A stretch of DNA of 45,579 bases. Source: Deltaproteobacteria bacterium. GTDB lineage: Bacteria; Desulfobacterota; Desulfarculia; Adiutricales; JAFDHD01. The position numbers were made by a program, and so were the translations under genes. Shown here piece after piece: positions 1 to 45,579 of the stretch (position 1 is the stretch's first letter; every line of letters begins with the position of its first letter). The stretch lies in assembly GCA_019308995.1 (NCBI GenBank), contig JAFDHD010000013.1:1-45579 (forward strand), in the 5' to 3' direction. The notes beneath the pieces were generated by a model, which made no database searches, was not told the origin of the DNA, and worked only from the letters and a program-made list of their open reading frames with translations.

Positions 1-44
1 TTTAACTTAAATAAGTTAAATTCATTTCGACCATTCGAAATGAA
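1..44. promoter_or_regulatory. Two adjacent perfect palindromes upstream of a promoter
   Basis: Two inverted repeats stand side by side. Positions 1-9 and 12-20 are 9-bp arms (TTTAACTTA and its complement) around 2 nt. Positions 21-30 and 35-44 are 10-bp arms (TTCATTTCGA and its complement) around CCAT. The second ends 5 nt before a -35 box. No T-run follows, so an intrinsic terminator is unlikely and an operator or activator site is the better reading. The protein that binds is not known. Confidence 0.5.
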
Positions 45-48
45 ACGA

Positions 49-76
49 TTGACAATTGCTATTTGACGCTTATCCT
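49..76 (+). promoter_or_regulatory. Sigma70-type promoter of the sugar isomerase-like gene
   Basis: A perfect -35 TTGACA (49-54) and a -10 TATCCT (71-76, four of six matches) are separated by 16 nt. They lie 65 nt before the ATG of the following gene and directly after the palindromes at 1-44. Confidence 0.55.
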
Positions 77-140
77 GAACTGAATTACCTCATTCCCGGA
101 CAGGCACTAATTAAATATCATAAAACAGGCGGAGGTGAGT

Positions 141-992
141 ATGCATATCGGTATCTCTATGAGCTGCCTTGATCATGATCGGCATACGAGGAGCGAGGCA
201 AGAGACCTGGCGCTGAAGCTTCGCGAGCAGTTTGACCTGAGCAGTGTGGAGATCATTCTGGAAGGAATCGGAAGGCGTTTTGCCCCATACCCCTGGGAGT
301 ATGAGGAGGCGGAACTGAGGGAGCTGGAAGATTTTGTGAATCATTTTCAGTGCAAGGGGGCGCACCTGCCTTTTTATAACTTGAATGTAATTGCCGTAAA
401 TGAAAGGGTGCGCGAGGACGCCATGGAGCAGATACGACTGGCCATCGAGATAGCCAAGCGGCTGAAATTGGACTATGCGGTCATTCACGCCACCGGCAGT
501 ACCGAAGGGGTGGCTACTGATCGCGAACCACGCCGGCAATTCCTGGCCTTCTCCCGATGCGCCGCCTTTTGTGAGGGGTCCGGTTTGACGCTTTCCATTG
601 AAAACGCAACCAACCTCCATGATATTAAGTCATGTGCGAAAATGATCCGCAGACTCAAGGACGAGGGCCTGCCCGTAGCCATGACCTTTGATACGGGTCA
701 CGCCAATATACCCAGAGCCTCTCAAGATGTGCCGGTGCCGGTTAAGCAATTTGGCGCCATGGCGGACGCGATCGAAAGCTGTTTCGACATTATTGATAAC
801 ATCCACCTTCACAATAATCATGGTTCTTATGATCAGCACCTGGGTTTGCTGGACGGGAGTATTGATCTGAAGTCGTGCCTTAAACGCTTACGCTCCCTGA
901 ACTACCAAGGCAGCATCTCACTTGAGGTGAACTCCCAGGTGAAGGACATCACGAGTGAGCTCGCCACGCTAAAGGAATGGTGCACGGCCTAA
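141..992 (+). CDS. Sugar phosphate isomerase/epimerase-like TIM-barrel protein
   Basis: The 283-residue product belongs to the xylose isomerase-like/AP endonuclease 2 TIM-barrel superfamily. Recognisable strand ends carry candidate metal ligands: SIENATNLHD in the middle, TFDTGHAN, IHLHNNHG and SLEVN near the end. Members isomerise or epimerise sugars or inositols, or cut abasic DNA. The short length and motif order favour a sugar isomerase, but the substrate cannot be read from the sequence. The ATG at 141 is preferred over an in-frame GTG at 135, because the SD GGAGG (131-135) overlaps that GTG and sits 5 nt before the ATG. The gene stands alone, with its own promoter at 49-76, and converges on the next gene. 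Confidence 0.85.
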   Translation: MHIGISMSCLDHDRHTRSEARDLALKLREQFDLSSVEIILEGIGRRFAPYPWEYEEAELRELEDFVNHFQCKGAHLPFYNLNVIAVNERVREDAMEQIRLAIEIAKRLKLDYAVIHATGSTEGVATDREPRRQFLAFSRCAAFCEGSGLTLSIENATNLHDIKSCAKMIRRLKDEGLPVAMTFDTGHANIPRASQDVPVPVKQFGAMADAIESCFDIIDNIHLHNNHGSYDQHLGLLDGSIDLKSCLKRLRSLNYQGSISLEVNSQVKDITSELATLKEWCTA

Positions 993-1230
993 TGGGCGCT
1001 GGCATTATCTGTTTCATGCGGCAGGCGTCCAAGATCGGGGTTTGAGCGATCCAAAGCATTGGCTAATACAGTTCGCTCGAAAAAAATTTAAATGAAGATA
1101 ACATTGGGCTGCTCAGATGATATTAGGTCGGGCTTATCGGGCAGTTCAGTCGCAGGCGGCATCTCTCCCTCCTTCGTGGTTCTGCATGTGGTTCCCAAGG
1201 CAATGTCGGCGATCCTGGCGGGGTTATATA

Positions 1231-2571
1231 TCAACTTACTGCCGCTCTTTTTATCTCCTCAATTTTTTCCCAGGAAAAATCAGGTCCGCGGCAGGGGAAA
1301 AAAGTATTATTGTGATACAGGGGTTCGGATTCCAGATCAAAGGGTGACTGCCTTTTCGTTTCCTCCCACATCGGTGTGCCGGGCAAAGGGGAGAATTCGG
1401 CCAGGTACGGACGGGCGCCCGCGGCCTTGACGGTCTGAACGGTATGCAGCACCTCATCGAGCGGCTGGCCGGGCAGGCCATAGAGGAGATAGACCCCGAT
1501 CTGCCTCGGCTCGAAGCCAGCCTCAACGAGGCTCTTCATAGCCGATTCGAATTCTCCCGCCTCAACCTTGCCTCCCCAGGCCCTCTGCCTGTCCCAGTTG
1601 AAGGTCTCAAGGCCTAAACGCAGGGTCTTAAACCCGCTCTCATACATCAGGCGGGCCAGTTCGGGGCGGATCAGCCCAAGATGCAGGCCGTTGGGCGCGT
1701 GAAAACTGATTTTGAAACCTCGCCTGAGCACACCCTCCAGGATGGGCATGAGGTGGTTTTCCGCCTCGATGAGCAGGGCGTCGTCAAAAAAGGCAAAGTC
1801 AGCCAACCCGAGGCGCAGGTGGCGATCCTCTATTTCGGCCAGAACATCCTCAACCGGGCGCTGCACAAAGGCGCTGTAAAGCGTGGCCGAGGCGCAGTAA
1901 GGACAGCGCTGGGGACAGCCCCTTGAAGTCATGAGCGAGGCAAATTCCAGACACGGATAAAGCTCCAGGGCCGGCCAGGTCTCAAGCCAGTTCTGTTTGA
2001 ATGAAGAGGCAGAGGCAGGTTCACCCTGCCTGACCTGCTCACCCACCGCCTCAATCAGGCTTGTTTCACCGGGGCCGCTCAAGACTGAATCCGCGCCGGA
2101 ATATTTTCTGGCATGATCTGGGCAGAGCGTGGCGTAGATCCCGCCCAGGAGGGTCTTCACCTCCGGCCAGGTCTGGCGCAGAAGTTCAATGGCCTTCTGC
2201 ACTCCGGGATACCAATAGGTCATGATTGATGTCATCAGGATCAGGTCCGGCCTGGGTCCTGCCGCGAGGGCCTGCAGGAAAGCAGTCTCAGGCAGGCCGT
2301 AGCGAGCGAAGCGGCGGGGTACTTCCTGCAAGACGGCCGGTGTCGGAACGATCTCCCGCGGCCAGTGACCCGTTCCGGGGAATCGGCCCGGCCGCGCTCC
2401 GAGACCGCACGCCTTGGGGTGGAGGCGATCCATACAGTCCACCAGCCGGACGTCGTAACCGGCCTTCTTGAGAACCGCGCCTAAATACAGAAGCCCCAGA
2501 GGCCTGGCCCAGAGGTCAAAGGCCGCGAAATCGTAAATCCAGGGGTTGACCAGAAGGATTCGCGGAGGCAT
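1231..2571 (-). CDS. Radical SAM protein with B12-binding-like N-terminal domain
   Basis: The protein has 446 residues. The N-terminus (about 1-190) opens with ILLVNPWIYDF and PLGLLYLGAVLKKAGYDV, typical of the cobalamin-binding Rossmann domain of the B12-dependent radical SAM class. The base-off DxHxxG motif is absent. The radical SAM core begins with SRGCPQRCPYCAS, which supplies the CxxxCxxC cysteines for the 4Fe-4S cluster that cleaves S-adenosylmethionine. The C-terminal part contains a GLPGQP stretch, common in this family. Relatives methylate or rearrange unactivated carbons in lipids, cofactors or natural products; the substrate here is unknown. It follows the DRE-TIM gene by 91 nt on the same strand and may share its transcript. 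Confidence 0.85.
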   Translation of the reverse strand: MPPRILLVNPWIYDFAAFDLWARPLGLLYLGAVLKKAGYDVRLVDCMDRLHPKACGLGARPGRFPGTGHWPREIVPTPAVLQEVPRRFARYGLPETAFLQALAAGPRPDLILMTSIMTYWYPGVQKAIELLRQTWPEVKTLLGGIYATLCPDHARKYSGADSVLSGPGETSLIEAVGEQVRQGEPASASSFKQNWLETWPALELYPCLEFASLMTSRGCPQRCPYCASATLYSAFVQRPVEDVLAEIEDRHLRLGLADFAFFDDALLIEAENHLMPILEGVLRRGFKISFHAPNGLHLGLIRPELARLMYESGFKTLRLGLETFNWDRQRAWGGKVEAGEFESAMKSLVEAGFEPRQIGVYLLYGLPGQPLDEVLHTVQTVKAAGARPYLAEFSPLPGTPMWEETKRQSPFDLESEPLYHNNTFFPCRGPDFSWEKIEEIKRAAVS

Positions 2572-2662
2572 TTCGAACCTTATTGAAGCGGCGAGGAGAT
2601 AGTCCTGTGGGGGCTCATGTCAGGATATCCACACCGGCTCGGAGATAAGAGGATGACACGGG

Positions 2663-4498
2663 TTACGAGATTTCTTCTTCCTCCATTCGAGCCAAATCCT
2701 CAAAACGCATGTCAAGGCCCAGAACTCCCACGATCTCGTCATCCTCGTTTCTGATAGGGCCGGAAACAGTGATACACAGGGCGCCGGTATAACGAGAGGT
2801 ATAGAAATCCGTGACATGGATCTGGCCGTCCTTCATGGGTTCAATGAACCAGATTCGATCGGACAGGTCCTCGTCAACCACCTGGGGTCTGGCTTCGAAC
2901 TTGGCCTTCTCGGTAACGTGGGTGATGTCATGCGTCGTTTTACGCCCGTGTTCATCAACCACATAAAGATACTGGATAAAAGGATTGGCATCCAGCAGGG
3001 CTTGCATGACCGGTTCCTGGCGGGACGGGTCCATGGACCTGACATCCGGGCCCTCGATGAAGTCTTCCAGAAGGCGGTAGGCCAGTTCTTTGGCCTTGGC
3101 CTTGAGCCGGTCGAATTCTGACTTGAAGTAATCAGGCAGGTAGCGCCGGGCCAGTTTTTCCATCTCTTTGGTCGAGATGGAGGTAACCCGGCCTTGGTCG
3201 TATTGTCTCTGAATCCAGCGCACGATTTTGGTGATGCCCGGGTGGCGTTTGTCAATCTTCTCGCCAATGTCAGTCGTCAGGCGCTGGTTGATCCAGTAAG
3301 TGACTCCCGCAGCCCCGGACTTGTCGGTGATGATGATACTCGGGCTCCGCCCCAGGATTTCCTTGGTGTCAAAGATGTTGTAAATCTCCTCATTTTTGAG
3401 CATCCCGTCCAGATGAACTCCAGCGGCGGTGGCATTGAAGTCGGACCCGACAAACGGAAAGTTGCTCGGGATATGATACTCTATCTCCCGCTCGAAATAG
3501 CGGGCCATATCGGTGATGGCCCGGGTATCCATGTCATCGGTTTTGCCTCGCAGGCCGATATACTCCATAACTAGGGCCTCGATGGGGGTGTTCCCGGTGC
3601 GCTCTCCAAAGCCCAGCAGGGTGCCGTTGGCCGTGGAAAGCCCGTAAAGCCAGGCCGTGGTGGCGTTGATCAGGGCTTTATGGAAGTCGTTGTGGCCGTG
3701 CCATTCAAGGTCCTCGCCCGAAAAGCCTGCGTCTTCGATCATGGCCCGAACCAGCTTGGGCACGGATCGAGGCAGGGAGGCTGAGGGGTAGGTCACCCCC
3801 AGGCCCAGGGTGTCGCAGAGCCGGACCTTGACCCGGAGGCCATACTCTTCGGTGAGTTCCCGTAATTTGAGGGCAAACGGAATCACGAAGCCGTATATGT
3901 CGGCCCGGGTGACGTCCTCAAAATGACAGCGTGGAACAACCCCCAGTTCCAGGGCACCGCGCACGATTTCAAGGTATTTCTCCAGGGCCTCGACCCGGTT
4001 CAGGCCAAGCTTTATATAAATATGATAATCCGAAACCGAGGTCAGGATACCGGTTTCGCCCAGCCCCATCTCCCTGACCAGCTGTAGATCATCAGGCACA
4101 GCCCTGATCCAGCCCGTGACTTCCGGGTACTCGTAATCCAGCTCCGAACATTTCTCGACCGCCGCCTTATCGCGCTTGCTGTAAAGAAAAAACTCGCTCT
4201 GGCGAATGACGCCCTTGCGTCCGCCGATGCGGTGCAGGAGCTTGAAGAGGTCTACAATCTGCCTGACAGTGTATGGGGAGCGGGCCTGCTGACCGTCACG
4301 AAAGGTTGAATCAGAAATATAAAAGTTCCGGGCCGGGTCCAGGACGGTGTATTTATGATCGAAATCAATGCGGCTGACTTGGTCGTAAGGAAAGACGTTC
4401 CGCTGGAGGTTAGGCTCTCCGGCTTCGACCAGTTTGTAGCTCCAGAAATCGGTATGCTCATGTTCGAGCACCCGTCGGTCTTTGTTCCATCGCGCCAT
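2663..4498 (-). CDS. DRE-TIM acyltransferase (Re-citrate/homocitrate/isopropylmalate synthase family) with C-terminal Cache-like domain
   Basis: The 611-residue product is a DRE-TIM metallolyase. STFRDGQQ near residue 70, the metal-binding HGHNDFH near residue 267 and GFGERTGNTP near residue 297 match the 2-isopropylmalate, homocitrate and Re-citrate synthases, which condense acetyl-CoA with a 2-oxo acid. Anaerobic Desulfobacterota often use a Re-type citrate synthase of this family, so that is the leading guess; the substrate is not proven. Residues from about 485 to 605 look like a Cache/PDC sensor domain, with YLYVVDEHGRK, DRIWFIEPMKDG and a final VGVLGLDMRFEDL. It has no membrane segment, so any sensing would be cytoplasmic. 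The second ATG (4498) is chosen: the SD AAGGAGG lies 7 nt before it and only 1 nt before the ATG at 4504. It lies downstream of aspS. Confidence 0.85.
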   Translation of the reverse strand: MARWNKDRRVLEHEHTDFWSYKLVEAGEPNLQRNVFPYDQVSRIDFDHKYTVLDPARNFYISDSTFRDGQQARSPYTVRQIVDLFKLLHRIGGRKGVIRQSEFFLYSKRDKAAVEKCSELDYEYPEVTGWIRAVPDDLQLVREMGLGETGILTSVSDYHIYIKLGLNRVEALEKYLEIVRGALELGVVPRCHFEDVTRADIYGFVIPFALKLRELTEEYGLRVKVRLCDTLGLGVTYPSASLPRSVPKLVRAMIEDAGFSGEDLEWHGHNDFHKALINATTAWLYGLSTANGTLLGFGERTGNTPIEALVMEYIGLRGKTDDMDTRAITDMARYFEREIEYHIPSNFPFVGSDFNATAAGVHLDGMLKNEEIYNIFDTKEILGRSPSIIITDKSGAAGVTYWINQRLTTDIGEKIDKRHPGITKIVRWIQRQYDQGRVTSISTKEMEKLARRYLPDYFKSEFDRLKAKAKELAYRLLEDFIEGPDVRSMDPSRQEPVMQALLDANPFIQYLYVVDEHGRKTTHDITHVTEKAKFEARPQVVDEDLSDRIWFIEPMKDGQIHVTDFYTSRYTGALCITVSGPIRNEDDEIVGVLGLDMRFEDLARMEEEEIS

Positions 4499-4578
4499 GA
4501 TCATTCCTCCTTGTTGCCGCCTGGCAAGGAAATAAGTAACTAGCAGACCGCGCCGGACAGGCCGCGGCTTTTTTTTAT

Positions 4579-6375
4579 TTAATCCTCTTTTTTAGGCTCG
4601 GTGTCGAGACGGATGGCCAGTTCCAGGAGCTGCTGGCGATCAACCCTGTTCGGCGCGCCGGTCAGGAGACAGGTCGCCTTCTGGGTTTTAGGAAAGGCGA
4701 TTACCTCCCTGATAGCATTAGCTCCGGCCAGTATCATGATCAGACGATCAAAACCAGGTGCGATACCGCCGTGGGGCGGCGCACCAAACTCCAGGGCCTC
4801 CACCAAAAAACCAAACTTTTCGGCCGCCTCCGCCTGGCTGATCCCGAGGCAGCGAAAGACCCTTTCCTGAACGTCCCGCCGATGGATACGGATACTGCCT
4901 CCGCCGATCTCATTCCCGTTCAGGACCAGATCGTAGGCCCGGGCCCGCACTTCCTCCGGGGCTGTCTCCAGTTTATCTAGGTCTTCCTCCAGGGGAGCTG
5001 TAAAAGGGTGATGCACGGCCTGATAGCGTTTTAACTCAGGACTATACTCGAACATGGGGAAATGAGTGACCCAGAGAAAGTGAAATTTATTGGATTTTAT
5101 CAGGTCCAGGTCCTGGCCGAGCTTAAGCCTGAGCTGGCCCAGGACCTCACAAGCCACCTTCGGGGTATCGGCGCTGAAAAGAAGAAGGTCACCGGGTTCG
5201 GCCTTGAGGGTGTCAGCCAGGGCCGCCTTTTCACCGTCGGTGAAGAATTTGGCCAGGGGGGATTGCCAGCCGTCCGGGTTTATTTTTATCCAGGCCAAAC
5301 CCTTGGCCCCGAAAATCCCGGCCAATTCGGTCAGGTCGTCAAGCTCCTTGCGGGACAGGGTATTCAAGCCCTTGGCATTGATGGCCTTGACGCAGCCGCC
5401 GCCGGCCGCGACCTGGGCAAAAAGCTTGAAATCGGTTTCAGCCACGATATCCGTTACATCCGTCAGTTCCACGCCGAAACGCGTGTCAGGCTTATCCAGG
5501 CCATAGCGGTTCATGGCTTCGTCATATGTCAGCCGGGGAAAGGGGCGCGGAACGTCAATATCCAGAAGCTCTTTCACCAAAGTGGTCATGAGCCGTTCCG
5601 TAACATCAAAGATGTCTTCCTCGGTAATGAAAGACATCTCCACGTCAATCTGAGTGAACTCCGTCTGGCGGTCGGCCCTCAAATCCTCATCCCGGAAGCA
5701 TTTGACGATCTGGAAGTAGCGGTCGAATCCGGAGATCATCAGGAGCTGCTTGAAGAGCTGAGGCGACTGAGGCAAGGCGTAAAAGCGGCCCGGACTGGTT
5801 CGGGAAGGGACCAGATAGTCCCGCGCCCCTTCAGGGGTGGACTTGGTCAGGACCGGGGTCTCGAACTCGATGAAACCTTCTTCACTTAAAAAGCGGCGCG
5901 TGACCTGGTAGGCCTTGTGTCTGAGCAGGAAGTTACGCTGAATCGCCGGGCGTCTAAGGTCGAGATAGCGGTATTTGAGCCGGATGGCCTCTGAGACGTC
6001 AATACTGTCCTCGATCATGAACGGCGGGGTTACGGCGGTGTTGAGAACGCGCAGGTGATGGATGAAGACCTCGATCCGCCCGGTCTCTAGCTTCTCATTG
6101 ATCATGTCATCGGGCCGGGGCCGGACCCGGCCTTTCACGGCAATGACGTATTCGCTGCGCACCGCATGGGAACGTTCGTGGGTTTCCGGGTCTTCCTGAG
6201 GGTTGAACACAACTTGGATCAAACCGGTCCGGTCTCTGAGGTCAATAAAGACCAGCCCGCCGTGATCGCGCCGCCGCTGGACCCAACCCATGAGCACCAC
6301 CTTCTGACCGAGATGCCTTTCGTTCAGCTCGGCGCAATAGTGAGTCCGTTTCAGGTCTGCCATGGATTCAATCAA
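4579..6375 (-). CDS. aspS: Aspartyl-tRNA synthetase
   Basis: This class II synthetase charges tRNA-Asp (or also tRNA-Asn if non-discriminating, which I cannot decide). The 598 residues have the bacterial layout: an N-terminal OB fold (RTHYCAEL, VLMGWVQRRRDHGG), motif 2 with CFRDEDLRADRQTEFTQID, a bacterial GAD insertion, and motif 3 with GGIAPGFDRLIMIL near the C-terminus. The start is uncertain. A TTG at 6375 overlaps the hisS stop (TTGA) and has the SD GAGGAG 7 nt upstream; an ATG at 6363 fits usual AspRS N-termini but has no SD. The overlap suggests translational coupling to hisS. Confidence 0.96.
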   Translation of the reverse strand: MIESMADLKRTHYCAELNERHLGQKVVLMGWVQRRRDHGGLVFIDLRDRTGLIQVVFNPQEDPETHERSHAVRSEYVIAVKGRVRPRPDDMINEKLETGRIEVFIHHLRVLNTAVTPPFMIEDSIDVSEAIRLKYRYLDLRRPAIQRNFLLRHKAYQVTRRFLSEEGFIEFETPVLTKSTPEGARDYLVPSRTSPGRFYALPQSPQLFKQLLMISGFDRYFQIVKCFRDEDLRADRQTEFTQIDVEMSFITEEDIFDVTERLMTTLVKELLDIDVPRPFPRLTYDEAMNRYGLDKPDTRFGVELTDVTDIVAETDFKLFAQVAAGGGCVKAINAKGLNTLSRKELDDLTELAGIFGAKGLAWIKINPDGWQSPLAKFFTDGEKAALADTLKAEPGDLLLFSADTPKVACEVLGQLRLKLGQDLDLIKSNKFHFLWVTHFPMFEYSPELKRYQAVHHPFTAPLEEDLDKLETAPEEVRARAYDLVLNGNEIGGGSIRIHRRDVQERVFRCLGISQAEAAEKFGFLVEALEFGAPPHGGIAPGFDRLIMILAGANAIREVIAFPKTQKATCLLTGAPNRVDRQQLLELAIRLDTEPKKED

Positions 6376-7643
6376 CTCGGTTCTCCTCTTGCCAGCAGGG
6401 CCGTCAAGCTGGTAATGACACTGTCCAGCGGCAGCTCTTCCTGTTTACTTTTCTCCATGTCCCTGAGCATGCCCACGCCCCGTTTCAGCTCCTCAGGGCC
6501 CAGGATCAGGACCCAGGACGCGCCCAGCTTGTTGGCCCGCCGCATCTGGCTCTTGAGGCTGGCCGGGGTGTAATCCATCTCCACCCTCAGCCCATGCCGC
6601 CTCAGGTCCTGCGTCAGGTCGAAGCCGATCTCCTGCGCCGCGGTATCCAGGGCCGCAATGAACAGGTCCGGTCCGGAGCGCTCAAGCTTCCGGCTTTCAG
6701 AAAGAAGCATGATCAACCGCTCCAGGCCAAGGGCAAATCCAATGGCGGGCATGTCCGGGCCGCCCAGGCTCCTGACCAGGCTGTCGTACCGGCCTCCTCC
6801 GCCGACCGCGTTCTGCGACCCCAAACGGGCGGTCTGGGCTTCGAATACGGTCCGGGTGTAGTAATCCAGGCCGCGCACCAGCCTCGGCGCCAGGACAATG
6901 GCCACCCCAGCGGTCTCAACAGCCTTCCGAACATGAGCAAAATGACCCTGACAATCCTGACAAAGCGTGTCCAGGATTAGGGGCGCATCTTGGACCGTTC
7001 TGATACAGCCTTCAACCTTGCAGTCAAATACCCGCAAGGGATTGGTCTCATAACGGCGCTGGCAGTCAAGGCAAAGCTCGTCAAGGCGGCCCTTGAGAAA
7101 GCTTTTAAGCTTCTCCTTGTATCCAGGCCGGCATTTGGGACAGCCAAGACTGTTAACATGGATCTCCATGTCCTTGAGTCCGACTTCCGAGAGAAAGGAG
7201 GTTAAAAGGATGATCAGCTCCGCGTCAATGAACGGTTCGGTCACGTTGAAGGCTTCCACGTTGAGCTGGTGAAACTGGCGCTGCCGCCCCTTTTGCGGAC
7301 GTTCATAGCGAAACATGGGCCCGAAGGAGTAAAGCTTGAGCGGACGGCCGTTGGCGGCCAGGCTGTGTTCTATAACCGCCCGGACCACGCCAGCCGTGGC
7401 TTCGGGTCTGAGGGTCAGGGACTCCCCGCGCCGATCGTTAAAGGTATACATTTCCTTTTCAACAATATCGGTCTCCTCCCCGATCGAACGCGAGAAAAGC
7501 TCGGTCCGCTCCACCACCGGGATACGAAGCTCCTCAAAGCCGAAACTGCGGAGAATCCGGGCTGCCGCCGCCTCGATTTCCTGCCACCACCCGACCTCCT
7601 GAGGCAGGATGTCTTTAAAACCTCTGATCGCCTTAATGCTCAT
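6372..7643 (-). CDS. hisS: Histidyl-tRNA synthetase
   Basis: This 423-residue class II synthetase charges tRNA-His. It starts with the typical IKAIRGFKDILPQEV. Motif 2 appears in GPMFRYERPQKGRQRQFHQ, and the HisRS signature LVRGLDYYTRTVFE with AVGGGGRYD follows. The C-terminal anticodon-binding domain ends in a normal way. It is the first gene of the minus-strand run and overlaps aspS by a few bases, the common hisS-aspS pairing of many bacteria. A likely promoter lies in the divergent gap with trmFO. Confidence 0.97.
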   Translation of the reverse strand: MSIKAIRGFKDILPQEVGWWQEIEAAAARILRSFGFEELRIPVVERTELFSRSIGEETDIVEKEMYTFNDRRGESLTLRPEATAGVVRAVIEHSLAANGRPLKLYSFGPMFRYERPQKGRQRQFHQLNVEAFNVTEPFIDAELIILLTSFLSEVGLKDMEIHVNSLGCPKCRPGYKEKLKSFLKGRLDELCLDCQRRYETNPLRVFDCKVEGCIRTVQDAPLILDTLCQDCQGHFAHVRKAVETAGVAIVLAPRLVRGLDYYTRTVFEAQTARLGSQNAVGGGGRYDSLVRSLGGPDMPAIGFALGLERLIMLLSESRKLERSGPDLFIAALDTAAQEIGFDLTQDLRRHGLRVEMDYTPASLKSQMRRANKLGASWVLILGPEELKRGVGMLRDMEKSKQEELPLDSVITSLTALLARGEPS

Positions 7644-7696
7644 CCTTCACTTTTCTCCGGGCGCACGTGAAGCTATTTAGGCCGCGCAAAAGAACC

Positions 7697-7729
7697 ATTA
7701 TACCTAATATGATCTATTGTTTTTGTCAA
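7697..7729 (-). promoter_or_regulatory. Candidate hisS promoter
   Basis: On the minus strand a perfect TTGACA (7724-7729) and a perfect TATAAT (7697-7702) point toward hisS. The spacing is 21 nt, longer than the ideal 17, so only one of the two boxes may be used. The region is AT-rich and about 60 nt upstream of the hisS ATG. Confidence 0.4.
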
Positions 7730-7808
7730 TCATTCTACACGAATATTTAGAAGATTTAAAGCAGATCGCAGGCCAGATCACCCTGACAGAGAGCTGCCCT
7801 TTAGCGTC

Positions 7809-7837
7809 TTGCCCTTGAGTTGTGAATCCTTTATGAT
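7809..7837 (+). promoter_or_regulatory. Candidate trmFO promoter set against the start codon
   Basis: The -35 TTGCCC (7809-7814) and -10 TATGAT (7832-7837, five of six matches) are separated by 17 nt. A start site 6-7 nt after the -10 falls on or next to the ATG at 7844, which has no SD in front of it. Confidence 0.45.
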
Positions 7838-7843
7838 CCTTGT

Positions 7844-9160
7844 ATGACCGAACCAAGAATCATTATTATCGGCGGGGGGCTGGCCGGGTGTGAGGCCGCC
7901 TGGAGATTGGCCCAGGCTGATATGGGTGTTGATCTTTTTGAGATGAAGCCCCGGAAGTTTTCACCAGCCCACACCACGACCCGCCTGGCCGAGCTGGTCT
8001 GTTCCAACTCCTTCCGTTCCAGAGACCTTCATTCTGCCATCGGGCTGCTCAAGGAGGAGATGCGCCTTCTTAATTCTCTAATCATGATGTGTGCGGATGA
8101 GACCGAAGTCCCGGCCGGAAAAGCCCTGGCCGTGGACCGGGAGCGTTTCGCCTCCCTTATCACCGCCCGTATTGAAGCCCTGGATCAGGTGCGACTCATC
8201 AGGGAGGAAGTAACCGATCTCGATCCTTCCTGTTTGACCATTCTGGCGACCGGGCCGCTGACCTCCGATCCTTTGTCCGCGTCGCTTTCAACCCTGATCG
8301 GGTCTGAACACCTGCACTTTTACGACGCTACCTCGCCGATCGTCACCTTTGACTCCATTGATATGAACAGGGTCTTTACGGCCTCGCGCTACGAGCAGGA
8401 AGGCGAAGGCGATTATATTAATTGCCCTTTAACTGAAGAGGAGTACAGCCGCTTTTACGAGGCGCTGACCCGGGCCGACCGGGTTACCCCCCGCCCCTTT
8501 GAGAAGCCCCGGTACCACGAGGGCTGTCTGCCCATCGAGGTCATGGCCGGGCGCGGGCCGCGGACCCTGACCTTCGGTCCCATGAAGCCGGTCGGCCTGA
8601 GCGACCCCAGGACCGGCCAGCGGCCTTATGCCGTGGTGCAGCTTCGCCGGGAGAACAGGGCCGGGACCATGTTCAACCTGGTTGGCTTTCAAACGAGGCT
8701 CAAACGGCCGGAACAGGACCGGGTCTTCCGTTTGATTCCCGGGCTTAAAAAGGCTGAGTTCGTCCGGTATGGCAGTGTGCACCGCAACACCTTTATCAAC
8801 GCCCCGCGCCACCTCAACGCCCACCTCCAGCTCATGCGCCACCCCAGCATCTTCCTGGCCGGGCAGATCACCGGCGTGGAGGGCTATGTCGAGTCCGCGG
8901 CCATGGGTATTCTGGCCGGGGAGAATGCAGCTCGATTAGCCAGAGGCCTGCCTCTGGTTACACCGCCGCCCACCACGGCGCACGGGGCTTTGATCAACCA
9001 CCTCACGGACAGGACACCCAGGGACTTCCAACCCATGAATGTCATTTTCGGACTTTTTCCGCCTGCCCCGGCTGGAGTCAGGAAAAAAGACCGCAAGGCC
9101 TTTTACGCGCGGCGCGCCTTAAAAGACCTGGATAGGTGGCTTGAGGATTTAAAAAATTAA
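7844..9160 (+). CDS. trmFO: Methylenetetrahydrofolate-tRNA-(uracil-5-)-methyltransferase TrmFO
   Basis: TrmFO is a flavoprotein that makes 5-methyluridine at position 54 of the tRNA T-loop, with methylenetetrahydrofolate as carbon donor. The 438 residues begin with the FAD-binding IIIIGGGLAGCEAAW and contain the family hallmarks LAELVCSNSFRS, GPLTSDPLS, PIEVMAGRG and LRRENRAGTMFNLVGFQT. The length is normal for the family. It is transcribed divergently from hisS. No SD is visible before the ATG, and the best promoter places the transcript start at the codon itself, so the mRNA may be leaderless. Confidence 0.96.
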   Translation: MTEPRIIIIGGGLAGCEAAWRLAQADMGVDLFEMKPRKFSPAHTTTRLAELVCSNSFRSRDLHSAIGLLKEEMRLLNSLIMMCADETEVPAGKALAVDRERFASLITARIEALDQVRLIREEVTDLDPSCLTILATGPLTSDPLSASLSTLIGSEHLHFYDATSPIVTFDSIDMNRVFTASRYEQEGEGDYINCPLTEEEYSRFYEALTRADRVTPRPFEKPRYHEGCLPIEVMAGRGPRTLTFGPMKPVGLSDPRTGQRPYAVVQLRRENRAGTMFNLVGFQTRLKRPEQDRVFRLIPGLKKAEFVRYGSVHRNTFINAPRHLNAHLQLMRHPSIFLAGQITGVEGYVESAAMGILAGENAARLARGLPLVTPPPTTAHGALINHLTDRTPRDFQPMNVIFGLFPPAPAGVRKKDRKAFYARRALKDLDRWLEDLKN

Positions 9161-9187
9161 GAGGACGGATAGAATCAAATTAATATT

Positions 9188-9220
9188 GTCAGGGAACCTC
9201 GCTTCGCGAGCTACCCTGAC
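9188..9220. repeat. REP-like palindrome, copy 1
   Basis: GTCAGGG (9188-9194) pairs with CCCTGAC (9214-9220), and an inner stem CTCGC (9198-9202) pairs with GCGAG (9206-9210) around a TTC loop. The outer flank CTACA continues the similarity: its reverse complement reads TGTAGGTCAGGG, which is how copy 2 begins. It is 84 nt upstream of the RAYT start. Confidence 0.75.
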
Positions 9221-9248
9221 CTACAGTGTGGAATCAAGTAAAAAATAT

Positions 9249-9276
9249 TGTAGGTCAGGGTGCGAAGCTCCCTGAC
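9249..9276. repeat. REP-like palindrome, copy 2 (inverted to copy 1)
   Basis: The outer arms GTCAGGG (9254-9260) and CCCTGAC (9270-9276) are the same as in copy 1, with a shorter 9-nt loop. The TGTAG flank lies on the other side, so copies 1 and 2 form an inverted pair (a BIME-like arrangement). It ends 27 nt before the RAYT ATG and would lie in its 5' leader. Confidence 0.75.
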
Positions 9277-9303
9277 AAAAATATATCAAGGCAAGAATCA
9301 AAT

Positions 9304-9885
9304 ATGACCAACATCCGTCGTTTTTATGTTCCCGATACAGCAGTTTTTATGACGGCTGTTTGCCACATGCGCAATACCCACTTGAAAAGCGACGCAAACA
9401 AGGGATTGTTGCTTACCATTATGAGAGAGGTAAAGGCAGAGAAACCTTATAACATGCTGGGTTATATTTTATTGGATGATCATTTCCATTGGATGATTCA
9501 GATACAAGAGAAGTCCGCTAGCGAAACAACAAGAATTTTTAAAAAGAAAAAAAATAAGTATGGTAAAGAAAATCAATACTGGATTTCTGAGATTATGCAA
9601 TCGGTAAAATTACGTTATACTTATCGATATAAAAAACTCAATCAACTTAAAGGCCATGTAACCCTTTGGCAGAACCGTTTCTGGGACCACATTGTCCGTA
9701 ACCAGGAGGATTTTAATAATCATCTTGATTACATACATTACAATCCTGTCAAACATGGTTATGTATCTCAACCCTTGAATTACCGATGGTCTTCTTTTCA
9801 TTCCTGTGTTGAACAAGGATTCTATGCGCCCAATTGGGCAGCGGCGGAAGAACCCCAACACTTAATTGGAATCAGCTGGGAATAA
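9304..9885 (+). mobile_element. REP-associated tyrosine transposase (RAYT, Y1/IS200-like)
   Basis: The coding sequence gives a 194-residue Y1-type HUH protein of the RAYT branch. DDHFHWMIQ holds the metal-binding HxH pair, and LDYIHYNPVKHGY holds the candidate catalytic tyrosine. RAYTs cut single-stranded DNA at REP palindromes and are thought to spread them; unlike IS200 they are usually single-copy. The open frame extends upstream to 9226, but that part runs through REP copy 2. The ATG at 9304 starts the family-typical MTNIRRFYVPDTAVFMT. The gene is much more AT-rich than trmFO before it, which suggests acquisition. REP-like copies flank it on both sides. Confidence 0.88.
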
Positions 9886-9907
9886 AGATGTCCGGGGAGA
9901 CTGATTT

Positions 9908-9940
9908 GTCAGGGCGCCCCGCTCCACAGGACAACCTGAC
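9908..9940. repeat. REP-like palindrome, copy 3 (partly degenerate)
   Basis: It opens with TTGTCAGGG (from 9906), as copy 1 does, and closes with CCTGAC (9935-9940). The inner stem has drifted. It has the same orientation as copy 1 and lies just after the RAYT stop, so the transposase gene is bracketed. Confidence 0.6.
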
Positions 9941-10037
9941 TGGCCGCCTGGAAGGAAGTAATTGAAAGCCAGGGAAGATAAGGTTAAAATAGGTCAGCTC
10001 AATCCGATCTGAAACGACCAAACCGGGAGGTAAGGCC

Positions 10038-10349
10038 ATGCAAAAATTAAAAATGGTAACCGTTTTATTCATCTGTATGGGAATGCTTCTGAGCCTCACG
10101 GCCTGCCTGACGCCAGCAGGCAGAACCGCGGGTCAGACGGTGGACGACGCCGCCATCACGGCCAAGGTCAAGGCCAGGCTTATAAAGGACGATGTATTGA
10201 AAGGCTTTGCCATTTCAGTCAAAACCTTCAAGGGTGAGGTCACGCTCATCGGCGCGGTGGATTCTGAAGAGGCCAGAAAAAGGGCGGTGCACCTGGCCCG
10301 CTCGACTCATGGTGTGCGTAAGGTCAATAATCTCATAAAAATCAAGTAA
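10038..10349 (+). CDS. BON-domain lipoprotein
   Basis: The 103-residue product begins with a lipoprotein signal peptide: a basic start, a hydrophobic stretch and the lipobox LTAC with the modified cysteine at residue 23. The rest, from about 36 to 102, is a single BON domain (DDAAITAKVKARLIKDD, VTLIGAVDSEEAR, VRKVNNLIKI). BON domains bind phospholipid or outer membrane components; OsmY and the DolP/YraP proteins carry two of them. A role in envelope integrity is inferred. An SD-like GGGAGG precedes the ATG. It lies between the RAYT region and clpB, on the same strand as both. Confidence 0.88.
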   Translation: MQKLKMVTVLFICMGMLLSLTACLTPAGRTAGQTVDDAAITAKVKARLIKDDVLKGFAISVKTFKGEVTLIGAVDSEEARKRAVHLARSTHGVRKVNNLIKIK

Positions 10350-10435
10350 TCTTCCTTGCCAGGCTGGGATAAATCCCGCCCCAACAATCTCAAATTGACA
10401 ATTTTCACTATTGTGATGCGCACCATTGACGTGAA

Positions 10436-10465
10436 TGTAGGTTAGGGTACCCAACTTCCTAATAC
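10436..10465. repeat. REP-like palindrome, copy 4 (degenerate)
   Basis: TGTAGGTTAGGG at its start matches the TGTAGGTCAGGG of copy 2 except for one base, and TTCCTAAT at its end corresponds to the CCCTGAC side. It has the same orientation as copy 2. The match is imperfect, so this is a decayed copy or chance similarity. Confidence 0.4.
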
Positions 10466-10569
10466 AAAATAAGATGAATATTTTTAAAGAATTAGGTATC
10501 GCAGATAGTCCTGAGAAAAAAGCCTCTGTATAACTCCTCATCATCTTCATAAATCTCCTTTCACTTACC

Positions 10570-10598
10570 TTGACACCTCCCTTAAGCGAACTTAACTT
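10570..10598 (+). promoter_or_regulatory. Candidate clpB promoter
   Basis: A perfect TTGACA (10570-10575), read as CTTGACA, is followed after 17 nt by TAACTT (10593-10598), a weak -10. A better -10, TATAAG (10598-10603), is 22 nt away. I see no clear CIRCE element and no convincing sigma32 -10. Confidence 0.35.
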
Positions 10599-10650
10599 AT
10601 AAGTAGTTATGATAATTTGGTAAGTTGTTGTTTTTTGGAGGATATAACTA

Positions 10651-13242
<2,592 letters not shown>

Positions 13243-13255
13243 GCCTGTTTACATA

Positions 13256-13289
13256 GCAGGGGGGAACTTTTTAAAAAGTTTCCCCCTGC
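13256..13289. repeat. Long hairpin with a C-rich tail between clpB and htpX
   Basis: GCAGGGGG (13256-13263) pairs with CCCCCTGC (13282-13289), and AACTTTTT (13265-13272) pairs directly with AAAAAGTT (13273-13280), with one G-T wobble. The result is a nearly perfect 34-nt palindrome. It is followed by ACCCCCTCAAAAACTT, not by a T-run, so it is not a classic intrinsic terminator, although it may attenuate. I recall similar elements scattered in Desulfobacterota genomes, but could not check this. Confidence 0.6.
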
Positions 13290-13322
13290 ACCCCCTCAAA
13301 AACTTCAATACTAAATAAGTTC

Positions 13323-14168
13323 ATGATGACCAATCAAATCAAGACATTATTTCTTTTAACCGTGCTTACGGCCCTGATCATATTTTTTGGCAGTCTGTTT
13401 GGCGGGAGACAAGGCATGGTTATCGCTTTTATTTTAGCGATGGCCATAAACTTCGCCTCATACTGGTTTTCAGACAAAATCGTGCTGGCCATGTACCGGG
13501 CCCAGGAGATAACCCCGGCCGATGATCCAGAGCTTTACAGCCTGGTCAAGACGCTGTCCGACCGGGCCGGGCTGCCCATGCCCAGGCTTTTCCTTATCCC
13601 ACAGGAATCGCCCAACGCCTTTGCCACCGGACGCAACCCGAACCACGCTGCCTTGGCTGTGACAGCGGGGCTCAGACGCCTCATGAGCCGGGATGAACTG
13701 GCCGGTGTCCTGGCCCACGAACTGGCTCACGTCAGGAACAGGGACATCCTCATCAGCTCCATCGCCGCCACCCTGGCCGGGGCGATTATGATCCTGGCCA
13801 GCATAGCGCGCTGGTCCGCCATCTTCGGTTTCGGCGGCGACGACGACGAGGGCGGCGGAAATATCTTTGTCATCCTGATCATGGCCGTTATCGCCCCGCT
13901 GGCCGCCATGCTGATTCAATTCGCCATTTCTCGTTCAAGAGAATATCTGGCCGACGCCACTGGCGCGCGCATTGCCGGACATCCGGAAGGCCTGGCCCGC
14001 GCCCTGACCCGCCTGGGGCAGGCCAGCGGCCGCCTGCCTCTGGAGGCCAACCCTGCCACGGCCCATATGTTCATCGTCAACCCCCTCTCGGGCCGGCGAC
14101 TGGCCGGTCTCTTCTCCACCCATCCGCCGCTCGAAGAACGGGTCGCCCGCCTCAGGGCCATAGGTTAA
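13323..14168 (+). CDS. htpX: HtpX-like inner-membrane zinc metalloprotease
   Basis: HtpX (peptidase M48B) degrades misfolded membrane proteins. The 281-residue protein begins with two membrane segments (about 8-25 and 30-50), then carries the zinc site HELAH near residues 131-135 in [15 protein letters not shown]. Two more hydrophobic stretches follow ([14 protein letters not shown] and [18 protein letters not shown]), and [11 protein letters not shown] supplies the third zinc ligand glutamate. The end has [17 protein letters not shown], as in the family. Two ATG codons stand in tandem (13323 and 13326). The gene lies between clpB and the HtrA protease gene, and a terminator follows it. Confidence 0.95.
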
Positions 14169-14189
14169 ACATATACTCGGGGCGCGTCC

Positions 14190-14213
14190 GGTTCGGTTCG
14201 AGCCTCATTTTTT
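14190..14213 (+). terminator. Intrinsic terminator after htpX
   Basis: GGTTCG (14190-14195) pairs with CGAGCC (14199-14204), with one G-T wobble and a 3-nt loop. TCA and then six T residues (14208-14213) follow. Confidence 0.55.
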
Positions 14214-14378
14214 AAGCCAACAGGATAATTAATCCTAATGGGCGCAAACCATGTTTTAGCTTGATCGAAGATGTAACACTTGAGATAATGATTTGTTACC
14301 TCATAGTGAAGGAACAACTTGAAATTATTACTCCCCGATAAGACCTTGATTTAACTAATGTTATTGAAAAAATAAAAT

Positions 14379-15758
14379 ATGTCTCTTCGATTAAAATCCT
14401 TCCGATTCGCTATCCTGGCAGTAATTCTGGCTGCGGTCTTCAGTTATGCCGGGTCCGCCTTGGCTGAGAGCTCCTCGCGTGAGACGCCGGTGGTCAAGGC
14501 GGTGCGGCTGGCCGGACCGGCGGTGGTCAATATCAATACCACCCAGATCGTGGATCAGCGCACCAACCCCTTCTGGCGGTTTGAAGGGGACGATTTTTTT
14601 AATCGTTTTTTCCGGGACTTTTTCGAAACCCCGGGATTGCGCCAGCGCGCCAGAACCTCCCTGGGTTCAGGGGTCATCATTGATGGCAAGCGGGGCTACA
14701 TCCTGACCAACGAGCACGTCGTAGCCAGGGCCTCTGAAATCAAGGTCACCCTGGGAGACGAGCAGGAATTTACGGCTGAACTGGTCGGTTCCGATCCGGA
14801 CTCGGACCTGGCCGTACTCCAGATTAAATCAAACAAGGAGCTGCCTTATCTAAAAATGGGCGATTCCTCGGATTTGATGATCGGCGAACAGGTCATCGCC
14901 ATTGGCAACCCGTTTGGCTTAACGCACACTGTCACCACAGGGGTCATCAGCGCGCTGAACCGCCACATACGGACCAATGACCGCGTTTACAGGGATTTCA
15001 TCCAGACCGACGCCTCGATCAATCCGGGCAACTCCGGCGGCCCGCTCTTAAATATCAATGGTGAGTTGGTCGGCATCAATACGGCCATCCACGTCCAGGC
15101 CCATGGCATCGGCTTCGCCATCCCCATCAATAAAGCCAAGAGGATCATCAAGTCTCTGATATCCTATGGACAAGTCCTGCCGGTCTGGCTGGGGCTGTCG
15201 CTCCAGGACCTGAACCAGCGTCTGGCCGCCTATTTCAAGACACCCAACCGCGAAGGCATACTCATTACTGGAATTGATCCAGATGGACCCGTGGCCGGTT
15301 CCGGTCTGGCCAGAGGAGACGTTATCGTGCGCATTGATCGGCAGCAGATCCGATCAATAGATGATTATGAGGACATCCTCAGATCTTACACTGATCAGGA
15401 AAAAATCAAGCTAACCGTCTATCGCCAGGGGCGGCCGCGTGAGTTCAGTTTCAAGGTCAAGACCTTTCCTCTTAAAAAAGCCATGAAGATCAGCTTTGAC
15501 CGGTACGGGCTAAGCCTGAAAGACAAGGGACTTTCCAGGCAAAGAAGGAGCGGGCTGCCCATCGCCAGGGTCAGGCGCGATTCACCGGCCTCCCGGATCG
15601 GTCTCAGGCCCGGGGACATCGTCCACCAGATCAACGAGATCAGGATCAACAACCTGGATGACTACCTCAAGGCCATGGCCAAGTACCGCCTCCGCCACTC
15701 CCTGGGGATGGTGGTGCAGCGTGGCCGTTATGCCTACCACGTCACCCTGACCCCCTGA
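14379..15758 (+). CDS. Periplasmic serine protease of the DegP/DegQ (HtrA) family
   Basis: This S1C protease and chaperone acts on misfolded envelope proteins. Residues 1-29 are a signal peptide ending SALA. The trypsin-like domain has the complete triad: His113 in NEHVV, Asp143 in DPDSDLAVL and Ser219 in NPGNSGGPLLN. Two PDZ domains follow: about 265-355 (GILITGIDPDGPVAGSGL) and 385-455 (IARVRRDSPASRIGLRPGD). The 459-residue length fits DegP/DegQ, and the second PDZ is intact. I cannot separate DegP from DegQ by sequence, so no symbol is given. The upstream gap (14214-14378) is AT-rich and contains the spaced inverted repeat GTAACA/TGTTAC (14273-14299). Confidence 0.95.
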   Translation: MSLRLKSFRFAILAVILAAVFSYAGSALAESSSRETPVVKAVRLAGPAVVNINTTQIVDQRTNPFWRFEGDDFFNRFFRDFFETPGLRQRARTSLGSGVIIDGKRGYILTNEHVVARASEIKVTLGDEQEFTAELVGSDPDSDLAVLQIKSNKELPYLKMGDSSDLMIGEQVIAIGNPFGLTHTVTTGVISALNRHIRTNDRVYRDFIQTDASINPGNSGGPLLNINGELVGINTAIHVQAHGIGFAIPINKAKRIIKSLISYGQVLPVWLGLSLQDLNQRLAAYFKTPNREGILITGIDPDGPVAGSGLARGDVIVRIDRQQIRSIDDYEDILRSYTDQEKIKLTVYRQGRPREFSFKVKTFPLKKAMKISFDRYGLSLKDKGLSRQRRSGLPIARVRRDSPASRIGLRPGDIVHQINEIRINNLDDYLKAMAKYRLRHSLGMVVQRGRYAYHVTLTP

Positions 15759-15827
15759 TCAGGGTTTCTGAAAATCATATTGCTAGGTGGGTTAAACCGT
15801 CTCTTACGTTAAAAGTTGGATCATCCT

Positions 15828-16592
15828 CTATAGCTCTATCTTAATAACCCAGACCGCCCAGCCCAGGTTTTCGACCTCCCAGGTTTGATCCTCGATCATA
15901 ATATCCAGAAGCCTGCACAGTTCGTCGTGGTCAGGGTTGTCTGCCCGAAGTTTAGCGATGGCTTTCCTTTCAGGTTCGATATAAGCCTGCCAGCCTTCGT
16001 CACCGTCGTCAATAATCTCGATCACCTGACCGACCTTCTCCATACAGGCCGTGGTCTCTTCCTTCATCATGAAAGGATTATCTATTTTTCTGCTGGCCCC
16101 TGGCTGGTAATATGGCTCACCAATAGCCAGGTGACCGCCCGGGGAAACTAGACCTGGCAGAACCTTTAAGGAGCCTTCCAATCCTTCCCAGATTGGAGAG
16201 GCCCCCAGCATGAGGACCGCGTCCCACCTGCTCTTGGTCTTGGCAGCGAACTGGGCGGCGTCAGCCGTGATAAAGTCGCAAAGATGATATAACCCTGAGA
16301 CTTCGGCCCGGGACCATGCCTCACGCACGAACTCAGGCAGGATGTCTATGCCCACCAGATTGACCTGATACATTAGCACCAGAGGCAGGGAGACACCGGC
16401 CTTACCACAGGCCAGGTCCAGGATGCGCTGGCCGGGCTTGAGGTTCATGACCCGGCCCAGCTGGCGAACCGAAGCGGGTAGAAAAGGGTTCAGAATGGTC
16501 TTGTCACGCTGAAGTTCAATAAAATATGGAATCAACTCGGGCTTGATACCCACGCGGTCGGCCAGGTATTGATGAGCTTGTTTTTCGTTCAT
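15828..16592 (-). CDS. Class I SAM-dependent methyltransferase
   Basis: The 254-residue product shows the SAM-binding motif I ILDLACGKAGVSLPL and, after it, VNLVGIDILPEFV with the acidic residue that binds the ribose. LVSPGGHLAIGEPYY resembles the post-motif region of small-molecule methyltransferases. The substrate is unknown. The ATG at 16592 (MNEKQAHQYL) is chosen because an SD-like AAGGGG lies about 7 nt upstream; an in-frame TTG at 16646 has no SD. The gene converges with the HtrA protease gene and is divergent from the RND operon. Confidence 0.8.
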   Translation of the reverse strand: MNEKQAHQYLADRVGIKPELIPYFIELQRDKTILNPFLPASVRQLGRVMNLKPGQRILDLACGKAGVSLPLVLMYQVNLVGIDILPEFVREAWSRAEVSGLYHLCDFITADAAQFAAKTKSRWDAVLMLGASPIWEGLEGSLKVLPGLVSPGGHLAIGEPYYQPGASRKIDNPFMMKEETTACMEKVGQVIEIIDDGDEGWQAYIEPERKAIAKLRADNPDHDELCRLLDIMIEDQTWEVENLGWAVWVIKIEL

Positions 16593-16862
16593 AGAGGCAC
16601 CCCTTTTTTCAAGTATATCGGTAACATTCAAAGGGAGAGGTGTCAAGTCGGCGGACTTGATGACGCCAATGCGAGGATAACTTGAAAGTGACCAACAAGC
16701 AGGAAAACGGGCCTTTGGGAAATGGTTTTATGAGATTTGAATTTTTTTATTTCAAGTATCTGGGAAAAACTATATTATCGCTAATAATGAATTTCACATA
16801 TTTCAATCCCAATTAGCGGTTGAGTATAACGCAGTGACCGGTGATTTAGGCGGTGAATCAGC

Positions 16863-17981
16863 ATGTCAATGAAAGCCAGGTCTTTGATCCTTTTTTTTAT
16901 CCTTTTGCCAGCAGTACTTATACCTGGCTTTTTCTCGGTCCGGGCCAAGGAGAAGGCCTCAAAGCCTGTTTCGGCTCGGGTGGAGAAGCCTATACCTGTG
17001 CAGGTGATGGAAATACACAACCAGAAACTGCCTCTGGTGGTGGAAGCCGTGGGCCGTCTCTATCCCAATCGGCAGGTGACTGTGACAGCAGAAGTTCCGG
17101 GCTTGATCACCAGCTATGCGGTTGATCAGGGGGACAGGGTCAGGGCCGGTCAGCTTCTGATCAAGATTGATCCTGTGGATTATAGGCTGGCTTATGAAGA
17201 GGCCGAGGCCAACCTGATTGCCGTCCAGGCAAGGTTATATGCCACAGCCAAGGCCTTTCAGCGGGCCAAGAAACTCCTGCCACGGAAGGTCATCTCTCCG
17301 GACAGTTACGAAAAAGCTGAGGCCGAATTCAAGTCGGCTCAGGCCCAGGAAGTCCGGGCCAAAATTGGAGTTAAGATCGCGAAACAAAGGTTGAAAAAAA
17401 CCCGGCTGGCCGCCCCTTTTTCCAGCCTGGTGGCTACGCGTCATATTGAAGTCGGTCAGATGATTGGAATCGGAGTGCCATTGATGACCCTGGTGGACCT
17501 GAGCCGGGTGCGGGTCAAGGTTCATCTTGCCGAACGGGACTATGTCCATCTTGATCGGGAAGACCCGGTGCAGGTCAAGATCGAGGCTTACCCGGACCGC
17601 ATGTTCAAAGGCCGGGTGGACCGAATCAGCATTACCGCCGATCCTGCGACCAATACCTTTGGTGTGGAGATCCTGGTTGAGAACCCTGACCTGACTCTGA
17701 AAGCAGGGTTATCCGCCCGGGTTTACCTCACGACTCAGGTCCTGAACGGCGTGATCCTCATCCCCCAGAGCGCGGTCCTGTATCGAGAAAAAGGGGCCGA
17801 GCTCTTTGTCCTGGATTCGGATCAGAAGGCGCAAAAGAGACGCGTCAAACTTGGATTGACCAGAGGCGATCTGGTCCAGGTTGTTGAAGGCCTAACCGTG
17901 GGCGATAAACTGGTGGTCAAAGGCCAGAACTACCTCAAATCCGGTTCCAGGGTCACTGTGACCGCATCGGGATTGAAATAG
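16863..17981 (+). CDS. RND efflux periplasmic adaptor (membrane fusion protein)
   Basis: This 372-residue adaptor would link the inner-membrane RND pump to an outer membrane channel. A signal peptide or membrane anchor occupies about residues 5-28. The barrel-sandwich (lipoyl-like) halves show VTVTAEVPGLITSYAVDQGDR and, after the alpha-hairpin (about 95-170, heptad-like), KTRLAAPFSSLVATRHIEVGQ. The beta-barrel and membrane-proximal domains follow (VKIEAYPDRMFKGRVDRIS, GLTVGDKLVVKGQNYLKSG). No lipobox is seen. The pump gene starts 5 nt after the stop. No TolC-like channel gene is in the window. Confidence 0.92.
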   Translation: MSMKARSLILFFILLPAVLIPGFFSVRAKEKASKPVSARVEKPIPVQVMEIHNQKLPLVVEAVGRLYPNRQVTVTAEVPGLITSYAVDQGDRVRAGQLLIKIDPVDYRLAYEEAEANLIAVQARLYATAKAFQRAKKLLPRKVISPDSYEKAEAEFKSAQAQEVRAKIGVKIAKQRLKKTRLAAPFSSLVATRHIEVGQMIGIGVPLMTLVDLSRVRVKVHLAERDYVHLDREDPVQVKIEAYPDRMFKGRVDRISITADPATNTFGVEILVENPDLTLKAGLSARVYLTTQVLNGVILIPQSAVLYREKGAELFVLDSDQKAQKRRVKLGLTRGDLVQVVEGLTVGDKLVVKGQNYLKSGSRVTVTASGLK

Positions 17982-17986
17982 AACCA

Positions 17987-20900
17987 ATGAATTTTATTCG
18001 CTTTATCATACGATACGGCCGTATCTTTACGCTGCTCTCTGTCATCCTCCCGGTAGTCGCGGGGGTGGTGGCCTACCAGAACCTGCCCAAGGAAGGGAAT
18101 CCGGAAATAGCCGTGCCGGTGGCCATTGTCATCACCCCATATGTCGGGGCCTCCCCTAATGAAGTCGAAAGCCTGGTCACGAACCCGCTTGAAGAAGCGA
18201 TCGCCGACATCTCGGACATCAAGGAGCTGAGTTCCTTTTCTGCTTCCGGGGCTTCAATCGTTGTCGTGCAGTTTGACGTGGACGCCGACGTGGAAGAGAT
18301 GCTCCAGAAAGTCCGGGACAAGGTGAGCCGGGCCAGGAAGCTTCTGCCCAGCGGGATCGAGGAACCGGAGGTCCAGGAGATTAATTTCTCAGAGATACCG
18401 ATCATGATCGTCTCGATCGTGGGTGACCTGGACCCCATCAGGATGAAGCGTCTGGCCGAGGACGTGGCGGAGGAATTTAAGCTGCTGCCCGAGGTCCTTG
18501 ACACGGATGTGGTCGGCGGTTTGACCCGGGAGATTCAGATTTATCTAGACCCGGATCGCCTCAACCAGTATGGCCTGACCATTCTGGACGTGGCCAACGC
18601 CATTGGCAAGTCTGACATCTCCATTCCCGGCGGGCAGATCACGATTTCCAACCGGAAGTATGTCCTGCGCACCCTGACCGAGATCAAAGAGGTCTCGGCT
18701 TATGCCCGCGTTCCCCTGATCGAACGGGGCGATCGCGTCGTCTTTTTGGGTGACGTGGCTGAGATCGTGGACGGGCATGAGGAGGACATATCCTACTCCC
18801 GGGTCCAGGGCCAGTCCTCGGTCTCCATCGCGGTCAAGAAAAGACCGGGCACCAATATCCTTGAAACGGCGCAAAAAATTCGTGACAGGGTCAAGGAGCT
18901 GGAAAAGACGTTCCCGGTCGGCGTGTACTCGGTTGTAACCGCGGATCAGTCTAAATACATCAAGCAGGGTTTTAAGGCCATGACCAATTCGGCCCTCTCG
19001 GGCCTGGTGGTCGTGATTATCGTGCTTTATTTTGCCTTGGGGCTTCGCAACTCGATCATCACCTCCCTCGCCATCCCGCTTTCCCTGTTAATCACCTTCA
19101 TCCTCTTGAATATCTTCGGCCTGAGCAACAACGATATGGTCCGGTTCTCCCTGGTGCTGTGTATCGGTCTTCTGGTGGACAACGCCATCATCGTCGTGGA
19201 AAGCGCCTACTACCATTATCAACTGGGCAAGGACCGCCTGACCGCCGTTATTGACGGCGTCTCTGAGATCGCGCTTCCGGTCATCTCCGCCACCCTGACC
19301 ACCATCGCCGCCTTCCTGCCCATGCTCCTCATGAGCGGCATGATGGGAAAGTTCATGGGCTTCATGCCCAAGACAGTGGCCATCGCCCTTTTTTCCTCCC
19401 TGATCGTGGCCCTTGTTTCCAATCCACTGATCCTGTCCCGCTTCATGAAACAGACCGTTAAAAAAGGGAAAGTGGTCCGGCCGGAGGAGGACCTCAAGCG
19501 CTTGAAGGCCTTCTATGTTCGCTTCGTGGTCCTGGCCTTAAATCACCGCCTCGCTGTGGTGCTGCTGGTGATCCTGGCCCTGGCCTCCGTAGCCGCCGTC
19601 TTCGGCTTAAAGATCATCAAGCTCGAAATGTTCCCTGAGGCGGACTTTGATTATATCTATATCACCATCAATACGCCTCCGGGAACAGAGGTGGATGTCA
19701 CCGATAATATCGCCCGGCAGGTGGAAAAGATTGTCAATGAGCACGTCTCAGAAGCGGTGCGGGTCGTCTCCACCATCGGACACAGGGGACAGAGCGCCTT
19801 TGAATTCTCCTTTGGCGGAACCCAGTCCAATTTTGCCGAGATCACGGTCGAACTGCTGGACAGCAAGGAATTCAAACGGCTCTCAGACAAAGAAATCAAG
19901 CAGCGCCTCAGACCCATGCTGGACCCCATCGCCGGGGCCGATATACGATACAGGCCGATTCGATGGGGACCGCCGACCGGCAGTCCCATTAACCTCAAGA
20001 TCTTTGGCAATAACCTGACCACCCTTCAACGGATCAGCACGGAGGTGAAAGAAATTCTGGCGCAGATACCCGGGGCGGTGGAGATAAAGGATGACTTCAC
20101 AAATGCCGCTCCCGAGCTTAAAGTTGAGGTGGATCGAAGGGCGGCCGCCGCCCTGGCTGTACCCCTGACCGCGGTGTCCCAGAGCCTGCGGGGGGCCACG
20201 GCCGGGCTGAAGATAAAGGAGTTCCGGGACGAAGAGGATATTTCCAAAAAGTACGACCTCATGGTGAGGTTCTCCCCGGAGTCCAGGTCCAGCGTGGAGA
20301 TGCTGGATAAAATCCGGGTTCGATCCCTGAGCGGGAACCTGGTGCCTCTGTCCAACTTCACCAGAGTGACCCAGGGGCCTGGCATAAACGTCCTGCGCCA
20401 TATTGACCGCCAGCGGGTCGTGAGGATCACCGCCCAGAACCAGGATCGTTCCGCGGTGGAGATTACCCGGGACCTGCAGGCCAGGCTGGCTGGCTATAAA
20501 CTGCCTTTTGGGTATTCTTTCTCATACGCCGGTGATATTACCGAAACCGAGGAGTCATTTGCCAGCCTCAGGCTGGCCTATATAGTGGCCTTTATCATTA
20601 TCCTGACCATCCTGGTGGCCCAGTTCAATTCCTTCTTTCAACCCTTTGCCATTATGGTCGCCCTGCCTCTTTCCATAGTCGGGGCCGTGGTCGGGCTCCT
20701 GGTTACAGGTAACAACTTTTCGATCATGAGTTTTATCGGCCTGGTCGGCCTGACCGGAATCGTGGTCAATGACTCCATCATCCTGGTGGACCGCACGAAC
20801 CGCAAGCGCCGGGAAGGCAATGGTGTGTATGAGGCTATCATGACCGCCGGTCAGGATCGCCTGCGGCCCATTATCTCCACAACCCTGACCACCATGGGCG

Positions 20901-21691
20901 GGCTGGCCACTCTGACCATTACGGACAAAATGTGGGAAGGCCTGGGCGTGGTCATCATTTTTGGCATCGCCTTTGCCACTCTCCTGACCCTGGTGGTGGT
21001 CCCGGTCATGTACACGCTTTTTGACGGCTTTGGTTATCACATGGCCTCTGCCTTCAGAGGGCCGCGCTGGCGGGAAGCTCCTGCTGGCCGGACCTTCTTT
21101 CTGTCGCGCCGCCGGTGGTCGCGGACCAAGGCCGGTTTCATTCTCCTTGTCCAGGTCGCGGTGTTGGCGGCCGGCTTCTTTTATGCGTTTCCCTGGTTCG
21201 TGGAGAAATACCAGGCTGAGGTTATCCAGGCCCCAACCCTGCTCAAGCTGGTTCTCGAAGCCGCGGTCGTTTACGTCACCCTGAGCCTTGAGGCCGCGGG
21301 TCTTGTTCTGGTCCTTCTGACTCCAACCTGGCTGGGCCTGCTCTATCTCATGTGGCTGAGGAGCAGCGAAGGGTACTACGTTGAGATCACTCCTGAAGGC
21401 ATGACCGTGACTTCGCCCGTGGAGAAGCTGTTCCTGCCTCGCGACAGAATAAAAAAAGTACGGTATTCTCACCTCACCGGCCGACTGATCGTTAAGGCCG
21501 GCCCCAGGCGATTCCGGTTCAGGGACGTGGTCGAAGCGCAGCCTATTCTGGACAGGGTTCCTCTTTGGTCCTGGCTCAACTTGTCAAAACCCAGCCGCCG
21601 ACAGGTGCGAGAAGGGCTGAAGACCCTGCGCCTGGCCCTGGAAGGCGTTATGGTTGCTGGACAGCCTGGCAAAGCGATGAGCTCGAACTGA
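17987..21691 (+). CDS. RND efflux pump (AcrB/HAE family) with an unusual C-terminal extension
   Basis: Residues 1 to about 1020 form a typical RND transporter: N-terminal TM1, porter domain (NLPKEGNPEIAVPVAIV), central TM bundle (LVLCIGLLVDNAIIVVES), second porter half and C-terminal TM bundle (GLVGLTGIVVNDSIILVDR). TM4 has the VDNA form with one Asp, where AcrB has two. Family members usually end near residue 1050; this one has 1234. The extra part (about 1021-1234) holds two or three more hydrophobic segments (AGFILLVQVAVLAAGFFYAF; AAGLVLVLLTPTWLGLLYL), then a beta-rich stretch resembling a bacterial PH domain (GYYVEITPEGMTV, LPRDRIKKVRYS, GRLIVKAGPRRFRFRDV) and a basic helical tail. The frame is continuous, with no stop or repeat at the junction. 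The adaptor gene is directly upstream. Confidence 0.93.
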   Translation: MNFIRFIIRYGRIFTLLSVILPVVAGVVAYQNLPKEGNPEIAVPVAIVITPYVGASPNEVESLVTNPLEEAIADISDIKELSSFSASGASIVVVQFDVDADVEEMLQKVRDKVSRARKLLPSGIEEPEVQEINFSEIPIMIVSIVGDLDPIRMKRLAEDVAEEFKLLPEVLDTDVVGGLTREIQIYLDPDRLNQYGLTILDVANAIGKSDISIPGGQITISNRKYVLRTLTEIKEVSAYARVPLIERGDRVVFLGDVAEIVDGHEEDISYSRVQGQSSVSIAVKKRPGTNILETAQKIRDRVKELEKTFPVGVYSVVTADQSKYIKQGFKAMTNSALSGLVVVIIVLYFALGLRNSIITSLAIPLSLLITFILLNIFGLSNNDMVRFSLVLCIGLLVDNAIIVVESAYYHYQLGKDRLTAVIDGVSEIALPVISATLTTIAAFLPMLLMSGMMGKFMGFMPKTVAIALFSSLIVALVSNPLILSRFMKQTVKKGKVVRPEEDLKRLKAFYVRFVVLALNHRLAVVLLVILALASVAAVFGLKIIKLEMFPEADFDYIYITINTPPGTEVDVTDNIARQVEKIVNEHVSEAVRVVSTIGHRGQSAFEFSFGGTQSNFAEITVELLDSKEFKRLSDKEIKQRLRPMLDPIAGADIRYRPIRWGPPTGSPINLKIFGNNLTTLQRISTEVKEILAQIPGAVEIKDDFTNAAPELKVEVDRRAAAALAVPLTAVSQSLRGATAGLKIKEFRDEEDISKKYDLMVRFSPESRSSVEMLDKIRVRSLSGNLVPLSNFTRVTQGPGINVLRHIDRQRVVRITAQNQDRSAVEITRDLQARLAGYKLPFGYSFSYAGDITETEESFASLRLAYIVAFIIILTILVAQFNSFFQPFAIMVALPLSIVGAVVGLLVTGNNFSIMSFIGLVGLTGIVVNDSIILVDRTNRKRREGNGVYEAIMTAGQDRLRPIISTTLTTMGGLATLTITDKMWEGLGVVIIFGIAFATLLTLVVVPVMYTLFDGFGYHMASAFRGPRWREAPAGRTFFLSRRRWSRTKAGFILLVQVAVLAAGFFYAFPWFVEKYQAEVIQAPTLLKLVLEAAVVYVTLSLEAAGLVLVLLTPTWLGLLYLMWLRSSEGYYVEITPEGMTVTSPVEKLFLPRDRIKKVRYSHLTGRLIVKAGPRRFRFRDVVEAQPILDRVPLWSWLNLSKPSRRQVREGLKTLRLALEGVMVAGQPGKAMSSN

Positions 21692-21780
21692 GAATGAGGC
21701 TAGCCGGTCGCTCTTCCTGCTAACCTCCGAGGCTGGTGAACATCTGGCGACTTTGGACCAGCGCCCGCGTTGCACCAGGA

Positions 21781-23067
21781 TTAATTTATCATTTGAAAAA
21801 ACCCGAAAAAGAGCAGGGTGCATAACAGGAATACCGCGGCCGGGCCTGCCAGAAGATTATAGCATTTGAGCATGTTCGCATTGAAGTAGTCCCGGGTCAC
21901 CAGGAAGCAGAGGTGGACCGGCGAAAGCATCATACCCATGAATCCGAAGGCATAGGCCAGAAAGGCATGGGCCATGTAGTCCATCCCCTGGTAATGGGCC
22001 AGCAAAGGCACGATCAGGGGAAAGGAGGCGCCGACAAACCCGATAGAGATGCCGGTGATGAACCCGGACAAAAAGGGCATGAGCAGGACGACCAGCAGGG
22101 GCGGGATGCCGTATTGAATCATCTCGGCGTGAATCTGATCCACGGCCCGGCTTTCGACCAGCACCCCTTTAAAGGCCATGATGCCCAGGATGAGAAAGAG
22201 CATGGGCGGGATGGACCGGTTCATAACGGCCCTCAGTACCTGGCCGGCCGGGATGCGGTTCTGACCGATGACCCAGGCCAGGCCGAGGACCAGGCCGAGG
22301 AAAACCGAGGTCAGGGGAGGCAGGTGCAGGCCGGTGCTCAGTTCTATGAGGGCCACCCCTGGAACAGCCAGTACCACCAGAAGAATCGGGGAAACTTCTT
22401 TCAGAAATACCCGCCAGGCGTTTGAATTATCGTTCCTTTTCCGGCCGGAAGGGTTGACTTTGGGTATGCGCCGCAGGAGGAAAATGAATCCGGCGCCGAT
22501 GGCGAACAAGGTCAGGGGAGATTGAAACATAATAAACCGCCAGGTCTGAACCTCCAGCAGGCCGACGGCCAGAATTACGCCCGGATAAAGGGGCCACCAG
22601 TATTCCCAGATATGACGGAACCAGTAGTTGATAGCTGTCTTCAGATTGGCGTCCAGTTCAGACTCCTGGCTGACGGCCTGGACCATGGGTGCGGAAAACA
22701 GCGCACCGCCGGGCATGGGTAAGAGGCCAATCATGGCCGGCATGACGGCCGTCACAATTCTAGCATTGTGAGTGACTTTCGTAAAGCTGGTGACCATACG
22801 GTCCAGCTGGCCGGAGTCGCTCATGAGCCGGCTCAGCACCAGGATGAGGGCCACGATCATAAGCAGGGAGAAGACCATGGAGTTTGCCAGGCTTTTTAGT
22901 ACGGTCGTCAGAATGACTGATGGCCAAAGGTCCATAAGCAGTCCCAGGACCACGCCCCCCAGGAAGAGACCCAGGCTCAGGTGAATCTTGAGCCGATGAG
23001 TGGCCAGGATCAGACCGAAGGCCAGAGAGACCTTGACGAGTGCGGGAAGGTCACTGAAAATCAGCAT
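21781..23067 (-). CDS. DUF401 family integral membrane protein
   Basis: This 428-residue protein has about ten hydrophobic segments along its whole length. The stretch PAMIGLLPMPGGALFSAPMV, followed by NYWFRHIWEYWWPLYPGVIL, matches my recollection of DUF401 (TIGR00529), a family distantly like anion permeases of the GntP/CitM type. The repeated PMPGG-like and LLMPFLSGFITGISIGFVG segments look like two inverted half-repeats with re-entrant loops, as in such permeases. The substrate is unknown. It is transcribed divergently from mreB and converges with the RND gene. Confidence 0.8.
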   Translation of the reverse strand: MLIFSDLPALVKVSLAFGLILATHRLKIHLSLGLFLGGVVLGLLMDLWPSVILTTVLKSLANSMVFSLLMIVALILVLSRLMSDSGQLDRMVTSFTKVTHNARIVTAVMPAMIGLLPMPGGALFSAPMVQAVSQESELDANLKTAINYWFRHIWEYWWPLYPGVILAVGLLEVQTWRFIMFQSPLTLFAIGAGFIFLLRRIPKVNPSGRKRNDNSNAWRVFLKEVSPILLVVLAVPGVALIELSTGLHLPPLTSVFLGLVLGLAWVIGQNRIPAGQVLRAVMNRSIPPMLFLILGIMAFKGVLVESRAVDQIHAEMIQYGIPPLLVVLLMPFLSGFITGISIGFVGASFPLIVPLLAHYQGMDYMAHAFLAYAFGFMGMMLSPVHLCFLVTRDYFNANMLKCYNLLAGPAAVFLLCTLLFFGFFQMIN

Positions 23068-23208
23068 GGCCGATACTAAAGTTTCGATCTAATATATGTC
23101 AAGAGGATATCGGTTGATTTGGTGGTGATTATCCTTGAATTTTTCTTTTTTTTCTGCTAGCGTGAGATTATTAATCTTGGAGCTTACTTCGGCCGACTTA
23201 GATAGTGA

Positions 23209-24273
<1,065 letters not shown>

Positions 24274-24332
24274 GAAATCCCGGCTGTCTTTCCTGAAGCT
24301 GGCGTAAATCGGAAGGCGTTGAGTCTTGTTTT

Positions 24333-25148
24333 ATGTCACGGTTTTGGCGTCCGATTCTCCTGATAACCCTTCTCGTGCTTTTTTTGTCCATTTTCATTCG
24401 CTGGGCTGGAGGGCAGAAGAACGTTTTCCAGCCAAGAAGCCTGACCCTGGAGCTAGTCGCGACGTTCCAAAGCATGGTGAGCGTGTCTGCTTCGGCTGTT
24501 GAAAATTTCTGGCGAGACTATTTCTATCTCATCAACGCTCAGGAAGAGAATCAGAAACTGCATCAGACCGTGGATCGGCTTCGAGCTCAGATCAACCGCC
24601 TTAGAGAGGCCGGTCTGGCCAACCGGCGCCTGAAGCATCTGCTGAATTTCCAGACCTCTCACAACCTGCCGGTGGTCGGGGGGCAGGTCGTGGCGTGGGA
24701 CCCCAAGGCCTGGTTCAAGACAATCGTCATTGACCGCGGGGAAGCGGATGGGCTGAAGATTAGCATGCCGGTGGTTGCTGATGCAGGGATCGTAGGCCGA
24801 ATCGTGGGGCTGTCCCCGCATTACGCCAAGGTTCTGCTTTTGATAGACTACAACAGCTCTATAGACACCCTGGTTCAGCGCACGCGCGTGCGGGGCGTCC
24901 TTACCGGAAAGTCGGCCAGGATCTGCGAGCTCAAGTATGTGCTCAAGCATGATGATCTGAAAAAAGGCGACGTCCTGATTACTTCAGGTCTGGGGGGCGT
25001 TTTCCCCAAAGGTCTGAAGCTGGGGACGGTTACCCGGGTCAGAAAGATGAATCATGGTTTATTTCTGGAGGTTGATGTGGCCCCGGCCGTGGATTTTGAC
25101 AAGCTGGAAGAGGTAATTGTCATCCTCAAGGAGGATCGCCTGCTTTAA
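24333..25148 (+). CDS. mreC: Rod-shape-determining protein MreC
   Basis: MreC is a bitopic protein that links MreB to PBP2 in the periplasm. The 271 residues have one N-terminal membrane segment (about 7-22), a coiled coil (AQEENQKLHQTVDRLRAQIN, about 70-100) and two beta domains with typical stretches (ADAGIVGRIVGLSPHYAKVL, GDVLITSGLGGVFPKGLKLG). There is no strong SD close to the ATG at 24333, so the start is the least certain part. Its TAA shares one base with the mreD ATG. Confidence 0.93.
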   Translation: MSRFWRPILLITLLVLFLSIFIRWAGGQKNVFQPRSLTLELVATFQSMVSVSASAVENFWRDYFYLINAQEENQKLHQTVDRLRAQINRLREAGLANRRLKHLLNFQTSHNLPVVGGQVVAWDPKAWFKTIVIDRGEADGLKISMPVVADAGIVGRIVGLSPHYAKVLLLIDYNSSIDTLVQRTRVRGVLTGKSARICELKYVLKHDDLKKGDVLITSGLGGVFPKGLKLGTVTRVRKMNHGLFLEVDVAPAVDFDKLEEVIVILKEDRLL

Positions 25149-25702
25149 TGGAAACACGGGTTCGTGCTCCATCCATCCCTTTGAAAGAGGCCCTGGTTTA
25201 TCTCTTATTGGGCCTTGCTTTCCTGATTTGCGAAACCACGGTCTGGACCTGGTTGGACCCTGGTCACTTTAGACCCAACCTGCTTCTGATTCTCATCGTT
25301 TATTTAGGCATAGCCGTCCCTCTGGCCGCCGGTTTGATCCTGAGCCTGTGTTTTGGGTTTTTAACGGATGCCGCTTCGGGCGGGCCTGCCGGCTTATTTA
25401 CCATCATCTACCTTTCAATCTTCGCCCTGGCCGTTCTGATTCGCCAGAAGCTGGATCCGGCCGCGGCCCTGTATCAGATGCTGATCATCTTCCTTTTTGC
25501 TCTTCTGGCTGAGATTATGGCCTGGAGCATTCTCTCCCTTTACGGCTGGCCGCTCGATGTCATCCTTGCCTCTTCAAGTACCCTGTTTCTGGCGGCTCAA
25601 GCGATATCGGTCCTGGTCACGGCCTTGGTCAGCCCGATCTTCTTTAGGTTTTTTGAACTGATCAAATTTACATACGAACAGCAAGCAGGGGAAGAGGTGT
25701 GA
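25148..25702 (+). CDS. mreD: Rod-shape-determining membrane protein MreD
   Basis: This 184-residue product is almost entirely hydrophobic, with about five or six membrane helices (for example LLLILIVYLGIAVPLAAGLI and MLIIFLFALLAEIMAWSIL). The family motif region GFLTDAASGGPAGLFT is present. MreD works with MreC to activate PBP2 and RodA. The ATG overlaps the mreC stop and the stop overlaps the mrdA GTG, so the three genes are likely translationally coupled. Confidence 0.9.
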   Translation: METRVRAPSIPLKEALVYLLLGLAFLICETTVWTWLDPGHFRPNLLLILIVYLGIAVPLAAGLILSLCFGFLTDAASGGPAGLFTIIYLSIFALAVLIRQKLDPAAALYQMLIIFLFALLAEIMAWSILSLYGWPLDVILASSSTLFLAAQAISVLVTALVSPIFFRFFELIKFTYEQQAGEEV

Positions 25703-27564
25703 GCACTTCAAGGAGTCCGTTTTCCGAGGAACCGGAAGACTTCAAATCCCGCCCCGTCCAGTTGACCTTTGTCCTCTTTCTTCTTTTTTTATTCCTTTTG
25801 ATCCGGTTATGGTACCTGCAGGTCATTAAAGGCCCTGAGTTTCGGATGCTGTCCGAAAGTAACCGCACACGGGTTCAGGATATCCTCCCGACCCGCGGTT
25901 TGATTCTGGACCGTCACGGTCAGATTCTGGTGGACAACCATCCGGCCTTTGACCTGGCGGTCGTTCGGGAGGATGTGCCTGATTTTGATTCCTTGAGCAC
26001 CCGGCTGATCCGTCTTTTAAAACTGCCTCCGGAGGAGCTCCAGGAGAGCTTTGACGCCGCCCGGTCTCAGCCGGCGTTCAAACCGGCTCAAATTCGATCA
26101 GACCTGAGCAGGTTTGAACTGGTGGCCCTGGAAACCCACCGCTATGAGCTGCCCGGGATCGTCATCCAGGTCAAACCCCGGCGTAAATACCTGCACGAGG
26201 GGCTGGCGGCTCATGTGATCGGCTACCTGGGTGAGGTGAATCCGGACCAGTTAAAGCTGAAAAAATATCGAATTTACCGCATGGGAGACCTCATCGGACA
26301 GTACGGCCTTGAGAAGGAACATGAAAAATTTCTCAATGGCAAACGAGGCTGGCGCCTGGTCGAAGTGGCTGCCTCCGGCCGGGTGCTCAAGGTCATCAAA
26401 CAGGTCCGGCCCGTTCCAGGCCATAATCTCTATCTGACCCTGGACTCCCGGTTGCAGCACGCGGCCGAGCAGGCCCTGCAAGGCAAAGCCGGAGCGATCG
26501 TCGCCCTGGACCCCCGTACGGGCGAAATCATGGCCATGGCCTCCTGCCCAACCTTTTCTCAGGAGGATTTCGTCCGGGGAATCACTCCCCAAAAATGGCA
26601 AGAACTGGTGAACAATCCCTTGCATCCGCTCGAGAATCGAGCCATCAGCGGGCAGTACATGCCAGGCTCAACCTTTAAAATCGTGGCGGCCGCGGCAGCC
26701 CTGGAAGAAGGGATTATAACCCCCGAAACAACGGTGACCTGCACCGGCGGCTACCCCTTTGGCAACCGGGTCTTCCGCTGCTGGCGCAAGGGAGGTCACG
26801 GCCGGGTGGCACTGCACCGAGCCCTGGTTGAATCCTGTGACGTCTATTTTTACAATATCGGCCGCCACATAGCCATTGACCGGCTGGCTTATTATTCCAG
26901 GGCCCTGGGTCTGGGGCAGAGAACCGATGTTGGCCTGCGCAATGAAAAGCCCGGCCTGGTCCCAACCAGGGCCTGGAAGAAGAAACGCTTTCAGACCCCC
27001 TGGTATCAGGGAGAAAATCTTTCGGTAATCATTGGGCAGGGCTATAATCTCGTTACACCCCTGCAAATGGCACGGCTGGTGGCTGCCATGGTCAACGGCG
27101 GCATCCTTTACCGGCCATATTTGGTCAAACGAATCACAGATGCCGAGAACAGGGTCATTAAAATCTTTGCCCCAGAGGTTGTTCGGCGCCTGGATTTCAA
27201 GCCTGAAACCCTGGCCCTGATCAAGAAGGCCCTTTGCGGAGTGGTAAACGAGCCTCGAGGCACTGGAAGACGGGCACGGTTAAAAAATATAACCGTTGGA
27301 GGCAAGACCGGCACCTCCCAGGTGGTGGCCATGGGCAACTCCAGGGTCAAGGAGAAGGACCTGCCTTATGAACATCGCGATCACGCCTGGTTTGTCGCTT
27401 TCGCCCCGGTCAAAGAGCCGAGGATTGTCCTAGTCGTAATCGCCGAACACAGCGGTCACGGCGGTTCAGCCGCCGCCCCGCTGGCTAATAAGGTCCTGGA
27501 AGTCTTTTTCTCCAAGAAGGCGAAGGAGCAGATAATCGCCGACAGCAAGCCGCCTGGGCGGTGA
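25699..27564 (+). CDS. mrdA: Penicillin-binding protein 2, elongasome transpeptidase
   Basis: PBP2 cross-links new lateral wall peptidoglycan as the partner of RodA. The 621 residues have one membrane anchor (about 24-44), a pedestal/dimerisation domain (ILPTRGLILDRHGQILVDN) and the transpeptidase domain with the three class B motifs: STFK (active Ser near 322, in YMPGSTFKIV), SCD in the SxN position, and KTG near 536 (GGKTGTSQVV). The GTG start at 25699 overlaps the mreD stop by four bases, with an SD-like GAAGAGG next to it. rodA follows after 52 nt. Confidence 0.95.
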   Translation: MSTSRSPFSEEPEDFKSRPVQLTFVLFLLFLFLLIRLWYLQVIKGPEFRMLSESNRTRVQDILPTRGLILDRHGQILVDNHPAFDLAVVREDVPDFDSLSTRLIRLLKLPPEELQESFDAARSQPAFKPAQIRSDLSRFELVALETHRYELPGIVIQVKPRRKYLHEGLAAHVIGYLGEVNPDQLKLKKYRIYRMGDLIGQYGLEKEHEKFLNGKRGWRLVEVAASGRVLKVIKQVRPVPGHNLYLTLDSRLQHAAEQALQGKAGAIVALDPRTGEIMAMASCPTFSQEDFVRGITPQKWQELVNNPLHPLENRAISGQYMPGSTFKIVAAAAALEEGIITPETTVTCTGGYPFGNRVFRCWRKGGHGRVALHRALVESCDVYFYNIGRHIAIDRLAYYSRALGLGQRTDVGLRNEKPGLVPTRAWKKKRFQTPWYQGENLSVIIGQGYNLVTPLQMARLVAAMVNGGILYRPYLVKRITDAENRVIKIFAPEVVRRLDFKPETLALIKKALCGVVNEPRGTGRRARLKNITVGGKTGTSQVVAMGNSRVKEKDLPYEHRDHAWFVAFAPVKEPRIVLVVIAEHSGHGGSAAAPLANKVLEVFFSKKAKEQIIADSKPPGR

Positions 27565-27616
27565 GAGTGTTAAGAGCAATGCCGTGGTCTTGCGGTTCCT
27601 GTAAGGATATAAAGTC

Positions 27617-28723
27617 ATGATGTTTGACCGGCGTCTCATTCAGAACTTTGACTGGATACTTCTCTGCCTGGTCTTGATCCTGGCCGGATTGGGCATCCTG
27701 AATCTTTACAGCGCTTCTTCCGGGTTCAAGATCGGCGGCGTGCCGATTTACCTCAAGCAGATTTACTGGCTGTCCCTGGGGATCCCGGCTCTCCTGGTCA
27801 TGCTCATCTTCGATTACCATCAATTGGAGCGAGCGGCCTACCTGCTTTTCGCCCTCGGCCTTGTCTTGCTGATCCTGGTTTTATTTTCCGGTCGGGCCGT
27901 TTCGGGTGCCCAGCGCTGGCTGGACCTGGGGGTTTTTTCCTTCCAACCATCGGAACTGGTAAAGCTTTTCGTGCTGGCAGCCCTGGCGCGCTACTTTTCC
28001 CGGCGAGATTATCCGGAAGGCCTGAGACTGAGGGACCTGGCCGTGCCCATGCTCCTGGCCGGACTGCCTTTTTTGCTTATCTTGAAACAGCCGGATCTGG
28101 GAACCGCCCTGCATCTGGCTATTGTCTGCTTATCGGTGATTCTTTTCTTGAGGGTGCGCTGGGATGCCCTGCTGATATTATCCTCCGGCGTGGCCGCGGC
28201 CCTGCCGTTTATCTGGTCGCTTCTTAAGGCCTATCAAAAACAGAGAATCATGACTTTCCTCAACCCGGCCAAAGACCCTCAGGGAGCCGGGTATCATATT
28301 ATTCAATCCAAGATTGCGGTTGGTTCTGGTCAGACCTGGGGTAAGGGTTTCATGAAAGGCACGCAAAGCCATCTGCGCTTTCTGCCCGAGCAGCACACGG
28401 ACTTTGCCTTTTCGGTTTTTGCTGAAGAATGGGGATTTGTGGGCGCTTTTGTCCTTCTGGGCCTGTTTTTCCTTTTTATGATATGGGGGCTTCGGATTGT
28501 GAGCCGGTCTCAGGACCGATTCGGGGCCCTGCTCGGCGTGAGCCTGGTGCTCCTTATCTTCTGGCAGGTTTTTTTCAACCTCTGCATGGTCATTGGGTTA
28601 ATGCCGGTCGTAGGCATCCCCCTGCCATTCATCAGCTACGGGGGTTCCTCCCTGGTAACCATCTTCATCGCCATCGGTCTGCTTCTAAACATCAGTATGC
28701 GCCGGTTCATGTTCCAGAAATGA
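27617..28723 (+). CDS. rodA: SEDS peptidoglycan glycosyltransferase RodA
   Basis: RodA polymerises glycan strands from lipid II during elongation. The 368-residue protein has about ten membrane helices. SEDS features include ALLVMLIFDYHQLERAAYLL early on, a conserved LKQPDLGTAL segment, FLPEQHTDFAFSVFAEEWGF and the C-terminal PLPFISYGGSSLV. The ATG at 27617 has an AAGGA about 10 nt upstream. It is the last gene of the elongasome run. Confidence 0.96.
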   Translation: MMFDRRLIQNFDWILLCLVLILAGLGILNLYSASSGFKIGGVPIYLKQIYWLSLGIPALLVMLIFDYHQLERAAYLLFALGLVLLILVLFSGRAVSGAQRWLDLGVFSFQPSELVKLFVLAALARYFSRRDYPEGLRLRDLAVPMLLAGLPFLLILKQPDLGTALHLAIVCLSVILFLRVRWDALLILSSGVAAALPFIWSLLKAYQKQRIMTFLNPAKDPQGAGYHIIQSKIAVGSGQTWGKGFMKGTQSHLRFLPEQHTDFAFSVFAEEWGFVGAFVLLGLFFLFMIWGLRIVSRSQDRFGALLGVSLVLLIFWQVFFNLCMVIGLMPVVGIPLPFISYGGSSLVTIFIAIGLLLNISMRRFMFQK

Positions 28724-28840
28724 CCTTGCCTCCTTTTTCAGAACATGTGAAATTTTTCTTGTTTATACATGATTTGTATGGTAAGTTTTCAGCCTGTTGA
28801 CTAAATCTCTGTCCCCGGCGGATGATTAGGAGGTCAGACC

Positions 28841-29278
28841 GTGAGAAGAAAAGGTGCGCTCCGAAGCCTGACATCTGGCAAGGATATCAGCGCTTTTATA
28901 GGTTTGGGCACTGAGTTTCAAGGCCAGCTTACCTTTGAGGGCGTGATTCGTCTTGATGGACGGTTTTCCGGTGAAATACATTCCAGTGGCACCCTGATTA
29001 TAGGCGAGACAGCCCATGTGAATGCGGAAATCAATGTGGAGACCGTTATCGTCAGCGGTGAAGTCCATGGCAATATCAAGGCGAGAAATCGGGTTGAGTT
29101 CCATGCCCCGGCCAAGTTCTATGGCAATATTGTCTCCTCGGTCCTGACCATTGATGAAGGCGTGGTCTTTGAAGGGAATTGTGAGATGGCCGAGGTGATC
29201 GAAGGTGAGGGTGTGGACAAGACCATTACCCTGATCAGTAAAGAAGGAGAGAGCCAAGCTGATCATGAATTGATTTGA
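28841..29278 (+). CDS. Bactofilin (DUF583 cytoskeletal protein)
   Basis: Bactofilins form non-polar filaments of stacked beta-helices and often position wall enzymes. The 145-residue product has the DUF583 core from about 25 to 125 with the repeating hydrophobic-glycine pattern (FIGLGTEFQGQLTFEGVIRL, GRFSGEIHSSGTLIIGETA, VIVSGEVHGNIKARNRVE). Short charged tails at both ends are usual. It starts at a GTG with a strong SD AGGAGG about 8 nt before it. Its place just after rodA suggests a link to cell shape. The next gene begins the ATP synthase operon. Confidence 0.92.
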   Translation: MRRKGALRSLTSGKDISAFIGLGTEFQGQLTFEGVIRLDGRFSGEIHSSGTLIIGETAHVNAEINVETVIVSGEVHGNIKARNRVEFHAPAKFYGNIVSSVLTIDEGVVFEGNCEMAEVIEGEGVDKTITLISKEGESQADHELI

Positions 29279-29351
29279 GGTTCTCGCCATCCAACCACCC
29301 GTTTCGGGTTCCTGCAGGCGAATCGCCTTTCAGCCTGAAAAATTTTTAAAA

Positions 29352-29380
29352 TTGACATCATTTGGTAAATAAGGTAAAAG
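29352..29380 (+). promoter_or_regulatory. ATP synthase operon promoter
   Basis: A perfect TTGACA (29352-29357) and TAAAAG (29375-29380, four of six matches) are 17 nt apart, about 120 nt before the first ATP synthase gene. No other gene lies between. Confidence 0.55.
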
Positions 29381-29500
29381 ACACGAGACAAACCGCGGGG
29401 TATCAGGACGCGGCTTTGTAATAAGAACCACGGACACAAGATATCATCCCCAGAGAAAAATTTTTATCGTAAAGACAATCAGTTAGAGGACAAGCCGGCC

Positions 29501-29929
29501 ATGATCGAGATCAATGCTTCACTATTCATTCAGGTGGTCAATTTCCTGCTGATGCTCCTCGTTCTTAACTACCTGCTCTATAGGCCGATTCAGGGGGTAC
29601 TCAGACAGCGCCGGGAAAAGATTGATGGTTTTGAGTCAGACATCGAACGGTTGATCGAAAAGGCCGAAAATCGGCAGATCGAGATTGAAGCGCGAATTGA
29701 TGAGGCCAGGCAGGAAGGCTTCAGCAAAAAAGAAGAAGTAAAAGGGCAGGGTTTGGAGGAGGAGAAGCGCGTCCTCGACGAGGCCAATACCCGGGCTGAG
29801 GAAGCGCTGCACAAGATCAGGGAGCAGATTTCTGAGGAGATCGTTGTGGCCCGGGAGGCTCTTAAGGCTGACCTTGAGGCCTTTTCGGCCGACCTAGCCC
29901 AAAAGATCCTCGGAAGGAGCCTCTCATGA
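29501..29929 (+). CDS. ATP synthase F0 subunit b' (second b-type stalk subunit)
   Basis: This 142-residue protein has one N-terminal membrane helix (about 8-26, LFIQVVNFLLMLLVLNYLL), then the b-type motif YRPIQGVLRQRREKI and a long charged coiled coil to the end. It is a stator subunit that, with b, holds the alpha3-beta3 head still. Paired b' and b genes also occur in cyanobacteria, alphaproteobacteria and many Desulfobacterota. The SD-like AGAGGA lies before the ATG at 29501. The stop overlaps the next start (ATGA). Confidence 0.93.
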   Translation: MIEINASLFIQVVNFLLMLLVLNYLLYRPIQGVLRQRREKIDGFESDIERLIEKAENRQIEIEARIDEARQEGFSKKEEVKGQGLEEEKRVLDEANTRAEEALHKIREQISEEIVVAREALKADLEAFSADLAQKILGRSLS

Positions 29930-30576
29930 GCAGTTTTAGAATCTTCAGCCGTTACGCCCTTTTTCTAGTTCTTATCCTGACCCTGGCGCTCTGTTTTTTC
30001 GGCCCGTCTGTGAGCCGGGTTATGGCCGGAGAAGCAGGGTCTGGTGAGCAAGAGGCCGCAGCAGAAGCGCACGAGGAAGAACACGAGGGAGTGACCGCGG
30101 ACAAGGTCTGGGATCTTGTATTTCGAATTATGAACTTCGTGGCGCTGGCGGCAATCCTGGTGTTTGTGCTCCGGAAACCCGCCGGTCAGTTCTTTCGCAA
30201 TCGCCGTGAAGAGATAGCCAGAACCCTGTCGGACCTGGAACTCAAAAAGGCCGAAACCGAAGAACAGTATCTGAAGCTGGAGAGCAAGCTGAGTGAGCTT
30301 GATAAAGAGCGGGAAGCCGTGGTCGCTGAATACATTATGGAAGGCGAGAAGGAGAAGGAGAAGATCATTGCTACTGCTCAGGAAGTCGCTTCCCGGATCC
30401 AGCAACAGGCTCAGATTGCCATTCAGCAGGAAATCCAGAAAGTCAAAGCGGACCTCAAGCGCGAGATCGCTGAAATCGCTGCCACCCAGGCTGAGGATCT
30501 GATTAAGAATAATATTGATGAGAAAGACCAGGAACGTCTGGTGGAAGAATATCTTGAGAAGGTGGTGCCCAATTGA
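29926..30576 (+). CDS. atpF: ATP synthase F0 subunit b with signal-peptide-like N-terminus
   Basis: The 216-residue protein carries the expected membrane helix at about 64-82 (IMNFVALAAILVFVLRKPAG), followed by a long coiled coil (EIARTLSDLELKKAETEEQY). It also has an extra N-terminal part: a hydrophobic stretch at about 10-28, a possible signal peptidase site after VMA, and an acidic linker (EQEAAAEAHEEEHEG). Ordinary b subunits, of about 156-170 residues, lack this. Cleavage would leave an acidic N-terminus in the periplasm. It overlaps b' by four bases, and its TGA overlaps the atpH TTG. Confidence 0.92.
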   Translation: MSSFRIFSRYALFLVLILTLALCFFGPSVSRVMAGEAGSGEQEAAAEAHEEEHEGVTADKVWDLVFRIMNFVALAAILVFVLRKPAGQFFRNRREEIARTLSDLELKKAETEEQYLKLESKLSELDKEREAVVAEYIMEGEKEKEKIIATAQEVASRIQQQAQIAIQQEIQKVKADLKREIAEIAATQAEDLIKNNIDEKDQERLVEEYLEKVVPN

Positions 30577-31112
30577 TCAGCCAGACTGTAGCGCGACGGT
30601 ATGCCAAAGCCTTGCTGGCCATTGGCCGGGAGGACCAGAATTTTGAACGGTACGGTGAGGAATTATCCGGTTTTGCCCGGCTCATGACCAGGCGGGACTT
30701 GGCGGAAGCGCTGACGAACCCCCTTTACCCATATGACAGCCGCCGTCAGATCCTGGATTTGATCCTGGAAAAGATGAGTTTGTCCCAGGTGGTTCAAAAC
30801 CTCGTGGGATTGCTTATGGACAAAGGCCGTATCAATCATGTTGAAGCCATTAGTAGTTACTATCAGCGGCTGGTTGATGAGGTCAACAATGTAGAACGGG
30901 CGACAATCGTTACGGCGACCTCCCTTCCGGAGGCCATCCACGGACAGGTTAAAACGATCCTGGAGGAGATGACAGGCAAGACGATCCTGCTTGAGGTCGA
31001 ACAGGACGCGGAGATTATCGGCGGGATCGTGGCCTACGTTGGGGATCTGACCCTGGATGGCAGCGTCAGAACGCAACTTGAAAATCTTAAAGAATCTTTG
31101 ATCAAGGGGTAA
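30573..31112 (+). CDS. atpH: ATP synthase F1 subunit delta
   Basis: Delta caps the F1 head and binds the b-type stalk. The 179 residues have the six-helix N-terminal domain (VARRYAKALLAIG at the start) and the C-terminal domain with ILLEVEQDAEIIGGIVAYVG and SVRTQLENLKESL. The start is a TTG overlapping the atpF stop (TTGA), and no better start exists because the family-typical VARRYAKAL begins six residues later. A GAAGG-like SD lies upstream. The overlap implies translational coupling. Confidence 0.95.
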   Translation: MISQTVARRYAKALLAIGREDQNFERYGEELSGFARLMTRRDLAEALTNPLYPYDSRRQILDLILEKMSLSQVVQNLVGLLMDKGRINHVEAISSYYQRLVDEVNNVERATIVTATSLPEAIHGQVKTILEEMTGKTILLEVEQDAEIIGGIVAYVGDLTLDGSVRTQLENLKESLIKG

Positions 31113-31118
31113 ACTCCT

Positions 31119-32630
31119 ATGGAAATCAAGGCAGAAGAAATCAGTGCAATCATAAAAGGACAGATTCAGGATTATGAAAAAAAGATAGAGATTTCTGAAA
31201 CCGGGACCGTCCTTTCCGTGGGTGATGGCGTAGCCAAGGTCTACGGTGTGGAAAAAGCCATGGTCATGGAACTCCTGGAGTTCCCGGGGGAACTGTACGG
31301 CATGGTTCTCAACCTCGAGGAGGATAATGTCGGTGTGGCCGTTCTCGGCGACGTCGAGCACGTAAAGGAAGGCGACATTGTCAAGCGCACCGGCCGCATC
31401 GCGCAAATCTCAGTCGGGGATGCCATGCTGGGCCGCGTGGTTGATCCGGTTGGCAATCCGCTGGATGGCAAAGGCCCTATCGAGGCGACCGAATACCGCC
31501 GTATCGAGATCATTGCCCCCGGCGTGGTGGCCCGACAGCCGGTTAAAGAACCCCTGTATACAGGGCTCAAGGCCGTTGATTCCATGACCCCCATCGGCCG
31601 CGGGCAGCGGGAATTGATCATCGGCGATCGCCAGATCGGGAAAACGGCCATCTGTGTGGACGCCATCATCAACCAGAAAGGGCAGGATGTCATCTGTATC
31701 TATGTGGCGGTGGGCCAGAAGAAGTCCACGGTCGCCCAGGTCGTGGACACCTTGCGCCGGTACGGGGCCATGGATTACACCGTCGTTATTTCGGCCTGCG
31801 CCTCAGACCCGGCCACGATGCAGTATATTGCGCCTTATGCCGGCTGCTCCATCGGTGAGTATTACCGGGACAAGGATCAGCACGCCTTGATTATTTATGA
31901 CGATCTCTCCAAGCAGGCCGCTGCTTACCGTCAGGTTTCACTCCTCCTGCGGCGGCCGCCGGGACGCGAGGCTTACCCCGGTGATATTTTTTACAACCAT
32001 TCCCGTCTCCTGGAACGCGCCGCCAAACTCAACGATGAACTTGGCGGCGGCTCCCTCACCGCCCTGCCAGTCATTGAGACTCAGGCTGGAGACGTCTCGG
32101 CCTATATCCCGACCAATGTTATCTCCATTACCGATGGGCAGATTTACCTCGAACCTCCCTTATTCTTTTCCGGAGTGCGGCCGGCCATCAATGTCGGTAT
32201 TTCAGTCTCACGCGTCGGCGGCGCGGCCCAGATCAAGGCCATGAGGCAGGTCGCTGGCAGTCTGCGTCTTGATATGGCCCAGTTCAGGGATCTGGAAGCC
32301 TTTGCACAATTCGGTTCCGATCTGGACAAAGCCACACAGGCCCAGCTTGAGCGTGGCAAACGCCTGGTTGAAATCCTGAAACAGCCTCAGTATCAGCCCA
32401 TGCCGGTTGAAAAGCAGGTGACTATTATCTATGCAGGCACCCGGGGCTTTACGGACAAATACCCGGCTGAGGACGTCGCCGCGTACGAGCAGCAGCTGCT
32501 CGAATTCATCGAAGCAAAGTATCCTCAAATTTACACGGAAATCAATGAAAAGCAGGAAATCAGTGAAGAACTGGACGCCACCATAGAGAAGGCGCTGACC
32601 GAGTTCGATGACGTCTTCCAGGTAGCATAA
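31119..32630 (+). CDS. atpA: ATP synthase F1 subunit alpha
   Basis: Alpha forms the non-catalytic nucleotide-binding half of the F1 hexamer. The 503 residues are full length. The P-loop reads [10 protein letters not shown] (usually GDRQTGKT; the I variant is conservative). The signature [17 protein letters not shown] with its arginine finger region is present, as is the N-terminal crown ([20 protein letters not shown]). The start is an ATG six nt after atpH. It sits in the usual order delta-alpha-gamma-beta-epsilon. Confidence 0.98.
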
Positions 32631-32633
32631 CCC

Positions 32634-33512
32634 ATGGCCACGCTAAAGGATATTCAACGAAAGATTTCAGCGGTCAAGAAGACCGAACAGATCACCCGGG
32701 CCATGAATATGGTCGCGGCAGCCAGGCTTAGGACGGCCCAGATACGTATAGTAAATTTCCGTCCTTATGCAGCCAAGTTTGCCGAGCTTATGGCCAATCT
32801 GGCCGCCGGGATAGAGCCGGAGGTCCATCCCTACCTGATTCAGCCCGAGGAGGTGAAAAAGGTCGAGCTAGCGGCCTTTTCTTCAGATCGTGGCCTGTGC
32901 GGCAGCTTTAACACCAATATCATCGCCGGTATCGAACGGGTCCTTCAGGAGCGCCAGAGCGAGGGCATTGAGGTCTCTCTGACACTGGTCGGCCGCAAGA
33001 TTAATGACTACTTCAGGCGTCGTTCGGTTCATATCAGGGCCAGTCATCCTGAGGTCATGAACTCCTATGATTATTCGACTGCCCTTCAGATTGCCCGCGA
33101 CGTATCGGACAATTTTCTTCTGGGTGAGGTTGATGAGGTCTGGATCTATTATACCCGCTTCATTAACATGACGCAGCAAGTGCTCACCCTGGTGAAGCTT
33201 CTCCCTGTTTCACCGGCCGAGGAGGAAGAAGCGGGCGCGGCCGCTGAAGTTGGTGAGTATTTATGTGAGCCCAGTGCCGAGGCGATTTTGGTGGACCTGC
33301 TTCCCCGAAGTTTCATCATCCAGTTTTATAACGCCATGCTCGAGACGTCGGCTAGTGAGCATGCCGCGCGGATGATGGCCATGGACAACGCAACCAATAA
33401 CTGTAAGGAAATAATCGAAGACCTGACCATGGTTTACAACAAGGCGCGGCAGGCCGAAATCACGGCGGAGCTGATGGACATCATCGGTGGCGCGGAGGCC
33501 TTAAAGGGTTAA
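32634..33512 (+). CDS. atpG: ATP synthase F1 subunit gamma
   Basis: Gamma is the rotating central shaft. The 292-residue protein has the two conserved coiled-coil ends: ATLKDIQRKISAVKKTEQIT with MNMVAAARL at the start, and ASEHAARMMAMDNATNNCKE with ITAELMDIIGGAEAL at the end. The Rossmann-like middle begins with FSSDRGLCGSFN. It begins three nt after atpA. Confidence 0.97.
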   Translation: MATLKDIQRKISAVKKTEQITRAMNMVAAARLRTAQIRIVNFRPYAAKFAELMANLAAGIEPEVHPYLIQPEEVKKVELAAFSSDRGLCGSFNTNIIAGIERVLQERQSEGIEVSLTLVGRKINDYFRRRSVHIRASHPEVMNSYDYSTALQIARDVSDNFLLGEVDEVWIYYTRFINMTQQVLTLVKLLPVSPAEEEEAGAAAEVGEYLCEPSAEAILVDLLPRSFIIQFYNAMLETSASEHAARMMAMDNATNNCKEIIEDLTMVYNKARQAEITAELMDIIGGAEALKG

Positions 33513-33545
33513 CTTTGAATTTTGTTTCGACCAGAGGAGGTCTAG

Positions 33546-34961
<1,416 letters not shown>

Positions 34962-34982
34962 GTCTTAGTACAAGGAAAAAAT

Positions 34983-35402
34983 ATGGCCGAACAGATAAAA
35001 CTGGAAGTAGTTACCCCGGACAGTATGGTCCTCAGCGAGGATGTGGATATCGTAGTCGCCACTGCGACCGAAGGCGAATTTGGCGTGCTGCCCGGTCATA
35101 TTCCTTTTCTGACCACCTTGCAGCCCGGGGAACTCAGGTACCGTCAGGGGACGAGTATGTATTACATGGCCATCAGTGAAGGGTTCGCCGAGGTCTCTTG
35201 GAACAAGGTTACCATCCTGGCCGAAACGGCTGAACATGGGCGGGAGATTGACCTGGAGCGGGCCATGAAGGCCCGGGAGCGGGCCCAGAAGCGACTGGAG
35301 CAGGCCCGGCAGGACGAAAAGGTTGATTATGCCCGCAGTGAGGCGGCCTTGAGGCGCGCCCTCATGCGAATCAAGGTGGCGGAAAAACAGAAAGGCGTTT
35401 AA
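34983..35402 (+). CDS. atpC: ATP synthase F1 subunit epsilon
   Basis: Epsilon binds the shaft and the c-ring and can inhibit ATP hydrolysis. The 139-residue product has the N-terminal beta-sandwich (KLEVVTPDSMVLSEDVDIVV, GEFGVLPGHIPFLTTL) and the C-terminal two-helix domain (ERAMKARERAQKRLEQARQ). It ends the operon, and an intrinsic terminator lies 21 nt after its stop. Confidence 0.97.
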   Translation: MAEQIKLEVVTPDSMVLSEDVDIVVATATEGEFGVLPGHIPFLTTLQPGELRYRQGTSMYYMAISEGFAEVSWNKVTILAETAEHGREIDLERAMKARERAQKRLEQARQDEKVDYARSEAALRRALMRIKVAEKQKGV

Positions 35403-35422
35403 TTACCACCACCTAGAAGTGA

Positions 35423-35452
35423 GGGCGAGTCAGAAAAGGCTTGCCCTTTTTT
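35423..35452 (+). terminator. Intrinsic terminator of the ATP synthase operon
   Basis: GGGCGAG (35423-35429) pairs with CTTGCCC (35440-35446), a 7-bp stem with one G-T wobble, and six T residues follow directly (35447-35452). Confidence 0.85.
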
Positions 35453-35489
35453 ATCGAGGCGGACTCAAGGCATGCATTTAATTTTTTTG

Positions 35490-35519
35490 TTTACCTTCCG
35501 ACTGTTTTCAAGTTACAAT
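35490..35519 (+). promoter_or_regulatory. Candidate promoter of the DksA/TraR-like gene
   Basis: TTTACC (35490-35495, four of six matches) and TACAAT (35514-35519, five of six) are 18 nt apart in an AT-rich stretch about 78 nt before the start codon and just after the operon terminator. Confidence 0.45.
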
Positions 35520-35596
35520 TAATTATTTAAAGCGATTTTTACGCTTGATCCAGCTTTTGGTGGAATAAGAGAGGAATATGGGGGAGGATCGTAAAA

Positions 35597-35959
35597 TTGG
35601 ATCAAAAGAAACTTACACACTACAAAAAGCTGTTAAACAATCGCGTTGCAGAGCTTCTGGGACAGGCTAACGCGACCGTTATGGATATGACTGATGCTGG
35701 GGAGAATTTCCCTGACCCAGCCGATCGGGCCTCGATGGAGTCTGACCGCAACTTCACATTACGCCTTCGTGACCGTGAGCGTAAGCTGATCAATAAGATT
35801 CAGGAAGCCCTTCAGCGAATCGAAGACGGGACATTCGGGATCTGTGAAAGCTGCGGTGAAGAAATAGACGCCAAACGGTTGGAGGCCCGTCCGGTAACCA
35901 CCTTATGCATCAACTGCAAGACCAGTCAGGAGCAGACTGAAAAATCCAGCGGGCTTTAA
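35597..35959 (+). CDS. DksA/TraR family zinc-finger protein
   Basis: The 120-residue protein has a coiled-coil N-terminal part (YKKLLNNRVAELLGQANATV) and a C4 zinc finger, CESCGEEIDAKRLEARPVTT followed by CINC. DksA-type proteins enter the RNA polymerase secondary channel and, with ppGpp, adjust initiation. It is shorter than E. coli DksA (151 residues) but close to many delta-group homologues. The loop tip reads DMTDAGENFPDPADRAS, with the paired acidic residues of the DksA/TraR group. The start is a TTG with GGAGG 9 nt upstream. Confidence 0.9.
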   Translation: MDQKKLTHYKKLLNNRVAELLGQANATVMDMTDAGENFPDPADRASMESDRNFTLRLRDRERKLINKIQEALQRIEDGTFGICESCGEEIDAKRLEARPVTTLCINCKTSQEQTEKSSGL

Positions 35960-36157
35960 CAATTAGACGCCTATGATTGCGGTTTGTATCTCGACAGAGA
36001 TTATGAACAGTCTTTTTTCCCTGAAGCCCTGAAGCCTTTACCCATCTTGTATATCCAGCCCGTGGATTCCAGTTAGGCTCGATCAACTTAAGCATACTCC
36101 AACTAGAGCGATTAATAAAATAACTTTCTGGAAAACCTTTTAAAGGGAACCCAAAAG

Positions 36158-36180
36158 AAAGATTGCTTCGCAATGACATG
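36158..36180. repeat. Short palindromic repeat unit (GCTTCGCAAT type)
   Basis: ATTGC (36162-36166) and GCAAT (36170-36174) flank TTC. Read on the minus strand this is TGTCATTGCGAAGCAATC, a common form of a repeat family I recall in many bacterial intergenic regions. It is inverted relative to the next unit at 36204-36237. Confidence 0.5.
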
Positions 36181-36203
36181 TATTGATATTGTTATAAAAT
36201 GCC

Positions 36204-36237
36204 ACCAGTGAGGAGTTTTTGCAACGAAGCAGTCCTT
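36204..36237. repeat. Longer repeat unit of the same family
   Basis: GTGAGGAGTTTTTGCAACGA followed by AGCAGTCC resembles the long form of the family (CATTGCGAGGAG, a spacer, then ACGAAGCAATC). It lies in the opposite orientation to the unit at 36158-36180, about 24 nt away. Confidence 0.4.
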
Positions 36238-36270
36238 GGCTTTTCAATTGGAACGTAATTTTAACATCCT

Positions 36271-36573
36271 TTAGATGATACGAAGCCCGGCTATCATTGC
36301 ATTAAACTCAATCTCATGCTGCTTCTTTTCATAATCCCGACCTGGAGAAGCAGGGGGCGACGTATGATACAGGTAAGCAGATTCAGTTACAGGGCGACGA
36401 TTCAGCACCCCCAGAACCTGCTTCACTTTTTTCCACCATTCGCGAAGTCCCGGGCGAACCGGCTTTGAAACAAAGATTGATCCGGGCAAGGTAACAGCGT
36501 GACTCGCACTGACGAAATTCATTTTAATATGTTCGGGAAGGAGCGGGTGTCTGAGCTCTCTCAGCCATAGCAT
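36271..36573 (-). CDS. Small protein of unknown function with strong ribosome binding site
   Basis: I do not recognise this 100-residue protein. It begins MLWLRELRHPLLPEHIKMN, has a basic middle with paired tryptophans (RPGLREWWKKVKQVLGVL) and ends FNAMIAGLRII. There is no membrane segment, signal peptide or cysteine. The gene is supported by a textbook SD, AAGGAGG, 7 nt before the ATG at 36573, and by a promoter candidate at 36642-36670. A longer frame reaching 36633 is rejected because it would run through that SD. It lies 162 nt downstream of the MalT-like regulator gene on the same strand and might be one of its targets; this is only inference from position. Confidence 0.6.
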   Translation of the reverse strand: MLWLRELRHPLLPEHIKMNFVSASHAVTLPGSIFVSKPVRPGLREWWKKVKQVLGVLNRRPVTESAYLYHTSPPASPGRDYEKKQHEIEFNAMIAGLRII

Positions 36574-36641
36574 CGTAATTCCTCCTTTTTTTATCTTTTT
36601 CGCAAAGCCCTCAGTCGCGGAAGCGCTCACCATTCAAGGAA

Positions 36642-36670
36642 AATATAATCACGAACCGGGTGAGTTTCCA
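36642..36670 (-). promoter_or_regulatory. Candidate promoter of the small unknown gene
   Basis: On the minus strand TGGAAA (36665-36670, four of six matches) and TATATT (36642-36647, five of six) are separated by 17 nt. The start would lie near 36635, giving a leader of about 60 nt. Confidence 0.4.
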
Positions 36671-36735
36671 TCATCCGAAAAGGTGATTTGAAGGGGTGAT
36701 TTGTAAGGTTAAGTCTTTAGTTTGTAAAGCAAGGG

Positions 36736-39519
36736 CTAGCGGAGGAGGTTCAACTTCTTGGCCTGGGCAATGGCCTGGGTCCGGCTGCGGACGTCAAGTT
36801 TGCCGTAGATATTGCGGATATGTGTTTTAATTGTATTTACAGCTACGTACAGCCTTTGCGCTATCTCGCGATTCGATAATCCGGCTGCAAGCAGTTTAAG
36901 CACTTCAAACTCCCGCTCACTGAGGGGTTCAACAAGGGGGTAATCAAAGTCTATTTTAGGTGGCAGGCGCTGGCCGACAATTTCGAGGGCTAGGATAAGC
37001 TTGTTGATATAATCGGCTGAAACCTTATATAAAGATTCTCCTGGCAGTTCACATTGCTCATTAAGAGTAGCGGTTAACAAGATAGCCATTGGTGGACCTT
37101 CCGTCACAAAGCTGCGTATAAATCCTTCGGGTTCACCCAATGATAGCGCTCGCTGAAGAGTGCTCACGGCCTGAGCCTTTTCGTTTAGTTTTTGGGAAGC
37201 CAGGCTTTTGCAAACCAGGACTTCGATCAGCCCCCCCGTCCGGCCGGATGTTTCCGCGGCTTGAAGCAGCCTTTCAAGTAAATCCAGGGCCTTGTCAGTT
37301 TCATTTCGCGCCAAAAGCAGCCTGGCCAGCGAAAGGTAAGTTAGCTGCAGGGTCCTGAAGGGAACATGGTTGAAATCATCATCCAGGCTCATCCCGGACT
37401 CGTGCATCCAGGTTGTGGCCGCATCCAGGTTTCCCATCCGGACCCAAAGCCGAGCCTGTATCCCTGAGATTCGGGAGATGGTTTGGGTGAAGTGGTTTTC
37501 TTGTGCAATTCGTTTCGCCTCTTCAAGGGCGATCAGTGAACCGCGTATGTCCCCTTGAGCATACTTTACCCGTGCAAGATAGGCATAGCTATCTGGAAGG
37601 AGTATCGGTCTTCCCCATTTTTCATACAGCTCGATGGCCCTTGTCTGGTGGTGCAAGGCGTCATCCAGATCGTTCCATTCGCGCAGCACCTCGCCCAGAC
37701 CCATGTGAGCCAGAGCAGCTATGGGCGTTGGCGGCCCGTCATGCTTCCCTGCGATTTGCAAGGCCTGCCGGTAGGCTTTCGCCGCCTGATGGAGATGGCC
37801 TTGAATCTCATGCAGCCGGCCAAGTCTGCTCGTGGCAAACACTGCTTCAAAAGTATCCCCCGCGGCTTGACTGATGGCAATGGCCTCGGTTTGAGCTTCG
37901 ATCGCCGCGGCTAGGTCGTCTTCCCCTTGGTAAGCATCTCCCAGATTGCGAGCCACAACCCCGCGTAAAACCAGGTTGTCTTCAGACAGGTATTCGAGGG
38001 CCTGACGGGAGAGTTCAATGGATCGAGGCACATCGCCTGTATTGGCTGCGAGACTGGCTCTGAGTGCTGCCACTGTACCCAGCATATCGCGCACCTGCGG
38101 CTTGGCGCTCTCAGGGGCTTTATCCTCAGTGTCATTTAGACTCAGCCTTTGTTCAGCATCATCGAGCCGTGATTCGACATCCTCAAAACGGATGCCGCGC
38201 AAGAGAGCCCAGGCATAAAAGATACTAAGTCTGGGCCGGGAGCGGATCATTTCATTGGGCAGGGCGTCCAGACATTCCAGTAGCAGACTCACCTCCCCCT
38301 GCATTAACATCGGCCACCCGGTCTGTTCCAAGAGATGAATCAGCCGCTCGTAATCCCCTCCTGCTAATGCGTGCCCCAAGGCCTCGTCTGGTAGATTGTT
38401 GCTTTCATACCAAACAGAGGCGCGATGGTGCAACTCTGGAATCAGCTCTGGCTTCAATCGTTCAAGGCGATGGTGCAAGGTGTCCACAAAGAGCCGGTGA
38501 TAGCGGTACCAATGCCTTTTATTATCCAGGCTGGTAATGAATAGATTGGTTCGCTCCAGCTCCTCCAGCATTTCCTGACCGTCGGTTCGGCCGGTTATCG
38601 CATTGCAAAGCAGGGCGGTCAAGCGGTGGAGGATGGAGGTTTTTATCAGAAAGCCCTGAACTTCCTCAGGCTGTTTCAGGAGAATTTCTTCGATGATGTA
38701 ATCCATTATACCGCGGTCATCACCGGCAAAAGTCTTGATGTAGCCTGAGATATCTTTGAGTCCCTGCATGGAAAGCGCGGCCATTTGAAGCCCGGCAATC
38801 CAGCCTTCGGTTCGGTTTTCCAGGGCGGCCACCTGGCCTGGTGAAAGATTGAGGCCCATGATCTGTTTAAGGAAGGAGGCAGCTTCATCCCGGGTGAACC
38901 GCAAATCAGCCGCCCCTAGTTCGCTCAATTGAGCACTGCCTCGCAGACGCGCTAAAGGCAGAGGCGGTTCGGAACGGCTGGAAATGACCAGATGCATCTG
39001 CGGCGGCTGATGGTCAATCATGAAGGTGATAGCCTCATGGATAGGCTGGGCCTTAATGACATGGTAATCGTCGAGGATGAGCATAAAATCCAGTGTTATG
39101 CCAGCGAGTTCATTAATGAGGGCTGTAACCACTGATTCGATCGGCGGCGGATTGGGTGAAACGAGCAAGGAAAGTGGGTGTTCATCCACTCCTTCTTTGA
39201 TTGTGCCAAGTGATCGGATGAGGTAGGCCCAAAAGCGGGTCGGATCATTATCATCTTCATCCAGGGAAAGCCAGGCCGCAGGTATCCTGGCGCCTAATGC
39301 GGAGTCACACCAGGCGCTCAGGAGAGTAGTTTTACCAGAACCAGCTGTGGCGGCAACGATGGTCAGCTTACGCTTCAACCCCTCGTTCAGATGTTCGATC
39401 AGGCGTGGGCGTTGAACCAGATCAGGCCGTGCACGTGGAATGAAAAACTTCGTGGCTATTAATGGTTCCCATTTGGCCAGGCCCTCGGCCATTCTTGTTT
39501 TTGAGGCTGTAAAAGACAT
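36736..39519 (-). CDS. MalT-like LuxR-family ATP-dependent transcriptional regulator
   Basis: This 927-residue protein is a STAND-type regulator with the MalT/AlkS/AcoK layout. Walker A is ATAGSGKTT near residues 57-65 and Walker B is LILDDYHVI near 147-155. A winged-helix segment and a long TPR-like superhelix occupy about 350-830. The LuxR-type helix-turn-helix spans about 862-927 (PLSEREFEVLKLLAAGLSNR, then VAVNTIKTHIRNIYGKLDVR). Such proteins oligomerise with ATP and an inducer bound to the TPR region and then activate promoters. The inducer is unknown, and no maltose or aromatic pathway genes are next to it. The small unknown gene lies downstream. Confidence 0.93.
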   Translation of the reverse strand: MSFTASKTRMAEGLAKWEPLIATKFFIPRARPDLVQRPRLIEHLNEGLKRKLTIVAATAGSGKTTLLSAWCDSALGARIPAAWLSLDEDDNDPTRFWAYLIRSLGTIKEGVDEHPLSLLVSPNPPPIESVVTALINELAGITLDFMLILDDYHVIKAQPIHEAITFMIDHQPPQMHLVISSRSEPPLPLARLRGSAQLSELGAADLRFTRDEAASFLKQIMGLNLSPGQVAALENRTEGWIAGLQMAALSMQGLKDISGYIKTFAGDDRGIMDYIIEEILLKQPEEVQGFLIKTSILHRLTALLCNAITGRTDGQEMLEELERTNLFITSLDNKRHWYRYHRLFVDTLHHRLERLKPELIPELHHRASVWYESNNLPDEALGHALAGGDYERLIHLLEQTGWPMLMQGEVSLLLECLDALPNEMIRSRPRLSIFYAWALLRGIRFEDVESRLDDAEQRLSLNDTEDKAPESAKPQVRDMLGTVAALRASLAANTGDVPRSIELSRQALEYLSEDNLVLRGVVARNLGDAYQGEDDLAAAIEAQTEAIAISQAAGDTFEAVFATSRLGRLHEIQGHLHQAAKAYRQALQIAGKHDGPPTPIAALAHMGLGEVLREWNDLDDALHHQTRAIELYEKWGRPILLPDSYAYLARVKYAQGDIRGSLIALEEAKRIAQENHFTQTISRISGIQARLWVRMGNLDAATTWMHESGMSLDDDFNHVPFRTLQLTYLSLARLLLARNETDKALDLLERLLQAAETSGRTGGLIEVLVCKSLASQKLNEKAQAVSTLQRALSLGEPEGFIRSFVTEGPPMAILLTATLNEQCELPGESLYKVSADYINKLILALEIVGQRLPPKIDFDYPLVEPLSEREFEVLKLLAAGLSNREIAQRLYVAVNTIKTHIRNIYGKLDVRSRTQAIAQAKKLNLLR

Positions 39520-39883
39520 ACGCCGCCTGAATATTAATGAATTACCTTAGTATGAATACAGAAGAAAATATCATTAAATTGTGTGGCTTGCAAGGCTTTT
39601 CAATAAAAAGATTCAGGGCGTTTTCCCGGTGATATTCTTATCCTTAAATACATGGCAAGGGATTTGACTCCCAAACTTTTTTATAATTCTTAATTGTGTT
39701 GATTGATGCCCAAGATTAGGCTGTAAATGAGAGGGAGATTCCTTCTTGGTGGCATGATTTATTACTCTGCTGGCACTGTGCGCGCATAAATAACCTCTTT
39801 ACAAAGCAAGTTCCGGTTTTCTCGTGAGATGAAGTCGTTTCGCCAGTGGTATTTATTGTAACCTGCTTAACCTTCAGCAAGTT
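39520..39883. other. 364-nt gap upstream of the MalT-like gene
   Basis: No gene or RNA is recognised. The stretch is AT-rich. It holds a candidate minus-strand promoter at 39565-39593 for the regulator, and an isolated perfect TATAAT on the plus strand near 39681 that has no properly spaced -35 and no gene after it. Confidence 0.5.
39565..39593 (-). promoter_or_regulatory. Candidate promoter of the MalT-like gene
   Basis: On the minus strand TTGCAA (39588-39593, four of six matches) and TATTTT (39565-39570, four of six) have the ideal 17-nt spacing, about 45 nt before the ATG. Confidence 0.35.
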
Positions 39884-40372
39884 TCAGTAAATTCCAGCCT
39901 CACACCCGGCAGCAAGGACCTGGCCCAGTTCCTCACATTTGGCCAGAACCTCATCTTTGATTTCACCCTTGGCTAGCACGGGTTCATATACCTTCTTGAG
40001 CTGATACCCCAAGCATATTCGTTCAATCTGATGAAGGGCTCCTGTCCCATCATTGCCCGCACTGATGAAAACCACATAAGGTTTTTTAAAGATTTCCTTT
40101 TTCCCTCGAGCTTGATTATATGTACGGTCAAAAAAATCTTTAATCATGCCAGCCATGTAGCCGAAGTATTCCGGTGAGCCCAGGGCCAGGCCGTCACATT
40201 TTAGAAGATCATCCAATGTAGCCTCTTGAGCCCTTTTCAGGGTAACCTTTACCCGCTTGATCGAAGCAGCGCCCCGCGCGACCGCTTCGGCCATCTTCCG
40301 GGTATGACCTGCCTGCGAGTGGAAGATAACGAGTATCTCTATAATGGCGGTCTCTCGGGATTCCGAAGGCAT
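39884..40372 (-). CDS. Flavodoxin-like NAD(P)H-dependent oxidoreductase
   Basis: The protein (162 residues from the ATG at 40372) has a flavodoxin fold. ILVIFHSQAGHTRKMAEAVA contains the FMN phosphate loop, and GLALGSPEYFGYMAGMIKDF is the second FMN-binding loop of the WrbA/NADPH-FMN reductase type. It likely reduces quinones or passes electrons from NAD(P)H through FMN. An in-frame ATG at 40399 would add nine residues, but AAAGGA lies about 10 nt before 40372 and no SD precedes 40399. It is divergent from the HU-like gene. Confidence 0.85.
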   Translation of the reverse strand: MPSESRETAIIEILVIFHSQAGHTRKMAEAVARGAASIKRVKVTLKRAQEATLDDLLKCDGLALGSPEYFGYMAGMIKDFFDRTYNQARGKKEIFKKPYVVFISAGNDGTGALHQIERICLGYQLKKVYEPVLAKGEIKDEVLAKCEELGQVLAAGCEAGIY

Positions 40373-40476
40373 CGTGCTAGATTCCTTTAGATTATTCATC
40401 TAGGAGCACCAGATTGCAGGGGCATTTCAATATGAGTGCCTTGAGTATATGTAGACATTGTTCTTAAGTCAAGGAG

Positions 40477-40500
40477 CGGCCGAGCTTCCGGCCGAGCTTC
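40477..40500. repeat. Perfect tandem duplication of a 12-mer
   Basis: CGGCCGAGCTTC occurs twice in a row (40477-40488 and 40489-40500). It is GC-rich within an AT-rich gap and ends 27 nt before the -35 box of the HU-like gene. Confidence 0.7.
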
Positions 40501-40527
40501 ATGTATAAAGCTTTTCTTATTTTTTCC

Positions 40528-40556
40528 TTGACACTGGTTTTATAACTGACTAATTA
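40528..40556 (+). promoter_or_regulatory. Candidate promoter of the HU/IHF-like gene
   Basis: A perfect TTGACA (40528-40533) is followed by an AT-rich stretch. At the ideal 17 nt lies TAATTA (40551-40556), a poor -10; AATTAT, one base later, is similar. The -35 alone is convincing. Confidence 0.45.
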
Positions 40557-40647
40557 TTAAACAACTTTTAAAGAACGCTTCCTGGATGTCTCGTGTTTAA
40601 CGATACAACCTATAATGAGGTAATCACTGAATCGTCCGGAGGAGAGT

Positions 40648-40935
40648 ATGAACAAGTCTCAATTAATTGAGGAACTAGCCATGCGGCAGGGACTCAGCCT
40701 CAAGGTGGCAGAGGCAGTATTGAATATCTTTTTCGGAACCATCGCCGACGGTCTTATCAGAGAGGAAAGGGCTGAAATCAGGGGTTTTGGATCTTTTAAG
40801 ACCAAGACTTATGAAGGTTATCAGGGCCGGAATCCTAAAAGTGGCCAACCGATTCAAGTCACGCCTAAGAAGCTGCCTTTCTTCAAGGTTGGCAAGGAAT
40901 TGAGAGAACTGGTGGATTACGTGCCTGATGAATGA
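40648..40935 (+). CDS. HU/IHF family DNA-binding protein
   Basis: The 95-residue product is a histone-like DNA-bending protein that acts as a dimer. It starts MNKSQLIEELAMRQGLSLKV, has the family core IRGFGSFKTKTYEGYQGRNP and the arm segment GRNPKSGQPIQVTPKKLPFF, and ends in an acidic tail. HU, IHF-alpha and IHF-beta cannot be told apart safely here, so no symbol is given. The SD GGAGGAG lies just before the ATG. The upstream gap carries a TTGACA box and a tandem 12-mer. Confidence 0.93.
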   Translation: MNKSQLIEELAMRQGLSLKVAEAVLNIFFGTIADGLIREERAEIRGFGSFKTKTYEGYQGRNPKSGQPIQVTPKKLPFFKVGKELRELVDYVPDE

Positions 40936-41173
40936 TCAGGGGGAGTTGAACCAGACTTTCTTTAAGGCGCCAGGATTTCACGTAAAGAATATTTTCAGCT
41001 TTAGTTCCGTGACCTGAGGTAATAGACTTGAAATAGCATTCACGAGCATACTCCGAGAGTCCTGAACAGAAACCCATCAACTCCACCAGCGGTCCGGTCC
41101 CTTTATTGCGGTTTATTCCTTCTTCTCCAAGATTTTTGCTTACCAGACCCGAAATAAGGGAGGTGTCAGGCAT
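40883..41173 (-). CDS. Possible small gene of unknown function (weak call)
   Basis: A 96-residue frame reads MPDTSLISGLVSKNLGEEGI at its start. An SD-like AGGAAGG sits about 6 nt before the ATG at 41173. I recognise no family, and the frame overlaps the 3' end of the HU-like gene by 53 bases in convergent orientation. It otherwise fills a 297-nt gap that shows nothing else. It could equally be chance. Confidence 0.3.
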   Translation of the reverse strand: MPDTSLISGLVSKNLGEEGINRNKGTGPLVELMGFCSGLSEYARECYFKSITSGHGTKAENILYVKSWRLKESLVQLPLIIHQARNPPVLSIPCQP

Positions 41174-41232
41174 TGACAGCCTTCCTTTACTTACGCCTTT
41201 TTAATGCAGCTTTACTAGTTGGGGAGTAAATC

Positions 41233-42480
41233 TTGAAAGAATTCTCTCTTCTGATCAAACCCGCCTCGGCTGACTGTAACCTCAGGTGCGAGTATTGTTT
41301 TTATCTCGATCGCGCCGCACTTTACCCTCAAACCAAGGTGCACCGGATGTCGGATGAGGTTCTGGAAAAGATGATTGCCAGCTATATGGCCACGGATCAG
41401 GAGCAATACGCTTTTGGCTGGCAAGGAGGCGAGCCCACCCTCATGGGCCTTGAATTCTTTGAACGCGTCACAGATTTTCAGCAGAAATTCGGACGAAAAG
41501 GGGCCCTGGTGTCAAACGGGCTCCAGACCAACGCCACCCTGCTCCATGACAGGTTCGCCAGGCACCTTTCGGAATACAATTTTTTAGTCGGCGTCAGCCT
41601 TGACGGCCCGGCCTACATCCATGACCATTACCGGAAGAAACGAAACGGTCAAGCATCCCACGCCCAGGTTCTACGCGGGATCAGATGCCTCGAAGCCAAC
41701 GAGGTAGAGTTCAATATCCTGGTCCTGGTAAACAACCTCAATGTGAAAAAACCTGCGGAAGTCTATGATTACCTCTGCCAGAACGGATGGCTCTATCATC
41801 AGTACATCCCGTGCGTTGAATTTGACGAGACAGGGCAGCCGCTTCCCTTTACCATCACGGGCGAGGAATGGGGTGATTTTTTATGCGCCATCTTCGATGA
41901 ATGGGTCAGATCGGATATCATGCGGGTCTCAATCCGCCTCTTTGATTCAATCCTGACCTATCTCGTGGAAAACAGGCGTACCATCTGCCATATGGGCCGG
42001 AACTGCTGCCAGTATTATGTGGTGGAGTATAATGGCGATATCTATCCCTGCGATTTTTTTGTCGAGAAAGATTTAAAGCTGGGCAATGTCTTGACCAGCC
42101 CCTGGGATGAACTTCACCGCGCCCAGACTTATCTGGATTTCGGGGCACAAAAATCGAATTGGAATTCAGTTTGCTCGGATTGTAAATATCTAAAATTCTG
42201 CTCAGGCGATTGCCTCAAGCACCGTCTTCATCCTGGAGGTGATCCTCGAACCTTAAGCTGGTTGTGCCTTGGCTGGAAAAAGTTTTATACCCATGCACTG
42301 CCTACCTTTAAAGAGCTAGCCGCAAGGATCAAGTTGGAAAGGAGGCAGGCCCGGTTACACCCGCCGCAGCCTCTCCCGCCTTCAGCTTTTAAAAACGTTG
42401 GTCCAAACGATCCCTGCCCATGCGGGAGTGGGAAGAAGTACAAGAAGTGCTGTATGAACAAACAGGCTCCTTTGGCCTGA
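41233..42480 (+). CDS. Anaerobic sulfatase maturase-like radical SAM/SPASM protein with SEC-C tail
   Basis: The protein has 415 residues. The radical SAM cluster motif is CNLRCEYC (Cys15, 19, 22), near the N-terminus as in anSMEs. The SPASM region supplies further cluster cysteines (CHMGRNCC, GDIYPCDFFV, CSDCKYLKFCSGDC); the Asp in YPCDFFV corresponds, from memory, to the catalytic acid of anSMEs. These enzymes oxidise a Cys or Ser in sulfatases to formylglycine. A SEC-C metal-binding motif is added at the end (NDPCPCGSGKKYKKCC, about 392-407). The TTG start at 41233 has GGGGAG 6 nt upstream. No sulfatase gene is in the window. Confidence 0.88.
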   Translation: MKEFSLLIKPASADCNLRCEYCFYLDRAALYPQTKVHRMSDEVLEKMIASYMATDQEQYAFGWQGGEPTLMGLEFFERVTDFQQKFGRKGALVSNGLQTNATLLHDRFARHLSEYNFLVGVSLDGPAYIHDHYRKKRNGQASHAQVLRGIRCLEANEVEFNILVLVNNLNVKKPAEVYDYLCQNGWLYHQYIPCVEFDETGQPLPFTITGEEWGDFLCAIFDEWVRSDIMRVSIRLFDSILTYLVENRRTICHMGRNCCQYYVVEYNGDIYPCDFFVEKDLKLGNVLTSPWDELHRAQTYLDFGAQKSNWNSVCSDCKYLKFCSGDCLKHRLHPGGDPRTLSWLCLGWKKFYTHALPTFKELAARIKLERRQARLHPPQPLPPSAFKNVGPNDPCPCGSGKKYKKCCMNKQAPLA

Positions 42481-42529
42481 TTTTAATTTTATTTTAAGGA
42501 GTGAATTCCTCTTCTTCTGTCAAAGCCTC

Positions 42530-43375
42530 TCAAGCTTTCTTGTGGATTGATTCAAGCCAGGGTTTTGTCAATTCGAGGTTTTCCTTGGCGATGTTCGTTC
42601 GGGCTAGGCCTCCTTGCTGAGGAGGCGGCAACTCTCTTACTTGAAGACCCATCATGGTGCAATAGCTATTATAAGAGACCTCCAGTTCGGCCGTATATCC
42701 CATTGCATCCATCATGTGGTTAGTTGAAAATTTGGCCATCTGAATACGAAAAGGGTCAAGAAGGTAATTCTCCGCCACACGCTCTGCAAAAGCAAGTGTC
42801 TCCTCCTCAAGCTTTTCCTCGGTATAAACCCGGTTTACGAAACCATAATCATAGGCTTCCCAGGCGGTCATAAAACGGTGTTCAAACAGGACTTCCTTGG
42901 CCTTACGCGGTCCTATTTCCCAGGGAACGGAAAAGTATTGAACGTGTGTCGGCAGGAATAAGGCGTCTTCGGCGGCGAATATAATGTCCATGGCCGAAGC
43001 GATGATCCAGCCGCCATAGATGCAGTAGCCCCTTACCATGGCGATGGTGGGCTTGGGCAGACTGCGCCAGCGCAGGGTGTTTTCAAGAGTAATGGCGCGC
43101 ATATCGTTAAAACGCCCCAACCGGTCAGTTCTGGCGTGACCATGAGCTTCACGGTATTCCACATCTTCTGGTGTGCTTATGTCGTGTCCGCTTGAGAAAT
43201 GCTGACCTGTTCCCGAAAGAACAATAGCCCCTATCTCTTCATCGGCCACAGCGCGATTGAAAGCATCTTCCATCTCTTCCCGCAGCAGCCAGCTTTGAGC
43301 GTTGAAACACTGCGGCCGATTGAGTGTCACCCGGGCCACCTTTCCATGTTGGTAAATAATATGCTGGTATTCCAT
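42530..43375 (-). CDS. Crotonase superfamily protein (enoyl-CoA hydratase-like)
   Basis: This 281-residue protein has the crotonase fold. The first oxyanion-hole segment is HFSSGHDIS (about 59-67) and the second is RGYCIYGGWIIASAMDIIFA. In classical hydratases two glutamates act at GGGCE and about 20 residues later. Here the first position is Ile (GGWII), and no obvious Glu fills the second, so simple hydration is doubtful. Hydrolase, isomerase or other crotonase chemistry on a CoA thioester is possible. A strong SD AAGGAGG lies before the ATG at 43375. A second crotonase gene lies 244 nt upstream on the same strand. Confidence 0.88.
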   Translation of the reverse strand: MEYQHIIYQHGKVARVTLNRPQCFNAQSWLLREEMEDAFNRAVADEEIGAIVLSGTGQHFSSGHDISTPEDVEYREAHGHARTDRLGRFNDMRAITLENTLRWRSLPKPTIAMVRGYCIYGGWIIASAMDIIFAAEDALFLPTHVQYFSVPWEIGPRKAKEVLFEHRFMTAWEAYDYGFVNRVYTEEKLEEETLAFAERVAENYLLDPFRIQMAKFSTNHMMDAMGYTAELEVSYNSYCTMMGLQVRELPPPQQGGLARTNIAKENLELTKPWLESIHKKA

Positions 43376-43619
43376 GGTCCGCCTCCTTTTCTCGAACGGG
43401 TTGCATTAAAATAAAGTAAACCTTATCTGGTTTGAAACAGATATAACCATATCCCTCCGGACAGCCGAGATTTTTCCGCCGGCCGATTAACAAATCAATT
43501 TTTTTATTCTTTTCAGTTAAAAGGCAGGATAACATGAAATATAGACGGGTCAAGAAAAACCTGAATTTCATTATACGCGTGGAGTTAAACTTCAATTACC
43601 AAGGCAGCTTCTCTCAACA

Positions 43620-44414
43620 TCAACGGAAGCGCGAGAAATCAGGTGTTCGTTTTTCGTTGAATGCCTTGACTCCCTCTTCGGCCTCAGCCGTGGTAACGAA
43701 AAGATGCAGACTGTCAAAGGACATGGTGCCGATGCCTGCGATGGCATCGGTGTCCGCGTTGAAGGAGTGTTTGAGCACCTTGAGGGCCGTGGGGCTCATG
43801 TTGAGCATCTCGTCGGCCCAGCGCCGCACCTCGTTCCGCAGTTCGGGGAATGGCACGACCTTATTGACCAGGCCCCAGCGCTCCATGGTGGCGGCATCAT
43901 ACTGGCGGCAGAGATACCAGATCTCTCGAGCGCGCTTGTCGCCCAGGATACGCGCCAGATAGGCGCTGCCAAAGCCGGCGTCAAAGGACCCTACTCGCGG
44001 GCCGGCCTGCCCGAAACGCGCATGTTCCGCCGCGATGGTGAGGTCACAGAGCACATGGAGCACGTGGCCCCCTCCGATAGCCACCCCGTTCACCGCTGCG
44101 ATCACGGGCTTCGGCACGTCGCGGATCAGGCGGTGGAGCATCTCGACTTCAAAGAGACCGCTTTCAGTCGGGCCATAGTCTCCGGTCTCCTGCCGCTGCT
44201 TCTGGTCACCACCCGCGCAGAAGGCCTTATCGCCTGCACCGGTCAGAGCGATGACTCCTACACTCCGGTCAGCCCACGCCGCCTTGAAGCAGAAAATCAG
44301 CTCGTCCACTGTCCGGCCGCGGAAGGCGTTGTATCGTTCAGCCCGGTTGATCGTGATCCAAGCCAGGCCGCGATCCTTTTCATACAGTATGTCTGTCAGC
44401 TCTTCCAGCTTCAT
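43620..44414 (-). CDS. MenB/BadI-type crotonase
   Basis: The 264-residue protein belongs to the MenB subgroup of the crotonases. It has FRGRTVDELI, LTGAGDKAFCAGGDQK, the oxyanion segment VAIGGGHVLHVLCDLTIAAE and FGQAGPRVGSFDAGFGSAYL with Asp145. MenB makes 1,4-dihydroxy-2-naphthoyl-CoA for menaquinone. Its close relative BadI hydrolyses the ring of 2-ketocyclohexanecarboxyl-CoA in anaerobic benzoate or cyclohexanecarboxylate breakdown. The C-terminus (SPTALKVLKHSFNADTDAIA, EEGVKAFNEKRTPDF) shares features with both. No other men or bad gene is nearby, so the choice stays open. An SD AGGGGGT precedes the ATG. Confidence 0.9.
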   Translation of the reverse strand: MKLEELTDILYEKDRGLAWITINRAERYNAFRGRTVDELIFCFKAAWADRSVGVIALTGAGDKAFCAGGDQKQRQETGDYGPTESGLFEVEMLHRLIRDVPKPVIAAVNGVAIGGGHVLHVLCDLTIAAEHARFGQAGPRVGSFDAGFGSAYLARILGDKRAREIWYLCRQYDAATMERWGLVNKVVPFPELRNEVRRWADEMLNMSPTALKVLKHSFNADTDAIAGIGTMSFDSLHLFVTTAEAEEGVKAFNEKRTPDFSRFR

Positions 44415-44794
44415 CGAATACCCCCTATTTTCCTCTTCAGCGTGAGTGGCGTTTGGAACTCGATGCCATTAGCATCAGACCGGCACTCACGCATGTGATT
44501 TGTTACCCGATCCTTTGCTTCACGCCCCGAAGATTGGAATGTGTTTTTTTCATGCTATAGTAAGACCGGAAGCTGGCTGTTTGTCAAGACAGTAATGTTT
44601 CAGGTTTATGGCTTTTGAGTTGATTCTCAGAGGGGAAAAAGATACCAATGTCCTGACCGCCTGCGTAAAGGCAGGCAAAGCTTGCCAGTAATTTATTGGG
44701 TATGAACCGATATTCCTGAAGTCCCATAATCTGATAGGCGGCGAAATATTTATAATTAAATTGACAGAATAAATACCGGAGGTGAAGGGGATAC
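44415..44794. other. 380-nt divergent gap
   Basis: No gene is supported. It holds a candidate minus-strand promoter at 44557-44587, a perfect hairpin at 44659-44676 (GCCTGC and GCAGGC around GTAAAG) that overlaps a second palindrome, GGCAA-AGC-TTGCC (44674-44686), and a TTGACA at 44761-44766 without a matching -10. The right half is AT-rich. Confidence 0.55.
44557..44587 (-). promoter_or_regulatory. Candidate promoter of the MenB/BadI-type gene
   Basis: On the minus strand a perfect TTGACA (44582-44587) and TACTAT (44557-44562, four of six matches) are 19 nt apart, about 140 nt before the ATG. Confidence 0.35.
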
Positions 44795-45562
44795 TTGTCA
44801 GAGTTGTATGATAACCCAAAATACTATGAAATAGCTTTTTCTTTCCGCGATATCTCTGCTGAAGTTGATGTATTTGAAGAGTGCTTTAAGCGTTTTTCTA
44901 AAATTCCAGTTAAATCAGTATTAGAACTGAGCTGTGGAAATGGCCCGCATATGGAAGAGCTCGTCAAAAGAGGGTATCAATATAACGGTCTTGATCTAAG
45001 CGAGGCCATGTTAACGTATGTCAGGCAAAAGGCTCGCCGCATTGGCGCGGAAATAAACCTCATTCAAGGGAATATGATCAATTTCACAACTGAACCAATG
45101 GTTGATTTTGTGTATGTATTGCTGGGTTCTTTGTTTGCCCGGAATACTTCTGACCTGTTGAGTCATTTTAATTCAGTGGCTCGGGTGTTAAAAAGGGGAG
45201 GCCTTTACCTGCTGGATTGGTGTATTCAATTTGATCAGCCCTGGACATCACCCGGTAAAGATACTTGGGAGATCGAACGTGATGGTATCCGGGTCAAGAC
45301 CACGGTTTCATGGAAGGCTGTGAACCTTATCAGCCAAACGTTCGAGGAAACGATTGTCTTTGAAATTGATGATCATGGAAAGCAACAGACCATTATTGGA
45401 AGAGATGTAAAAAGAGCGATATATCCACAGGAGTTTTTGTATTTCGTCTCAAACAGCGAGCATTTTCAATTTATAGGCTGGTGGAACAACTGGGACCTTT
45501 CTCAACCATTGGAACAGGCGACTGAAATTACTCGCCCCATTGCCATCGTGCAGAAGACCTAG
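44795..45562 (+). CDS. Class I SAM-dependent methyltransferase, AT-rich
   Basis: The 255-residue protein starts SELYDNPKYYEIAFSFRDIS after a TTG. SAM motif I is VLELSCGNGPHMEELVKRGY and the acidic strand end is YNGLDLSEAM; VDFVYVLLGSLFARN and RVLKRGGLYLLDW follow in the usual order. The C-terminal half has a beta-rich insert (TFEETIVFEIDDHGKQQT) seen in small-molecule methyltransferases. The substrate is unknown. The TTG start has AGGGG 4 nt upstream and GGAGG 12 nt upstream. The gene is clearly more AT-rich than most of the window and may have been acquired. Confidence 0.82.
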   Translation: MSELYDNPKYYEIAFSFRDISAEVDVFEECFKRFSKIPVKSVLELSCGNGPHMEELVKRGYQYNGLDLSEAMLTYVRQKARRIGAEINLIQGNMINFTTEPMVDFVYVLLGSLFARNTSDLLSHFNSVARVLKRGGLYLLDWCIQFDQPWTSPGKDTWEIERDGIRVKTTVSWKAVNLISQTFEETIVFEIDDHGKQQTIIGRDVKRAIYPQEFLYFVSNSEHFQFIGWWNNWDLSQPLEQATEITRPIAIVQKT

Positions 45563-45579
45563 CTCAAAATATAATAGGT

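Follow-up and report, generated by a model that had tools for sequence, protein, structure and literature searches.

An RND efflux permease of Desulfobacterota with a conserved C-terminal extension of predicted membrane helices and a predicted PH-like domain

The window, i.e., the complete stretch of 45,579 nucleotides analysed here (contig JAFDHD010000013.1 of a Deltaproteobacteria bacterium), encodes on its forward strand a periplasmic adaptor followed by an RND permease with a C-terminal extension. The permease gene is a single open frame with an ATG start, and the original prediction had described it correctly in position and length. The features of the locus are listed below, with the basis of each assignment in brackets.

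16863 to 17981, + strand: periplasmic adaptor, HlyD/CusB-type membrane fusion protein (Pfam HlyD_D23, 88.6 bits; 5 bases separate it from the pump gene downstream)
17987 to 21691, + strand: the entire fused gene, coding for the RND permease and its C-terminal extension, 1234 amino acids (single open frame)
17987 to 21022, + strand: RND permease core, residues 1-1012 (PF00873 ACR_tran match, residues 4-1012)
21029 to 21130, + strand: predicted basic cytoplasmic linker, residues 1015-1048 (net charge from +4 to +8 in each of the 11 homologues)
21134 to 21199, + strand: extra membrane helix TM13, residues 1050-1071 (hydropathy over 11 homologues; helix in both models)
21239 to 21361, + strand: extra membrane helix TM14, residues 1085-1125, with a probable kink at the invariant Pro1113 (hydropathy; model helices; invariant proline)
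21371 to 21535, + strand: seven predicted beta-strands of a PH-like domain, residues 1129-1183 (two models; Foldseek matches to the PH superfold; net basic in 11 of 11)
21560 to 21658, + strand: conserved PLxxWL motif with an invariant Trp, and C-terminal helix, residues 1192-1224 (invariant residues; helices in the models)

The Pfam family ACR_tran covered the core as a full-length match with 668.9 bits (cut-off 28), leaving approximately 220 residues on its C-terminal side. Alignments to solved RND structures, with MdtB as the best match to the core, stopped at protein residues 1010-1023, and the predicted end of the core near residue 1020 is borne out by both boundaries. With the HAE1-type permeases of PF00873 (MdtB, MexK, AcrB), the pump shares homology over the full length of the core and an adjoining adaptor gene; whereas the solved relatives stop near the core end, the window pump continues into the extension. 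A homologue of the adaptor is the direct upstream neighbour in all eight related loci that are complete on that side, and reading the starts of the open reading frames in the pump flanks brought no outer-membrane channel gene to notice. No named NCBIfam RND subfamily scored above its cut-off, the best being RND_permease_2 with 642 bits (cut-off 1250). In all 11 pumps that bear the extension, TM4 of the core carries VDN and TM10 carries VND (residues 398-399 and 928-929 in the window), unlike MdtB, which has VDD in TM4 and a lysine-bearing motif. The complete set of AcrB-type proton-relay residues, two Asp in TM4 and a Lys in TM10, is absent from all 11. This residue set is a feature of the AcrB type and is not common to every RND permease; the TM10 lysine was also missing from many other RND pumps sampled in these genomes. 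Judged by these motifs, the proton relay of the core is probably arranged differently from that of AcrB.

For the extension, the last 220 residues were analysed as a separate segment (P0002), residue 1 of which corresponds to protein residue 1015. Hydropathy averaged over the 11 homologues revealed two hydrophobic regions at segment positions 36-57 and 72-108, connected by a short and almost uncharged loop. Both structural models split the second region at the invariant Pro99 into a long helix and a short one, at 71-96 and 99-111 in the first model. The second region is followed by R111 and then by a beta-rich stretch that is net basic in all 11 homologues, and further downstream L179 and W182 are invariant in the 11-row alignment. 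Because the helix at 99-111 seems too short to span the membrane alone, we read the predicted topology as two crossings and not three. Positive charge lies on both outer sides of the helices and hardly any between them, which fits an even number of crossings; therefore, the C-terminal domain should be cytoplasmic in this predicted topology. The original prediction had seen two or three additional hydrophobic helices: extra membrane helices are indeed supported, and two are favoured over three.

The same one-frame fusion was found in 10 other genomes, and with the window the 11 cases represent two classes of one phylum and nine families. The carriers from the window's class are G001 (same genus), G003 and G005 (same order), and G041 (same class), and those from another class of the phylum are G265, G466, G468, G486, G559, and G608. 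Identity of their extensions to that of the window ranged from 29 to 67% in the 11-row alignment. A free-standing version was found neither among 63 genomes of the class, nor among 395 genomes across the phylum, nor among 192 genomes of the class of G265; the other matches in these searches were short and weak only. The anticipated recurrence on RND pumps elsewhere in the phylum was thus seen, always in fused form. For other phyla, coverage consisted of a single strict pattern search across genome contigs, in which one locus was found, and viral contigs and plasmids yielded no relatives of the extension.

When the core alone was used as the query, the 11 extension-bearing cores stood apart, with 58-85% identity to the window core compared with 35-38% for the next best pumps. 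The tails after TM12 comprised 214-224 residues in all 11 extension-bearing pumps and 5-55 residues in the 28 other aligned pumps. In a maximum-likelihood tree of the core, the 11 formed one group with a support of 100/100 and, with midpoint rooting, a long branch to their neighbours. Within the sample, core subfamily and extension coincide fully, and this complete coincidence favours a single gain of the extension. Against the nearest relative, G001, omega was approximately 0.10-0.11 for the extension and 0.05-0.06 for the core, although dS is high and the ratios are rough. On these estimates, the extension is under purifying selection.

Searches of the extension against Pfam, NCBIfam, and the PDB, with single sequences as well as 5-row and 11-row profiles, gave no accepted match. 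Scattered weak matches to one or two members each (e.g., HTH_ABP1_N, 0.019; FxsA, 0.052; FA_desaturase, 0.56) were regarded as noise, as was the best PDB sequence match with an E-value of 0.66. The original prediction had likened the beta-rich stretch to domains of the bPH/DUF304 type; as a sequence family, DUF304/bPH_2 (PF03703) was not supported. None of the 11 homologues matched a PH family in Pfam. When the 11-row profile was compared by HH-align with 27 bPH_2 proteins taken from related genomes, the probabilities stayed below 1%, no different in range from those of shuffled and reversed controls, and were not significant in any grouping. The family YcxB (PF14317) gave a single match in 60 genomes, which does not suffice to build a profile. 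In their layout, the bPH_2/DUF304 proteins (YdbS) and the DUF2244 proteins, in which an intracellular PH-like domain comes after two membrane helices (PMC2817789), resemble what is predicted here. The extension appears to be built like these proteins, yet its sequence does not support bPH_2 membership; moreover, the known proteins are free-standing, whereas the extension is covalently part of a pump. A free-standing bPH_2 protein with two membrane helices is encoded in the window's own genome (L077, G000:C38:11507-11686, + strand, open frame of approximately 165 amino acids), and the sister genome G001 also encodes a two-helix bPH_2 protein of this free-standing kind (L074).

Modelling of the extension with AlphaFold, a check proposed with the original prediction, resulted in a mean pLDDT of 55 for the single sequence and of 61 for a two-row alignment of the window with one relative (L008). 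Both low-confidence models contain seven strands in order and then a C-terminal helix, in keeping with the beta-rich stretch noticed earlier, and the same strand order with a C-terminal helix has been described for PH domains (PMC2817789). With either model, Foldseek matches in the PDB were almost entirely PH-superfold proteins, namely FERM F3 lobes, PTB domains, PH domains, Rtt106, Pob3, and SPT16, but every E-value was at least 0.01. The TM-scores normalised by the query amounted to 0.14-0.27, partly because the query includes the membrane helices. A PH-like fold, as had been read by eye from the sequence, is supported mainly by the concurrence of unrelated PH families, which we regard as suggestive. 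That the beta-rich part is instead a small beta domain other than a PH fold appears unlikely to us: it would be consistent with the low model confidence, the Foldseek E-values, and the missing profile match, while the PH strand order in two models and the several unrelated PH-superfold families filling both lists argue against it.

Taken as a whole, the gene encodes an inner-membrane permease that forms an efflux pair with its adaptor. In it, a two-helix hairpin after the RND core would bring the chain back to the cytoplasm and position a basic, seven-stranded PH-like domain under the pump. By analogy to AcrZ, which wraps AcrB and alters its specificity (PMC10710835), the hairpin may pack against the outside of the membrane part of the pump. 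In the trimer, three PH-like domains would then surround the cytoplasmic face, where their ligand could be anionic lipid or an acidic partner from the cytoplasm, and such binding might tune or localise the pump. The likeness to AcrZ and YajC, both of which bind AcrB (PMC10710835), concerns the placement of extra helices against the RND membrane part and serves as a working model; in contrast to the extension, these proteins are encoded by separate genes and contain no PH-like domain. Membrane-anchored intracellular PHb domains provide a precedent for the proposed arrangement (PMC2817789), and one experimental finding ties membrane PHb proteins to peptide export (PMC8657885). Since the authors who solved PHb domains favour protein binding and argue against lipid (PMC2817789), a protein partner would, by analogy, be at least as likely as a lipid.

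With regard to these data, we consider the extension most likely to be an integral part of the protein, below the pump, with a regulatory or anchoring task, and we give this putative function a probability of roughly 0.5. In favour of this reading are the invariable fusion in 11 genomes, the single core group, the omega of approximately 0.1, the PH strand order with the Foldseek lists, and the charge pattern of basic flanks, a nearly neutral interhelix loop, and a net-basic domain in all 11 homologues. Against it stand the pLDDT values of 55 and 61, the lack of any Foldseek E-value below 0.01, and the absence of a sequence match to a known PH family. Only tentatively do we go further and propose that this pump subfamily may possess its own cytoplasmic, membrane-facing PH-like sensor, through which a lipid or protein signal would regulate pumping via the covalently attached domain.

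A mainly structural role, in which hairpin and cytoplasmic domain would stabilise or assemble the trimer with neither sensing nor a partner, seems rather doubtful, but would fit several observations. The module is constant in the subfamily while the neighbouring genes other than the adaptor vary between genomes, and therefore no dedicated partner gene is seen. In addition, the solved PHb domains form oligomeric rings, and a role of membrane PHb domains in mediating oligomerisation was proposed (PMC2817789). However, RND trimers elsewhere assemble without such an extension, and the 28 other aligned pumps also lack it. Still less probable is a function in substrate handover, whereby the extension would capture substrate from the inner leaflet or the cytoplasm, either a hydrophobic compound or a peptide, and pass it to the pump. 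Here, enterocin DD14 offers a parallel: its release depends on the membrane PHb proteins DdE and DdF and stopped when ddE or ddF was deleted (PMC8657885); but by sequence the extension does not belong to that PHb family, and no biosynthetic or peptide gene accompanies the pump in the flanks that were read. Finally, a frameshift or an assembly error joining two separate genes can be dismissed in view of the intact fusion in the 10 other genomes and the purifying selection across the extension.

The part of the protein in question is an undescribed, conserved C-terminal module on an ordinary pump core, covered by no Pfam or NCBIfam family. No description of an RND pump carrying either extra C-terminal helices or a PH domain was found in the open-licence literature, nor was regulation of RND pumps through a covalently attached cytoplasmic domain described in the open-licence papers found. 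The regulation of RND pumps has mostly been studied at the level of transcription or via small separate membrane proteins. Being absent from both family collections, the extension could be given a domain family of its own. If the built-in cytoplasmic PH-like module is real, it would open a direct route to finding out whether RND pumping is subject to control from the cell interior, and it would provide a function-linked setting for bacterial PH domains, whose roles are mostly obscure.

Regarding the wider surroundings of the pump, the adaptor-pump pair of the window is adjoined on the opposite strand by a methyltransferase-like gene and a DUF401 gene; the latter encodes a membrane protein (21781-23067, - strand) and is the convergent neighbour of the pump gene. 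In G005, a gene that reads as a TetR-like regulator (L023 4041-4661, + strand) is convergent with the pump gene, the end of which it overlaps over a few bases; such a gene was not seen adjoining the other pump copies. Further downstream in the window (23224-28723, + strand), an MreB gene heads a run of genes that, by reading, resembles an mreCD-mrdAB cell-shape cluster.
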